Assembly: GCA_028724185.1 (NCBI GenBank)
Contig: JAQYDN010000021.1
Span: forward strand, 1 to 64,000
Length of the DNA: 64,000 nucleotides
Origin: Bacillota bacterium
GTDB lineage: Bacteria > Bacillota > Clostridia > Tissierellales > Peptoniphilaceae
Direction: 5' to 3'
Part shown: piece after piece, positions 1 to 64,000 of the stretch
How positions within the stretch are numbered: the stretch's first letter is position 1
Layout of the letters: the number at the start of each line of letters is the position of its first letter
Notes under the pieces: model-generated
Told to the model about the DNA's origin: nothing
The model's input: the letters and a program-made list of their open reading frames with translations, nothing else
Databases searched by the model: none
Position numbers and translations under genes: made by a program

Positions 1-12
1 TTTAATGAAGTC

Positions 13-41
13 TTGACATGTTGTTTACGTCCTGATATACT
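13..41 (+). promoter_or_regulatory. sigma-A-type promoter for tandem tRNA-Leu
   Basis: TTGACA (13-18), 17-bp spacer, TATACT (36-41), just upstream of the first tRNA. Confidence 0.75.
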
Positions 42-54
42 TTATAATTGTTGA

Positions 55-141
55 GCGGAGATGCTGGAATCGGCAGACAGGCATGTTTGAGGGGCATGTG
101 TGAGTCATCACGTGAGGGTTCAAGTCCCTTTCTCCGCACCA
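55..141 (+). tRNA. tRNA-Leu (anticodon GAG)
   Basis: GCGGAG/CTCCGC acceptor stem, anticodon stem CATGT/GCATG with loop TTGAGGG, long variable arm, GGTTCAAGTCC T-arm, encoded CCA. Confidence 0.95.
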
Positions 142-149
142 AATAAAAG

Positions 150-173
150 TCGACCCGAAAGGGTCGATTTTTC
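150..173 (+). terminator. intrinsic terminator
   Basis: TCGACCC-GAAA-GGGTCGA followed by T-run. Confidence 0.75.
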
Positions 174-225
174 ATTATTATTTACATCGGATTTATTCTG
201 TGTTAAAATAAATCGAACGATATAG

Positions 226-312
226 GCGGAGATGCTGGAATTGGCAGACAGGCATGATTCAGGCTCATGTGTGAGTCATCACGTGAGGGTTCAAGTCCCT
301 TTCTCCGCACCA
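226..312 (+). tRNA. tRNA-Leu (anticodon CAG)
   Basis: Same scaffold as the upstream tRNA; anticodon loop TTCAGGC; encoded CCA. Confidence 0.95.
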
Positions 313-318
313 AGGAGG

Positions 319-343
319 CCGCACACAAATGTGCGGTTTTTTT
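319..343 (+). terminator. intrinsic terminator
   Basis: CCGCACA-CAAA-TGTGCGG followed by T7. Confidence 0.8.
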
Positions 344-363
344 ATATCTATTTTTTAAAGAAG

Positions 364-1644
364 ATGGGTATATGGATAATGGGTGATACGATGAACAATG
401 CAAAAATGAGAATAAATCGGTTGGCCGATCGTGGAAGCGTTCACATGATCGAAGAAAATCGATCGTCGGTGATTGTCGCCTCCGTGACGGTGGCACATAT
501 TCCCGTTATTTTATATGTTTTTGACAATACACATCGCGGAGGCGCTTTCGGATGCCTGGAAGGGGAATCGGTCTTGCGGGCGATCCGCATTGCCGAGGCG
601 GCGAAGGTTCCCCTGGTTGGTTTGTGCGCCTCGGCGGGCGCCAATCTTTTGGAGGGTCAGCTGTCGCTTGTCGCGGCGGGTAAAGTTTTCCAAGCTTGTC
701 ACAACCTCGATGTGCCGCATCTGTTTTTATCTTACGGCCCCTGCATCGGCGCCGTCGCTTACTTATCGAAACAGGCGGATTTTGTCTTGGCGCTCAGGGA
801 ACAGTCCTTCTTTTGTCTTACGGGACCGAAGATCGTCAAGTCGGCGATCTTTTGTGACGAAACCCTCGAGGAGATAGGGGGCGCGCAAAAGACGGCGGAA
901 CAGGGAGGCCTTCACATGCTCTCGGATGAAGAGGAAGAGATGGAGGAAAACTGCAGAAAGCTCTTGCGGTATTTAAAGCGTTCGAAGTCGACGGTCTTTT
1001 ATTCCGAGCGAGACGAGGTCATCTCGAGCGGGGAAAATTCGACGATGGAAGCGCTGATATCGAATCTTCTAGACGACGATACGACGCTTTGGATGTGGTC
1101 GGAGTGGGCGAAAAACGCCTTCGCGGTATTCGGCTATTTGGGCGGTCGACGCGTCGGAATTTTCGCCAACAACCCCGAGTATGCCGGCGGCGTGATCGAC
1201 AGAGACGCCGCGTTGAAGGCGGCGAAGTTCTACAAGCTCTGCAGCCGACTCTCCATTCCCGTCTTAAGTCTCGCGGACACGCCCGGGTTCTTGCCCGGCG
1301 CGGAGTCGGAAAGAAGCGGTGTTTTGGATGCGGGAGCCGAGATGATCGAGAGTTATCTCTCCCACCGATCCGGGAAAATGACCGTCGCCGCGGGTCGGGT
1401 CCTCGGAGGCGCTTATATGGCGATGGGCTGTAAGGAGATGGGCGCTCGCGCCTACGCGGCTTTTCCTCAAGCGACCATCGGCGTCATGGGCGCCTCGATC
1501 GCTTCGGAAATTTTACGCGGCGAGGATATGTCGCACTATGAAAAGAATTGTCTCTCGGTTCAAGCGGCGCTGAAGACGGGCTGCGTCGATCGCATCGTCG
1601 ATCCGTCCGAACTCAAGGCCTATATCATGGGGGTGATTCGATGA
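364..1644 (+). CDS. acyl-CoA carboxylase/decarboxylase carboxyltransferase subunit
   Basis: ORF track 232..1644 starts inside the tRNA; first sensible start is 364 (or 379/391). Motifs LADTPGFLPG, GGAYMAMGCKEMGARAYAAFPQATIGVMGA typical of carboxyltransferase domains. Confidence 0.8.
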   Translation: MGIWIMGDTMNNAKMRINRLADRGSVHMIEENRSSVIVASVTVAHIPVILYVFDNTHRGGAFGCLEGESVLRAIRIAEAAKVPLVGLCASAGANLLEGQLSLVAAGKVFQACHNLDVPHLFLSYGPCIGAVAYLSKQADFVLALREQSFFCLTGPKIVKSAIFCDETLEEIGGAQKTAEQGGLHMLSDEEEEMEENCRKLLRYLKRSKSTVFYSERDEVISSGENSTMEALISNLLDDDTTLWMWSEWAKNAFAVFGYLGGRRVGIFANNPEYAGGVIDRDAALKAAKFYKLCSRLSIPVLSLADTPGFLPGAESERSGVLDAGAEMIESYLSHRSGKMTVAAGRVLGGAYMAMGCKEMGARAYAAFPQATIGVMGASIASEILRGEDMSHYEKNCLSVQAALKTGCVDRIVDPSELKAYIMGVIR

Positions 1645-1883
1645 AGTTGATCGCGCCGATTCCCGGAAGAATCGAGGCGCTTGCCTGCGCGGAAGGCGCG
1701 CGGATTGCGCGGGGAGACGTCGCTTTGTATATGGAGAGTATGAAGATGAAAATTCCCGTATATGCGCAGGAGGACGGCGTTATTTCTTATCGCGTCGGCG
1801 AATCCGACGCGGTCTTGCGCGGAGACGTCCTCGCCGAGATCTGTGCTGAAGAGACGGATGTGGGCGGAAAAAACGATAAATGA
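1641..1883 (+). CDS. biotin/lipoyl attachment domain protein (biotin carboxyl carrier, YngHB-like)
   Basis: MKLIAPIPGRIEAL...ESMKMKIPV biotinylation motif; overlaps the upstream stop codon. Confidence 0.85.
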   Translation: MKLIAPIPGRIEALACAEGARIARGDVALYMESMKMKIPVYAQEDGVISYRVGESDAVLRGDVLAEICAEETDVGGKNDK

Positions 1884-2039
1884 AAATGTTTTTCAATTCC
1901 TCGGCCGGGCGGTTTTCGCCAAAGCCGGGGAATTTAAATTTAACTGAAAAGAATAAATTTTAGAAAACTTAGAGCATTTCAATTGTCCTTTTTTACCAAA
2001 TACTAGATTTTTTATACCGCTTTTGATAAGATAAGTAAA

Positions 2040-2149
2040 GATGAAAGCTGAAGAGCCACGGAGTCGGGAGCTGAAAGGCTCCTGCATTCCTGTTGCAAGC
2101 GAAACGCTTGCCTGGGCGATTCGTTTTTTAAAATGCAAGGGGTGAAAGA
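2040..2149 (+). promoter_or_regulatory. candidate structured 5' leader of the rnf operon
   Basis: GGAGC-TGAAAG-GCTCC and GCAAGCG-AAA-CGCTTGC hairpins followed by an alternative AAACG...CGTTT helix and T6 run, ending just before the rnfC RBS. Confidence 0.4.
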
Positions 2150-3475
2150 ATGGCAAAGACGAATCTCACTTTTTCTGTCGGCGGTGTTCACTTCGATGAA
2201 CATAAGGAACTGACAGAGGGAGTCGCTATTGAAGTTATGCCTTCACCGAAGTTGGTAAGGATTCCCATGAGCCAACATATCGGTGCTCCGTGTCAACCCA
2301 CCGTAGCTGTGGGCGATCACGTGCTGAGAGGGCAAATTGTCGGTAATTCCGACGCGTTTATTTCTGCGGCCGTACATAGTAGTGTATCGGGTGAAGTCGT
2401 ATCCATTGAAAAGGGATACGCTGCAAACGGTGTGTATACGGATATGGTCGTCATCGAAAATGATGGGAAAGATGACTTGGATCCGTCGATTAAACCGATC
2501 GACAACTACGAAGACTTGAGTATCGATGAAATCGTTACTTTAGTAAAGAACGCAGGTATCGTCGGCATGGGCGGTGCGGGCTTCCCGCTACATGCGAAGC
2601 TAAAGAGCGACGATCCCGTCCTCGACATCGTCATTTTAAACGGTGCGGAATGTGAACCGTTCCTGACGTGTGACCACCGTCTCATGCTCGAACAGGCGGA
2701 TGAATTGTTCGCATCGCTGAAATTGTTCCAAGATCTTTACAAGACGGACGAAGCTTACTTAGCCATCGAGGAAAACAAACCGGACGCCATCGAAAAGGCG
2801 AACCAAATGATCAAGGATAAGTATCCGACGCTTAAACTCGCCACGATGCAGACGAAGTATCCGCAAGGGGACTCGAAGCGTCAATCCGAAGCGGTTTGCG
2901 GCAGAATTGTTCCTCAAAACGGCGTCACCAACGACGTCGGCGTCTTCTTGACGAATGTACAGACCTCGAAAGCGTATTACGACTTAATCGCCAAAGGGAT
3001 GCCTTCGATCGAACGCATCTTGACGGTATCCGGTTCGGGTATCGAACATCCGAAGAACTTAATCGTACGTATAGGAACGCCGGTACAAGATATTCTCGAT
3101 TACTGCGGCGTAAAAGACAATGTCGTCGAGTTTATCTGCGGCGGGCCGATGACGGGCAAGTCGATCTTCGACTTTAACTCGCCCGTAACCAAGACCTCTT
3201 CGGGTATTTTGGCGTTTACGGATGTCGAAATCGACGATGCCGAACAAGGCCCCTGTATCCAATGCGGTCGCTGTGTCGATCACTGTCCGGCAAACATCAA
3301 CCCGACGCGGATCAACGCTTCGATCTTGAGAAACAGAGTCGACTTATGTCAAGAATACCACGCCGATCAATGTATGGAATGCGGCATCTGCTCGTTCGTA
3401 TGTCCGGCCAAGCGTTTCTTGAGCGAATCGACGAAGCTTGCTAAACGCGAAGTACGTGCCAACGCTCGTAAATAG
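2150..3475 (+). CDS. rnfC: electron transport complex subunit RnfC
   Basis: GMGGAGFPLHAKL, NGAECEPFLTCDHRLM, two CxxCxxC-type clusters at the C terminus; first gene of rnfCDGEAB. Confidence 0.95.
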   Translation: MAKTNLTFSVGGVHFDEHKELTEGVAIEVMPSPKLVRIPMSQHIGAPCQPTVAVGDHVLRGQIVGNSDAFISAAVHSSVSGEVVSIEKGYAANGVYTDMVVIENDGKDDLDPSIKPIDNYEDLSIDEIVTLVKNAGIVGMGGAGFPLHAKLKSDDPVLDIVILNGAECEPFLTCDHRLMLEQADELFASLKLFQDLYKTDEAYLAIEENKPDAIEKANQMIKDKYPTLKLATMQTKYPQGDSKRQSEAVCGRIVPQNGVTNDVGVFLTNVQTSKAYYDLIAKGMPSIERILTVSGSGIEHPKNLIVRIGTPVQDILDYCGVKDNVVEFICGGPMTGKSIFDFNSPVTKTSSGILAFTDVEIDDAEQGPCIQCGRCVDHCPANINPTRINASILRNRVDLCQEYHADQCMECGICSFVCPAKRFLSESTKLAKREVRANARK

Positions 3476-3487
3476 TAGGAGGTCAAA

Positions 3488-4474
3488 ATGGATAACAAGG
3501 TTAAAACCAAATCTCCTAGTTTACAAGGAGATGGACGCTTCGTACAATTAGCGCCCCACATTCGTTCAAACGAAACGGTCACGAAGATTATGCGCGATGT
3601 GTTGATCGCATTGGCTCCGGCCGTCGTCGGCAGCGTGTACTTCTTCGGCATGAATGCGCTTATTATTTATTTAATTTGTATTATATTTTGTGTCGGTAGC
3701 GAATATGTATTCCAAAAACTGGCAGGAAAAGAAATTCAAATCGGCGACTTGTCCGCGGTGGTTACGGCAATTCTCCTCGCGATGAACATGCCGGCAGGCG
3801 TTCCGCTATACGTCCCCGCGCTCGCTTCGATGTTTGCGATTATCATCGTCAAGGAAGCTTTCGGCGGCATCGGCGGTAACTTCGTGAACCCGGCGCTTGC
3901 AGGTCGTGCGATGGCCATGGTGTCCTGGCCTCAAGCCATGGCAACCTATACGGCACCGGCCGCAGCGGCAGCTGCAGGCGATGCGGTTTCGGCTGCGACA
4001 CCTCTGATGATTATTAAATCGGGAGAAAACTTAGCATCTCTTCCGCCGTTGAGCGACATGTTCTTAGGTAACATCGGCGGTGTTATCGGTGAAACGTCGG
4101 CATTACTTCTTTTAATTGGTGCATGCTACTTATTAATTCGCAAGGTAATCGACTGGAAGATCCCCGTCATCTACATTCTCACGACGATCGTCTTCTTATT
4201 TATCTTCGGCATTAGTACGGAATTGATGCCCTACGAAATCTTTGGTGGCGGTCTTATGCTCGGCGCCTTGTTTATGGCGACGGACTACAGTTCGACCCCG
4301 CAGGGAACGAAAGGGAAAATTATTTTTGCCATCGGTTGCGGTCTGTTAACTGCCCTGATCCGCATGAAGGGCAACATGGCCGAAGGCGTATCCTTCTCAA
4401 TTCTTTTAATGAACGTAGCCAGCCCGTTAATCGAACGTTTAACAAAAACGGAAGCTTATGGGGAGGCAAAATAA
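3488..4474 (+). CDS. rnfD: electron transport complex subunit RnfD
   Basis: Polytopic membrane protein, FVNPALAGRAMAMVSWP, FMATDYSSTP; operon context. Confidence 0.94.
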   Translation: MDNKVKTKSPSLQGDGRFVQLAPHIRSNETVTKIMRDVLIALAPAVVGSVYFFGMNALIIYLICIIFCVGSEYVFQKLAGKEIQIGDLSAVVTAILLAMNMPAGVPLYVPALASMFAIIIVKEAFGGIGGNFVNPALAGRAMAMVSWPQAMATYTAPAAAAAAGDAVSAATPLMIIKSGENLASLPPLSDMFLGNIGGVIGETSALLLLIGACYLLIRKVIDWKIPVIYILTTIVFLFIFGISTELMPYEIFGGGLMLGALFMATDYSSTPQGTKGKIIFAIGCGLLTALIRMKGNMAEGVSFSILLMNVASPLIERLTKTEAYGEAK

Positions 4475-5056
4475 ATGAAGAATTATTTACGCACCGGTTC
4501 GGTCCTTTTAATCATTGCCGCAGTGGCTGCAGGGCTGTTGGCGGTCGTCAACGGTCTTACCGAAGGCGTTATTGCCGAAGCTGAATTTGAAAAAACTGTG
4601 GCGGCTTACGAAGAAATTTACGGTGACAAGGCGGATTCCTTTGAACCGATGGAAGATTCCAAAAAAGCACCTATCCTCGAAAAATACGAAAGCATTCAAG
4701 ACATTTTCGTCGCAAAGAAAGGTGACGAAATTGTAGGATACGGTATCAATCACACGACGAACGGTTACGGCGGAGAAATGACCAACGCCATCGGCCTGTT
4801 AAACGACGGAACCATTGCCGGTTTTAGAAACATTCAAAATGCTGAAACACCCGGTATCGGAACTCAAATTACAGAACCGACATATTACGAATCGTTCAAC
4901 GGCAAGAGTATCAAAAACGGCGAGCTTAAAGGCTCCAAAGAACCCGCTGCCGACGACGAAATTATGATGATTACCGGCGCTACGGTTTCTTCGACAGGCG
5001 TACTCAACGGACTTAACGAAATCCTTCCCGCCTATGAAGAAATTAGTGCACAATAG
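4475..5056 (+). CDS. rnfG: electron transport complex subunit RnfG (FMN-binding)
   Basis: TGATVSS flavinylation-type motif, single N-terminal TM; operon context. Confidence 0.93.
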   Translation: MKNYLRTGSVLLIIAAVAAGLLAVVNGLTEGVIAEAEFEKTVAAYEEIYGDKADSFEPMEDSKKAPILEKYESIQDIFVAKKGDEIVGYGINHTTNGYGGEMTNAIGLLNDGTIAGFRNIQNAETPGIGTQITEPTYYESFNGKSIKNGELKGSKEPAADDEIMMITGATVSSTGVLNGLNEILPAYEEISAQ

Positions 5057-5066
5057 GGGGTAAGTC

Positions 5067-5660
5067 ATGAGTTTAGGAAAAGTATTTACAAATAGTATTT
5101 TCAAAAACAATCCGGTCTTTATGCAAATGATCGGTCTGTGTTCGGTCCTGGCTATTACGACGGCAGTTACTTCCGCGATCGCGATGGGCATTGCCGTAAC
5201 GTTCGTATTGATCTGTTCGAATGCAGTCGTCAGTTTGTTAAGAAATTTCATTCCCAACAATGTACGTATTCCGGCGTTTATCGTCGTCATCGCTGCATTC
5301 GTTACGATAGTAGAAATGGTATTGCACGCGTATAGTCCCTCAATCTATAACGCACTGGGCATCTTCCTTCCCTTGATCGTAGTTAACTGCTGTATCTTAG
5401 GGGAAGCTGAAGGATTTGCTTATCAAAACAAAGTCGTTCCGTCCATCGTCGACGGCTTGGGAACCGGGATCGGTTACAGCATCGCCGTATTATGCATGGC
5501 GATCATCCGCGAGTTCTTCGGTTACGGAACGTTGTTGGATATGCAAATTTTGCCGGAAGCGTACCCGGGCATCGGCATCTTCACCTCGCCCGCCGGCGCG
5601 TTTATTCTCCTGGGTCTATTGATTGCTGCATATCGTAGTATTATGGCAAAAAGAGCGTAG
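5067..5660 (+). CDS. rnfE: electron transport complex subunit RnfE
   Basis: NPVFMQMIGLCSVLAITTAV; polytopic; operon context. Confidence 0.93.
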   Translation: MSLGKVFTNSIFKNNPVFMQMIGLCSVLAITTAVTSAIAMGIAVTFVLICSNAVVSLLRNFIPNNVRIPAFIVVIAAFVTIVEMVLHAYSPSIYNALGIFLPLIVVNCCILGEAEGFAYQNKVVPSIVDGLGTGIGYSIAVLCMAIIREFFGYGTLLDMQILPEAYPGIGIFTSPAGAFILLGLLIAAYRSIMAKRA

Positions 5661-5673
5661 GGGGTAGGAGAGC

Positions 5674-6249
5674 ATGTCAAAGATATTTACAATACTTGTA
5701 TCTACAATCTTAGTTAACAACTATATTTTCGCGAAGTTCTTGGGGATTTGTCCGTTCATGGGCGTATCTTCTAAAACCGAGACCGCAACCGGCATGGGCG
5801 TCGCCGTTACATTCGTCGTCGTCATCGCATCGGCCGTCACGTGGTTGTTGCAACGTTTCGTCTTAGACGCGTTCGGTTTAGGTTACTTACAGACCATCGT
5901 CTTTATCCTGGTCATCGCATCGCTCGTTCAATTCGTCGAAATGTTCATCAAAAAATCATCTCCGTCGCTTTACTCGGCCATGGGTGTCTTCCTGCCGTTG
6001 ATTACGACGAACTGCATGGTTTTGGGTGTCACGGTATTGAACATTCAAAACGACTACAACTTAATTGAAACGATCTTTAGCGGCTTAGGTGCTTCTATCG
6101 GCTTTACGCTCGCACTTCTCTTACTGAGTGCCCTTCGTGAACGCATGGAAATTATGCCTATTCCCAAACCGTTGCAAGGTGTTCCGATTGCCCTCATCAG
6201 TGCGGGACTTATGTCCATTGCATTTATGGGTTTCCAAGGATTAGTTTAG
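5674..6249 (+). CDS. rnfA: electron transport complex subunit RnfA
   Basis: NNYIFAKFLGICPFMGVSSK; polytopic; operon context. Confidence 0.94.
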   Translation: MSKIFTILVSTILVNNYIFAKFLGICPFMGVSSKTETATGMGVAVTFVVVIASAVTWLLQRFVLDAFGLGYLQTIVFILVIASLVQFVEMFIKKSSPSLYSAMGVFLPLITTNCMVLGVTVLNIQNDYNLIETIFSGLGASIGFTLALLLLSALRERMEIMPIPKPLQGVPIALISAGLMSIAFMGFQGLV

Positions 6250-6261
6250 GAGGCGTTTGTC

Positions 6262-7200
6262 GTGGATGTACAAAACGTAATATATGCTGTCGTTATCCTC
6301 GGAATCATGGGTTTATTGTTAGGTGCCATCTTAGCCTTTGCGGATAAGGTATTTGCAGTGGACATGGATCCGAGAGTTGTAAAAGTATTAGACGCACTTC
6401 CGGGCGCGAACTGCGGTGCCTGCGGATATCCCGGTTGTGAAGGGATGGCAAACGCCATCGTCGCCGGCGACGCGCCCATTAACGGATGCGCGATCGGCGG
6501 ACAGGAAACGGCCACGGCTGTCGGCGCCATTATGGGCCAACAAGCTGCCGATATGGAAAGACAAGTTGCCGTGGTCCGCTGCCAAGGCGACTGCGAGCAC
6601 GCGAAAAATAAATACGACTACAACGGCTTAGTCGACTGTCGTCTTATCGGCGACTACGCACAAGGCTCCAAGGGCTGCTCGTCCGGTTGTTTGGGCGGGG
6701 GCACCTGTGTAAGCGTGTGTGAATTCGACGCCATCCATATTAACGATAAGGGTATCGCCTTTGTCGACAAGGAAAAATGTGTCGCTTGTAAAAAATGTAT
6801 CGAGATCTGCCCGAAACATATTATCGGTTTGATGCCCTATAAACAACAAACCGAAGTGAAGTGTTCGACACACGATGCCGGCAAGGTCGTTCGTTCCAAT
6901 TGCGACATCGGATGTATCGCATGCGGTCTTTGTGAAAGAAATTGTCCGAAAGACGCCATCCACGTCACCGACAATTTAGCGAAGATCGACTACGAAAAAT
7001 GTATCAACTGCGGTATTTGCGCATCGAAGTGCCCGACCGGCGCGATCTTTGTGGAATATCCCGAACGCGTTGAAAAGATGAAGGAAAAAGATCGCAAGAA
7101 GAAAGCGGAAGCAGTTCAAGCGAAAAAAGCGGAAGCGGCCGCTAAGAAGGCGGACGATAAGGAAAAAATCGTCGCAGCCGACGACGATCAAACAAAATAA
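6262..7200 (+). CDS. rnfB: electron transport complex subunit RnfB (GTG start)
   Basis: GANCGACGYPGCEGMANAI and multiple CxxCxxCxxxCP ferredoxin motifs; Lys/Ala/Glu-rich tail. Confidence 0.95.
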   Translation: MDVQNVIYAVVILGIMGLLLGAILAFADKVFAVDMDPRVVKVLDALPGANCGACGYPGCEGMANAIVAGDAPINGCAIGGQETATAVGAIMGQQAADMERQVAVVRCQGDCEHAKNKYDYNGLVDCRLIGDYAQGSKGCSSGCLGGGTCVSVCEFDAIHINDKGIAFVDKEKCVACKKCIEICPKHIIGLMPYKQQTEVKCSTHDAGKVVRSNCDIGCIACGLCERNCPKDAIHVTDNLAKIDYEKCINCGICASKCPTGAIFVEYPERVEKMKEKDRKKKAEAVQAKKAEAAAKKADDKEKIVAADDDQTK

Positions 7201-7218
7201 ATAACTTCAAGTTTAAGA

Positions 7219-7252
7219 AAAAAGGGGTGTAGCTTTGCTACATCCCTTTTTC
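7219..7252 (+). terminator. intrinsic terminator after rnfB
   Basis: AAAAGGGGTGTAGC-TTT-GCTACATCCCTTTTT. Confidence 0.8.
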
Positions 7253-7302
7253 ATATCGCGGTTTTATCTATGATATAATATATCCTTGACAAAGGGGGCA
7301 CT

Positions 7303-7680
7303 ATGAATAAAACCGATGCGTTGATAGGACTTGTCGTGATCGTCATCGCGGCGGCGCTCGCGGTGAGTCAATGGATGCCGAAAGAGGAGACGGCCCATGC
7401 CTACGTCAGCGTTCAAATCGATGGAAAAGAAGTCGAACAGATTCCGATGACGAAGGACAATTATCACAAGGAATATGTTTATCATGCTCACGGCGGCACG
7501 AATAAACTCGTGATCGACGAGAAGGGCTGTACGATGGTCGAGTCGGATTGTCCCGACGGGATCTGTCTACGCATGGCGCCGATCAAGTCGCCGGGGGAAA
7601 TGATCGTCTGTCTGCCGCATCGAATCGTCGCCGAGGTCAAGGATGAAAAGACGCCCGACATGGACGTGTTGTTGAAATAA
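7303..7680 (+). CDS. NusG domain II-containing protein (EetA-like)
   Basis: N-terminal TM; SDCPDGICLRMAPIKSPGEMIVCLPHRIV motif. Confidence 0.85.
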   Translation: MNKTDALIGLVVIVIAAALAVSQWMPKEETAHAYVSVQIDGKEVEQIPMTKDNYHKEYVYHAHGGTNKLVIDEKGCTMVESDCPDGICLRMAPIKSPGEMIVCLPHRIVAEVKDEKTPDMDVLLK

Positions 7681-7690
7681 AGGAAGAATC

Positions 7691-8194
7691 ATGCCCGTAA
7701 AGAAACAAGTATTTTTAGGACTGCTGCTCGCGATCGCCGTGACGATCGGCTATATCGAGACGATGATTCCGCTGCCGGTCGCCTTTCCGGGTGCGCGGCT
7801 CGGGTTATCGAATGTCGTCATCCTCACGACGATCGTCGTCTTCGGGCCGAAGGACGGCTTTATGATCGCGGTGTTGAAGAGTTTTTTGTTGATGCTCGTC
7901 ACGGGACAGGTCACCGGTTTTTTCTATAGTTTTGCAGGATCGCTTTTGTCCTGCGTCGCCATGATCTTGGCGTATCGCTATATCCGATCGGCGACGCTCG
8001 TCGGCGTGAGCTTTATCGGCTCCTTTTTTCACAACCTCGGTCAAGTCTTGATGGCAATTATTATGGTAAACAACGTCGGCCTATTGTCCTACTTGCCGTT
8101 TTTATTATTGCTCGGTTTGTTCACCAGTTACTTTGTGGGCCTTACGGCCAAGATGGCGAGTAGCCATTTGTTAAAGATGGGGGTACATCTATGA
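7691..8194 (+). CDS. Gx transporter family / heptaprenyl diphosphate synthase component I-like membrane protein (EetB-like)
   Basis: Polytopic; IPLPVAFPGARLGLSNVVILTTIVVFG pattern; adjacent to NusG_II gene. Confidence 0.85.
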   Translation: MPVKKQVFLGLLLAIAVTIGYIETMIPLPVAFPGARLGLSNVVILTTIVVFGPKDGFMIAVLKSFLLMLVTGQVTGFFYSFAGSLLSCVAMILAYRYIRSATLVGVSFIGSFFHNLGQVLMAIIMVNNVGLLSYLPFLLLLGLFTSYFVGLTAKMASSHLLKMGVHL

Positions 8195-8745
8195 GTTTGA
8201 TTTTAGCGTCTACATCGCCGAGGAGAAGAGATTTGTTGGATCGTGCAAAGATCGCGTATTCGGCGGTCGCCCCGAAGTACGACGAATCGACGCTGAGGGT
8301 GTCGGCGCCCGAGATCTACGTCATGCAACTCGCCTATCAGAAGGCAATGAGCGTCAAGGAGGGTGCCCAAGACGACGTCGTCTTGGCGCTGGATACCGTC
8401 GTCGCCGCAGGCGATGAGATCTTGGGAAAACCGAAGGACAGACAAGACGCCGAAGCGATGCTCAACAAGTTGAAGGGCCGGAGGCACCGCGTGATTACGG
8501 GGTATTGTATTTTGGGCGCCGAAAAATACGTCGATTATGACGTCGCGTACGTGACATTTGAAGATTTTTCGGACGATCAATTGGCGTCCTACCTGGATCA
8601 TCACGAATTTTTGGACAAGGCGGGCGCCTACGGCATTCAAGACATCGAGGAATTTAAGGTCGACGTCGAGGGCGACAGATGCACCGTCATCGGCATGCCC
8701 GTCGAGAAGGTGCTCGAACACTTGAAAGGAGAGGGGATTGGCTGA
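8191..8745 (+). CDS. maf: Maf family nucleotide pyrophosphatase
   Basis: LASTSPRRRDLL N-terminus, ALDTVVAAGDEILGKP, KAGAYGIQ. Confidence 0.93.
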   Translation: MSLILASTSPRRRDLLDRAKIAYSAVAPKYDESTLRVSAPEIYVMQLAYQKAMSVKEGAQDDVVLALDTVVAAGDEILGKPKDRQDAEAMLNKLKGRRHRVITGYCILGAEKYVDYDVAYVTFEDFSDDQLASYLDHHEFLDKAGAYGIQDIEEFKVDVEGDRCTVIGMPVEKVLEHLKGEGIG

Positions 8746-9454
8746 TCAAGGTAAAACGCGCAAAGCCCTCTCGAAGGGAGATCTCTCCAACTTACCCGAG
8801 GAAAAACTGATGCGGCTCGGTCCCGACAGTTTGTCTGACAGTGAATTGCTCGCGCTCTTTTTGCGAACCGGAACCTACGGGCTTACGGCGATCGAATTGG
8901 CGCAGACGGTTATCGACGCGCTCGGCGAGAAGTCGCCGGCGCACTCGGGTCTTTCGAGTTTGATGACGGGGACGTACGAAGATTTTCTTTCGATCAAGGG
9001 AATCGGAAAGAGCAAGGCCGCGCGTCTCGTCGGGATGGTGGAGATCGCAAGGCGCATGCGCGAACCGCTTTCGATGAGTCGGAGCCTCAATTCTCCGAGC
9101 GTCGTCGCCGAATACGTGATGCCTCAAATGCTCGGGCTTCAGCACGAGGAGTTTCACGTGATCGGGCTGAATGTAAAAAAGCAATTGCACTACGTCGAAT
9201 GCATCTCGAAGGGGACGCTCGACTGTACGGTCGTACACCCGCGCGACGTCTTTCAAGGCGCGATCTCGAAGAAGTGCCATTCCGTCGTCCTCGTACATAA
9301 TCATCCGGCGGGGAACCCGAAGCCTTCGGCGGAAGATAGGCGACTTACCGAGCGCCTGTGCCGCGCGGGGGATATCTTGGGTATCCCCGTGGTCGACCAC
9401 ATCATCGTCGGCGATCACGCCTACTATAGTTTTTTAGAAGATGGAGCGTTATAG
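8738..9454 (+). CDS. radC: RadC/JAB domain protein (TTG start)
   Basis: HNHPAGNPKPSAEDRRLTERL, VVDHIIVGDHAYYSFLEDG. Confidence 0.92.
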   Translation: MADQGKTRKALSKGDLSNLPEEKLMRLGPDSLSDSELLALFLRTGTYGLTAIELAQTVIDALGEKSPAHSGLSSLMTGTYEDFLSIKGIGKSKAARLVGMVEIARRMREPLSMSRSLNSPSVVAEYVMPQMLGLQHEEFHVIGLNVKKQLHYVECISKGTLDCTVVHPRDVFQGAISKKCHSVVLVHNHPAGNPKPSAEDRRLTERLCRAGDILGIPVVDHIIVGDHAYYSFLEDGAL

Positions 9455-9457
9455 GGA

Positions 9458-10297
9458 ATGAATCCAATGGATAAAATAAAAAAATCTTGGATATATCGGG
9501 GGATCGCGATCGTAGCCCTGCTGTTTTTCGGCTTTACATCGCCGGGCGCTGTCTTGCTCGGAGCCGTGGAGTCGGGACTGCAAGTGGCGATCAGTCCTCT
9601 GGTCAACACACTGAATGTGGGAATGGGTCACGTGAGCGAGACGGCAGACGGTATCGTTCATTTCGCGACGCTCAGAAGAGATAACGACGAGATGAAGAAA
9701 AAAATCACCGAGCTGGAAGAGGAAAACAGAAATTTACAGGATATCGTGAATCGATCGACCTTCCTCTCAAATGCCGACGCGATACGGAAAAACCACGCCG
9801 ATAAGCCCGTCGAGGCGCGCGTCACGGCGAAATCTTCGGGGCTGTACTTTAACCGCTTCAGCATCGACAAGGGATCGAAGGCGGGCATTTCCGCGGGCGA
9901 TACGGTCGTAAGTGCCATGCGAAAGGGAAGTGACGCCTCGATCGAGGGAATCGTCGGCTATGTGACGGAGGTGACGCCGTATCAGGCGAAGGTTCGAAGT
10001 ATCATCGACGAGGACTGCGCCGTCAGTTTTAGAAGTACCCGTACCTCCGACGGCGGCGTCCTGCGAGGGGTCAATCGGGAACTCGAGGGCTACGCGTTTG
10101 ACATGTACTCCGATTTGGTCGTCGGCGACAGCTTATTTACGACGGGCATCGGCGACAGTTTCGCCCCCGACCTCTACATCGGGACGGTTTCCGAGGTAAG
10201 CACCGATGAGGATAAGATGATGAAAAACGTCAAGGTAAAAAGCGCCATCGACTTCCATAAGATCTATCATGTGTTCGTATTGACAGGTGCGCGATGA
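9458..10297 (+). CDS. mreC: rod shape-determining protein MreC
   Basis: N-terminal TM plus coiled coil, SGLYFNRFSIDKGSKAGISAGDTVV; position before mreD. Confidence 0.88.
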   Translation: MNPMDKIKKSWIYRGIAIVALLFFGFTSPGAVLLGAVESGLQVAISPLVNTLNVGMGHVSETADGIVHFATLRRDNDEMKKKITELEEENRNLQDIVNRSTFLSNADAIRKNHADKPVEARVTAKSSGLYFNRFSIDKGSKAGISAGDTVVSAMRKGSDASIEGIVGYVTEVTPYQAKVRSIIDEDCAVSFRSTRTSDGGVLRGVNRELEGYAFDMYSDLVVGDSLFTTGIGDSFAPDLYIGTVSEVSTDEDKMMKNVKVKSAIDFHKIYHVFVLTGAR

Positions 10298-10788
10298 AGA
10301 TTCTATTTTACCTACTGACTCTCTTATCGCCCGTCATCTATGTCTCGCCGTGGTTTCAATCGTTGCCGCCGGTATTCAGAGGCTATTTGCCGGCGGTGGC
10401 AATCGTGCTATTGTTTAAACGAAAGCGGACGTGGTCGATCGTCTTTGCCGCGATATCGGCGCTTTTGATGGACACCCTGGTCTCGCCCGGGATCGGGGCG
10501 TATGTTATACTTCACGCCTTGATTATAGCGAGTCTATACTTGTGCGCGATGTGGATGCCGAAGCCGTCGGCGGTGGGTCTTTCGATCACATGTCTCGTCT
10601 TGGGTTGCATTCTCGAGCTCCTGTTTTTTATTCTCCTGACGATATTGGGTTGGGACGTGCAGCGCTTAAAATGGGACCTCTTTTTTCTCATACCGCTCTC
10701 GACGGCGATTTATACGTGGATCGTGGGTCATATCGTGTTGAAACCGATGGATGATTATACCGCGTTTGGAAGGGATAACGATGAGTAA
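10294..10788 (+). CDS. mreD: rod shape-determining protein MreD
   Basis: Small polytopic protein in the mreC-mreD-PBP2 order. Confidence 0.8.
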   Translation: MKILFYLLTLLSPVIYVSPWFQSLPPVFRGYLPAVAIVLLFKRKRTWSIVFAAISALLMDTLVSPGIGAYVILHALIIASLYLCAMWMPKPSAVGLSITCLVLGCILELLFFILLTILGWDVQRLKWDLFFLIPLSTAIYTWIVGHIVLKPMDDYTAFGRDNDE

Positions 10789-13700
10789 TTTTTGGGATAG
10801 AGCCAAGTCTTGGGACAGATACAAGATTTTTACGGGCATTATCGTCTTTTTGTTGGCGGCCCTCCTTCTCCAACTGTTCAACCTGACGATTATACAAGGT
10901 CACCAATTCAGAAAACTCGCCGACGAGCGACGCGTCAAAGACATCGCCATTACGGCCCAGCGCGGGCAAATTCGCGATCGAAACGGCGTCGTACTCGCGG
11001 GGAACCGACCGGTTTTTGCCGTACAGCTGAGAAAAGACGAAGTCGACCGATTTTCAATAAAAGAGCGCAATGCCGCATATTTGCGCCTGAGTCGCTATTT
11101 GGAAGAGGACGGCGCGGGGTACATGAAGTCGAATCCCATCGTGTTGGACGCGTTCGTCTATAGAAATCTCGACGATTATAAGAAAGAAGAGGGACCGAGG
11201 AAGAAGGTCGTCGAGGCTCTTTCGGAAAAGGAAAATTTGTCCCGATTTTTACAAAAAAAATGGAAGAAGCCCTATCGCGGCCATTATGAATTTTCGATCC
11301 TCAAGCGCCTGCTCAATCAAAAGACGTTTCAAGATGCGGGGATGGCGTTCTCAGGCGGCGAGGTCGTCTATACCGATCTTCAAAAGAGCCGGGAATTTAA
11401 AGAGTTAAACTCGCTTTCGAAGAATTCGACGGCGTATGAGGACCTCGTTCAATTTTTGATCGATCAGCCGATGTACATCGAAGAGATCCTCGATCATCCG
11501 ATCGGCCGCCGGTTGGCGTATGAAGTCGTCGCGAAGCAAGTACCCGACGTCGGCCTGCGCGCGTTCGGAAACGAGTATTACGACGGATACATCCAATCGA
11601 AGGCGAAGTTGATGGATATCTCTCGCGACATTACGTGGGAAAGTTCCGCGACTTCGGACCTGGCGTCGATCCTCGCCAAGCGAAAACCGGAGGATTTTTT
11701 GATGTCGGATGACGACGTGTTAAAAGATGCCGTCGATTTTGCCGCCAAAAAGGGTGCGGATATCTCCATCGAGACGGTGGACGGCCGCAAGACCGTCGTC
11801 GACAAAGCGGGAAATCCCGCGCTCAATGCCCTCGTCGATGTCGTGACGGATAAAAAGAACAGGGTTTCTTTTTTAAATATAGAAGGCATGCCCGAGAAGG
11901 TGCAGTCGTATTTGATCGACAACGGCATCGCGACGGGTATCTCCGTAAGCGGGGAAAAACCCGTTTATACACAGATCAACAACGCGATCGACCTCGCTAA
12001 GCGGGCGGGTCTCAAGGGTCCCGCCTCCTCCGAGGAGATCGTCAAGGCACAGGTCGAGCACTACGAGCTCGATCCAAAGCTCAGCCCCTACGAGGTGTCT
12101 TCCGTCGTCAATGTCTACGACTCCATCTCCAAGCAGGGAAGTTACGCGTACATGCCCGTTCACTACGCTTACGAAATACAAGATGAAACCGTCGCGAAGA
12201 TCGAAGAGACGCTCAGCAACAAGGCGGGCATCCACATTTCCGTCGAGCCGATTCGCTATTATCCCGAGGGAAATCTCGCGAGCCACGTCTTGGGCTATAT
12301 CGGAAACATCGCCCAAGATAAGGAGATCGATAAATACGTCAAAAAGCGCGGCTATGACCGAAACGCCCTCATCGGAAAGACGGGGATGGAACAGGTCTTT
12401 GAGGAGACGCTTAAGGGAAAAGACGGAAGGCGCACGGTTACGGTCGACTCCTCCGGAAATACGACCGACACGATTCGCGAAATCAAACCTGAAGCGGGAC
12501 GAGACGTTCGGCTTTCGATCGACATCGAACTGCAAAAAAAAGCGGAGGAAAGTTTGGCGACGGTCTTGCAGCAAATTCGAACCGGCGAGCAGTATACCTC
12601 GCCGTGGGGAAATTTCAATTACCTTACGAGCAAGGACAAGGGATCGACGTATAAAAATGCGCAAAGTGGCGCCGTCGTCGTGACGAATGTGCATACCGGC
12701 GAAGTACTCGCGCTCGCAAATTATCCGTCTTACGATCCGAATATGTTTGCCAAGGGGATTAACCCCACGGCGTGGGAGAGCTTAAAGCCCAAGGAAGAAA
12801 AGAACCAATTGGCGCCCCGGCCGCTCTATAACATCGCCACGCAATCGGCGATTCAACCGGGGAGTATCTTTAAGATGGTCACAGGTTCCGCGGCCCTCGA
12901 GAAGGGACTCGATCCCGATATGGCGATTCAAGACGGCGGCTACGTCGACGTCGGCGGTCAAGTCTTCGGATGTTGGCTTTGGAACCAACAGCGCCGCGTC
13001 CACGGTCCCGAGACCCTGGCGGGAGCGCTCAGAGACTCCTGTAACTATTACTTCTTCTCGCTCGGACTCGGTCAGGACCAGCGGGGCGGTAAGGACATCG
13101 GCGTAAGGGTCAGCGAATCGGACGTCGCGAAGATGGCCAAGCGCTTCGGACTCTCGGAGCGGACGGGTCTGGAGATTAAGATTCCGCAGGAAGGCAAGGG
13201 CACGATTCCCGATCCGGCATCGAAGAACAGGACGCTTAAGGCGCTCCTTTCCAACCACCTTCGCGAGAATGAAAAACTCTATATGTCGAAGATTCCCACC
13301 GAGAAGGAGCGAAAAGAAGTCATTGAAAAAATCGTCGCGGCGCTCGACGACAAGGAGCCGATGACGCGCGATGAAGTCTATACGTTTTTGACGGATCTGA
13401 ACGTGGAGGCGGATAAGATCGGAAAGGGCCAACGCGTTCCCTTGGCGGACCTCTTAAAATACACCTATATCGATCAGGCGAAGTGGAGCCTCGCCGATAC
13501 GATGAACATCGTCATCGGACAGGGATCGAACGCCTATACGCCGGTGCAGATATGTCGCTACGCGATGGCACTCGCCAACGGGGGAAAACTCTATCCGCTG
13601 ACGCTCCTCGACGGAGGAAAAAAGGCATCGGAGACGGTGAAGGACGTCGGTTTGAAGCCCGAATATTATCGCGACCTGAGAGAGGGCATGAAGCTCGTCG

Positions 13701-14005
13701 CCGTCTCGGGCGTGAACGAGCGTCTCTTTAAGGAGTTTCCCGTCGAGATTGCGATGAAGACGGGGAGCGCCGAGCGCGCGGGAGCGAACCCTTATACGAA
13801 CGAAACCTACGACGCGTTTGCATGGCAAGTGGGCTATGCGCCCGCGGACGATCCTGAAATCGCTGTCACGGTCGTCCTGTTCCAGGGAGGAAACGGGGCG
13901 AACTGCGGACCGATTATGCAACAGGTGATGGCGCAGTACTTCGGATTTTATAAGGAAGTGAAGGACGAGATATTGCCGATGGAAACCGGCTTAGATACGG
14001 AGTAA
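10781..14005 (+). CDS. mrdA: penicillin-binding protein 2 (transpeptidase), long form
   Basis: AQRGQIRDRNGVVLAGNRPVF, YPEGNLASHVLGYIG, QSAIQPGSIFKMVT (SxxK), DSCNYYFF (SxN), MKTGSAE (KTG). Start moved from 10751 to 10781 to match mreD overlap. Confidence 0.92.
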   Translation: MSNFWDRAKSWDRYKIFTGIIVFLLAALLLQLFNLTIIQGHQFRKLADERRVKDIAITAQRGQIRDRNGVVLAGNRPVFAVQLRKDEVDRFSIKERNAAYLRLSRYLEEDGAGYMKSNPIVLDAFVYRNLDDYKKEEGPRKKVVEALSEKENLSRFLQKKWKKPYRGHYEFSILKRLLNQKTFQDAGMAFSGGEVVYTDLQKSREFKELNSLSKNSTAYEDLVQFLIDQPMYIEEILDHPIGRRLAYEVVAKQVPDVGLRAFGNEYYDGYIQSKAKLMDISRDITWESSATSDLASILAKRKPEDFLMSDDDVLKDAVDFAAKKGADISIETVDGRKTVVDKAGNPALNALVDVVTDKKNRVSFLNIEGMPEKVQSYLIDNGIATGISVSGEKPVYTQINNAIDLAKRAGLKGPASSEEIVKAQVEHYELDPKLSPYEVSSVVNVYDSISKQGSYAYMPVHYAYEIQDETVAKIEETLSNKAGIHISVEPIRYYPEGNLASHVLGYIGNIAQDKEIDKYVKKRGYDRNALIGKTGMEQVFEETLKGKDGRRTVTVDSSGNTTDTIREIKPEAGRDVRLSIDIELQKKAEESLATVLQQIRTGEQYTSPWGNFNYLTSKDKGSTYKNAQSGAVVVTNVHTGEVLALANYPSYDPNMFAKGINPTAWESLKPKEEKNQLAPRPLYNIATQSAIQPGSIFKMVTGSAALEKGLDPDMAIQDGGYVDVGGQVFGCWLWNQQRRVHGPETLAGALRDSCNYYFFSLGLGQDQRGGKDIGVRVSESDVAKMAKRFGLSERTGLEIKIPQEGKGTIPDPASKNRTLKALLSNHLRENEKLYMSKIPTEKERKEVIEKIVAALDDKEPMTRDEVYTFLTDLNVEADKIGKGQRVPLADLLKYTYIDQAKWSLADTMNIVIGQGSNAYTPVQICRYAMALANGGKLYPLTLLDGGKKASETVKDVGLKPEYYRDLREGMKLVAVSGVNERLFKEFPVEIAMKTGSAERAGANPYTNETYDAFAWQVGYAPADDPEIAVTVVLFQGGNGANCGPIMQQVMAQYFGFYKEVKDEILPMETGLDTE

Positions 14006-14673
14006 TGATGATACATGTGGTAATTGGAACGGCCGGAGGTGTCGGAACCAGCACGATCGCGAGAGCGCGTGCGAGAGACGACGGAGCGCTTTTAATCGAA
14101 GGGTCGAATCGGATGCGCGTTCAAGATTTGTTGGCGGAGGAGCGTCCCGACCAAATCTACGACTACTACGATTTTTTAACGGGGTCGGGTGACGATGCGG
14201 TGATTCACCTGGAAAGCTACGACCTCATTCAGGGCAGTATCTTCCACGACCTCGAAGAGGTGGAGGAAGAGCGCTTTAAGGAGAGGATCGCTTCACTTTC
14301 CTACGACGAGATCGTCGTCGATTTGTCCCGCCATCGCGACGCGGACCTCATCTATTGGGGCGCACTCGCCGATACCGTCTACCTCGTCTCCGACGGATCG
14401 AAGGCGTCGATTCGGGAGATGGAGCGCATTCGCTTTACCTTTCAAAGGCACAGGCTCATGCCCCGCGTCGTGGCGATCTTTAATCGGTTGAAAGAAGGGG
14501 AGAAGGAGCGCATCGAAGAAGAGGTCGACTTTCCTATCGAAGATGTGTATTATATCGAGGAGTCGGCGCATCCGGATTTTTCGATAAAGAACGAGAAGTC
14601 ACGAATTGAAGAAAAAGAGGCGTCTAAAAAGAAAAGTTTTTGGGATTTTTTCAAGCCGAAGAATCGACAGTGA
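14005..14673 (+). CDS. MinD/ParA-like protein with degenerate Walker A
   Basis: MIHVVIGTAGGVGTSTIARA aligns to GKGGVGKTT of MinD but lacks both lysines; D-[LV]-SRHRDADLIYW, DTVYLVSDGSKASIREMER. Confidence 0.6.
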   Translation: MMIHVVIGTAGGVGTSTIARARARDDGALLIEGSNRMRVQDLLAEERPDQIYDYYDFLTGSGDDAVIHLESYDLIQGSIFHDLEEVEEERFKERIASLSYDEIVVDLSRHRDADLIYWGALADTVYLVSDGSKASIREMERIRFTFQRHRLMPRVVAIFNRLKEGEKERIEEEVDFPIEDVYYIEESAHPDFSIKNEKSRIEEKEASKKKSFWDFFKPKNRQ

Positions 14674-14700
14674 AGACGGCTTGGTCGAAAGGAAGAGCAT

Positions 14701-16554
14701 ATGGTTAAGGCGAGTCAACTGGAAAAGTGTTTAAAGAAAGTGGAAAAGCCCGCGCGCTACATCGGCGGCGAGCTCAACAGTATCGTGAAGGACGATCCGG
14801 CGCTGCGTTTTGCCTTTTGCTTTCCGGACGTCTACGAAGTGGGAATGAGCCATTTGGGCATGCAGATTCTCTACTTCGCCATCAACGCCACCGACTACGC
14901 GTGCGAGCGCGTCTTCGCGCCGTGGCCCGACATGGCGGAGGAAATGCAAAGCGAGGGAATCCCGCTCTACAGTTTAGAGACGAGGACGCCGCTTTCGGAT
15001 TTCGACGTCGTCGGGTTTACGCTGCAGTATGAGATGAGCTACACGAACATTTTATATATGTTGGATTTGGGCGGCATTCCCCTTTTATCGAAAGATCGAG
15101 GAGAAGACGACCCCATCGTCATCGCCGGCGGACCGTGTGCGACGACGCCCGAACCGCTCGCGGACTTTATCGATTGCTTTGTCATCGGCGAGGGGGAAGA
15201 GCTGAATATCGAACTTCTCGACTGCATTCGGGACGGGAGAGGCAAAAACAAGTCGCGCGAGGAAATTTTTCGCGCGCTCGCGGCGATCGACGGCGTCTAC
15301 ATTCCGTCGTTTTATCGGGTCAGCTACGACGAAGACGGTTTGATCCGAGAGCATACGCCGATCGTTCCCGAAGCGAAGGCGGTGATCGAGCGCGTCCGCC
15401 TGCACGATATGGACGAGGCCTTTCAACTGGACAGGCAGATCGTTCCCTTCCTCGAGACCGTCCACGACCGGGCGGTACTCGAGTTATTTCGGGGTTGTAC
15501 GCGCGGATGTCGCTTTTGCCAGGCGGGCATGATGTACCGGCCGATCCGCGAAAAGAGTGTCGATACGCTCCTCGAATCGGCGGACCGCATCCTCAAAAAT
15601 ACGGGATACGAGGAAGTCTCGCTGACCTCTCTCTCTTCCTGTGACTATACGCATCTCATGCCGCTCGTCCGTCGAATGGTGGAGACGTACGAGGATCAAA
15701 ACATCGGCATCAGTCTGCCTTCCCTCAGGCTCGACAGCTTTATCGTCGACGTCCTCCGAGAGATCGAAAAAGTGCGAAAAAGCGGGCTGACCTTCGCGCC
15801 CGAAGCGGGAAGCCAACGCATGCGCGACATCATCAACAAAAACGTCACCGAGGAAGATTTGATGCGCGTCGCAAAGGCCGTCTTCGACGAGGGATGGAGC
15901 CGCATCAAACTCTACTTTATGATCGGTCTGCCGGGAGAGACCCTCGAAGACGTCCTCGGCATCGCACACCTCGCCTATAAGGTCAAAGACGCCTTTTTCA
16001 ATCGGCCGAAGGAGGCGATTCGCGGAAATTTCCGCGTCACCGCTTCGGCGTCGTGTTTCGTGCCGAAGGGCTTTACGCCCTTCCAGTGGGTCGGACAGGA
16101 TTCGATCGAGATGTTTTTTGAAAAAATTAACGCATTAAAGCGCGCGATCCGCGACCCGAAGGTGAAGTTTCAATACCATGAACCCTACATCTCCCGACTC
16201 GAGGCCATCCTCGCGAGGGGCGATCGCCGCGTCGGCGAGCTCATCTTGCGGGCGTATAAAAACGGTCAGCGCTTCGACGGATGGAGCGAATACTTTGACT
16301 ACGATGTGTGGGTGAAGTCGATGGAAGAAGCGGGAATCGACGGTGATTTTTATGCGAACCGCGTCCGCGACTACGACGAGATCCTGCCGTGGGACTTCGT
16401 CGACATCGGGGTCAGCAAGGCTTATTTATGGAAGGAATATCAAAAATCGCTGCAGGCGATTACGACCGACGATTGCCGCGAGCACTGCAACGGATGCGGT
16501 ATAAAAGATTGCGAAATGTGGGGTGAATTTCATGCAACTGCGTCTGGCGTTTAA
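14701..16554 (+). CDS. TIGR03960-family B12-binding-domain radical SAM protein
   Basis: ELFRGCTRGCRFCQAGMMYRPIREKS radical SAM CxxxCxxC; VKMYFMIGLPGE-like segment; neighbour of TIGR03936. Confidence 0.92.
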   Translation: MVKASQLEKCLKKVEKPARYIGGELNSIVKDDPALRFAFCFPDVYEVGMSHLGMQILYFAINATDYACERVFAPWPDMAEEMQSEGIPLYSLETRTPLSDFDVVGFTLQYEMSYTNILYMLDLGGIPLLSKDRGEDDPIVIAGGPCATTPEPLADFIDCFVIGEGEELNIELLDCIRDGRGKNKSREEIFRALAAIDGVYIPSFYRVSYDEDGLIREHTPIVPEAKAVIERVRLHDMDEAFQLDRQIVPFLETVHDRAVLELFRGCTRGCRFCQAGMMYRPIREKSVDTLLESADRILKNTGYEEVSLTSLSSCDYTHLMPLVRRMVETYEDQNIGISLPSLRLDSFIVDVLREIEKVRKSGLTFAPEAGSQRMRDIINKNVTEEDLMRVAKAVFDEGWSRIKLYFMIGLPGETLEDVLGIAHLAYKVKDAFFNRPKEAIRGNFRVTASASCFVPKGFTPFQWVGQDSIEMFFEKINALKRAIRDPKVKFQYHEPYISRLEAILARGDRRVGELILRAYKNGQRFDGWSEYFDYDVWVKSMEEAGIDGDFYANRVRDYDEILPWDFVDIGVSKAYLWKEYQKSLQAITTDDCREHCNGCGIKDCEMWGEFHATASGV

Positions 16555-17215
16555 GAAAATGGGCATGATTAAATTTATCTCGCATCTCGACACGATTCGC
16601 GTCTTTACTCGCGCGATCCAGCGCGCCGAGATTCCGGTGCTGTGGTCGGCGGGCTTTAACCCGCATCAAAAACTTTCGATCGCCCAACCGTTAAGCGTGG
16701 GGATGGAGAGCGAGTTCGAAGTCTTGGACCTGGAGGTCGAAGACGACTACGATATCGGCGTACTCAAAGAGGCGATTAACCGCGAACTCCCGGAGGGTCT
16801 CGAGGTGACGGACGTGACGAAAGACTTTGACCCGACGTCCGTCTTCGAGCGCATTCGAAAGACGGAGTACCGGCTATTTTTTCCGTCGAAATTTTATCCC
16901 GAGGCGTCGGTCCTGAAAGATGTCGTCGAAGAGGCGATGAAGCGCGAGGAGATCCTCGTCGGGCGGCGAAAAAAACATAAAAAGAAACGCATTATCGTCC
17001 AAGAGGACATCAAACCCGGGATCTTGTCGATGCGTTGGGCCGAGGAAGAGGACGGAGTCGCCCTCTACGCCGTCTTGCAGGCGGGCGGCTACGGAAATTT
17101 GCGGCCGGACCGTTTTTTAAAGGGCGTCTTCGAGACGTCGGATATCGACATCGACTATATTCAGATCAGGCGAATGAAAAGTTGGGACGGTGAGAATCGT
17201 GAAGTACAACTCTAA
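16532..17215 (+). CDS. TIGR03936-family radical-SAM-associated protein (DUF2344)
   Basis: QLRLAFKKMGMIKFISHLDTIRVFTRAIQRAEIPVLWSAGFNPHQKLSIAQPLSVGMES. Confidence 0.92.
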   Translation: MQLRLAFKKMGMIKFISHLDTIRVFTRAIQRAEIPVLWSAGFNPHQKLSIAQPLSVGMESEFEVLDLEVEDDYDIGVLKEAINRELPEGLEVTDVTKDFDPTSVFERIRKTEYRLFFPSKFYPEASVLKDVVEEAMKREEILVGRRKKHKKKRIIVQEDIKPGILSMRWAEEEDGVALYAVLQAGGYGNLRPDRFLKGVFETSDIDIDYIQIRRMKSWDGENREVQL

Positions 17216-18380
17216 CCGCTATCTGTTTATCGACGCGGAGGCGCCGAGATTGATCGGACTCATCGAGGACGACGATATCCGCGCCGTACACGTCCTCTCG
17301 AGAGATTCGAAGGTCGGTAATATCTACAGGGGATACGTCAAAAACACGCTTCCTGCGATGGACTGCGCCTTCGTCGACTTCGGACACAAAGAGACCGGAT
17401 ACCTTCCGATGAAAAATGTCTATCCGAAGTCGTATCGCGACGAGATCAAGGGCGGCGATGCGGTGATCGTCGAGGTAAAAAAAATGCCCATCAGGGAAAA
17501 GCGGGCGGTTCTCACGCTGGACTACAGCTTGAGGGGGGAATACCTCGTCCTGCTCCCCGAGAGCAAGGGCATTCGCATGTCGAAAAAGATCAAGGACAAG
17601 ACCATTCGCGGTGAATTGATGCGCTGGGCGTCGGACCTTCAACCGGAGATCGGGATGATTATTCGCACCGAAGCGGCGAGCGCCGACCGGCGCGCATTGG
17701 AGCGTGAATACCTCTACCTCTACGATTTGTACGAGCGCATCGAGAGGAGTCGAAACTTTCTTCCGCCGACCGAGCTTCTGCGCACGCAGGACGACACGCT
17801 CGACATCTTTAACCGCTACGGCGACCTGCCCGTCGTCGTAAACGACAAAAAGCTTTCTGAGCGCGTCGTAGGTGAGCGCGAGATCATCGTCGATCCTTCG
17901 TTCAGCATTCGATCGACCCCGAAGTGGCGGAGTCGCTTTAATTCGATTTTTGCAAAAATCGTCGGGCTTCCCTCGGGAGGAAATATCGTCGTAAACACCG
18001 CCGAGGCGTGCCATGTCATCGACGTCAACAGCGGCACGGTTAAAGACGACAGCTCGTTTGGCGCCATGCGCCGCCGAGTCAATTTGGAGGCCGCGCGCGT
18101 CATCGCGAGACAGATCAAACTCAGGAATCTAAGCGGCATGATCGTCCTCGACTTTTTACACGGCATGAGCGAATCGGAAAAAGAAGAATTGACGGCCTAT
18201 ATGTCCGATGCGTTTTTAGACGACTTGCAGATTACGACGGTCTACGGGTTTACCGCGATGGGTCTTTTTGAAATCGCGAGACAGCGTTCCGACCTGGAAT
18301 TCGAGGAACAGTACCGTCGCGCGAAGAAGAAATATCAGGATGCGATGAAGGAAAAAATAAAAGACGGTAAAGAATTGTAA
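17190..18380 (+). CDS. rng: ribonuclease E/G family protein
   Basis: GNIYRGYVKNTLPAMDCAFVDFGHKETGYL S1-type start; VIDVNSGTV ... GMIVLDFL catalytic segment. Confidence 0.92.
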   Translation: MRIVKYNSNRYLFIDAEAPRLIGLIEDDDIRAVHVLSRDSKVGNIYRGYVKNTLPAMDCAFVDFGHKETGYLPMKNVYPKSYRDEIKGGDAVIVEVKKMPIREKRAVLTLDYSLRGEYLVLLPESKGIRMSKKIKDKTIRGELMRWASDLQPEIGMIIRTEAASADRRALEREYLYLYDLYERIERSRNFLPPTELLRTQDDTLDIFNRYGDLPVVVNDKKLSERVVGEREIIVDPSFSIRSTPKWRSRFNSIFAKIVGLPSGGNIVVNTAEACHVIDVNSGTVKDDSSFGAMRRRVNLEAARVIARQIKLRNLSGMIVLDFLHGMSESEKEELTAYMSDAFLDDLQITTVYGFTAMGLFEIARQRSDLEFEEQYRRAKKKYQDAMKEKIKDGKEL

Positions 18381-18403
18381 TTCCACGGACCTTGTGGTAT
18401 TAT
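18375..18403 (+). promoter_or_regulatory. promoter for rplU-prp-rpmA
   Basis: TTGTAA (18375-18380), 17 bp, TATTAT (18398-18403). Confidence 0.55.
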
Positions 18404-18480
18404 ACAGAGATGTAACCGCACTTAATGGGTCAGAAGTTTATCACCTATTGGGGCGAGTCTTGTTATGAGGAGGTGCTACA
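18404..18480 (+). promoter_or_regulatory. 5' UTR of rplU, possible L21-type leader
   Basis: About 77-nt leader with AATGGG...CCTATT hairpin potential ahead of the rplU RBS; leader family not confirmed. Confidence 0.3.
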
Positions 18481-18789
18481 ATGTATGCTGTAATTGAAAC
18501 CGGTGGTAAGCAATATACCGTTCACGAAGGAGACTTGGTGAAGGTTGAGAAGTTGGATGCCAACGAAGGAGACGCTGTCGTATTCGACAAAGTTCTTCTC
18601 GTCGCCGATGGCGATAAGGTCAACGTCGGAAAGCCGTATGTAAGCGATACAAAAGTCGAAGCGAAAGTTTTAAAACAAGCCAAAGACAAGAAGGTCATCG
18701 TTTACAAGTTCAAGGCGAAGAAAAACGAACGTATTAAACGCGGCCATCGCCAACCCTATACGCTCGTAGAAATCGGTAAATTAGCTTAA
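18481..18789 (+). CDS. rplU: 50S ribosomal protein L21
   Basis: [27 protein letters not shown]. Confidence 0.97.
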
Positions 18790-19118
18790 TGACGAAGATT
18801 ACGATCTTTGTTCGCAATCAAAACATATTAGGTTTTATTGCCGATCAACACGCGGGTAACGGCGACGACGTGGGAGAGATAGTCTGCCACGGCGTTTCCG
18901 CCTTAACACTTACCTGTGTCTTATCTATGGAGGCCTTGGCGGGGCTTTCGGAAGAGGAGATGTCGGCGGAACAGTCGGAGGCTTTTTTAAGTATCCGAAT
19001 TCCCGAAGACGCGGTATCTGAAAAAACCGATACCATCTTTCGGACGATGCTCGTCGGTCTTCGAGCGATAGAACGCGAATATAAATCATATATAAATATA
19101 GAGACTCTGGAGGTTTAA
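18789..19118 (+). CDS. prp: ribosomal-processing cysteine protease Prp
   Basis: ADQHAGNGDDVGEIVCHGVSALT (His/Cys dyad) between rplU and rpmA. Confidence 0.92.
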   Translation: MTKITIFVRNQNILGFIADQHAGNGDDVGEIVCHGVSALTLTCVLSMEALAGLSEEEMSAEQSEAFLSIRIPEDAVSEKTDTIFRTMLVGLRAIEREYKSYINIETLEV

Positions 19119-19409
19119 ATGATTCTGTTTACACTTGAACTCTTCTCTTCGAAGAAAGGGATGGGTAGCTCTAAAAACGGTCGTGACTCCGAATCCAAGC
19201 GTCTCGGCGTCAAAAAAGGTGACGGTCAACACGTACTTGCCGGCAATATTATCGTACGCCAACGAGGCACCAAGATTCATCCCGGAGTAAACGTAGGTAT
19301 CGGCAGCGACGATACGCTGTTTGCAAAAGCCGATGGACGCGTTTCCTTCGAAAATCGCGGCAAAAAGAAAAAAGTCGTCAATGTCGTTCCGTTTGAGGAA
19401 CTTGCATAA
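19119..19409 (+). CDS. rpmA: 50S ribosomal protein L27 with N-terminal propeptide
   Basis: [32 protein letters not shown]. Confidence 0.97.
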
Positions 19410-19425
19410 TCAATACATGATTTAA

Positions 19426-19460
19426 AAAACCGCAGAGCAATCTGCGGTTTAATTTTTTCT
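19426..19460 (+). terminator. intrinsic terminator after rpmA
   Basis: AAACCGCAGA-GCAA-TCTGCGGTTTAATTTTTT. Confidence 0.8.
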
Positions 19461-19544
19461 TAAGTATTTGTTAGAAGAGGCTTTATATTAAAATATTGTC
19501 GAATATATCTGTGTGATATAATATGAAGCCAATGGAGGTGGAAG

Positions 19545-20816
19545 ATGTTTGTCGATATTTGCCGAATTACCGTCCAAGCCGGAAACGGCGGCGACGGAGC
19601 GGTCGCGTGGCGTCGGGAAAAATACGTGCCCGCGGGCGGTCCCGCCGGCGGCGACGGCGGACGCGGCGGAAGCGTCGTCTTGCAAGCCGACAGCGGCCTC
19701 AGGACGCTGATGGATTTTCGCTACAAGCGCGTGTATAAGGCGGAAAACGGAGAGAACGGGCGCAGCAAGAAACAATTCGGCGCCGATGCCGATGATATCG
19801 TCCTGAAGGTCCCCGTCGGCACGATCGTGCGGGATGCCGAAAGCGAAAAGGTCATCGTCGATTTGAAAGAGGAAGGCGAGCGCTACGTCATCGCGCAGGG
19901 CGGCGGAGGAGGTAAGGGTAACGCGAGATTTACCACGAGCACGCGCCAGGCGCCGACCTTTGCCCAAATGGGGTATAAGGGCCAGCGGCGCGACATTATT
20001 TTGGAACTCAAGCTCCTCGCGGATGTAGGACTCGTCGGCTTTCCGAACGTCGGCAAATCGACCCTTCTTTCCGTCATATCGAGTGCGCAGCCGAAGATTG
20101 CAAATTATCAATTTACGACGCTTTCCCCGAACCTCGGCGTCGTCTATCTGGGGCCCGGTCAAAGTTTTGTCTGCGCCGACATCCCCGGACTGATCGAAGG
20201 CGCTTCGGAGGGCGTCGGATTGGGGCACGACTTTTTGCGCCACGTCGAGCGTACGAGCGTGTTGATCCACGTACTGGACGGGAGCGGCGATTTTTACCGG
20301 GATCCCGTCGAGGACTTCGACAAGATCAACAAAGAACTCGCCGATTACAACGAGGCACTCAGCGAAAAGCCGCAGATCGTATTTATCAACAAGATGGATA
20401 TTCCCGAGGCGGCGGAGCGCGAGCCTGAGATAAGAAAGGCGCTCGAGGCGCGAGGATACACCGTGTTTTCGGGATCGGCCGCGACGACTAAAGATTTACA
20501 GCCCATGCTCTATGAGGTTTACGGACGCTTGCAGGAGGTCGATACCGCCTACGACAGTTTCGATGAAGAATATTATGAAGAGTCCGAAGATGAGACGCCG
20601 GCTATTTCGGTGCGCAAGGAAAACGGACGCTACATCGTCGACGGGCCTTATATCGAGCGTCTGCTCGGGTCGACATTTTTCGACGATCGCGACTCGCTGC
20701 GCTATTTCCAAGAGAACTTGCGCAAAAACGGCGTGATCGATCGACTTCGCGAACTCGGCATACGCGAGGGAGAGTCGGTCTTTATCGACGATTACGAATT
20801 TGAGTTTTTTGAATAG
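19545..20816 (+). CDS. obgE: GTPase ObgE
   Basis: VQAGNGGDGAVAWRREKYVPAGGPAGGDGGRGG; GFPNVGKST; Obg C-terminal domain. Confidence 0.97.
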   Translation: MFVDICRITVQAGNGGDGAVAWRREKYVPAGGPAGGDGGRGGSVVLQADSGLRTLMDFRYKRVYKAENGENGRSKKQFGADADDIVLKVPVGTIVRDAESEKVIVDLKEEGERYVIAQGGGGGKGNARFTTSTRQAPTFAQMGYKGQRRDIILELKLLADVGLVGFPNVGKSTLLSVISSAQPKIANYQFTTLSPNLGVVYLGPGQSFVCADIPGLIEGASEGVGLGHDFLRHVERTSVLIHVLDGSGDFYRDPVEDFDKINKELADYNEALSEKPQIVFINKMDIPEAAEREPEIRKALEARGYTVFSGSAATTKDLQPMLYEVYGRLQEVDTAYDSFDEEYYEESEDETPAISVRKENGRYIVDGPYIERLLGSTFFDDRDSLRYFQENLRKNGVIDRLRELGIREGESVFIDDYEFEFFE

Positions 20817-20823
20817 GAGTTAT

Positions 20824-21114
20824 ATGATTACCGGAAAACAAAGAGCATATCTAAAAAAGCTTTCCCACGGGGTGAAGCCCTTATTGCAAATCGGGAAAAA
20901 CGGCATTACGCCGGGACTGATTGAACAAGTCGATGCGCTCCTCGAAGATCACGAACTCGTGAAGATTCACTTGCTCCAAAACACGGAGCTGACGCCGAAA
21001 GAGGCGGGGGACGTGCTGACCGAGGCGCTCGACGCCGAATTTGTACAGGCCATCGGATCGAAACTCACGATTTTCAGACCTTCTGAGGAAAATCCCCGCA
21101 TCGAACTGGAGTAA
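20824..21114 (+). CDS. yhbY: YhbY-family CRM-domain RNA-binding protein
   Basis: MITGKQRAYLKKLSHGVKPLLQIGKNGITPGLIEQVD. Confidence 0.93.
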   Translation: MITGKQRAYLKKLSHGVKPLLQIGKNGITPGLIEQVDALLEDHELVKIHLLQNTELTPKEAGDVLTEALDAEFVQAIGSKLTIFRPSEENPRIELE

Positions 21115-21118
21115 TGCG

Positions 21119-21727
21119 ATGAAAATGGGTATTATGGGCGGTTCCTTTAACCCGATCCACATGGGCCATTTGATGATGAGCGAATACATGCGTTCGCATC
21201 TCGGGTTGAGCAAGGTCTTGTTTATTCCTACGGGAAACGCCCCGCACAAGAGAGATTATTCGGTTTCCGCGAAGGAACGGCTGAAGATGGTGGAAATTGC
21301 CGTGGCGGACAATCCGTACTTTGAAGTGTCGGATGTCGAAGTGACGAGAAAAAATACGATGTATTCGGTCGATACCTTAAATATCTTAAAAGAGACGTAT
21401 CCCGATGCGGAATTTTACTTCTTTTTGGGATCGGATATATTACAGGACCTTAAAAGCTGGAAAAAGTTTCGGGAGCTCGCCCAAATGACGCGATTCGCCG
21501 TCGCCGTGCGTCCCGGTTTTCAGTCCATCAGCATGGCGAATATTCGCAAGGAAATTCAATTTTTAACCCATCATTACGGCGCCGACATCGTCCTGATCGA
21601 CACGCCGCGTTTGGAGATATCGTCGACGAATTTAAGGAACAGGATTCGACAAGGCAAGTCGGTAAAATATTTTTTGCCCGACGATGTGCGGACCTATGTA
21701 TGGAAGAAGAGGTTTTATAGACAGTGA
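21119..21727 (+). CDS. nadD: nicotinate-nucleotide adenylyltransferase
   Basis: MGIMGGSFNPIHMGHLMMSEY; EISSTNLRNRIRQGKSVKYFLP. Start refined from 21041. Confidence 0.95.
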   Translation: MKMGIMGGSFNPIHMGHLMMSEYMRSHLGLSKVLFIPTGNAPHKRDYSVSAKERLKMVEIAVADNPYFEVSDVEVTRKNTMYSVDTLNILKETYPDAEFYFFLGSDILQDLKSWKKFRELAQMTRFAVAVRPGFQSISMANIRKEIQFLTHHYGADIVLIDTPRLEISSTNLRNRIRQGKSVKYFLPDDVRTYVWKKRFYRQ

Positions 21728-22284
21728 AAAAGCCTGATTTTGATAAAATCGTCGATTTAATCGGCGAAAAACGGTATAAACATATTTTGCGCGTCGTCGA
21801 CACGGCGGCGGATTTAGCAAATCGCCACGGAGTCGACGTCGAAAAGGCCGAGACCGCCGCGCTGTTTCACGATATTTACAAATATAAAGACGAGGCGCTT
21901 TTGTGGGACGAGGCGAAGCGGCTCGGGGTTGAATCATTGGAAAAATTTGAGGCATTTCCCCAGATCCTCCACGCCTACGTCGCCGCCGAGTCCGCGAGAG
22001 TCGACTACGGCATCGACGACGAGGAGATTTTGGATGCCATTCGCTACCACACGACCGGCATCGACCACATGTCGAAGGTCGCGGAAGTCGTCTTTCTCGC
22101 CGACTACTTGGAGCCGATGCGTAATTTCGACGGTGTCGAGGCGTTACGCGAAGAGGCGAAGAGGGATCTCACGGGCGGTATGCGGGCGTCGATTTGTCAA
22201 AATTTGCAGTATCTGGTCGAATCGAAGCACCCTATTTTTCTCGATACCGTGCGGTGTTACAATGACTATATCGGGAGACGGTAA
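21724..22284 (+). CDS. yqeK: YqeK-family HD hydrolase
   Basis: RYKHILRVVDTAADLA; ETAALFHDIYK; IRYHTTG. Confidence 0.9.
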   Translation: MKKPDFDKIVDLIGEKRYKHILRVVDTAADLANRHGVDVEKAETAALFHDIYKYKDEALLWDEAKRLGVESLEKFEAFPQILHAYVAAESARVDYGIDDEEILDAIRYHTTGIDHMSKVAEVVFLADYLEPMRNFDGVEALREEAKRDLTGGMRASICQNLQYLVESKHPIFLDTVRCYNDYIGRR

Positions 22285-22287
22285 CGG

Positions 22288-23175
22288 ATGAAAAGTTTTT
22301 TTCGCGCTTTTTTCGTGACGCTCTTAGTCGTCGCGCTGGTCGCCGTCGGATTTACCGCGTACTTAAACTTGGGAAAAGATTCCGACGTCAAGACGGCCCT
22401 TTCAGATTTACAAAACAGCAATGAAAAGTTCCAAGTCCTCTTAATCGGCGTCGACAGCCTGGACTCCAAGCGCGCTCAAAATACGCGCAGCGACGTCATG
22501 ATCCTGCTCGATGTCGACGGCGAAAAGGACAAGGTGTCGTTGATATCGATCCCGAGAGACAGCCGCGTCGAGATCGAAGATCACGGCAAGACGAAGGTCA
22601 ACCACGCCTATGCGTATGGGAGGGCGGAACTCGCGCTCGATACGGTTAATGAAAACTTCGATCTCTCCGTGCCGTATTACATCGTCGTCGACTACGGTTT
22701 TGTCAAAGACGTCGTCGACATCGTGGGAGGTGTCGAGGTGGACGTTCCCATGGATATGGATTACGAGGATCCCTCGGCGGATCCGCCGCTGTCGATCCAT
22801 CTGAAGAAGGGGTTGCAGACCTTAAACGGCGACGAGGCGCTTCAGTTTTTGCGATTCAGAAAGGGATATAAGAATGCCGACTTGGACCGCGTCAAGGCAC
22901 AGCAGGCTTTTATGAGCGCATTTTTATCGAAGCTGAAAAGTATCGAGGGCGTTAAACACGCGCCGTCTCTTTTGACGAGCTACATGGATCATGCGACGAG
23001 CAACATGCCGGTCTCGAAGGTCTCGCGCATGGGACTTACGGCGATATCCGCGGGACAGGAAAATTTTGAGTCGGCGACCTTACCGGGCACGCCCGAGATG
23101 ATCGACGGCCTGTCCTACTATCTCGTCGACCACGACGAGGCCGAGAAACTGTTTAAACAAATGAATGTCAAATAG
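22288..23175 (+). CDS. LytR-CpsA-Psr family protein
   Basis: LLIGVDSLDSKRAQNTRSDVMILLDVD; SIPRDSRVEI; KVNHAYAYG. Confidence 0.93.
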   Translation: MKSFFRAFFVTLLVVALVAVGFTAYLNLGKDSDVKTALSDLQNSNEKFQVLLIGVDSLDSKRAQNTRSDVMILLDVDGEKDKVSLISIPRDSRVEIEDHGKTKVNHAYAYGRAELALDTVNENFDLSVPYYIVVDYGFVKDVVDIVGGVEVDVPMDMDYEDPSADPPLSIHLKKGLQTLNGDEALQFLRFRKGYKNADLDRVKAQQAFMSAFLSKLKSIEGVKHAPSLLTSYMDHATSNMPVSKVSRMGLTAISAGQENFESATLPGTPEMIDGLSYYLVDHDEAEKLFKQMNVK

Positions 23176-23209
23176 GCCCGATGGGGTATAATTGAAATAG
23201 GAGGTATGC

Positions 23210-23578
23210 ATGGACAATCATAAAATTTCCGAGATGTTGGATATTATTCAAAAGAGTGCCGACCATCGAGGTGGCGCCGATATCCAAGTTCTCGACATCA
23301 GAAAGAAGACGTCTATCGCCGATTATTTCGTCATAGTCAGCGGGAATTCGACGCCTCAACTCAACGCCATTGCCGATGAAATTGAAGATAAGATGGCCGA
23401 GGCGGGGTTCGACACGTATCACCACGAGGGGAATGGCCAATCGCGTTGGATCGTCCTCGACTACGCGGACGTCATCGTCCATATCTTTCATCGGGATATG
23501 CGTACTTTTTATAATTTAGAGAGATTGTGGGGTAGCGACGATACGGAAAGCGAGGAAGATACCCATGAAAATTATTAA
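23210..23578 (+). CDS. rsfS: ribosome silencing factor
   Basis: DIQVLDIRKKTSIADYFVIVSGNSTPQLNAIADEIED; WIVLDYADVIVHIFH. Confidence 0.95.
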   Translation: MDNHKISEMLDIIQKSADHRGGADIQVLDIRKKTSIADYFVIVSGNSTPQLNAIADEIEDKMAEAGFDTYHHEGNGQSRWIVLDYADVIVHIFHRDMRTFYNLERLWGSDDTESEEDTHENY

Positions 23579-23939
23579 AACAGACAACGCACCTTCGGCG
23601 ATCGGCCCGTATTCACAGGCCGTCGAACACGACGGAATCGTCTACACGTCTGGTCAAATCCCCGTCGATCCGAAGACCGGCGAGTTAAAAACCGACATTA
23701 AGGAAGCGACGAGACAGAGCCTGACCAACTTAAAGAATCTATTGGAAGCGGCCGGATCGGGACTCGACGAGATCATGAAAGTCAATATTTTCATCTTGGA
23801 TATGGGTCAATTTTCGGACATCAACGCGGTGTATTCGGAATTTTTCACCGATCATAAGCCGGCGCGCAGTTGTGTCGCCGTGACGACCTTGCCCAAAGAC
23901 GCCGTCATTGAAATCGAGGCATTTGCCCGCGTTAAATAG
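23565..23939 (+). CDS. ridA: RidA family deaminase
   Basis: APSAIGPYSQAVEHDGIVYTSGQIPVDPKTGEL; ARSCVAVTTLPKDAVIEIEA. Confidence 0.95.
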   Translation: MKIIKTDNAPSAIGPYSQAVEHDGIVYTSGQIPVDPKTGELKTDIKEATRQSLTNLKNLLEAAGSGLDEIMKVNIFILDMGQFSDINAVYSEFFTDHKPARSCVAVTTLPKDAVIEIEAFARVK

Positions 23940-23952
23940 CGAATAATTTGAC

Positions 23953-24567
23953 ATGAGGTTTACGGATCGGGAAAAAAAGCTGATCTTCATCTTCGGCGCC
24001 ATTCTCGTACTTACGGTCGCTTTTATGAACAGTCGCGAGGGATGGCGCCACAAGGAAGACGGGGTCGTCGCCCTGGACGGCGAACGGTCGACGGATGAGG
24101 GGATAAAAGAACTCGAACCTTCGCAGGAATCCGGGGATGTCGTCGAGGGAACGATTTACGTCGATATCGGCGGGGCCGTTAAAAATCCGGGATTGTACGA
24201 ACTCGACAAGGGCAGTCGCGTAAAAGACGGCATTACCGCTGCGGGCGGCACCGTCGGCGACGCGGACATGTCGCAGATCAATCTGGCTAAGAAATTAAAC
24301 GACGAAGAAAAGCTTTATGTTCCGGCGGCGGGAGAGGGCGCGCCTCAAGCGGACGGGACCGCGGTGTCTTCTGCGGGCGGCCTCGTCAGCATCCAAAACG
24401 GGTCGAGAGAAGAGTTGATGCGCTTACCCGGCATCGGAGAAAAGACGGCCGATAAAATTATAGAATATCGTTCGGAACATCCCTTTAGCCGCGTCGAAGA
24501 CTTAAAGGAAGTTCCCGGTATAGGCGATAAGACATTCGAAAGCTTAAAATCAAATATTCAATTATGA
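23953..24567 (+). CDS. comEA: ComEA-like helix-hairpin-helix DNA-binding protein
   Basis: SLBB-like VDIGGAVKNPGLYEL domain plus C-terminal HhH SREELMRLPGIGEKTADKIIEYR. Confidence 0.9.
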   Translation: MRFTDREKKLIFIFGAILVLTVAFMNSREGWRHKEDGVVALDGERSTDEGIKELEPSQESGDVVEGTIYVDIGGAVKNPGLYELDKGSRVKDGITAAGGTVGDADMSQINLAKKLNDEEKLYVPAAGEGAPQADGTAVSSAGGLVSIQNGSREELMRLPGIGEKTADKIIEYRSEHPFSRVEDLKEVPGIGDKTFESLKSNIQL

Positions 24568-24597
24568 AACTGACCCGGTCGGGTCAGTTTTTTACTA
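24568..24597 (+). terminator. intrinsic terminator after comEA
   Basis: ACTGACCCGGTCGGGTCAGTTTTTT. Confidence 0.8.
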
Positions 24598-24613
24598 GAA
24601 GTAGGAGATAGAT

Positions 24614-26476
24614 GTGAGTCAAGTCGATTTAAGAGAAAAATTAAAGAGCTTACCCGACGATCCCGGCGTGTATCTGATGAAAAATAAGTTGGATCAGATT
24701 ATCTACGTCGGGAAGGCGAAAAACTTGAAGAAGCGCGTCAGGCAATATTTCGGATCGTACGGAAGAGGCGATAAAAAGGTTCGAAGCATGGTGTCGCATA
24801 TCTGCGATTTCGAGTACATCATCGTCAACAACGAACTCGAATCGCTCATCCTCGAGTCGAATCTGATCAAGGAATATCTGCCGAAGTATAATATTTTACT
24901 GCGCGACGATAAGCAATATCCCTATATCAAGATCACCAACGAGCCCTTTCCCCGAGTCCTGAAGACGCGGCGCATTCAAAAAGATCGAAGCAAGTACTAC
25001 GGCCCGTTTCCGGACGTACTCGCGGTCAATCAGACGATCGACATTTTACACGAACTCTTTCCGCTTAGAAATTGCAAGTTGGACTTGTCGAAGCCCAATC
25101 CGGTCGTAAGACCGTGTCTAAATTACCACATCAACCGCTGCAGCGGACCGTGTATCGGCGCGATCAGCGAGCGGGAGTACGGAAAGTACATCGAGGAGAT
25201 CGAGAGATTTCTCGAGGGGAGGCCGGTTCCGTTTATCTCGACGCTCGAAGAAAAGATGAAAGAGGCGTCGAAGGCGTTGGAATTTGAAAAGGCGGCGGAT
25301 TATCGCGATAAGCTTCAAGCGCTCTATACGCTCCTCGAAAAGCAGAGAATTACCGCGGCGGGAAGCGACGAAGAGTTCGACGTGATCGGACTGGCGAGCG
25401 ACGACAAAGAAGCGTGCATTCAAATCTTCTTTTTCAGACAAGGTAAGAACATGGGCAGAGAACATTTCTTTATTGACAATGCCTTCGACGACGAACCGAA
25501 GGAGATTATGCAGGCGTTTATCACGCAGTTCTACCACGGGACGGCCTATATTCCCGGGAAACTTTACATCCACGAATTTTTGGACGATAAGGAACTCGTC
25601 GAGGAGATGCTCTCGGAAAAGCGGGGATCGAAAGTCCAAGTGCTCGTGCCGAAAATCGGAGAAAAGAAACAGATCATGTCCATGGTCCGGCGAAACGCCA
25701 TCGACATGCTTTCGAAGTATTCCGATCAGATGCGGACGAAGCTTCAAAAGCAGGAGAAGACCGTCGAGTCGCTCCAAAAGCTCCTAGGTCTGTCGAAAGT
25801 GCCCAAGCGCATCGAGGCATACGATATATCGAATATTTCCGGCGCCGAGTCCGTGGGGTCGATGGTCGTCTTCGAAGACGGCGAACCCAAGAAGACGGAC
25901 TACCGGCGATTTCGCATCAAAGAGGTGCAGGGGCCCGACGACTACGCGTCGCTCAGAGAAGTGCTTTCCCGGCGATTTAAGCGCGGATTGAATGAGCGCG
26001 CGGGCATCGGCGAAAACAGAGGATTTGCGCAGTTCCCGGACCTCATCCTCATGGACGGTGGAAAGGGGCAGGTTACACAGGCGCTTACGATCTTAAACGA
26101 GCTCGGCCTCTCCATTCCGGTCGCGGGGCTCGTCAAAGACGACGAGCACAAGACGCGGGGCATCTACCTCGATAAAGAAGAAATCCGGGTTCCGAAGCAA
26201 TCCGCGGTATATCGCCTGATGTATCAAATACAGGACGAGGCGCACCGCTTTGCGATTACCTATCACCGCAGCCTGAGGGCGAAGGCCGGATTTAAGTCGG
26301 AGCTCGACGGCATTGCGGGCATCGGGCCGAAGCGAAAAAAGGAATTGATGAAGGCCTTTAAATCGATCACGAAAATTAAGGAGGCGGACGTCGAGACCTT
26401 ATCGCGCATCGAGGGCATGAACTATCGGGCGGCGGAAAACCTGTACCGCCATTTCCATGGAGGCGAGCATGAATAA
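24614..26476 (+). CDS. uvrC: excinuclease ABC subunit C (GTG start)
   Basis: DPGVYLMKNKLDQIIYVGKAKNLKKRVRQYF; DISNISG; C-terminal HhH. Confidence 0.97.
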   Translation: MSQVDLREKLKSLPDDPGVYLMKNKLDQIIYVGKAKNLKKRVRQYFGSYGRGDKKVRSMVSHICDFEYIIVNNELESLILESNLIKEYLPKYNILLRDDKQYPYIKITNEPFPRVLKTRRIQKDRSKYYGPFPDVLAVNQTIDILHELFPLRNCKLDLSKPNPVVRPCLNYHINRCSGPCIGAISEREYGKYIEEIERFLEGRPVPFISTLEEKMKEASKALEFEKAADYRDKLQALYTLLEKQRITAAGSDEEFDVIGLASDDKEACIQIFFFRQGKNMGREHFFIDNAFDDEPKEIMQAFITQFYHGTAYIPGKLYIHEFLDDKELVEEMLSEKRGSKVQVLVPKIGEKKQIMSMVRRNAIDMLSKYSDQMRTKLQKQEKTVESLQKLLGLSKVPKRIEAYDISNISGAESVGSMVVFEDGEPKKTDYRRFRIKEVQGPDDYASLREVLSRRFKRGLNERAGIGENRGFAQFPDLILMDGGKGQVTQALTILNELGLSIPVAGLVKDDEHKTRGIYLDKEEIRVPKQSAVYRLMYQIQDEAHRFAITYHRSLRAKAGFKSELDGIAGIGPKRKKELMKAFKSITKIKEADVETLSRIEGMNYRAAENLYRHFHGGEHE

Positions 26477-27404
26477 AAAGAGTTTTACGGTCAGAGAACT
26501 AATCGAAAAAAATGACTTCGAAGTGGTGTATGAAGCGGAAAATGCGGCTTCGACACACCTCTATACGACGGAATTTAATCGGCCGGGGCTGCAACTGTGC
26601 GGATTCTACACGAAATTTGTCCCGGATCGCATTCAAATTATCGGCGGCGCCGAGTGGCACTATCTGAACGAGTTGGACCCGAAAGTTCGGGAGATGCGTT
26701 TAAAGACGCTGTTTGAACATAACATTCCTCTGTTGATCGTGACGAGAGATCAGAAGATTTTCCCCGAGGTGATCGGCTTTGCGCGCCAAAATAACTGCAC
26801 GATTTTGCGCACCGCCGATTCGACCTCGCGCTCGGTGCATAAGCTCATTAACTTTATGGAGCGGGCGCTTGCGCCGACGCTTCGAAAGCATGGAATTTTG
26901 CTGGACATCTACGGCGTCGGCGTCCTGATCGTCGGGGAAAGCGGCATCGGGAAGTCGGAGACGGCGCTCGATTTAATCGTCAACGGGCATAAACTCATCG
27001 CCGACGACTCGGTGCTGATTAAAAAACTCGATCGTCGCCTGGTCGGTACCTCGCCGAAGATTACGAGACACTTTATGGAGATTCGAGGCGTCGGCATCAT
27101 CGACGTGGAGCGTCTCTTCGGCATCGGGTGCATTATGGAAGAAAAAGAAATTGAACTCGTGATCGAACTCACCCAGTGGGACGACTTCGCCGATTACAAT
27201 CGGCTGGGGATCGAGGACGAACATATCTCTCTTTTAGATGTCGAACTCCCCTTTATCGAAATACCGATGCGAACGGGGAGAAACACCGCGGTGATTATAG
27301 AGATAGCGACCCGCAATTATAAACAAAAAGAACTCGGCTACAATGCCGCGCTCGCCTTGGATCAGCGCGTATTGGACTCCATCCAGAAAAACAGCAAAAA
27401 ATAG
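26469..27404 (+). CDS. hprK: HPr kinase/phosphorylase
   Basis: GVGVLIVGESGIGKSETALDLI (Walker A), EIRGVGIIDVERLFG. Confidence 0.96.
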   Translation: MNKKSFTVRELIEKNDFEVVYEAENAASTHLYTTEFNRPGLQLCGFYTKFVPDRIQIIGGAEWHYLNELDPKVREMRLKTLFEHNIPLLIVTRDQKIFPEVIGFARQNNCTILRTADSTSRSVHKLINFMERALAPTLRKHGILLDIYGVGVLIVGESGIGKSETALDLIVNGHKLIADDSVLIKKLDRRLVGTSPKITRHFMEIRGVGIIDVERLFGIGCIMEEKEIELVIELTQWDDFADYNRLGIEDEHISLLDVELPFIEIPMRTGRNTAVIIEIATRNYKQKELGYNAALALDQRVLDSIQKNSKK

Positions 27405-27454
27405 ACTTGTTATGGATTTGCCAAGCCATAATATTGAATACATTAGCTATTCAC

Positions 27455-27482
27455 TTGAAATTCAAAAAATGACTGTTATAAT
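27455..27482 (+). promoter_or_regulatory. promoter for nifJ
   Basis: TTGAAA (27455-27460), 16 bp, TATAAT (27477-27482). Confidence 0.6.
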
Positions 27483-27520
27483 TAAATTATAGGAAAATGT
27501 TGTTTATTTAGGAGGTTGAA

Positions 27521-30500
27521 ATGGCAAAAATGATGAAAACAATGGACGGAAACACGGCAGCTGCTCACGTTGCTTACGCGTTTTCCGACATGGCATGTAT
27601 CTATCCGATTACGCCATCATCTCCCATGGCCGAGCATATCGACGCATGGGCCAGTAATCACAGAAAGAATATCTTCGGTAATGAAGTATCTGTAAAAGAA
27701 ATGCAAGCCGAATCCGGTGCTGCAGGTGCCGTTCACGGCGCGCTTCAAGCAGGCGCATTGACTACGACCTATACCGCTTCTCAAGGTCTTCTCTTAATGT
27801 TGCCGAATATGTATAAAATCGCAGGGGAATTATTGCCCGGCGTATTCCACGTAGCAGCACGTGCGCTCGCAAGTCACGCACTGAGCATCTTCGGCGACCA
27901 CCAAGACGTCATGGCTGCGCGCGCATCCGGTTTTGCTCTACTCGCATCCGGTTCCGTACAAGAAGCTATGGACCTCGCCGGTGTCGCTCACTTATCGGCA
28001 ATCAAGGGACGCGTACCCTTCGTTCACTTCTTCGACGGTTTCCGTACATCTCACGAAATTCAAAAGATCGAAGTCCTCGATTACGACGATCTCGCAAAAT
28101 TAGTCGATATGGACGCCGTTAACGCGTTCAGAGCACGCGCTCTCGCTCCGCAAGATCCCGAAGTTCGCGGTACGGCTCAAAACCCGGACATCTACTTCCA
28201 AGAAGTAGAAAGTTCGAACCGTTTCTACAACGACATCGTCGGCATCACGGACGAATATATGCATAAAATTTCCGAATTGACCGGCAGAAAATACGGATTG
28301 TTTAACTTCTACGGCGACGAAAATGCAGAAGATGTCATCGTCGCTATGGGTTCTGCAACCGAAACCATCGAAGAAGTTGTAGACTACTTAAACGCAAAAG
28401 GTGAAAAGACCGGTGTATTGAAGGTTCACCTCTATCGTCCGTTCTCCAAAAAACACTTCTTGGAAGCTATGCCGAAGAGCGTTAAGCGAATTGCCGTCAT
28501 GGACCGTACAAAAGAAAAAGGCGCGATGGGCGAACCGTTATACTTAGACGTTCGCAACATCTACTACGGCTCTGAAGATGCTCCGATGATCGTCGGCGGC
28601 CGCTACGGTTTAGGCAGCAAGGACACCACACCTTCTCAAATTTTAGCTGTATTTAAAAACTTGCGCGCAGACGAACCGAAAAACGGATTTACCGTCGGCA
28701 TCGTCGACGACGTGACCAACTTGTCGCTCGACGTCGATGAATTCATCGAAACCGAACCGGAAGGAACCATCGGCTGCAAGTTCTGGGGCTTCGGATCGGA
28801 CGGTACGGTCGGTGCCAACAAGAGCGCGATCAAGATTATCGGCGACGGCACCGATATGTACGCACAAGGTTACTTCGACTATGACTCGAAGAAATCCGGC
28901 GGCGTTACCATGTCTCACTTGCGCTTCGGCGACAAGAAGATAACCTCGACGTATCTCTTGACATCCGCTAACTTTATTTCCTGCTCGAAACAATCCTATG
29001 TTCACCAATACGACTTGCTTCGCGGCATCAAAAAAGGCGGTACCTTCTTATTGAACACCACCTGGGATAAAGACGAATTGGAAGAAAATCTTCCCGCAAG
29101 CTTGAAGAGATCCATCGCCGAAAACGACGTCGATTTCTACACGATTAACGCGACGAAGATCGCCGGCGAAGTAGGACTCGGAAACCGCACCAACATGGTT
29201 ATGCAAGCGGCATTCTTTAAACTCTCCGAAGTTCTTCCGTTGGATGTCGCTGTCGAAAAATTAAAAGAATCCATCGTCAAAGACTACGGCCACAAGGGCG
29301 ACGACATCGTCAACATGAACTACGCCGCTGTCGATGCAGGTATGGAAGCGACACACAAGATCGACTACCCGGCAGAGTGGGCGAACCTCGACGAAGTCGA
29401 ATCCAACGAAATCGAAGGCGCACCCGAATTCATCAACAAGATCCTCGTTCCGATGAACCGTCAAGAAGGCAACGACCTTCCGGTCAGCACCTTTGTCGGC
29501 ATGGAAGACGGTACGTTTATGTCCGGTACGTCCAGATACGAAAAACGCGGTATTGCCGTGAACATTCCTCAATGGCAAATCGATAACTGTATCCAATGTA
29601 ACCAATGTTCCTTCGTATGTCCTCACGGCGTCATTCGTCCCTTCTTGTTGGATAAAGACGAAGCGGCAAAGAAACCCGAAAGCTTTGAAACGAAGAAGGC
29701 AAACGGAAAGGGCTTCGAAGAATACGAATATAGAATTCAAATGTCGCCTCTCGACTGTACGGGATGCGGTAACTGTGCACAAGTTTGCCCCGCCAAGAAA
29801 AAGGCATTGGTCATGGTACCGTTCGAAGACGAATTCGATAAACAAACCGAAAACTGGAAATTTGCTCAAGAAGAAGTTAAGTCCAAACAAGACAGCATTC
29901 CCGCAGACAATGTAAGAAATTCCCAATTCCACATGCCGCACCTCGAATTCTCCGGTGCCTGCGCAGGTTGTGGTGAAACACCTTACATTAAGCTCGTCAC
30001 GCAATTGTTCGGCGACCACATGATGATCGCGAACGCGACAGGATGCTCCTCGATTTGGGGCGGTTCGGCTCCGTCGATGCCGTACTGTGCAAACGACAAG
30101 AACCAAGGTCCTTCCTGGGCGAACTCCCTGTTTGAAGATAACGCCGAATACGGATACGGTATGAAAGTTGCCGTTAACCAACAACGCGCGACCATTCAAA
30201 AACGCATGGAAGCATTTAAGGAACTCGGCGTAGACGAAGAAATTTCCAAGGCATTCGACGCATGGCTCGAAGACCCCGAAAGCTACGAAGTGACCAAAGC
30301 TGCAACGGCTAAGATTCTTCCCTTACTCGACAAGAAGACGGGTAACGCCGATGCGGACGAATTGCTCGCAGAAATCAGCAGCATGAAACGCCTCCTCATC
30401 AAACCGAGTCAATGGATCATCGGCGGTGACGGTTGGGCTTACGATATCGGTTACGGCGGATTGGACCACGTCTTGGCCAGCGGCGAAGACATCAACGTTC

Positions 30501-31060
30501 TCGTCGTCGACACCGAAGTTTACTCCAACACCGGCGGTCAATCGTCGAAGGCTACGCCGACGGCGGCAGTTGCGAAATTCGCTTCCAACGGTAAGGAAGT
30601 ACGCAAGAAAGACCTCGGTCTCATGATGACGAGCTACGGTTACATCTACGTAGCACAAATCGCCATCGGCGCCGACAAGAACCACGCACTCAAGGCCATC
30701 AAAGAAGCGGAAGCATACAACGGACCTTCCATTATCATCGCTTACGCTCCCTGTATCAACCACGGCATTCGCCAAGGCATGGGCGTCTCCATCGCCGAAG
30801 AAAAGAAAGCCGTCGACACAGGTTACTGGCACCTCTATAGATACAACCCGGCTCTCAAGGACGAAGGCAAGAATCCGTTCAGCCTCGACTCGAAAGAACC
30901 GACCAAACCCTATAGAGAATTCCTCGAAGGCGAAGTTCGTTACACGTCCCTCAAGAAGCTCTTCCCCGAACGTGCAGAAGCACTTTACGAAGCAGCTGAA
31001 CAAAATGCAAAGGAACGTTACGAAGGCTACGTCAACTTGGACGCTAGAGAAGCTGAATAA
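27521..31060 (+). CDS. nifJ: pyruvate:ferredoxin (flavodoxin) oxidoreductase
   Basis: [16 protein letters not shown]; two 4Fe-4S motifs; [39 protein letters not shown]. Confidence 0.97.
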   Translation: [1179 protein letters not shown]

Positions 31061-31069
31061 GAATCATCT

Positions 31070-31104
31070 CAAAGAACCGGGCACAGGCTCGGTTCTTTTT
31101 TTGT
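31070..31104 (+). terminator. intrinsic terminator after nifJ
   Basis: AAGAACCG-GGCACAGGCT-CGGTTCTTTTTTT. Confidence 0.8.
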
Positions 31105-31378
31105 GCCTAAATGGAGGCCGCAGAGCGCGTAAAATACGGCCCGTTATGCGAGTGACGATTAAGGATAACCGAAAGAAGATCGTCGCGATTATGCGTCGAT
31201 GGGTGGATGTCATACGATCTCAACATCGCAGACGTTTTATCCGTACCGCAACATTTGAAGGCGTATTGAGGAGTCGTGTAGAGATAAAAAAGGGATATCA
31301 CAAAAAGTGGGAAAAAGTTTTCATAAAAATTGAGAAAATGTTGAAAATAGCGTATACTAACAATAGAGGAGGGATTAT

Positions 31379-31837
31379 ATGAATTTGTATTCGCTTTCAG
31401 CTATCGATATTGAGGGAAATGAGATAACATTCGATCAATATCGCGGCAAGGTAGTTCTCATCGTAAACACTGCCAGCCAATGTGGGTGCACGCATCAATA
31501 TGAGGGCCTACAACGTATCTACGAGCGCTATCGGGACGACGGTCTCGTGGTATTGGGGTTCCCCTGCAACCAATTTGGAGAACAGGAACCGGAGGATGAC
31601 GATACAATTTCAGACTTTGTAACGGCGACGTACGGCGTGACGTTCCCCATGTTTCAAAAAGTAGACGTCGAAGGAGAAAGTGCCCATCCTCTATTTAAGT
31701 ATTTGACGAATGGCGGAGATCCCGTTCATTGGAATTTCGAGAAATTTCTCATCGATCGCGACGGCCACGTAAGGGCCAGGTACGCATCGGATGTCGAACC
31801 GCGAGACATCGTCGATGATATCGATGAATTGATTTAA
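31379..31837 (+). CDS. glutathione peroxidase-family thiol peroxidase
   Basis: YRGKVVLIVNTASQCGCTHQYEGLQ; VLGFPCNQFGEQEP; WNFEKFLID. Confidence 0.93.
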   Translation: MNLYSLSAIDIEGNEITFDQYRGKVVLIVNTASQCGCTHQYEGLQRIYERYRDDGLVVLGFPCNQFGEQEPEDDDTISDFVTATYGVTFPMFQKVDVEGESAHPLFKYLTNGGDPVHWNFEKFLIDRDGHVRARYASDVEPRDIVDDIDELI

Positions 31838-31865
31838 TGGCGTCTTATGATTCTTTCCGAGAAAA

Positions 31866-31882
31866 TTTACATGGCTTTAACA
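31866..31882 (+). promoter_or_regulatory. Pho-box-like direct repeat upstream of pstS
   Basis: TTTACA (31866-31871) and TTAACA (31877-31882), 11-bp period; TATAGT -10 at 31923. Confidence 0.5.
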
Positions 31883-31958
31883 AATAAGATATATTGATTT
31901 AATCGGATTTCGTTACACTACATATAGTCTAATGAATGTTTCTATAGGAGGAATCACG

Positions 31959-32945
31959 ATGAAGTTAAAAAATGTGAAGTTGGCTATCGGCGCGTCCATG
32001 TTGGCGCTTACGCTCGTCGCTTGTGGCGGAGGAAATAACGGCGGAACGAATGGAAACGCCGCATCGAACGGAAACGCTCAAACGAATAATCAAGCGACTG
32101 AACAAAATACGAACGAAAAGGGCAATGCGGGCGGTTCGGCGAGCGCCGAAGACTTGGAAAAAATCGGTCAAATAGCCGTCATCAGCCGTGAAGACGGATC
32201 CGGTACGCGCGGTGCGTTTACGGAAATCGTAGGTTTGGTAGAAAAGAACGGCGATCAAGAAGTTGACTTAACCAGTCAAGCAGCAGCTGTTCAAAACTCC
32301 ACCAACGGCGTCATGACGACCGTTGCCGGTAACCCCTCGGCAATCGGCTACATCTCCTTGGGTTCGTTAAACGATACCGTTAAGGCTCTCAAGGTAGAAG
32401 GCGTCGAAGCATCTCCCGAAGACATCTTAAACGGCAGCTATAAATTGGCACGTCCGTTCTTGCTCGTCACCAAGGGTGAATTAAAAGAAGGTTCGGTCGA
32501 AGCCGACTTAATCAAGTTCGCTCTTTCCAAACAAGGCCAAGACATCATCGAAAAAGAAGGCTATGTAAAGAACGAAACGGCAGAAGAGTACACCCCGTCG
32601 GATGCCTCCGGTGAAATTACCGTAGCCGGTTCGACTTCCGTCACACCCGTTATGGAAAAATTGGTAGAAGCATATAAGAAAGAAAACCCGAACGCCAACG
32701 TTCAAATTCAATCGAACGGTTCTTCCGCCGGCATCACCGCGGTCAGCGAAGGAATGGCACAAATCGGTATGTCCTCGAGAGAATTGAAGGACGAAGAAAA
32801 GAAAGATGTCGAAGGAACAGTTCTCGCTCAAGACGGTATCGCCGTGATCGTAAACAACGAAAACAAGTTGGAAGATATCACGATGGATCAAATCAACAGC
32901 ATCTTCAAGGGCGAGATGCCGGCATGGTCCGACCTTGCTAAATAA
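31959..32945 (+). CDS. pstS: PstS-family phosphate-binding lipoprotein, circularly permuted order
   Basis: Lipobox LTLVACG; IAVISREDGSGTRGAF...AIGYISLGSLNDTVKALKV followed by GEITVAGSTSVTPVMEKL...SSAGITAVSEGMAQIGMSSRELK...GIAVIVNNENKLEDITMDQINSIFKGEMPAW. Confidence 0.9.
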   Translation: MKLKNVKLAIGASMLALTLVACGGGNNGGTNGNAASNGNAQTNNQATEQNTNEKGNAGGSASAEDLEKIGQIAVISREDGSGTRGAFTEIVGLVEKNGDQEVDLTSQAAAVQNSTNGVMTTVAGNPSAIGYISLGSLNDTVKALKVEGVEASPEDILNGSYKLARPFLLVTKGELKEGSVEADLIKFALSKQGQDIIEKEGYVKNETAEEYTPSDASGEITVAGSTSVTPVMEKLVEAYKKENPNANVQIQSNGSSAGITAVSEGMAQIGMSSRELKDEEKKDVEGTVLAQDGIAVIVNNENKLEDITMDQINSIFKGEMPAWSDLAK

Positions 32946-32960
32946 ACAGGTTATCTGGAA

Positions 32961-32993
32961 CAGATTCCCCACGGGGAATCTGTTTTTTATTTT
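32961..32993 (+). terminator. intrinsic terminator after pstS
   Basis: CAGATTCCCC-A-CGGGGAATCTGTTTTTTATTTT. Confidence 0.8.
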
Positions 32994-33007
32994 ACATAGA
33001 ATTTACA
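32991..33007 (+). promoter_or_regulatory. Pho-box-like direct repeat upstream of pstC
   Basis: TTTACA (32991-32996) and TTTACA (33002-33007), 11-bp period; possible -10 TAAAGT at 33039. Confidence 0.5.
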
Positions 33008-33067
33008 AACTACAGATAAACTATTGAATTTCAGCTGTTAAAGTAAGCTTGTTGAAGGAGGAAGGTC

Positions 33068-33925
33068 ATGCATTCAAAAAGATTTGAGAAGATCTGGGAA
33101 ATTATATTTTTAGCGTGTTCGCTCATTTCCGTATGTTCGATTATCGTCATGTGTTACTTTATTTTTAAAAACGGCGTTCCGTTTATGGTAAAGACGGGCG
33201 TCGCTAAATTCATTTTGGGGAGTGAGTGGCGACCCACGGCGTCGCCGGCGTCCTTCGGTATTTTGCCGATGATCGCGGGATCGGTCTATGTTACGATCGG
33301 CTCCATCATCGTCGGTGTACCGATCGGGGTGTTGACGGCGATATTTATGGCGTTTTACTGCCCCGATTCGATTTACCGCTTTCTGAAACCGGCGGTAAAT
33401 CTTATGGCGGGCATTCCGTCGATCATTTACGGTTTCTTCGGCTTGATGATCTTTGTCCCCATCGTCCGTTCGTGGTGGGGCGGTACGGGGATGACGGTCT
33501 TTACCGCATCGATTCTACTCGGGATTATGATTTTACCGACGGTCATCGGATTGTCGGAGTCGTCTTTGCGATCCGTGCCGACGTCGTATTATCAAGGGTC
33601 GATCGCCTTGGGGGCGACGCATGAGAGAAGCTTATTCCGCGTCGTCGTGCCGGCTGCGAAATCGGGGATACTCTCGGCGATCATCTTGGGCATCGGCCGT
33701 TCCATCGGCGAGACCATGGCGGTCATTATGATCGCGGGTAACCAACCGATGATTCCGCGAAGCATCAAAGAAGGGACGCGTACGATGACGGCAAATATCG
33801 TTCTCGAAATGGCATACGCCATGGGGGATCACCGCGAAGCGCTTATTGCGACGGGTGTCGTCTTATTTATCTTTATTCTAATCATCAACTTAGCGTTTAA
33901 TTTAGTCAAAAGGAGGATGAAATAG
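33068..33925 (+). CDS. pstC: phosphate ABC transporter permease PstC
   Basis: Polytopic; AGIPSIIYGFFGLMIFVPIV; GIGRSIGETMAVIMIAGN. Confidence 0.95.
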   Translation: MHSKRFEKIWEIIFLACSLISVCSIIVMCYFIFKNGVPFMVKTGVAKFILGSEWRPTASPASFGILPMIAGSVYVTIGSIIVGVPIGVLTAIFMAFYCPDSIYRFLKPAVNLMAGIPSIIYGFFGLMIFVPIVRSWWGGTGMTVFTASILLGIMILPTVIGLSESSLRSVPTSYYQGSIALGATHERSLFRVVVPAAKSGILSAIILGIGRSIGETMAVIMIAGNQPMIPRSIKEGTRTMTANIVLEMAYAMGDHREALIATGVVLFIFILIINLAFNLVKRRMK

Positions 33926-34752
33926 TGAAATCACAGTCTAAGGTAGCGCGCGGGGCTGTTTACGTCAGTGCGTTTCTAACATTTTTTATGTTAATCGTCC
34001 TCGTCGGCTATATCATCATAAAAGGCGCTCCGAACCTGACTCCCGCGATGTTCGAAAAGGTCTATACGACGGAAAATGTCTCGATGTTTCCGGCCATCGT
34101 GACGACGCTGATCGTCGTCATCTTGTCGCTGATTATCGCGACGCCGCTCGGTATATTCACGGGTTGCTACCTCGTCGAGTACGCTAAAAAGGGAAGCCGT
34201 CTCGTCGAGACGATTCGCCTCGCGACGGAGACACTCTCGGGAATCCCGTCGATTCTCTACGGTTTGTTCGGTATGTTGTTTTTCGGCACGGCGCTGCACT
34301 TGGGGTATTCGATTATGTCCGGTGTGTTGACGTTGTCGATCATGATTCTTCCCCTCATTATCCGGTCGACGGAAGAAGCGTTGCTCGCCGTAGATGATAC
34401 CTTAAGAAGCGGATCGTTGGCGCTCGGCGCGGGCAAATTGAGGACGATCGTAAGAGTCGTCCTGCCGGTTGCGATACCGGGCATTTTATCCGGCGTCATC
34501 CTGGCCATCGGGCGATGCGTCGGCGAGACGGCCGCGCTCATGTTTACGTTGGGAACGACGACGGACATGCCGACGAGCCTTATGTCCTCGGGTCGTACCC
34601 TTTCCCTGCATATGTACGTCTTATCGACGGAGGGAATGTACGTCAAGGAAGCCTTTGCGACGGGCTTTATACTCATTATATTAACATTACTCATAAACGG
34701 GCTAAGTTCCCTCATAGGTTCTAAATTGTCAGGAGGAAAGCAGAATGCATGA
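33925..34752 (+). CDS. pstA: phosphate ABC transporter permease PstA
   Basis: [35 protein letters not shown]. Confidence 0.95.
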
Positions 34753-35503
34753 GAGTAAGATTCTCGTCAACGACGTCGATCTCTGGTATGGAGATTTTCA
34801 AGCGTTGAAAAAAATCAATTTGGATATAAAAGAACACGAAATACTGGCGTTTATCGGGCCGTCCGGATGCGGCAAGTCGACGATGTTGAAATGTCTTAAT
34901 CGCATGAACGACCTCGTCGAAGATTGCCGTATCGAAGGCGAGATGCTCTTGGACGGAGAGGATATTTACGCAAAAAATTACGACGTCAATTTATTGAGAA
35001 AAAACGTCGGCATGGTCTTTCAAAACCCCAATCCGTTCCCGATGAGTATTTTCGATAACATCGCTTACGGACCCCGGACACACGGCATTAAAAACAAGGC
35101 GGCGCTCGAAGAGATCGTGGAGCGTTCGCTCCGCGGTGCGGCGATTTGGGACGAAGTCAAAGATAAGCTCAATCAAAAGGCGACGGCGGTTTCGGGCGGA
35201 CAGCAACAACGTATTTGTATCGCCAGAGCGCTCGCAGTCGAACCGCAAGTGTTGCTTATGGACGAGCCGACGTCCGCGCTCGACCCGATTTCGACGTTAA
35301 AAATCGAAGAGTTGGTACAGGACCTGAAAAAGGATTATACTATAATCATGGTGACGCATAATATGCAACAAGCCGCCAGAGTTTCAGACAAGACAGCCTT
35401 TTTCCTCTCGGGGGAAGTAATCGAAGCCGACTCGACGGAAAAGATGTTCTCGAATCCGGAAGATTCCAGGACGGAGGACTACATTACCGGTCGATTCGGT
35501 TAA
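34745..35503 (+). CDS. pstB: phosphate ABC transporter ATP-binding protein PstB
   Basis: [46 protein letters not shown]. Confidence 0.97.
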
Positions 35504-35518
35504 AACAGGGGGAAGATC

Positions 35519-36190
35519 ATGAGGAAGCAATACGATTTAGAACTGAATGAATTAAACACGAAATTAATTGAAATGGCCGCGTTTGTGGAACAAGCGGTAT
35601 CGGATTCTTTAAAGGCGTTGAAGGAGCGCGATGCAAAACTCGCGCACAAGGTTTCTCGAAACGACCGCGAAGTCGACAGCATGGAGCGACAAATCGAAGA
35701 TATGTGCATGCTCTTATTGTTGAAGCAACAGCCGGTAGCCGGCGACCTGCGCTTTATTTCTTCCGCGCTCAAGATTATTACGGACCTGGAGAGGATCGGA
35801 GACCAAGCACAAGATATTTGTGAAATATCGCTTTCGATGGACCAAAAGCCGCTCTCCGTCACGCCGGATATCATCAGCAACATGTTTGAAGAGGCCTCGG
35901 CTATGATTAAAATGGCGATCGATGCCTTTATCACGGAAGATGAAGATTTGGCGAACCAATGTATCGCGCACGACGATGTCGTCGACGAGTTGTTTTTGAC
36001 ATGTCGCAGAAAAATCATTAAAGAATTGAAAGAAGACAGAGATGATCCCGAAGAACTCATCGACCTCTTGCAAATTGCGAAATATTTGGAACGCGTGGCC
36101 GACCACGCACAAAACATAGGAGAATGGGTCATCTATTCGTTAACCGGACACCACAAGGATTACTTGGGTGAAGGCACGTTTGGGGACTAA
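35519..36190 (+). CDS. phoU: phosphate signalling complex protein PhoU
   Basis: LLKQQPVAGDLRFISSALKIITDLERIGDQAQDICE; LERVADHAQNIGEWVIY. Confidence 0.96.
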   Translation: MRKQYDLELNELNTKLIEMAAFVEQAVSDSLKALKERDAKLAHKVSRNDREVDSMERQIEDMCMLLLLKQQPVAGDLRFISSALKIITDLERIGDQAQDICEISLSMDQKPLSVTPDIISNMFEEASAMIKMAIDAFITEDEDLANQCIAHDDVVDELFLTCRRKIIKELKEDRDDPEELIDLLQIAKYLERVADHAQNIGEWVIYSLTGHHKDYLGEGTFGD

Positions 36191-36191
36191 T

Positions 36192-36863
36192 ATGATCTAT
36201 TGTGTCGAAGACGAAGCCCATATCCGTGAATTAATTGTTTATGCGCTAAAAAACAGCGACTACGAGGTCGAAGGTTTTGAATCGGGAGAAGAGTTGTTCG
36301 AGGCGATGAGGCGGGAAATGCCGCAGCTTATCTTGCTCGACATCATGTTGCCTGGTCAAGACGGACTCGAAATATTGGACTGTATTCGATCGAACGATGC
36401 GACGCGCGACGTGCCCGTGATTATGCTGACCGCGAAATCGTCGGAACTCGATAAAATCGTGGGGCTCGATAAAGGCGCCGACGATTATGTCGTCAAGCCG
36501 TTCAGCGTATTGGAACTGATAGCGCGCGTAAAGGCCGTCTTGAGGCGCGCCGAGCCGAGAAACGATCCGTACACGATCGAAATCGACGGCGTGGAGATCA
36601 ACGATCGCGAACGGACCGTTCGCGTCGACGGAGAAGAGGTGAATTTAACGTACAAGGAGTTTGAGCTTCTCCTCTACCTCTTTAAAAATAAAAACATCGT
36701 CCTGCATCGGGAAAAAATCATGGCTCAGGTATGGGGCTACGATTTTGAAGGCGAATCGAGGACGGTCGATGTACACATCGCCTCCTTGAGGCACAAATTG
36801 AAAGACAAGGCCTATTTAATTGAAACGGTCAGGAACATCGGTTATAAAGTAGGTTATCCATAA
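36192..36863 (+). CDS. OmpR/PhoB-family response regulator
   Basis: Receiver MIYCVEDEAHIRELI plus winged helix; immediately follows phoU. Confidence 0.93.
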   Translation: MIYCVEDEAHIRELIVYALKNSDYEVEGFESGEELFEAMRREMPQLILLDIMLPGQDGLEILDCIRSNDATRDVPVIMLTAKSSELDKIVGLDKGADDYVVKPFSVLELIARVKAVLRRAEPRNDPYTIEIDGVEINDRERTVRVDGEEVNLTYKEFELLLYLFKNKNIVLHREKIMAQVWGYDFEGESRTVDVHIASLRHKLKDKAYLIETVRNIGYKVGYP

Positions 36864-38584
36864 TGAATAAAAAAACACGCCGTTTCAGCATCATCATCGC
36901 ATGTTTCATTGCGTTCATATTTCAAATTTTTGTATCCCTCGAGCTGAATAATCGAGGGATACGTTTAAAAGAACAGGAAATCCTGTCGATCGCGAACGCG
37001 TTGGATCACCTCGAGGGAGCCGATGAAAGAGGCGCGTGGCTCAAGACACATATCGCGCAGAGCGAAGATACGGCGTTTGTTTACGTCGACGATCGAGGCG
37101 AGATCTTATACTCCGATGCGCTTTCAAGCGAGGCGCAAAAAATCCTACGCGCGGCGAATACGTCTGTGCGTGATGGAAAAAGTTCGAAGGGTTGGATCCT
37201 CTTTCAAAAGGGAATGCTTGAAAACAAATATATGCATTGGTCCGTCTATGGCGACGGAACCCGAATGATCGCCGCCATGACTCACGATTCCATGCTCGCC
37301 TCGACGCTCCATTACTTACCGTATACGGCGTTGACGGCGATCATTGGGAGTTTGGTTCTCTACGGCCTACTCGTAGACCGCATGGAACGGTACCGAAAGG
37401 ATATGAAATATCTCCTGTACAATTTCAAGAAATATGTTCGGGACCCGCAGTTTCGGCTAAATTTGCCGTCCGACCTCGGCGAGTACGAGGACATCATCGT
37501 CGATGCGTCGACGCGCATTCGGACGAAAATTGACAGGTTGAATTCTCAATTGACCGGCCTGGAAGATATGGTCGAGAACATGACGGAGGGCGTCGTCTTT
37601 GTCGGAAGGGATCGAAAAATCCTCTCCATCAACGACGCGGCCGTAAAGCTCTTTAACGCCTCGATCTATATGAGTTATGTCGGAAAGGACCTCATGTACT
37701 TATGCCGGGAGAGCGACTTCTACGCGGCCTTTTCGCGCGCTTTTCTCGCGAAGAAAGACGAGATCCACAAGATCGAATTAGAAGGACTCATCATAAAATT
37801 CTTCTTCGACCCCGTATTTAACGAAGAGGGAGAATTTTACGGCATGTTGATTTTGATGATCGACGAGACACAACAGACACTTGCCGAGAGAAGCCGCAGG
37901 GAGTTTACGTCGAATGTTACTCACGAATTAAAGACGCCCTTGACGTCGATCAGCGGTTATGCGGAACTTTTGCGCACGGGTATGGTTAAGGAAGAGGACG
38001 AGAATAAATTTTTAGACATCATCATCGAGGAGTCTCAAAACCTCTTCGACTTAATCGATGCGATCATCGCGATGTCGCGCTCGGAGGAAAAGAACCGGCC
38101 GGAGGCGTATCGCTCCGTCGACATGAAGGCACTGATCAAAGATATCATGACGACGCTTCAGCCCGATTGCGACATGAAACATCTCCACGTTCGCGTCCAA
38201 GCGAACGGCGACAACCGACTGTGGACCCATCCGGAGTTGATGAAAGAAGTTCTTTCCAATCTCATCGACAATGCGATCGCCTACAACGTCGAACGCGGCG
38301 ATATTTCGATCGTTCTCGACGGTTCCGATGAGGACGAATTTATCGTCACGATCCAAGATACGGGCATCGGCATCTCCTACGACGATCAAAAGCGAATCTT
38401 TGAGCGCTTTTACATGGTCGACAAGTCGAGGAGCTACAACCAAAAATCGACGGGTCTGGGCCTCGCCATCGTAAAACATAATGTCGAGAGCTTAAAGGGA
38501 ACCATCGATGTCAAATCGCAAATTCACAAAGGAACCGTCTTTACGCTGCGTTTTCCGAAAACAACGAATGTTTCGACACAATAA
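36863..38584 (+). CDS. PhoR-like sensor histidine kinase
   Basis: Two TMs, PAS, FTSNVTHELKTPLTSISGYAELL H-box, GTGIG/GLGLAIVKH ATPase. Confidence 0.93.
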   Translation: MNKKTRRFSIIIACFIAFIFQIFVSLELNNRGIRLKEQEILSIANALDHLEGADERGAWLKTHIAQSEDTAFVYVDDRGEILYSDALSSEAQKILRAANTSVRDGKSSKGWILFQKGMLENKYMHWSVYGDGTRMIAAMTHDSMLASTLHYLPYTALTAIIGSLVLYGLLVDRMERYRKDMKYLLYNFKKYVRDPQFRLNLPSDLGEYEDIIVDASTRIRTKIDRLNSQLTGLEDMVENMTEGVVFVGRDRKILSINDAAVKLFNASIYMSYVGKDLMYLCRESDFYAAFSRAFLAKKDEIHKIELEGLIIKFFFDPVFNEEGEFYGMLILMIDETQQTLAERSRREFTSNVTHELKTPLTSISGYAELLRTGMVKEEDENKFLDIIIEESQNLFDLIDAIIAMSRSEEKNRPEAYRSVDMKALIKDIMTTLQPDCDMKHLHVRVQANGDNRLWTHPELMKEVLSNLIDNAIAYNVERGDISIVLDGSDEDEFIVTIQDTGIGISYDDQKRIFERFYMVDKSRSYNQKSTGLGLAIVKHNVESLKGTIDVKSQIHKGTVFTLRFPKTTNVSTQ

Positions 38585-38628
38585 TTTCACCTTTGAATTA
38601 TAATATAGGCATATATTGGGAGGTGCCT

Positions 38629-39309
38629 ATGTATAAGATATTAGTCGTTGACGACGAAGTGAAGATTCGCGAAGTCATCCGCACCTATGCCGAATTCGAA
38701 GGATACGACGTGGTCGAAGCGGCGGACGGGATGGAAGCGGTCGAAATTTGTCAGCGCGAAGATTTCGACGTCATCGTCATGGACATTATGATGCCTCGCT
38801 TGGACGGCTTTAGTGCATACAAGGAGATAAAAAAAGACAAGGATATCCCCGTGTTGATGCTTAGCGCGCGGGGCGAGGAATACGACAAGTTATACGGGTT
38901 TGAGATCGGAATCGACGACTACGTCGTGAAACCTTTTTCGCCGAAGGAACTGATGGCGAGACTCGCGGTCATCATTAAGCGACATAAACACGTGCGCGAA
39001 AATCATTCGTTGGAGTTTGAGGGACTGTCGATCGATCTCGACGGTCGCGAGGTCTATGTCGACGGCAAGGCGGTGGAGATGACGCCGAAGGAGTTCGATC
39101 TCCTCGTCTTTATCGCCGAAAACGAAAACATCGCGTTGAGCCGTGAAAAGCTCTTAAATAAGGTATGGGGTTATGATTTTTACGGAGATGATCGCACCGT
39201 CGACACCCATATCAAGATGCTTAGAAACAGCATCGAACCGTACCGGGATTACATCGTCACTGTCCGCGGCGTCGGGTATAAATTTGTCGGCGAAAGTGGT
39301 ACGGAGTGA
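38629..39309 (+). CDS. OmpR-family response regulator
   Basis: MYKILVVDDEVKIREVI; winged-helix output domain. Confidence 0.94.
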   Translation: MYKILVVDDEVKIREVIRTYAEFEGYDVVEAADGMEAVEICQREDFDVIVMDIMMPRLDGFSAYKEIKKDKDIPVLMLSARGEEYDKLYGFEIGIDDYVVKPFSPKELMARLAVIIKRHKHVRENHSLEFEGLSIDLDGREVYVDGKAVEMTPKEFDLLVFIAENENIALSREKLLNKVWGYDFYGDDRTVDTHIKMLRNSIEPYRDYIVTVRGVGYKFVGESGTE

Positions 39310-40745
39310 AGAGGCATAAACTATTCGACGAAAAGAGCATACGCGTCAAGTTTTGGATGTATTTTTCGGGCATGGCCATCTTTATCCTGGCGCTTTTGTG
39401 GTTGCTTCAAACGGTCTTTATTAATTCTTTCTATAAGTCGATGAAGATTCGAGATACGGAGAAAGTCGGGCGTGCCGTAACGCGCGAGTTCGGCAAATCC
39501 GATTTCGAAGATACCTTGCTTCAATATAGCTTTGAGAGAAACATAAGTGTGCAGGTCTATAACGGCGACGGAAGTCTGGTCTTTCCCCTCAATCCCCTCG
39601 ACTACATGTATCAACCGATGTTGTCGAAGGACGACTTTTTTACCTACTTTATGCCCTTGCTGCGCAATAACAAGGCCGAGGCGACTTACGTCTCCGATTA
39701 CAAAAATAAGGAAGCGTCGTCGATTCTCTACGTCTCCTATTTGGGTGAGCAGGCGGGCGAGCGGTTCTTTTTGGCTGTGACGACCAATGTCGATCCGGTC
39801 GATTCGACCGTCGAAATCTTAAAGAATCAACTCTTCATCGTGAGCATTATCTCGATGATCGCGGCGTTTTTCTTTTCCTACTATTTAAGTTCGCGTCTCG
39901 CGCGTCCGCTCTCCGATATGGCGAAGACCGCGAGAGCGCTCGGTCGCGGCGATTACAATGTACAGTTTAAAGAGCAGGATTACACCGAGATAAACGACCT
40001 GGCGAAGACGCTGAATTACGCGACCGGAGAGCTCACCGAAGCGCTTGAAATGAGAAAGGATTTGATCGCCAACGTCAGCCACGACTTCAAGACGCCACTT
40101 ACCGTCATCAAGTCTTACGGCGAGATGATCCGCGATATTTCGGGGGACAATAAGGAATTGCGCGATAGACATACGCAGACGATTCTGGAAGAAGTCGACT
40201 ATTTGACCGACTTCGTCAACGACTTATTGGATCTCTCCCGCGTCGAATCGGGGCTCGGAGAACTTCATATCGAAACCTTCGACTTGAAGGCCTTGGCTGA
40301 GGAAGTCCTCGAGCGCTTCAAGAACTTAAAGAATAGCGGCTATCGCTTTATTATTCACGGCGAGGGGACGATTGCGGCGGACAGGAATAAAATTCGTCAG
40401 GTCATCTATAACTTCGTTTCAAACGGCGTCAACTATTCGCGCGACAAAAAACAGATCGATATTTACATCATCGAGTATCGCGGCGACGTGACCTTCTGCG
40501 TCAGAGACTACGGCCGCGGCATCGAAGAGGACGGACGCGAGTTTATCTGGGATCGCTTCTACCGCGGACGCGACAACCACGAGAGACAGATCGTCGGCAC
40601 CGGACTCGGCTTATTTATCTGTAAAAATATTTTGGAACTTCACGGATTCGAATACGGCGTAAAGTCCGAGGTCGACGTGGGAAGTACCTTCTACTTCCGC
40701 GGGCCGCGCAAAGAATCGGAGAGTACGCCCGCTATCGAGGAATAA
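39306..40745 (+). CDS. sensor histidine kinase (HAMP, HisKA, HATPase)
   Basis: LIANVSHDFKTPLTVIKSYGEMIRD H-box; GTGLGLFICKN. Confidence 0.94.
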   Translation: MKRHKLFDEKSIRVKFWMYFSGMAIFILALLWLLQTVFINSFYKSMKIRDTEKVGRAVTREFGKSDFEDTLLQYSFERNISVQVYNGDGSLVFPLNPLDYMYQPMLSKDDFFTYFMPLLRNNKAEATYVSDYKNKEASSILYVSYLGEQAGERFFLAVTTNVDPVDSTVEILKNQLFIVSIISMIAAFFFSYYLSSRLARPLSDMAKTARALGRGDYNVQFKEQDYTEINDLAKTLNYATGELTEALEMRKDLIANVSHDFKTPLTVIKSYGEMIRDISGDNKELRDRHTQTILEEVDYLTDFVNDLLDLSRVESGLGELHIETFDLKALAEEVLERFKNLKNSGYRFIIHGEGTIAADRNKIRQVIYNFVSNGVNYSRDKKQIDIYIIEYRGDVTFCVRDYGRGIEEDGREFIWDRFYRGRDNHERQIVGTGLGLFICKNILELHGFEYGVKSEVDVGSTFYFRGPRKESESTPAIEE

Positions 40746-40752
40746 AACCATA

Positions 40753-40792
40753 AAAAATCGGCATAAGGTGGAAAAGGCCTTATGCCGATTTT
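40753..40792 (+). terminator. intrinsic terminator after histidine kinase
   Basis: AAAATCGGCATAAGG-TGGAAAAGG-CCTTATGCCGATTTT. Confidence 0.8.
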
Positions 40793-40830
40793 CAGTTGGC
40801 GACGGAATAAAGGTCGCTACATTCGAATGA

Positions 40831-41351
40831 GCATGTTTAAATTCAAACGTCGACGAATACGAAAAGTTTTTAGTCAAAGTCACCATCAAATTCTTCGCAG
40901 TAGGTATCGGCTCCAACTACGTCTTGGATAAGTGCTTAATTTCCCGATACGTATCACTTGCAAGAAATCCGTTATATACCGGTCCTGCGGACTATGCCGG
41001 GATACTAAATTTTATTTATGATGAGACGTGAAAAAATATCCACGGACTTTAAAGACGGCGAGTCTTTGCTTCGTATCGTCGCGTCATCTTCCGAAAAAAC
41101 ATTGTATAAGAAGTACGGCATCTTAAAATCCATCGAATGCGTAGGAAGGGATGTGAACGACAAAGGGAAAATAGAATCTGGTGCTCGAGCTGTTGCAGCC
41201 GGCTGTAGGTGCGCTTTCGCTCATAGTCGTTGTTGGCGATATCGTCTTCGAGAAGGAGACGACGGTATCGATTGCGTTTGCTGCGACTTGTCTATTGATT
41301 GCAACGGCAGGTGCTGTGCGAAGTTTTAAAAGATATCGGGAAAACAGGTAG
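40831..41351 (+). pseudogene. candidate decayed/frameshifted small membrane-protein region
   Basis: Fragments in three frames: EYEKFLVKVTIKFFAVGIGSNYVLDKCLISRYVSLARNPLYTGPADYAGILNFIYDET* (40831-41031, no start), MMRREKISTDFKDGESLLRIVASSSEKTLYKKYGILKSIECVGRDVN... (41018-), and MLELLQPAVGALSLIVVVGDIVFEKETTVSIAFAATCLLIATAGAVRSFKRYRENR* (41181-41351, GTG). Confidence 0.4.
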
Positions 41352-41432
41352 TGTAGCGAATAAGGCGTGTCATATTTTGCACATAAAATAGCGATCGGAA
41401 CTTAAGGTTCAGTCGCTATTTTTGTATGAAAA

Positions 41433-41457
41433 AAACCCCGGCGTAGCCGGGGGTTCA
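41433..41457 (-). terminator. terminator serving the minus-strand creatininase gene
   Basis: AACCCCCGGC-TACG-CCGGGGTTTTTTT on the minus strand. Confidence 0.75.
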
Positions 41458-41492
41458 TTATGAGATGCATTGGTAACGATCGGGGTGTGATT

Positions 41493-42332
41493 TTATTTGG
41501 AAAAATCTTTTAACGCGACCTTCATATCCTTGATGCTGTCGACGAGTTCGATGATGGGAGATGTCGTCGCGCGGATGACGCGCTCTCCGATTTCTTTAGA
41601 ATATCCTTCGGGGTTTCCCTTGGAACCGCTCCCGTTTTCGGGCCAATAGACGCGGGCCGTCTCTTCGTATTCGAAGGAGGGGAGAGTGATGCCTTCCGGC
41701 GAGGCGGGAACAAAGTTTTTTAATTCTTCGGGAACGTCTCCCAGTGTTGCCTCTCTTATGTCGCCGTCTCGAACTTCGGCTCCAAAGACGTGAGATACCG
41801 AGGTCTCGATCAGGCATGCGTGGCCCCATACGGGCGGTCGATCCATTTCTTCTAAAATGGTGGCGACTTCTTTATTCGGGATTTGGAAGAAGTTGCACAT
41901 GGCGAGAAATGCGTTCGTCTCCTTCGTCACTCTCCGCATGGCCTCTTGGATAAAGGGAGGATTCGGAGCGTGCCCGTTAATAAAGATGATTTTTTTAAAG
42001 CCCATCCTAATCAACGAGAGGGCGACGTCCTCGTAGACGCCCACCAAGGTGTCGGGAGATAAGCTGAACACGCCCGGATAATCTCTAAAAAAAGGAATGT
42101 TTGAATATCCGAAGGGGATGGCCGGAGCGACGACGGGCATGGCGGTATCGTACGTTTCGATGGCGACGCGTTTGGCGAGACCCGTCGAAATAATGTTATC
42201 GACGTCGATGGGTAAGTGTGTGCTATGTTGCTCGGTTTGACCTACGGGAAGCAGGGCGATATCCGTTTTCGTCAGGCGATTTTGGATTTCAGGCCAAGTC
42301 ATTAATTTCAAAAAAATATCTTTATCTTCCAT
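41493..42332 (-). CDS. creatininase family protein
   Basis: ALLPVGQTEQHSTHLPIDVDNI; GFKKIIFINGHAPNPPF; WGHACLIETSV. Confidence 0.92.
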   Translation of the reverse strand: MEDKDIFLKLMTWPEIQNRLTKTDIALLPVGQTEQHSTHLPIDVDNIISTGLAKRVAIETYDTAMPVVAPAIPFGYSNIPFFRDYPGVFSLSPDTLVGVYEDVALSLIRMGFKKIIFINGHAPNPPFIQEAMRRVTKETNAFLAMCNFFQIPNKEVATILEEMDRPPVWGHACLIETSVSHVFGAEVRDGDIREATLGDVPEELKNFVPASPEGITLPSFEYEETARVYWPENGSGSKGNPEGYSKEIGERVIRATTSPIIELVDSIKDMKVALKDFSK

Positions 42333-42387
42333 ATCAAGTCCTTCTTTCTATAAAAAGTATCGTCGACTGTGTTTCTACAGAGATAGA

Positions 42388-42428
42388 AATAAGCGACCGA
42401 AGGGGAAATGTCGGTCGCTTATCGTTAG
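42388..42428 (-). terminator. terminator after pyc (minus strand)
   Basis: GATAAGCGACCGACATTTCCCCTTCGGTCGCTTATTT hairpin. Confidence 0.65.
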
Positions 42429-42440
42429 GTCGTTATTTTA

Positions 42441-45400
42441 TTATTTTTCTTCGGCGAGTTCGATTAAGAGCTGGCCGCTTTCGACGCTGTCGCCCTCTTT
42501 GACGGAGATTTGTTCGATGACGCCGTCTTGAGGAGAGATGATGTTCGTTTCCATCTTCATCGCTTCCAGGACGAGGAGCGGTTGAGATTCCTTGACTTTA
42601 TCGCCGACGGCCACGTTGATCTTTGCGACGGTGCCGGGGATCGATGCGCCGACTTCAAGCGGATTGTCTTCATCGGCCATCAAGGTCGCGGCGGCGCCGC
42701 CTCCTGCGATGGTCATCGGACGCGTGTTGTCGACGATGTCGACGCTGCGTCTGGAACCGTTGATCTCAAAGGTCAGGGTGCGCTTGCCGTCTTCTTTCAA
42801 CTTACCGACTTCGACGAGGGTAACGATCATCTTTTGGCCTTCGTCGACGGAAATTTCGGCGGTTTCGCCTTCGCGTAAACCGTGGAAGAAGACGTCGGAG
42901 CCCATGCGCCACAGTTGATCATATTTCGCGAAGTTCTTCGCATATTCGTCGAAGACCTTCGGATAGAGCGAGTAGCTCGTGAGTTCGCGCTCGGTGGGTT
43001 CGTGTCCCATGATGTCGCGAAGGTGCTCTCTGTCGGCTTCGTAGTCTTCGGGGGGAAGTAATTTCCCGGGGCGGACGGTAATGGGTTTTTCGTCCTTCAA
43101 GACGATTTTTTGAAGTTTTTCGGGGAAGCCGCCGTAAGGTTGACCCATCATGCCCTTAAAGTAGGTGACGACGGAGTCGGGGTAGTCGAGGTTGGCACCT
43201 TTTTCGGTGATGTTTTCGGGCGTCAAGCCGTTTTGAACCATGAAGATGGACATGTCGCCGACCATCTTCGAAGAGGGCGTAACCTTAATGATGTCGCCGA
43301 CCATTTGGTTGACGTCTTTGTACATTTCCTTGACTTCTTTAAATTTGTGGCCGAGTCCGAAGGATTCGACTTGCGGCTTCAAGTTGGAGTATTGACCGCC
43401 GGGGATTTCGTATTTGTAAATTTCGGTGGTACCGCTCTTGAGGTCGGATTCGAATTTTTCGTAGACGGGACGAACCGCTGCCCAGTAGGCCGAAATTTTA
43501 TCGATCGCATCGAGGGCGATGCCGGTGCTGCGCGAAGTGTTTTCGAGCGCGGCGACGACGGAGTTTAGAGCCGGTTGCGAGGTAAGACCGCTCATGGAGT
43601 TGATGGCGGTATCGGCGATGTCGACGCCCGCTTCCGCAGCCATGAGGACGGTTGCGACGCCGTTGCCCGTCGTGTCGTGGGTGTGGAGGTGAATCGGAAT
43701 CGAGACTTCGTTTTTGAGTGCCTTGACGAGTTTGTGGGCGGCGTAGGGTTTGAGCAGACCGCTCATGTCCTTAATGCCGATGATGTGGCAGCCGACGGAT
43801 TCGAGTTCTTTTGCCAGGTTGACGTAGTACTCGAGCGTGTACTTGTCGCGGGATTCGTCCAAAATGTCGCCGGTGTAGCACATGGTACCTTCGGCAATCT
43901 TGCCGTTTGCAATCGTCTCTTCGATCGCGAGACGCATCCCTTCGATCCAGTTCAGGGAGTCGAAGATGCGGAAGATGTCGATGCCGCCTTCGGCCGATTC
44001 TTTGATGAATTTTTTAACGACGTTATCGGGATAGTTCTTGTATCCGACGGTGTTGTTGCCTCGAACGAGCATTTGCATGAGAAGGTTCGGCATGGCCTCG
44101 CGCAGGACGTCGAGGCGGTGCCACGGGTCTTCGTGCAGGAATCGGTAGGCGACGTCGAAGGTAGCCCCGCCCCACATCTCCATACTGAAGATTTCGCGCG
44201 TGTTGTAGTTCATCGCCTTTGCGATCTTTAAGAGGTCGACGGTACGCATCCTCGTCGCCATCAGCGATTGATGGGCATCGCGCATCGTCGTATCGGTCAG
44301 GAGCAGGCGATCTTGATCCAAGATCCATTGAGAGAGTTTTTCCGCGCCCAATTCGTCGAAAATTTGCTTCGAGCCCTTGTAGTCCTCTTCTTTATAAGGG
44401 GGGACGACGGGGACGTCGAAGGATTTTTTATCCAACGCGTTTTCGTTGACGACGATGTTGCCGATATGCTCCATAAGTCGGAGTTCGCGGTCCGTGGAGA
44501 CGTTGATGTCGAAGAGTTCGCTGTGTTCGGCGATAAATCCGGTGTCGCAGGTACCTTCGCGGAATTCTTTGGTGTTTAAGACGTTCAGCAGGAAGCCGAT
44601 GTTGGTCTTGACGCCGCCGACTTTAATTTCTTTCAAGGAACGGATTGCCTTGTTGACCGTGTCTTCCCACGTACGGCCCTGGGTGATGACTTTGACGAGC
44701 AGGGAGTCGTAGTAGGGGCTGATGACGGCACCTTGGAAGCCGTTACCCCCGTCGAGACGTACGCCAAATCCGGAGGACGAGCGGTATAATGTAATTTGAC
44801 CGGTGTCGGGGGCGAAGTTGTTGAGCGGGTCTTCGGTGGTGACGCGGCATTGGATCGAGTATCCGCGGCGCTGAATGGCCTCTTGAGAGGGGATGTCGAT
44901 CGGCTTGTCGGAGAGCGCGTAACCTTGTGCGATTTGGATTTGGGCCTGGATAATGTCGATGCCCGTTACCATTTCGGTGACCGTGTGTTCAACTTGGATA
45001 CGCGGATTGACTTCGATGAAGTAGTGCTTCCCGGAACTGTCGACCAAGAATTCGACGGTACCTGCGGAGCGGTAACCCAAGTTTTTCGTAATTTTCAAGG
45101 CGTCGTTACAGATAGCTTGACGCAGTTTTTCGGGAATCGAAAAAGCGGGGGTAAACTCGATGACCTTTTGGTGACGTCTTTGGATTGAACAGTCGCGTTC
45201 GTAGAGGTGAACGACGTTGCCGTACAAGTCGCCGAGCACTTGAACCTCGATGTGTTTCGGACGGTCCAAGTATTTTTCGATAAACATCGAGTCGTTGCCG
45301 AAGGCTTTTTTCGCCTCGCTCTTGGCGGAGTGGAATTGGTCGAGCAATTCGCTTTCGCTGTTGACGACGCGCATGCCGCGTCCGCCGCCGCCCGCTGCGG

Positions 45401-45890
45401 CCTTGATCATGACGGGATAGCCCGCTTCTTTTGCAAATTCCAAGGCTTCGGAATCCGAATGGATGGGCTCGTCGACGCCGGGGATCGTCTCGACGCCGGC
45501 CTCTCTGGCGATGATCTTCGAGGAGATCTTATCGCCGAGCTTGCGCATGGTTTCGGGGCGCGGGCCGATAAAGGCGATGCCGGCCTCTTCACATTTTTGG
45601 GCGAAGTCGGGGTTTTCCGCGAGGAATCCGTAACCGGGGTGGATCGCATCGACCCCTTTGCTTAAGGCCAATTGAATGATTTCGTCGATGTCCAAGTATG
45701 CGTCGACCGGATTTTTTCCCTTACCGATTTGATAGGATTCATCCGCCTTGGTGCGGAATAAAGAAAGGCTATCTTCCTCGGAATATATCGCAACGGATCG
45801 AATGCCGAGCTCGCGGCAAGCTCTAAATATTCGGATCGCAATCTCGCCGCGGTTTGCGACGAGAATTCGTTTAAACTTTCTTTTTTCCAT
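42441..45890 (-). CDS. pyc: pyruvate carboxylase
   Basis: Biotin carboxylase N-terminus RILVANRGEIAIRIFRACRELG, carboxyltransferase LLTDTTMRDAHQSL, C-terminal LEAMKMET biotin motif. Confidence 0.97.
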   Translation of the reverse strand: MEKRKFKRILVANRGEIAIRIFRACRELGIRSVAIYSEEDSLSLFRTKADESYQIGKGKNPVDAYLDIDEIIQLALSKGVDAIHPGYGFLAENPDFAQKCEEAGIAFIGPRPETMRKLGDKISSKIIAREAGVETIPGVDEPIHSDSEALEFAKEAGYPVMIKAAAGGGGRGMRVVNSESELLDQFHSAKSEAKKAFGNDSMFIEKYLDRPKHIEVQVLGDLYGNVVHLYERDCSIQRRHQKVIEFTPAFSIPEKLRQAICNDALKITKNLGYRSAGTVEFLVDSSGKHYFIEVNPRIQVEHTVTEMVTGIDIIQAQIQIAQGYALSDKPIDIPSQEAIQRRGYSIQCRVTTEDPLNNFAPDTGQITLYRSSSGFGVRLDGGNGFQGAVISPYYDSLLVKVITQGRTWEDTVNKAIRSLKEIKVGGVKTNIGFLLNVLNTKEFREGTCDTGFIAEHSELFDINVSTDRELRLMEHIGNIVVNENALDKKSFDVPVVPPYKEEDYKGSKQIFDELGAEKLSQWILDQDRLLLTDTTMRDAHQSLMATRMRTVDLLKIAKAMNYNTREIFSMEMWGGATFDVAYRFLHEDPWHRLDVLREAMPNLLMQMLVRGNNTVGYKNYPDNVVKKFIKESAEGGIDIFRIFDSLNWIEGMRLAIEETIANGKIAEGTMCYTGDILDESRDKYTLEYYVNLAKELESVGCHIIGIKDMSGLLKPYAAHKLVKALKNEVSIPIHLHTHDTTGNGVATVLMAAEAGVDIADTAINSMSGLTSQPALNSVVAALENTSRSTGIALDAIDKISAYWAAVRPVYEKFESDLKSGTTEIYKYEIPGGQYSNLKPQVESFGLGHKFKEVKEMYKDVNQMVGDIIKVTPSSKMVGDMSIFMVQNGLTPENITEKGANLDYPDSVVTYFKGMMGQPYGGFPEKLQKIVLKDEKPITVRPGKLLPPEDYEADREHLRDIMGHEPTERELTSYSLYPKVFDEYAKNFAKYDQLWRMGSDVFFHGLREGETAEISVDEGQKMIVTLVEVGKLKEDGKRTLTFEINGSRRSVDIVDNTRPMTIAGGGAAATLMADEDNPLEVGASIPGTVAKINVAVGDKVKESQPLLVLEAMKMETNIISPQDGVIEQISVKEGDSVESGQLLIELAEEK

Positions 45891-45975
45891 AATTACCTCC
45901 TTGGTGGCTAATGAATCTATTATATCGCTTTAAAGTGAAAAAATGCAACTGAAAAATCATTTCTTTCCTTTCATA

Positions 45976-46004
45976 TTGTACCGTGTGCGGGCACATGATA
46001 AACT
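45976..46004 (+). promoter_or_regulatory. putative cob-operon promoter with palindromic spacer
   Basis: TTGTAC (45976-45981), 17 bp, TAAACT (45999-46004); TGTGC-GG-GCACA (45984-45995) in the spacer. Confidence 0.4.
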
Positions 46005-46024
46005 GACAACAGAAAGGATAAACT

Positions 46025-46936
46025 ATGAAGATACTGATGGCTTTTATACTAGATATAGTATTTGGCGACCCCGAATGGCTGCCGCATCCCGTCGTGATGA
46101 TGGGAAAGTGGATCCACATGACATACCGCCGTCTCCTTTCAGCGCCTAAACATCGGCAAAAGTCATGGGGTATCGTCGTAGCGCTCGGAAATACCGCCGC
46201 CGTCTTCCTCGTGACGTCGTGGGTTCTTCGTGCCCTCCCGTACGCGTTATCCACGATCGTCGCTACTTATATATTATATACTTCTTTGGCGTCAAAAACA
46301 CTCCATGTCGAAGCAAAAGCCGTAAAAGATAAGTTGTTGATCTCGCCGGAGGAAGGGCGACGACAGCTTTCCCGCATCGTCGGCCGCGAGACGGATCGCC
46401 TGTCTCCGCGCGAGATTATTTGCGCGACGGTCGAGACGGTCTCCGAGAACACCTCGGACGGGATTATCGCGCCGCTTTTTTACGCGATGCTCTTCGGTCC
46501 GGCGGGAGCTTTTGCCTATAAGATGATCAACACCATGGATTCGATGGTCGGATATAATAACGAGACGTATCGGGAGGCGGGATACGGCGCCGCCAAGTTG
46601 GACGATGTGGCGAATTATATCCCCGCGCGCATCACGGCGCTCTTGTTTTGTCTCACCGCGGAGCCGAAAGTCGCGCGCCGGAGTTTGAAGACCGTGAGGA
46701 GGTTCCACGGCGCCCACTTGAGCCCGAACGCCGGCTGGCCCGAATCGGCCGCGGCGGGGATACTCGGTATTCAATTGGGAGGCGGGCACTATTATTTCGG
46801 ACAGTTCGTTGAAAAACCGCCGATCGGCGAGGCTCTCAGGGAACCCGAGCCCGAAGACATCGACAGGATATGCCGGGCGATGTGGAAGGTCGCGGCGATC
46901 GATGTCGCATTATTTGAAGTGATCGGTTTACTATAA
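46025..46936 (+). CDS. cbiB: adenosylcobinamide-phosphate synthase CbiB
   Basis: DIVFGDPEWLPHPVVMMGKWI; ETVSENTSDGIIAPLFYAM; NTMDSMVGY. Confidence 0.95.
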   Translation: MKILMAFILDIVFGDPEWLPHPVVMMGKWIHMTYRRLLSAPKHRQKSWGIVVALGNTAAVFLVTSWVLRALPYALSTIVATYILYTSLASKTLHVEAKAVKDKLLISPEEGRRQLSRIVGRETDRLSPREIICATVETVSENTSDGIIAPLFYAMLFGPAGAFAYKMINTMDSMVGYNNETYREAGYGAAKLDDVANYIPARITALLFCLTAEPKVARRSLKTVRRFHGAHLSPNAGWPESAAAGILGIQLGGGHYYFGQFVEKPPIGEALREPEPEDIDRICRAMWKVAAIDVALFEVIGLL

Positions 46937-46954
46937 AATGGAAAGGAGATTTAG

Positions 46955-47713
46955 ATGAAGGCACTGCTCATCGCCGCGTTCGGAACGACGCATCGAGACG
47001 CGCTTAAACGCGATCTCGACCCCGTGATCGAACGGTTGAAGGAGGAATGTAGCGACCTCGATGTGACCGTCGCCTTTACGTCCCGAAGGGTCATCGAGCG
47101 CCTGAAGCATAGGGACGGCTCGACGGTGTTGAACGAAACCGAAGCGATCCGTTCGATTCGCGAGAGGGGGATTCGCGACGAGGACATCTACATTCAGCCG
47201 CTGCACATCATTGCGGGAAGAGAGTTCGAGAAGTTGTCGATTTACGAAAAAGACGGCATCCACATCGGAGAACCCTTGCTCTATCGACGTGAAGACCTCG
47301 AGAGATTCGCGCGAAAACTATGGGAAGAATCGCCCGAACCGACGTGGCTCGTGGGACATGGGAGCAGCCACTCTGCCGATAAAATATACGGCGAGCTCGA
47401 CCGGTTGTTGAAAGAAAAGGATCTTCCCGTGGTCGTCTCGACGCTCGAGGAGACATCGGGACGTGAGGAGGCTTACGAACGATTTGGCTCGCTCGGCATC
47501 TCGGAGGTGACGTTGCGCCCGCTCCTGTTGGTCGCCGGAGACCACGCGAAAAACGATATTTTCGGAGAAGAGGAGGATTCGTATCAGTCGGAGATGGAAT
47601 CGAGAGGATTTAAAGTGAGGCCGGCCGTAGAAGGCCTCGGAAGTCTTGCTTGGATTAGGGATATGTACGCCGAAAAATGTCGACGATTCGTTCGAGGAGA
47701 AGACGATGCGTAA
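46955..47713 (+). CDS. cbiK: sirohydrochlorin cobaltochelatase CbiK
   Basis: MKALLIAAFGTTHRDAL; PTWLVGHGSSHSADKIY; LLLVAGDHAKNDI. Confidence 0.92.
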   Translation: MKALLIAAFGTTHRDALKRDLDPVIERLKEECSDLDVTVAFTSRRVIERLKHRDGSTVLNETEAIRSIRERGIRDEDIYIQPLHIIAGREFEKLSIYEKDGIHIGEPLLYRREDLERFARKLWEESPEPTWLVGHGSSHSADKIYGELDRLLKEKDLPVVVSTLEETSGREEAYERFGSLGISEVTLRPLLLVAGDHAKNDIFGEEEDSYQSEMESRGFKVRPAVEGLGSLAWIRDMYAEKCRRFVRGEDDA

Positions 47714-48410
47714 ACTGATCGGAATCGGCGTGGGCCCGGGGGCGGAGGATCTGCTGACGCTCAGAGCCGTTCGCGCGCTTCGGGAGGCGGATCACATCTT
47801 TGTGCCGAGAAACGGGCGCAAGACGCGGGCCTTCGACATTATTCGGGACATCGCGGGCGATCGCGACGTGATTTTTTTGGACTTTCCCATGGGCGAGACG
47901 ATGGATCAATTTTACCGCGAGGCGTTTGAGGCGATCGACCGCGCGACGAAGGACGGAGAAGTTTCCGTCTTGGCGACGCTGGGCGACGGAACGATTTATG
48001 CGACGCTTACGGAAGTGATCGACGCGGGACGAAAGAGCGACATGGTATTCGAATTAGTTCCCGGTATTCCCGCGTTTTTGGCGGGCATCAACGGCTTGAT
48101 TGAGACGCTCGTCGAAAAGGGCGAGTCTTTTCTGCTCGTCGACGCCTTAAAAGACGACGAACCGTTACATGCCGATTGCATCGCAATCTTAAAGACGAGG
48201 GAGCCGAAAAAAATCTTCGACCGGCTTCGCGACGAGGGCTACGACGCCATCTATCTCGAAAACATCGAGACCGAACGCTGGGCGATGACGCGCGAATCCG
48301 ATCGCTGTTCGGGTCGGGGCGCGTACATGAGTTTGATTTTAGCGAGGAGGCGACCGTGGAACACGGCGGAGATCTTGAAACATACCGAGGGGCGTATTCA
48401 GCTCCTCTAA
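47706..48410 (+). CDS. cbiL: cobalt-precorrin-2 C20-methyltransferase CbiL
   Basis: KLIGIGVGPGAEDLLTLRAVRALREADHIFVP; tetrapyrrole methylase fold. Confidence 0.88.
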   Translation: MRKLIGIGVGPGAEDLLTLRAVRALREADHIFVPRNGRKTRAFDIIRDIAGDRDVIFLDFPMGETMDQFYREAFEAIDRATKDGEVSVLATLGDGTIYATLTEVIDAGRKSDMVFELVPGIPAFLAGINGLIETLVEKGESFLLVDALKDDEPLHADCIAILKTREPKKIFDRLRDEGYDAIYLENIETERWAMTRESDRCSGRGAYMSLILARRRPWNTAEILKHTEGRIQLL

Positions 48411-49399
48411 TCGACTTCAGTTCGAATATCAATCCGCTCGGAATCGATCCGCGCGTCATGGAGAGAATGGTCTCGGCGCTTGCAGGGGCGGAGCGGTATC
48501 CCGATATCTCGTATCGGAAATTAAGGCGGTCTTTGAGCGAATTTTTGGGAGCGGATGCCGAGGAGATCGTCGTCGGAAACGGCGCGATGGAAATTATCGC
48601 GACGTGCATTTCGCTCTTTTCGGACGTCTACATCGCCGAGCCTTGCTTTAACGAGTACGCGCGCATCGCGCGTGGTGCGGGTGTCGCGATCCATCGCTTT
48701 CAGACGGAACCGCCGTTTCGTTTGGACGTGGACGCGTTTATTGATTCGATGCCCGAGGGAACACTCGCGATCCTGACTAACCCGAACAACCCGACCGGCT
48801 ATCTGTTGAGCTGGGAGGAGCTCGATAGAATTTATGGCGCGGTCGAGGCGAGAAACGGGTATCTTCTATTGGACGAGACGTTTATCGACTTTGTCGATAC
48901 CGTCGCGATGGACAGACATTGGGGGATCGGAAGACCGCGCGTAATTAAGGTGCAGGCCGCGACGAAATCCGCCGCCCTCGCGGGGATTCGGTTGGGATAC
49001 GGAATCCTGCCCGCCTCTCTTCGCGATGCATACGCAGAGCGCACGCTTCCCTGGACGGTCAATGTCGTCGCGGCGGAGGCGGGATGCGTGCTGAACCGGC
49101 TGGAGGATTACTTCGATGCGACGCGGCGCTATGTGAGAGGCGAACGGGAACGTCTCGCCCGCGCGATCGACGCATCGACGATCGGGAGCGCCTACGAGAG
49201 TACGGCGAATTTTTTATTGATTCGCCTCGATCGCCTCGATGCGGACCGATGCTTTCAATTTTTATTAAAGCGAGGCATCTTAATCAGGACATACGGCGAC
49301 CCTCCGCTGAGAGATCGCTTTATCCGCATCGCCGTCAGGACGAAAGAAGAAAACGACCGATTGATCGCCGCGTGGTCGGAACTCGAAAGGAGCGTCTAA
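48356..49399 (+). CDS. cobD: CobD-like threonine-phosphate decarboxylase / class I aminotransferase (GTG start)
   Basis: IDFSSNINPLGID; LTNPNNPTGYLLSWEEL; IKVQAATKSAALAGIRLGYGI. Confidence 0.85.
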   Translation: MEHGGDLETYRGAYSAPLIDFSSNINPLGIDPRVMERMVSALAGAERYPDISYRKLRRSLSEFLGADAEEIVVGNGAMEIIATCISLFSDVYIAEPCFNEYARIARGAGVAIHRFQTEPPFRLDVDAFIDSMPEGTLAILTNPNNPTGYLLSWEELDRIYGAVEARNGYLLLDETFIDFVDTVAMDRHWGIGRPRVIKVQAATKSAALAGIRLGYGILPASLRDAYAERTLPWTVNVVAAEAGCVLNRLEDYFDATRRYVRGERERLARAIDASTIGSAYESTANFLLIRLDRLDADRCFQFLLKRGILIRTYGDPPLRDRFIRIAVRTKEENDRLIAAWSELERSV

Positions 49400-49400
49400 G

Positions 49401-50021
49401 ATGTATGAAAAACAGCCGAAGAAAATAGAGAGCACGTCGATGGATATCATCGATACCTATCTCGCCGACGTCTCATTTTCAGGGGAACAACTTCCCATCA
49501 TCAAGCGCATGATCCACACGACCGGCGACGTGGACTACCGCCACATCGTCGACATCCACCCCGACTTCGTCGCTCGCGCGACGCGCGCCATTCGGGAAGG
49601 CGTTACGATCTATACCGATACGAATATGGGACGGGCGGGAGTCAACAAAAGAGCGCTCGCAAGGAGCGGTTGTGCGCTCATGACCTGTATATCGGATGAG
49701 GACGTGGCGGAGTGTGCAGAGGCGCGGGGGACGACGCGGAGCATCGTCGCCATCGAAAAGGCCGTGAGAGACGGATGCCGCGGGTTTATGATCGGAAATG
49801 CGCCGACGGCGCTCTTTCGCCTGCTGGAACTCTGCGACGCGGGGAAGGTCGATCCCGAGTTTATCATCGCCGTTCCCGTCGGATTTGTCGGGGCGGCGGA
49901 GTCGAAGGAAAAGATGGGAGATTACGACATCCCGTATATTCGTACGCTCGGGACAAAGGGCGGGTCCAATGTCGCGGCGTCGGTGTTAAATGCCCTCCTC
50001 TACGAGGTCGCGGGACGATGA
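49401..50021 (+). CDS. cbiC: precorrin-8X methylmutase CbiC
   Basis: RMIHTTGDVDYRHIV; TDTNMGRAGVNKRAL; IGNAPTALFRLLEL; VPVGFVGAAESKE. Confidence 0.95.
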   Translation: MYEKQPKKIESTSMDIIDTYLADVSFSGEQLPIIKRMIHTTGDVDYRHIVDIHPDFVARATRAIREGVTIYTDTNMGRAGVNKRALARSGCALMTCISDEDVAECAEARGTTRSIVAIEKAVRDGCRGFMIGNAPTALFRLLELCDAGKVDPEFIIAVPVGFVGAAESKEKMGDYDIPYIRTLGTKGGSNVAASVLNALLYEVAGR

Positions 50022-51076
50022 CGATGACGACAGTCGTCGACGGCAAGCATATGCGGATCGGCTACACGACGGGAACCTGTGTCGTCGCGGCGGCGCAGGC
50101 GGCGATCGCCGCGCTCGAGACGGGCGAGGTCGTCGAGTCGGTGCGGGTTCGCGTCCCTGCGGGCGACGTGCTGACGATCGAAGTGTCCGAAATCCGGAGG
50201 ACGGCCGATCGCGCGTCGTATTCGGTCATAAAAGATAGCGGCGACGACCCCGACGTCACCGACGGCATCGAAATGCGCGTGACGATCGAGCGGACGGAAA
50301 GCGGACGCATCGAGTGGCGAAAGGGCGTGGGCGTCGGTACTTATACCGAGGGCAGCCTTTTCGGAAAGACGGGGATGCTCGCGATCAACCCCGTTCCGAA
50401 AAGAGAAATTACGGCACTTCTTAAAAAACATCTCGGCGAGGGAATCGCGATCCAAATCGATATTCCGAAGGGCGAGGAGGTCGCGAAAAAGACCTTTAAC
50501 CCGCGGATCGGCATTCGCGGAGGTCTCTCGATTTTGGGCACGACGGGTCTTGTGAAGCCGATGAGCAAGGACGCCTACGTGGCGACGATCGACATGGAGC
50601 TTCGGGCGATTCGCCGGAAGGGAAGCGAGCTGATCTATCTCACGCCGGGAAACTACGGCGAACGGTACGTCTCCTCGGCTTACGGCGGAGGCGATATCGT
50701 CAAGGTTTCGAATTACTTCGGAGACGCGCTCAGGCTCGCCTGCGACTACGGATTTAAGCGCATCGTCGTGCTCGGACATATCGGGAAGATGGCGAAACTC
50801 GCTATCGGCATCTTTCAGACGCACTCCGCGGTCGCAGACGGGCGCATGGAATCGATCGCCTATTATCTCGCAAAAGCGGGCGCGCCGCTTTCTCTGATCG
50901 AATCGGTCGAGGGCGAACTGACGGCGGAGGGCGCGATCAAGCGCTGTACCGACGGCGGTTACGGCGGCATTTTGCGCGATATGGAAAAGGGCATCGTCGC
51001 GCGGATAAAGAAGTACGTCAAGTCGGAAGATGTGAAGATAGATGCCGTGATTTACACGATGGAGGATGTATCATGA
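50018..51076 (+). CDS. cbiD: cobalt-precorrin-5B C1-methyltransferase CbiD
   Basis: RIGYTTGTCVVAAAQAAIAAL; VVLGHIGKMAKLAIG. Start refined from 49712. Confidence 0.95.
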   Translation: MTMTTVVDGKHMRIGYTTGTCVVAAAQAAIAALETGEVVESVRVRVPAGDVLTIEVSEIRRTADRASYSVIKDSGDDPDVTDGIEMRVTIERTESGRIEWRKGVGVGTYTEGSLFGKTGMLAINPVPKREITALLKKHLGEGIAIQIDIPKGEEVAKKTFNPRIGIRGGLSILGTTGLVKPMSKDAYVATIDMELRAIRRKGSELIYLTPGNYGERYVSSAYGGGDIVKVSNYFGDALRLACDYGFKRIVVLGHIGKMAKLAIGIFQTHSAVADGRMESIAYYLAKAGAPLSLIESVEGELTAEGAIKRCTDGGYGGILRDMEKGIVARIKKYVKSEDVKIDAVIYTMEDVS

Positions 51077-51669
51077 TAACGCTCGTAGGAGTGGGACCCG
51101 GTTCGCTCGGTTCGATGACACTAGATGCGCTCGAGGCGATCAAACGCGCCGATAGCGTGCTCGCCTTTTCCAGAGTGCGCGAGACGCTCCTTGCGTTGCG
51201 GGACGATATCGAGAAAATCGAGCGGCTGGACGATTTAAAGAACTGTCGGCGCGACGACGATGTCGTGATCGCGGTGAGCGGCGATCCGCTCTTTTACGGG
51301 CTCGCCGGGACGCTCCTTTCGCGGGGCGTTGCGATCGAGCGCGTCGTCCCCGGTCTGAGTTCGGTGCAGTGCGCCTCGGCGCGGCTTAAGATTCCGTGGC
51401 AGGATATGGCATTTTACTCGTTCCACGGCAGAGAGAGGGATGTTGCGCCGCTTCTTCGGACGGCGTCTTCCTGCGTGCTCTTGGATAAGAGCTATACGGC
51501 GTCGCAACTTTCGAAGGATTTGAAAGAGGCGGGCGCGAAGGGAACGATCCACGGCATCAGCTATCTTTCGTACGACGAGGAGAAAATTGACATGAAGGCG
51601 ATCGGCGAGACGCTGTCGATCGACGCGGAATTGGCATTGGCGGTGATTGAACTTGAATTGGATGCGTGA
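51073..51669 (+). CDS. cbiE: cobalt-precorrin-7 C5-methyltransferase CbiE
   Basis: ITLVGVGPGSLGSMTLDALEAIKRADSVL; VIAVSGDPLFYGLAGTL. Confidence 0.92.
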   Translation: MITLVGVGPGSLGSMTLDALEAIKRADSVLAFSRVRETLLALRDDIEKIERLDDLKNCRRDDDVVIAVSGDPLFYGLAGTLLSRGVAIERVVPGLSSVQCASARLKIPWQDMAFYSFHGRERDVAPLLRTASSCVLLDKSYTASQLSKDLKEAGAKGTIHGISYLSYDEEKIDMKAIGETLSIDAELALAVIELELDA

Positions 51670-52198
51670 TGAGGATTTTCAGCGGGGACGCGTGCCCATG
51701 ACGAAGTCGGAGGTGCGCGTTTTGACGATGGCGGATTTCGAACTCGCGCGCGGAATGCGTTTTTTGGATATCGGCGCGGGCACGGGGTCGATATCCATTG
51801 CGGCGGCGTCGCTCGGGAGCGTGACCTCGGCGTGTGAATATAGGCGAGAGGCGATCGACCTTATTCGAGAAAACGCCGAAAAATTCGGCGTCTCTATCCG
51901 ACTCATCGAGGGCAGGGCGCCGGATTGTTTGGACGATGTCAGCTACGACCGCATCTTTATCGGCGGAAGCGACGGGCATATGGAGGCGATCCTCGCGTAT
52001 GCACATCGTCACTTAGCCCGCGACGGCATAGTAGGCGGAAATTTTGTGACGCTTGCAAATGCGGAGGCGATGCGGCGTTTTTTAAAGGAGCGCGGTTACG
52101 AGACGACGACGCGTTACATCGCCGTGTCGCGCGAGGATACGGCGGGCATATTAAGAGCGGAAAATGGTGTCTTTATGGTAAGGGGAAAGAGCGTATGA
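51662..52198 (+). CDS. cbiT: cobalt-precorrin-6B C15-methyltransferase CbiT
   Basis: MTKSEVRVLTMADFELARGMRFLDIGAGTGSISIAAA. Confidence 0.93.
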   Translation: MRDEDFQRGRVPMTKSEVRVLTMADFELARGMRFLDIGAGTGSISIAAASLGSVTSACEYRREAIDLIRENAEKFGVSIRLIEGRAPDCLDDVSYDRIFIGGSDGHMEAILAYAHRHLARDGIVGGNFVTLANAEAMRRFLKERGYETTTRYIAVSREDTAGILRAENGVFMVRGKSV

Positions 52199-52947
52199 TT
52201 TCATTTGTGGGAGCGGGTCCCGGAGACGTCGATCTCATCACCGTCAAGGGGAGAACGTTAATCGAAGAAGCGGACGTGGTCGTCTACGCGGGCAGCCTGG
52301 TCGACTCCGCCCATCTCGCGTTTATAGGTGAGGACGCCGAGGTCTACAACAGCGCGACGATGCACCTCGAGGAGGTGCTCGCCGTCATGATCGAGGCGGA
52401 TCGGTCGGGAAAGGACGTCGTGCGCCTCCACACCGGGGATCCGAGCCTGTACGGCGCGATTCAGGAGCAGATCGACGCGCTCGAGAGCGAAGGCATCGCC
52501 TACCAAATCATTCCCGGCGTGAGCTCTTTTTCCGCCGCGGCAGCCGCTGTGGGGCGGGAGTTTACGCTTCCCGGCGTGAGCCAGACCGTGATCCTTACGA
52601 GGCGCGCGGGGAGGACGCCCGTCCCCGAGAGGGAATCGCTCGATGCGCTCGCCGCACACCGCGCGTCGATGTCTATTTTTCTCTCGGCGGGACAGATCGA
52701 GGCGGTCGTTCGGGACCTGTCGAGGGCCTATCCGCCCAAGACGCCGATCGCCGTCGTCTACAAGGCGTCGTGGGACGATGAAAAGATCGTGCGTTCGACG
52801 CTCGAGGACGTCGTCTCGGATATCGAGGGCGAGGGGATCGATCGACATGCCCAAATTCTCGTCGGCGACTTTCTCGATTCGCCCTACGAAAAGAGCAAAC
52901 TCTACGATAAACACTTTACGACGGGCTACAGAAAGGGCTTAAAGTGA
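52195..52947 (+). CDS. cbiF: cobalt-precorrin-4 C11-methyltransferase CbiF
   Basis: MISFVGAGPGDVDLITVKGRTLIEEADVVVYAGSLV; RLHTGDPSLYGAIQEQ. Confidence 0.95.
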   Translation: MISFVGAGPGDVDLITVKGRTLIEEADVVVYAGSLVDSAHLAFIGEDAEVYNSATMHLEEVLAVMIEADRSGKDVVRLHTGDPSLYGAIQEQIDALESEGIAYQIIPGVSSFSAAAAAVGREFTLPGVSQTVILTRRAGRTPVPERESLDALAAHRASMSIFLSAGQIEAVVRDLSRAYPPKTPIAVVYKASWDDEKIVRSTLEDVVSDIEGEGIDRHAQILVGDFLDSPYEKSKLYDKHFTTGYRKGLK

Positions 52948-53921
52948 AGACGGCGGTCCTCTGTTTCTCGCCGCAAGCCGCGGACATCGCGACGCGCTTT
53001 TTCTCTTCGTGGGACCTCTACGGCAGGGCATTTGACGCGCCGGTCAAAAAAGACGACTTCGGGCGTCTGTTTGTGCGCTACGATCGGTTTTTATTTATCG
53101 GCGCGGTCGGCATCGCCGTGCGGTATATCGCGCCATTTGTCGATGATAAGAGGAGAGATCCCGCGGTGGTGGTCGTCGATCCGCTCGGGCGATACGCCAT
53201 CCCTATTTTAAGCGGGCATTTGGGCGGTGCGAACGCCTTCAGTCTCGAGGTCGCCGATATTCTGCACGCGCAACCGATCATCACGACGGCATCGGACGGT
53301 TTGAAGTTTCAGTCGATCGATCTGTTTGCGAAGGAAAACGGCTATGTCGTCGCTTCGATGGAGCGGATGCGGAGGGTCGCATCGGCGATGGTCGCGGGGA
53401 AGAGGGTCGCCTTTTATTCCGAAGAGACATCCCGGCCCGATTACCCTTTCGTGTGGGAGGCGGATTTTATGCCGGAGGCCGATATCGGAGAGGGCGTCGT
53501 CGTCTCGAGACGCCCCTTGAATTTGCAATCGGCGCTGCAATTGATCCCGCGGCGCGTGCACCTCGGCGTGGGCTCTAAAAAGGGAACGCGGACGGAAGAT
53601 TTGCTCGCGCTGATACGAGGTTTGCTCGACGAGTTTGACATCGACGCGCGCGCCCTTTGCGCCGCACACACGATCGACATCAAAAAGGACGAGCCGTCGA
53701 TCAGGGAGGCATGCGACATACTGAATGTGCCCCTTTATACTTACGATGCCGCGACACTTTCCAAGAAGGAGGCGCGCTGTTCGGGAAGCGATTTCGTCAA
53801 ACGAACGGTCGGCGTGAAGAGCGTCTCGTGTCCGGCCGCGCTGATGGGCGGCGAGAAGATTCTCGTCGAGAAAGTTAAAAAGTTCGGATTTACGGTGACA
53901 TTGACCGAGGAGATATCTTGA
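52944..53921 (+). CDS. cbiG: cobalt-precorrin-5A hydrolase CbiG
   Basis: FIGAVGIAVRYIAPFVDDKRRDPAVVVVD; ILSGHLGGANAFS; HLGVGSKKGTRTEDL. Confidence 0.95.
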   Translation: MKTAVLCFSPQAADIATRFFSSWDLYGRAFDAPVKKDDFGRLFVRYDRFLFIGAVGIAVRYIAPFVDDKRRDPAVVVVDPLGRYAIPILSGHLGGANAFSLEVADILHAQPIITTASDGLKFQSIDLFAKENGYVVASMERMRRVASAMVAGKRVAFYSEETSRPDYPFVWEADFMPEADIGEGVVVSRRPLNLQSALQLIPRRVHLGVGSKKGTRTEDLLALIRGLLDEFDIDARALCAAHTIDIKKDEPSIREACDILNVPLYTYDAATLSKKEARCSGSDFVKRTVGVKSVSCPAALMGGEKILVEKVKKFGFTVTLTEEIS

Positions 53922-54646
53922 AAAAACTATTTATTGTCGGAATTGGGCCGGGCGGGTCCGGTTGCTTTACAAAACGCATGATCGAGTGTCTGGAGGAGAG
54001 CGAGGCCGTCGTGGGCTATACGCCCTATTTGGAGTACATCGAGATGTATCTGGACGGAAAAAAGCGGTACTCGACGGGCATGACGTCCGAGATCGAGCGC
54101 TGTAAAAAGGCGATCGCACTCGCAAAAGAGGGCGTAACCACCGCCATCGTCTCCACGGGCGACGCGGGGCTTTACGGCATGGCGGGTCCGATTTTAGAGC
54201 TCGCCCGGGACGAGGCGATCGAGATCGAGGTCGTGCCGGGTGTGAGTTCGAACTTCGCCGCGGCCTCCCGCGTCGGCGCGCCGATTATGCACGACATGGC
54301 GACGATCAGTCTGTCCGATTTGATGACGCCCTTTGACTTGATTATGAAGCGCGTCCGTTTGGCGGCGCGGGGCGATTTCGTTCTGTGCTTTTACAATCCG
54401 CGCTCCAAGGGGCGGAGAGACTATTTGGAGAAAGCCTTTCAAATTTTAATGGAGGAAGGCTACGAGGACTCCCGACCGGTTGCCGTCGTCAAAGACGCGC
54501 TGAGAGCCGGGGAACGCGTCCGGCTGGCGACGATCGGCTCCGTCGACTTTTCCGAAATCGACATGAAGACGATGGTGATCGTGGGAAATGCGAAAAGCTA
54601 TCTCAGCGGAGAGTGGATGATTACGCCGAGGGGATACGACCTATGA
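53918..54646 (+). CDS. cbiH: precorrin-3B C17-methyltransferase CbiH
   Basis: FIVGIGPGGSGCFTKRMIECLEESEAVVGYTPYLEYI; VSTGDAGLYGMAGPILEL. Confidence 0.94.
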   Translation: MKKLFIVGIGPGGSGCFTKRMIECLEESEAVVGYTPYLEYIEMYLDGKKRYSTGMTSEIERCKKAIALAKEGVTTAIVSTGDAGLYGMAGPILELARDEAIEIEVVPGVSSNFAAASRVGAPIMHDMATISLSDLMTPFDLIMKRVRLAARGDFVLCFYNPRSKGRRDYLEKAFQILMEEGYEDSRPVAVVKDALRAGERVRLATIGSVDFSEIDMKTMVIVGNAKSYLSGEWMITPRGYDL

Positions 54647-55401
54647 AAATTTGGATCATCGGCGGCACGTCGGAATCGGCGCGACTCGTACGCGAGGTCG
54701 ACCGCCGGCAGCTCGCGGTAACGGTCGTAAGTGACGAGGCGCGCGAGTTTTTGCCGGAGGATCTCGAGGTTCGCGTCGGTCGGATGTCGAAAGAGGAGAT
54801 GGTCCGATTTATCGAGGACGAGGCGGTCGCCGCAGTCGTCGACATGAGCCATCCCTTCGCCAAGATCGTCTCCGAGGAGGCGAAAGAGGCGGCGCGCTCG
54901 GCGTCTGTTCCGTACTACCGCTATGCGCGCGACATCGAGGAGAGGGCGGGCGACCATATTTTTTCGAACTACGCCTCCTGCGCGGAATTTATCGGGCGCC
55001 ATACGGGGACGTTCTTCTTTACGACCGGTTCCAAGCACTGCGACCTGTTCGAATCGGTTAGGGGAGAGAGCCGGCACATCTACCGCATTATTCCCTCGGA
55101 GAAGAGCGTCCGTGCCCTGCGCGCGGCGGGCGTGGAAATGAAGGATATTATCGCCATGCTCGGGCCCTTCGATGACGAGATGAACAAAGCGCTGTTTTTA
55201 CACGCGGGCGCCGATTATTTGGTGACGAAAAACAGCGGCGCGGGTTCGGGGTTTCGCGACAAAATAAGAGCAGCTGCCGATCTTCACATGAAAAGCCTCG
55301 TCATCGCGACAGAGGCGGAAGAAGGCTACGGTTACGACGACATCAAGAGACTGGTGGAAAGGATTTCAAATGAAATTCTCTTATCGCTTTTACACGAATA
55401 A
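54643..55401 (+). CDS. cbiJ: cobalt-precorrin-6A reductase CbiJ
   Basis: MKIWIIGGTSESARLVREV; VDMSHPFAKIVSEEA; FTTGSKHCDLFE. Confidence 0.92.
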   Translation: MKIWIIGGTSESARLVREVDRRQLAVTVVSDEAREFLPEDLEVRVGRMSKEEMVRFIEDEAVAAVVDMSHPFAKIVSEEAKEAARSASVPYYRYARDIEERAGDHIFSNYASCAEFIGRHTGTFFFTTGSKHCDLFESVRGESRHIYRIIPSEKSVRALRAAGVEMKDIIAMLGPFDDEMNKALFLHAGADYLVTKNSGAGSGFRDKIRAAADLHMKSLVIATEAEEGYGYDDIKRLVERISNEILLSLLHE

Positions 55402-55627
55402 GGATTGCAAGTATTTCCCCTGCCACGCGATGGAAGGGGATTTTAACTGTATGTTTTGCTACTGTCCGCTGTACTTCATGGGGAAGGATTGCGGGGGAAA
55501 TTTTCGCTATGTCGAGGGCATCAAGGATTGCTCGAACTGTTTGATTCCCCACGCACCCAAGGGATACGATTACATCAACGACAAGCTGAGAGAAGAAATA
55601 CAAAGAAGGAAGAATGATGGAATTTGA
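55370..55627 (+). CDS. cysteine-rich small domain protein (PF04071-like) in cob cluster
   Basis: DCKYFPCHAMEGDFNCMFCYCPLYFMGKDCGGNF...DCSNCLIPHAPKGYDYI. Confidence 0.85.
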   Translation: MKFSYRFYTNKDCKYFPCHAMEGDFNCMFCYCPLYFMGKDCGGNFRYVEGIKDCSNCLIPHAPKGYDYINDKLREEIQRRKNDGI

Positions 55628-56687
55628 TACTTACCTCAAACAAATTAAACCGATAGAAAAAGAAAAATTCGACGGGCCCAAGGCCTATTGGGATTTGCGC
55701 ACACATCCGGTCGGTTCACTCGGGGAACTCGAGACGATGAGCATTCGCCTCGGCGCGATCCAGGATCGAACGATTCCCGTGCTCGAGAAAAAATCGATCG
55801 TCGTCATGTGTGCCGACAACGGTGTGGTGCGAGAGGACGTGACCTCCTCGCCGCAGGTCTTTACGCAGATGCTCGCGAACGCGATGGCGCGGGGAGAGAC
55901 GGCTGTTTCGGTGCTTTCGCGCCACGTGGGGTCGAATCTTGTCGTCGTCGACATCGGCATGACCGATACGATTCCCCGCGAGGACAATATCGTCTCCGCA
56001 TCCGTCAGAAAGGGCACAGGCGACATCGCGGTAGAAGATGCGATGTCGCGCGAAGAGGCCGTGCAGGCGATCGAGACGGGCATTCGCATCGCCGAGGACG
56101 AGATCAAAAAAGGCGCACAAATCCTCGGCACCGGGGAGCTCGGGATCGGGAATACGACGACATCCTCTGCGGTGCTCGCGGCTCTGACGAAGGCCGATAT
56201 CCGCGATTGCGTCGGTTACGGCGCGGGCATTACGGACGCGCAGCTTGAAAAGAAGCGCGCCGTCGTCTCGAAGGCGATCGCCCGCATCGGAGAAGAAGCC
56301 GACGTCGTCGACGTGCTCAAGACTGTCGGAGGATTGGATATCGCGGGCCTCGTCGGCGTCTTTCTCGCCGGCGCCGCTGGCGGCATTCCCGTCGTCGTCG
56401 ACGGGCTGATTTCGGGGGCCGCGGCGCTTGCGGCGGTGACTTTAAAGCCGGAAGTCGGAGATTACCTGTTTCCCTCCCACCGAAGCGCCGAAAACTCGGC
56501 GAAAGTCTTCTACCGCGCGTCGGATCTCCGCCCGCCGCTCGACTTATTCATGCGACTCGGTGAGGGGAGCGGTTGCCCCTTGTTCTTTCAACTGTTGGAG
56601 GCGGCAATCGCCTGTATGGACGGCATGGGGTCGATCGAAGATAACGCGATCGACCCGAGCCTGTTGGTCAGTTTAAGGGAGGATTGA
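55617..56687 (+). CDS. cobT: nicotinate-nucleotide--dimethylbenzimidazole phosphoribosyltransferase CobT
   Basis: HPVGSLGELETMSIRLGAIQ; MCADNGVVREDVTSSPQ; ELGIGNTTTSSAVLAAL. Confidence 0.95.
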   Translation: MEFDTYLKQIKPIEKEKFDGPKAYWDLRTHPVGSLGELETMSIRLGAIQDRTIPVLEKKSIVVMCADNGVVREDVTSSPQVFTQMLANAMARGETAVSVLSRHVGSNLVVVDIGMTDTIPREDNIVSASVRKGTGDIAVEDAMSREEAVQAIETGIRIAEDEIKKGAQILGTGELGIGNTTTSSAVLAALTKADIRDCVGYGAGITDAQLEKKRAVVSKAIARIGEEADVVDVLKTVGGLDIAGLVGVFLAGAAGGIPVVVDGLISGAAALAAVTLKPEVGDYLFPSHRSAENSAKVFYRASDLRPPLDLFMRLGEGSGCPLFFQLLEAAIACMDGMGSIEDNAIDPSLLVSLRED

Positions 56688-56688
56688 T

Positions 56689-57219
56689 GTGATACTCATA
56701 ACGGGCGGGGCGCGAAGCGGAAAGAGTGCTTACGCGGAAGATCGCTGTAGCGGTTATGACCGCGTGACCTATATTGCGACGGCGCGAGCATCGTCCGATC
56801 CGGAAATGAAGGAGCGCATTGAGAGGCATCGCGCGCGCCGGCCGTCGTCGTGGAAGACCGTCGAGCGCGACCGCGATCTCGCTCATTTCGCCAAAGACAC
56901 CGAGGCGATCCTGCTCGACTGTGTGACGGTCCTAATCGGAAACTATCTTCTCGACGCGGGGAAAGACGCACCCGATGCCGAGGAGATGTCTTGCATCGAA
57001 GAAGACGTGATCCGCGAGCTGGAACGATTGATCGAGGCCTCCGAAGCGGAGGGCACCGAAATCTATATCGTGACGAACGAGGTGGGAAGCGGCATCGTCC
57101 CGATGAATGCGCTCTCCCGCGCCTTTCGAGACATCCAAGGGCGCGTCAATCAACACCTCGCTTCGCGCGCGAGAGAGGTCTACGTCTGCGTCTCGGGAAT
57201 TCCGGTGAAGATCAAATGA
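56689..57219 (+). CDS. cobU: adenosylcobinamide kinase / guanylyltransferase CobU
   Basis: ILITGGARSGKSAYAEDRC; YIATARASSDPEMKERIERHRARRPSSWKT; TNEVGSGIVPMNALSRAFRD. Confidence 0.95.
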   Translation: MILITGGARSGKSAYAEDRCSGYDRVTYIATARASSDPEMKERIERHRARRPSSWKTVERDRDLAHFAKDTEAILLDCVTVLIGNYLLDAGKDAPDAEEMSCIEEDVIRELERLIEASEAEGTEIYIVTNEVGSGIVPMNALSRAFRDIQGRVNQHLASRAREVYVCVSGIPVKIK

Positions 57220-57956
57220 ACAGTCTCATCTTAGCCATTCAATTTTTAACGCGCATTCCCGTGCCCGTTCGATCGACCTTTAATGAAAAAGAGGCGGGAA
57301 AGAGCCTGTTTTGGTTTCCGTGGATTTCTCTTGTCATGGGTCTTATCGTCGGCTACGCGCACGAGCTCACCTTCGACGGATATCCCATCCTGTCGGCGTT
57401 TTTATCTCTCGCCGTCATGTACGCGTTGAGCGGCGCGATCCATCTCGACGGGTTGATGGACACGGCGGACGGTTTTTTGGCGGGAAAAGATACAGAGCGG
57501 ACGATCGAGATTATGCACGATTCGAAGATCGGGACTTACGCGGTCGTGAGCGTCCTGTTCGTGCTCCTCGGAAACTACTCCGTCTTCGCCTCGGTGCCGA
57601 TGGGCGCGGTCGAGGTCGGGATATTGTTTGCCTCGGCGCGCATGGGGATCTTGACCGTGATCCACTTTTTCCCGGCGATTAAGGCCTCGACCCTCGGTAC
57701 CTTATTTAAGCGCCGCGCGGTAAAGAGAGTCTACGGACTGCAGTGGGTCCTGCTCGTCGCGCTCATTCTTATTCTTCGCGACGCGCGCTTTCTCGTATTT
57801 CCCGGCGTTTCCATCGTCTTTGCCGTTTTATTCGGCCGACACGCCCTAAAAAAAATCGGCGGCGTATCGGGAGATATCTTCGGCGCCGTGATGGAGTTGG
57901 AACAATGGATATTACTATTGCTGTATGGAGGTTTTTATTCTTGGCTATTTATATGA
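57216..57956 (+). CDS. cobS: adenosylcobinamide-GDP ribazoletransferase CobS
   Basis: AIQFLTRIPVPVRSTF; HLDGLMDTADGFLAGKDTERTIEIMHDSKIGTYAVV. Confidence 0.95.
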   Translation: MNSLILAIQFLTRIPVPVRSTFNEKEAGKSLFWFPWISLVMGLIVGYAHELTFDGYPILSAFLSLAVMYALSGAIHLDGLMDTADGFLAGKDTERTIEIMHDSKIGTYAVVSVLFVLLGNYSVFASVPMGAVEVGILFASARMGILTVIHFFPAIKASTLGTLFKRRAVKRVYGLQWVLLVALILILRDARFLVFPGVSIVFAVLFGRHALKKIGGVSGDIFGAVMELEQWILLLLYGGFYSWLFI

Positions 57957-58480
57957 TTCGACACGGAAAGACGATGGCAAATATAAAGAAGTATTTCGGA
58001 GGCGAGGACGAGCCGTTGCTCTCTATGGACGAGGGGACAAGGCGCGATCTTATCGAGAGAGTCGGGAAGCTTCCGATCTCGCGCATCGAAGCCAGTCCCT
58101 ATAAGCGGACGCGGCAGACGGCCGAGGTCATTTCGAGAGGGCTGTCGATTCCCATCGAGATCGAACCTTTGATTCGCGAGATCGGCCTCGGCGTGCTCGA
58201 AGGCTATACTTTCGAAGAGGCGAGCGAGATTTACGGCGACGAATTGAAACCGTGGCTCGAGGATCCTTACCGCGAGGGACCGCCGGAGGGAGAGAGCCTA
58301 AACGACGTCTACAACCGTGCGGAGACTTTCTTAAAGCGCGTGCGAGAAGACACATTATACGTCAGTCACGACGGATTTATTCGCGCGGCGATCAGCGTCT
58401 TAAAAAAAGACATCACACAATTTTTCGAATGGCGCATCGATAACTTGGAAATCGTGGACCTTTCGGCGTTTGCGCACTAA
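57953..58480 (+). CDS. cobC: histidine phosphatase family (CobC-like alpha-ribazole phosphatase)
   Basis: MIRHGKTMANIKKYFGGEDEPLLS; ASPYKRTRQTAEVI; terminal gene of cob cluster, ATGA overlap with cobS. Confidence 0.82.
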   Translation: MIRHGKTMANIKKYFGGEDEPLLSMDEGTRRDLIERVGKLPISRIEASPYKRTRQTAEVISRGLSIPIEIEPLIREIGLGVLEGYTFEEASEIYGDELKPWLEDPYREGPPEGESLNDVYNRAETFLKRVREDTLYVSHDGFIRAAISVLKKDITQFFEWRIDNLEIVDLSAFAH

Positions 58481-58483
58481 AGG

Positions 58484-58500
58484 TTACAATTATATTACAA
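58484..58500 (+). promoter_or_regulatory. Pho-box-like direct repeat upstream of SLH-protein gene
   Basis: TTACAA (58484-58489) and TTACAA (58495-58500), 11-bp period; TATAGT -10 at 58537 without a good -35. Confidence 0.4.
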
Positions 58501-58563
58501 ATTAAAGATTCTCTTTTTCCCCCTTACTCAATCTGCTATAGTCTCCTAGGGATTAGAGAAAGG

Positions 58564-59559
58564 ATGTTTGTATTGAATCATATAGTTAAAAAATTTATGG
58601 CTGTGGTGATGGTCCTCGGGATCTTGTTTACCTCGACGGGGACGTTTGCGGCGGGCGTCGAAAATCCGCTCTACGTCTCGCTGCAGCTCGAGACCAATGA
58701 CGCCGGGGAGTACGATCATTTCTCCATGGCGTGGAAAAATCCGGAATGGGTGAAGAAAAAATTGGCGGCCGGAGAGGCCGTCGACTTTGAGATCGACGGG
58801 AAGGTTAACGATGAGGCGTGGTCCTCGACGCGGGGTACCGTCTATGCCGGTCAATTGACAAAAGATCAGGCAAATGACGTTAAACTCGAGATTCCGCCCG
58901 AGTCCTTCGAGCACTTAAAGAACGTGGACATCATGAGCAATCTCTACAGTTTCCGCGTGCGCTACAAGAGCGGGGGGACTGTAAGCCCTTACAGCAATCC
59001 GATCGCCGTCGGCTATCGACCGAGCTTTTCCAATGCGAGTGCGTGGTCGAAAGAAGTTCTGATGGAGGCGAGCAAAAACGGATTGATTCCCGCGTCGGTT
59101 AAGTCGGATATGAAAAAAGAAATGACGCGCCAGGAATTTACCGAAGTCATCGTAAGGGTTTACGAAAAGGTGAATCGCGTGCACCTGGTTGCGGGTAAGA
59201 GCCCGTATCGCGACGCCAATAACGAGGCCGTGACCGTCGCGACGCGCCTGGGAATCGTGCAGGGCGTCGGCCGCGGAAAGTTTTATCCCGATTCGGAGAT
59301 TACGCGCGAAGACATGGCGACAATTTTTAATAGACTATTGACCGTGATGAATGTAGAACATACCCAAGCGAACGGACCGCGATTTGCCGATCATACGAAA
59401 ATCAGCAACTACGCGATCGAGCCGGTCTACAAATTACAAAGCTTAAATATCATGTTGGGTTATAACGACCATAGCTTTAGACCGAAGAACAATGCGTCGA
59501 GAGAACAAGGCGTCGTGATGGCCGAACGCGTCTATTGCTTCATGCAGGAGAAATATTAA
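58564..59559 (+). CDS. secreted S-layer-homology (SLH) domain protein
   Basis: Signal peptide; SLH-like repeats including YRDANNEAVTVATRLGIVQGVGRGKFYPDSEITREDMATIFNRLL and YKLQSLNIMLGYNDHSFRPKNNASREQGVVMAERV. Confidence 0.88.
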   Translation: MFVLNHIVKKFMAVVMVLGILFTSTGTFAAGVENPLYVSLQLETNDAGEYDHFSMAWKNPEWVKKKLAAGEAVDFEIDGKVNDEAWSSTRGTVYAGQLTKDQANDVKLEIPPESFEHLKNVDIMSNLYSFRVRYKSGGTVSPYSNPIAVGYRPSFSNASAWSKEVLMEASKNGLIPASVKSDMKKEMTRQEFTEVIVRVYEKVNRVHLVAGKSPYRDANNEAVTVATRLGIVQGVGRGKFYPDSEITREDMATIFNRLLTVMNVEHTQANGPRFADHTKISNYAIEPVYKLQSLNIMLGYNDHSFRPKNNASREQGVVMAERVYCFMQEKY

Positions 59560-59567
59560 AAGAGAAG

Positions 59568-59591
59568 TGTCCGAAGGGACGCTTTTTTATT
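59568..59591 (+). terminator. intrinsic terminator after SLH gene
   Basis: AAGTGTCC-GAAG-GGACGCTTTTTT. Confidence 0.7.
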
Positions 59592-59961
59592 GCATGTATT
59601 TCATGTCGCCGCGCTTAAAAACTTCGGACGGACGATAGAAGGGATGCTGCGGACGGAGGCACATAACCTTCGATACATGTCGCACTGAACGACACGGACT
59701 CTGTAGGTGAGGTTTTTAACCATTCTAAGCGGGGTATATGTCATATGAACTTAACGGGAGAAAAATAGAAAATATTTGAAGGGTTTTTATAGAAAGCCTA
59801 CCTCCGAACATCAAAAGAGACGCTATGCGGGTAATTGATCGAGACGAAGAACCGAGAGAGTCTCCCCTAAGTTCGATGGTACGACATGACCGAGGATGCA
59901 GCCCCTGTAGGACCGATCGGTTTGAAAGGCGCTGCGTTAAACGTTCGATAAAGGAGGCACC

Positions 59962-60237
59962 ATGGATATTAAATTGGGAAATAACCGCTTTTATATAGGA
60001 GAAGATCAAAACAAGCCCGACGCGTTCATCAGTTGGGTGCCGAGCGGCGAGGACAAGATCATCATCGATCATACCATCGTGAACCCGGCCCTCGAGGGAC
60101 AGGGGATCGCCGGCAAACTGCTCGATAAGGTGACCGACTATGCGCGCGAGAATAATTTAAAAATCTTGGCGACCTGCGGCTTTGCTGTCAATCGCATGAA
60201 GGACAATGAGGAATACAGCGACGTCTATATGGGGTAA
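59962..60237 (+). CDS. GNAT-family (YjdJ-like) N-acetyltransferase
   Basis: IIIDHTIVNPALEGQGIAGKLLDKVTDYARENNLKILATCGFAV. Confidence 0.9.
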   Translation: MDIKLGNNRFYIGEDQNKPDAFISWVPSGEDKIIIDHTIVNPALEGQGIAGKLLDKVTDYARENNLKILATCGFAVNRMKDNEEYSDVYMG

Positions 60238-60255
60238 GTAAGTGAATAAAAAACG

Positions 60256-60300
60256 AAAGCGGCCCGCCTTCTACATTTATGGAAGGCGGGCCGCTTTCGC
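60256..60300 (+). terminator. strong hairpin terminator
   Basis: AAAGCGGCCCGCCTTC-TACATTTATG-GAAGGCGGGCCGCTTTC. Confidence 0.75.
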
Positions 60301-60358
60301 GCGAATAATATAGAAGATATTTTTTTGCTCAACTAAACCGCGAGTATGATAAAATCGA

Positions 60359-60410
60359 GCAAAAAGAACCCGTTCCAAACGCGGCATGCGGTGGAAACGG
60401 GATCTTTTGA
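60359..60410 (-). terminator. terminator after glmS (minus strand)
   Basis: AAAAGATCCCGTTTCCACC...TTTGGAACGGGTTCTTTTT on minus strand. Confidence 0.7.
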
Positions 60411-60437
60411 AATCGTCGAATGTGTTCGGATGTTCGG

Positions 60438-62258
60438 TTATTCGACGGTGACGGACTTTGCGAGGTTTCTCGGTTTGTCGACGTCGTTACCTAATAAGAC
60501 GCTCACTTTGTAGGCGAGGACTTGTTGCGGCAAGACGGCGAGAATCGGCGCGTAGAGGTCCGAGATGGCGGGGACGCGGATGACGGCGTCCGACAGGTCG
60601 CTGAACTGGGTGCTGATTTCGTCGGTAATGGCGATGGTGTAGGCGCCGCGCGCCTTAACTTCCTTGATGTTGGAGATGCTCTTTTCCACGAGGGGCGATT
60701 GTGTAATAATCGTCACGACGGGGATGCCCTCTTCGATCAGCGCAATGCTGCCGTGCTTGAGTTCTCCGGCGGGCATCGACTGTGCGTGAATGTAGGAAAT
60801 TTCCTTCAACTTGAGTGCGCCTTCTTTTGCGCTTAGATAGTCGATGCCGCGGCCGAGGTAAAAGACGGCGGGGTGTTTTGCGAGGCGTTCGGCGATGGGA
60901 TCCAGCGTGTCGATGTCTTCCAAGATCTCTTCGATCTTTCCGGGGATCGACTCGAATTCTTCGATCGCCATCTTGACGTCTTCTCTGCCGTAGGTTCCCA
61001 GTTTATAGCCGAAGTCCAAGGCGAGCAGGTAGAGGCTTAAAAGTTGCGTCGAGTAGGCCTTGGTGCTCGCGACGGAGATTTCCGGTCCCGCGTCGCAATA
61101 CATAACCTTATCGCTTTCGCGGTCGACGCTCGAGCCGACGACGTTGGTAATCGCGAGGACCTTTGCCCCGCGAAGTTTCGCCTCACGTAAGACGGCGAGG
61201 GTGTCTCCGGTCTCGCCGGATTGACTGACGACGATGAGTAAGCTGTTTTCGTTTAAAAACGGCATGTTGTAACGGAACTCCGAGGCGATGTCCGCGGTGA
61301 TTTCGCGTTGAAGGGCATCTTCGAGCGCGCGCTTTCCGACTTGAGATGCGTGGAAGGCGGTACCGCACGCGGAGATATAAATGTGATCGAACGCCTCAAT
61401 TTCCTCCTTGGTGAAGGATTGATCCTTCAAGTCGATGAAGCCGTCTGTAACTTTTCGTCTGAGACAGTCCTTGATCGCCTTCGGCTGTTCGAAGATTTCC
61501 TTGATCATGTAGTGGTCGTAGCCTTCTTTGCCGGCGCTTTCGAGGCTCCACTCGACGGTTTGCACGTCTCTTTGGACGGGATTGCCGTGGTTGTAAATGT
61601 GATAGCTGTCCTTGTCGATTTCGACGATGTCGTCGTTGTTCAAGTAGATGACGTCGCGCGTGTAGGCGAGAAGCGCCGGTACGTCGGATGCGGCAAAGAC
61701 GCCGTCGTCGCAGATACCCAAGATGAGGGGCGACTCTCTGCGCGTGACGATTAATTTATCGGGATCATCGACGCTTAAGACCGCCAGGCTGAATGTGCCG
61801 ACGACGTCGTTGATGCTGTCTTCGACCGCTTTTCTCAAATCTCCTTGGAATTTGGATGCGATGAGGTTGGCGACGACTTCGGTGTCGGTGTCGGAATAAA
61901 AGGTATATCCCTTTTCGCTGAGGTCGTCTTTAATCGCCTGGAAATTTTCGATGATGCCGTTGTGTACGACGGCGACTCTTCCGTCACTGCTGACGTGAGG
62001 GTGGGCGTTCGTTTCGGTCGGGACGCCGTGCGTCGCCCAACGCGTATGTCCGATTCCGACCGTGCCCTTGAGCGGGCGATCTTTTAACTTGTCGGTGAGT
62101 GCCTCGAGGCGACCGGCCGCCTTGACGACCTGCAATTTATCGTCTTCGATGATGGCGATGCCGGCACTGTCGTATCCTCGGTACTCCAGTTTTTCCAATC
62201 CTTGAATAATGCGTTCTTCTGCGTCATTTAAGCCGTTAAAGGCTACAATTCCACACAT
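60438..62258 (-). CDS. glmS: glutamine--fructose-6-phosphate aminotransferase
   Basis: MCGIVAFNGLNDAEERIIQGLEKLEYRGYDSAGIAI (start refined from 62300); SIS domains; LAKSVTVE C-terminus. Confidence 0.97.
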   Translation of the reverse strand: MCGIVAFNGLNDAEERIIQGLEKLEYRGYDSAGIAIIEDDKLQVVKAAGRLEALTDKLKDRPLKGTVGIGHTRWATHGVPTETNAHPHVSSDGRVAVVHNGIIENFQAIKDDLSEKGYTFYSDTDTEVVANLIASKFQGDLRKAVEDSINDVVGTFSLAVLSVDDPDKLIVTRRESPLILGICDDGVFAASDVPALLAYTRDVIYLNNDDIVEIDKDSYHIYNHGNPVQRDVQTVEWSLESAGKEGYDHYMIKEIFEQPKAIKDCLRRKVTDGFIDLKDQSFTKEEIEAFDHIYISACGTAFHASQVGKRALEDALQREITADIASEFRYNMPFLNENSLLIVVSQSGETGDTLAVLREAKLRGAKVLAITNVVGSSVDRESDKVMYCDAGPEISVASTKAYSTQLLSLYLLALDFGYKLGTYGREDVKMAIEEFESIPGKIEEILEDIDTLDPIAERLAKHPAVFYLGRGIDYLSAKEGALKLKEISYIHAQSMPAGELKHGSIALIEEGIPVVTIITQSPLVEKSISNIKEVKARGAYTIAITDEISTQFSDLSDAVIRVPAISDLYAPILAVLPQQVLAYKVSVLLGNDVDKPRNLAKSVTVE

Positions 62259-62279
62259 AAAATCCTCCTTACGGGGAGC

Positions 62280-62402
62280 TGCTGTATCGATTTTGTGCAC
62301 AGGTTGCCCTGGGTTTTGTACAATACTAAGGCTGCAGACCTATGAAGTATCCGCCGAATTTTCGATGACTTCATTCCTCGTCCACCTAAAAGGTTCTGGC
62401 GC
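62280..62402 (-). ncRNA. glmS ribozyme/riboswitch
   Basis: Minus strand A|GCGCCAGAACC-UUUUA-GGUGGACGAGGAAUGAAGUCAUCGAAAAUUCGGCGGAUACUUCAU matches the glmS ribozyme core (GCGCCAGAAC, GACGAGG, AUCGA, UUCGGCGGAU); cleavage predicted between 62403 and 62402; 3' boundary approximate. Confidence 0.93.
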
Positions 62403-62482
62403 TTGTGTTTGTTCTCCCCAAAATATTTAGTTGAATATCAGTATTATACCATAGCCGATTAAAAGGTAAAACAAACCTTGCC

Positions 62483-62511
62483 TTGACGCTAATAATAGCT
62501 ATTGGTATGAT
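62483..62511 (+). promoter_or_regulatory. promoter for the foldase gene
   Basis: TTGACG, 17 bp, TATGAT upstream of 62572. Confidence 0.5.
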
Positions 62512-62571
62512 AAAAACCATGTGAAGAAACAGAGAAACATCTTTTTCTCTGAACAATAACAGGAGGTTGAC

Positions 62572-63321
62572 ATGACAGAAGAGAATAAATTACTCGCAAC
62601 CGTGGACGGCGTCGAGATCCACGCGTCCGATGTAGATGCCTATTTACAAAGCATGAACCCGCAAATGGCGATCCAATTTCAAGGTGAGGAAGGAAAACAA
62701 CACATTTTAGACGAACTCATCCGCCAAGAGTTATTATTAAAAGATGCACTCGATCGTCACTTGGACGACGAAGAAGAATTTAAGAAAGTATTCAAAGATA
62801 CCAAGCACTCCTTGCTTAAATCGTATAATTTTTCAAAAGCCATCGAAGGCGCCAGTGTGTCGGAAGAAGAACAAAAGGCGTTCTATGAAGAAAACAAACA
62901 GTTCTTCAAGAGTCCCGAATCGGTTCACGCGGCACATATTTTAGTCGACGACGAAGATAAGGCAAAAGACATTGCGAAGCAATTGAACGACGGCGCCAAT
63001 TTCGAAGAGTTGGCTAAAAAAGAATCGACCTGTCCCTCCAACGAACGAGGCGGCGATCTCGGAACGTTCGGTCGCGGTCAAATGGTTCCCGAATTCGATG
63101 AGAAGGTCTTCGACATGAAAGACGGCGAAATTTCCGATCCCGTTAAGACGCAATTCGGTTACCACATCATCAAGCGCATCGAAGGACAACCCGAAGAAAT
63201 GCGCGATTACGACGACGTGAAAGATGAAATTAATATGGAATTAATGCGTCGCAAACAACAAGAATTGTATTTAAACAAGGTAAACGAATTAGAAAAACAC
63301 TATAAAGTCGAACGCAAATAA
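62572..63321 (+). CDS. PrsA/parvulin-type peptidyl-prolyl isomerase
   Basis: VHAAHILVDDEDKAKDIAKQLNDGANFEELAKKESTCPSNERGGDLGTFGRGQMVPEFDE. Confidence 0.94.
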   Translation: MTEENKLLATVDGVEIHASDVDAYLQSMNPQMAIQFQGEEGKQHILDELIRQELLLKDALDRHLDDEEEFKKVFKDTKHSLLKSYNFSKAIEGASVSEEEQKAFYEENKQFFKSPESVHAAHILVDDEDKAKDIAKQLNDGANFEELAKKESTCPSNERGGDLGTFGRGQMVPEFDEKVFDMKDGEISDPVKTQFGYHIIKRIEGQPEEMRDYDDVKDEINMELMRRKQQELYLNKVNELEKHYKVERK

Positions 63322-63350
63322 AAAAAGCGGCATGGGCCGCTTTTTTTATG
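63319..63350 (+). terminator. intrinsic terminator
   Basis: AAAAGCGGC-ATGG-GCCGCTTTTTTT. Confidence 0.8.
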
Positions 63351-63439
63351 GCGCATAAGTGAAAGTTTTGTCAATAATCGGCTGTGAGAGCGTTTTCGTA
63401 ATTTTTTATGTTATAATACAAACGTGTCAGGAGGAAATT

Positions 63440-64000
63440 ATGGAAATGGATTTATTCAGCTTTATTGATCGCGCTATTAAGTTGCTCAATATTAAATATG
63501 ATCATATTATGACGCTCAATCACGAGCTGGAGAACTTTTTTATCTCCGAATTCGGAGACAAGGATAACTTTTTAGCCGTCAATTCTCGAATAAAATCACC
63601 GAATTCGTTACGTGAAAAAATCATTCGAAACAATTTGTACATGCGCTACGATAGCCCTTTAAAGATGATGTTTGACATGCAAGACATCGTTGGGTTGCGG
63701 ATCGAATGCCGCTTTACCGACGACGAAGTCGACATCTACCGTGCTATCTTGGAAAAATTTTATATTCCGGCGGGCAATGGCTATTACCGCTCGCCGAATC
63801 ATAAGCAGATTTTTTTAAATCTCGAAACGTCACAGCCGATGCTTCAAAAGAATGGCTTCGGTATTTATAAAATAGATGGGTATATTATCGATGGCGGGTT
63901 TAAACTCAAGTTTGAACTTCAAATCAAGTCGCTGGTCAACGTGTTCTGGGGCGAAATCGATCATAAGGTCTTGTATAAAAACTTCAATTATATGCTGACC
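63440..64000 (+). CDS. RelA/SpoT-domain (alarmone synthetase-like) protein, truncated by window end
   Basis: RIKSPNSLREKIIRNNLYMRYDSPLKMMFDMQDIVGLRIECRFTDD; FELQIKSLVNVFWGEIDHKVLYK; no stop before 64000. Confidence 0.85.
   Translation, partial: MEMDLFSFIDRAIKLLNIKYDHIMTLNHELENFFISEFGDKDNFLAVNSRIKSPNSLREKIIRNNLYMRYDSPLKMMFDMQDIVGLRIECRFTDDEVDIYRAILEKFYIPAGNGYYRSPNHKQIFLNLETSQPMLQKNGFGIYKIDGYIIDGGFKLKFELQIKSLVNVFWGEIDHKVLYKNFNYMLT

Follow-up and report, generated by a model that had tools for sequence, protein, structure and literature searches.

The closest described relative of the protein reported here is PstS2 of Streptococcus pneumoniae (SP_2084, PDB 4H1X, 2012). It comes from a different bacterial order from the anaerobic host, is 51% identical to our protein, and shares both its permuted order of halves and its cut site. 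Because 4H1X is collinear with our protein, a permuted PstS was already solved in 2012. The S. pneumoniae Pst2 transporter has been implicated in Pi uptake: unencapsulated cells lacking the pst1 and pst2 operons lost about half of the uptake rate, a loss not seen in single pst1 or pst2 mutants (PMC4913102). Canonical Gram-positive PstS (4GD5, 4Q8R; TIGR02136) is homologous to our protein in both halves, with the same anion-site residues and the same operon, but the order of the halves is swapped. A natural circular permutation has been published for another tethered ABC-transporter binding protein, Treponema pallidum Tp0684 (MglB-2), whose permuted form is likewise spread among Gram-positives (PMC4990184). 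Tp0684 differs from permuted PstS in having a Type I sugar-binding fold, another cut and another family. A search of the open-access literature found no text naming or discussing the permutation of PstS or of 4H1X; ten papers that name SP_2084 deal, by title and abstract, with other matters. The permuted PstS lineage is widespread, structurally solved and apparently undescribed, and is an undiscussed oddity, not a new system.

Half order of PstS at the locus

The window, the whole 64,000-nucleotide stretch that was analysed, carries the following features.

31946..31951, + strand: Shine-Dalgarno sequence AGGAGG for ATG 31959, read directly from the sequence
31959..32945, + strand: pstS, permuted phosphate-binding lipoprotein, 328 aa plus stop (sequence, half-HMMs, doubled-query BLAST)
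31959..32024, + strand: lipoprotein signal peptide with lipobox LVA-C at its end, Cys22 at 32022-32024 (sequence; lipobox by eye)
32025..32162, + strand: low-complexity Gly/Asn/Thr/Glu tether from lipid anchor to folded core (sequence)
32169..32570, + strand: second-half block (canonical middle to C-terminus), aa 71-204 (half-HMM)
32571..32606, + strand: new junction of old C-terminus to old N-terminus, KNETAEEYTPSD (half-HMM bounds)
32607..32936, + strand: first-half block, aa 217-326, GEITVAGSTSV ... IFKGEMPAWSDL (half-HMM)
32957..32986, + strand: intrinsic-terminator-like hairpin of 13 pairs with T-rich tail, in the pstS/pstC gap (sequence; putative function)
33068..33925, + strand: pstC permease
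33925..34752, + strand: pstA permease
34745..35503, + strand: pstB ATPase
35519..36190, + strand: phoU regulator

The pstS reading frame is intact, with ATG at 31959, stop at 32945 and an open frame from 31932 (+). AGGAGG lies 7 nt upstream of the ATG, so 31959 is the likely start. The initial annotation described this ORF as a circularly permuted PstS lying directly before pstCAB-phoU, and its coordinates, block order and gene order agree with ours. The operon reads pstS-pstC-pstA-pstB-phoU, the setting of a PstS gene. Judged by its sequence, the hairpin between pstS and pstC is likely a partial terminator; its strength suggests that pstS transcript is made in excess of the permease genes. 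A promoter scan scored no better than shuffles.

Half-specific HMMs, run on a 354-aa stop-to-stop frame, placed both PstS halves on the 328-aa protein, the second half at aa 71-204 and the first at aa 217-326. The anion loop SREDGSGTR and the motif AIGYISLGSL lie in the second-half block, and the chain terminates after IFKGEMPAWSDL, the point where a canonical chain would continue. The cut falls in the short loop that links the IFxGxxxxW segment to IxVxSREDGSGTR. The junction has a median length of 14 aa in the permuted family, and alignment with relatives starts at the folded core, leaving the tether outside. PF12849 matched the protein in two out-of-order stretches (120.6 bits). TIGR02136 scored 203.1 bits, just under its cut-off of 206.6, its match divided into two stretches. 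Annotation models built from canonical PstS thus give a divided match on the permuted form.

Five canonical PstS proteins from the same phylum were compared by BLAST with the native protein and with the protein written twice. Each gave two swapped HSPs against the native protein (98–122 bits each) and one continuous HSP against the doubled one (252–279 columns, 197–218 bits), bearing out the earlier proposal that joining the ends restores the normal order. Per-half E-values of about 1e-27 to 1e-37 exclude chance similarity. Both halves are about 45–51% identical to the same canonical proteins and therefore both derive from PstS. The same figures make it very improbable that halves from different parents were fused or that the protein serves another ligand, even though the authors of the TpMglB-2 study considered its permuted part to be derived from a different gene (PMC4990184); the phosphate residues, too, are kept. 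Separate trees of each half gave no supported conflict, the halves being too short to resolve. Clearly, the window protein is a circular permutation of PstS. We are highly confident that it serves a Pst importer as the phosphate-binding lipoprotein and that its chain is a circularly permuted PstS.

Structure comparison gave the same picture. The best match in a PDB sequence search was 4H1X, in one stretch (aa 69-325, 260.8 bits), whereas canonical 4Q8R and 4GD5 each matched in two swapped stretches. An AF2 model of the protein (pLDDT 93.6) aligned with 4H1X over its full length by Foldseek (TM 0.90/0.94, 258 columns), as against only about 136 columns with canonical 4GD5/4Q8R in a sequential structural alignment. 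The usual lobe order, which would have spoken against the initial annotation, was not seen in the model, which matches permuted 4H1X end to end. Since the AF2 input alignment held 32 homologues, all of them permuted, the model gives no sequence-independent test of half order. On this model the protein is a PstS fold with altered connectivity. OpuAC, which may be another permuted binding protein, was among the weak Foldseek matches of the model. It was set aside as a permutation precedent, as the OpuAC paper makes no mention of permutation.

Distribution across genomes

An assembly or sequencing rearrangement could in principle have shuffled an ordinary pstS, as the source genome is a 23-contig draft. 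This explanation has a negligible probability because all seven congeners searched share the permuted order at 74–77% identity, the one-contig genome G007 included, and because 4H1X shows it as well. Wider relatives also have it. Matches to the permuted PstS were found in 188 of 250 genomes of the host's order. About 150 of these, counted from the table, gave the single full-length collinear match that marks the permuted order, and the rest gave mostly two swapped pieces. In an even sample of the phylum 121/300 genomes had a match, about ten of them permuted.

A scan of named genomes found the permuted form in Aedoeadaptatus, Peptoniphilus, Anaerococcus and Neofamilia, in the Aerococcaceae genera Hutsoniella, Globicatella, Fundicoccus, Dolosicoccus and Eremococcus, and in Desemzia, Atopococcus, Gemmiger and two Chloroflexota MAGs, the last of which may be binning errors. 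The permuted order is conserved across independent genomes, and the suspicion that permuted homologues exist in related Clostridia was well founded: they are common and reach beyond Clostridia. In most sampled genomes of the order the permuted protein has replaced the ordinary form.

Some genomes carry more than one copy. Two adjacent permuted pstS genes occur in several Anaerococcus genomes and in G014 (L093:4815-6771, L097, L099, L101, L102, L119; L056:4380-6261). In Desemzia and Atopococcus one region holds a permuted pstS together with a canonical pstS-like gene, the two separated by a few kb (L108:9419-10303, L113:9461-10354, L121:6579-7454).

The phosphate site and a second pst set

The phosphate-contacting residues of E. 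coli PstS are presumably T10 and S38 in the first half and R135, S139, G140 and T141 in the second. All six are conserved in the window protein. Position by position, at most one of 102 permuted sequences departs from S38, R135, S139, G140 and T141, or from T or S at the T10 position. The position of E. coli D56 is Ser in permuted and in most canonical Gram-positive PstS. The conserved site and the place of the gene at the head of pstCAB-phoU point to a working binding protein, as had been supposed. The permuted PstS very probably serves its operon as the functional binding protein, and these residues predict that it binds phosphate.

A second pst-like set in the same genome also bears on this question.

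G000:C1, L061:3667-7157: second pstS-C-A-B-like operon, canonical order, anion loop GSGT replaced by RDVNGGAHEVF

Its presence would allow the permuted PstS to be accessory or degenerate, with the canonical-order protein on contig C1 doing the phosphate work. We consider this quite unlikely. In the C1 paralogue the GSGT anion loop has been lost, with RDVNGGAH in its place, and no phoU adjoins the gene. The permuted gene, by contrast, has both an intact site and a phoU in its operon. Homologues of the C1 protein in G349 (L155) and G474 (L156) conserve G-G-A-H, which marks it as a member of a distinct paralogue family. From this sequence change the ligand of the family may be something other than phosphate.

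Re-cutting the chain should leave the two-lobed Venus-flytrap fold and the phosphate site unchanged, and docking onto PstCA would be unchanged as well. The lobe with the old termini would become one continuous stretch of chain, and, given how PstS proteins fold, the lipid tether would enter by way of the lobe carrying the cut. A textbook nutrient-binding protein tolerates natural circular permutation, and a phosphate binder that nature has already given new termini lends itself directly as a scaffold for building phosphate sensors.

Origin of the permuted form

The PstS tree was built from halves aligned separately and then joined in canonical order. In it the main permuted group forms one clade with branch support 99/90. 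In an independent PstC+PstA tree the partners of permuted PstS form one clan (100/100) that reaches Aerococcaceae, Gemmiger and a Chloroflexota MAG. The clade and the partner clan together show that permuted PstS and its permease pair have been passed on as a set, by descent and by transfer; the permuted protein travels with its own permeases.

A single permutation event most likely gave rise to the main lineage. After an in-frame tandem duplication of pstS, copy 1 would have lost its first half and copy 2 its second half; inheritance and transfer of the permuted protein alongside its own PstC and PstA would have come later. Fused double proteins of order 1-2-1-2 are present in three genomes of the host's order, G031 and G352 from one genus and G033 from another family.

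L054:2608-4275: fused double PstS, two binding units on one tether
L129:1018-2679: fused double PstS, two binding units on one tether
L055:5635-7392, − strand: fused double PstS, two binding units on one tether

These frames encode 554–586 aa. The linker between the repeats resembles the permuted junction, with a median of 14 aa (6–14) that equals the junction median, and the loop at which the permuted chain is cut measures 6–8 aa in canonical PstS. Unlike the window protein, the fused proteins have two full units and lie on canonical tree branches. They illustrate that a duplication-and-trimming route is open, as trimming a 1-2-1-2 protein at both ends would yield the permuted one. Descent of the permuted clade from these fused doubles was considered and rejected, since they are nested among canonical proteins and represent two separate fusions. 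With canonical, fused-double and permuted PstS all present in one order, the group is well suited to testing the duplication-and-trimming model.

The more surprising part lies outside the window, in a probable second permutation at the same place. G009, a genome from another genus of the host's family, encodes a divergent PstS that is permuted at the same cut (L060:3139-4119, G009:C7). It groups in the PstS trees with five canonical proteins, at support values of 99/92 and 99/99. The motif QNSTNGVM, frequent in the main permuted clade, is absent from it, and GGSTSVEKA and IGFASRE are common to it and the canonical protein of G464. AU testing disfavoured, without rejecting, one common origin for every permuted PstS (p 0.117, 64 rows; p 0.080 after removal of other long branches), and a second origin is accordingly stated as probable only; the case is a single genome with long branches in the PstS tree. 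We think it reasonably likely that this loop of PstS has been the site of two or more permutations, the PstS of G009 being an independent, convergent permutant. If so, permutation at this loop is repeatable, and the loop would be a preferred permutation site in phosphate-binding proteins.

The permease genes of G009 were also placed. Grouping its PstCA with the PstCA of the permuted clade was rejected by the AU test (p 0.014). Its transporter is of canonical type, with a long PstA of 424 aa (L060:5188-6462) that has an extra N-terminal region. PstA with such a region was found in 5/250 genomes of the host's order and in 1/399 of the phylum sample; the other four long-PstA genomes of the order have canonical PstS.
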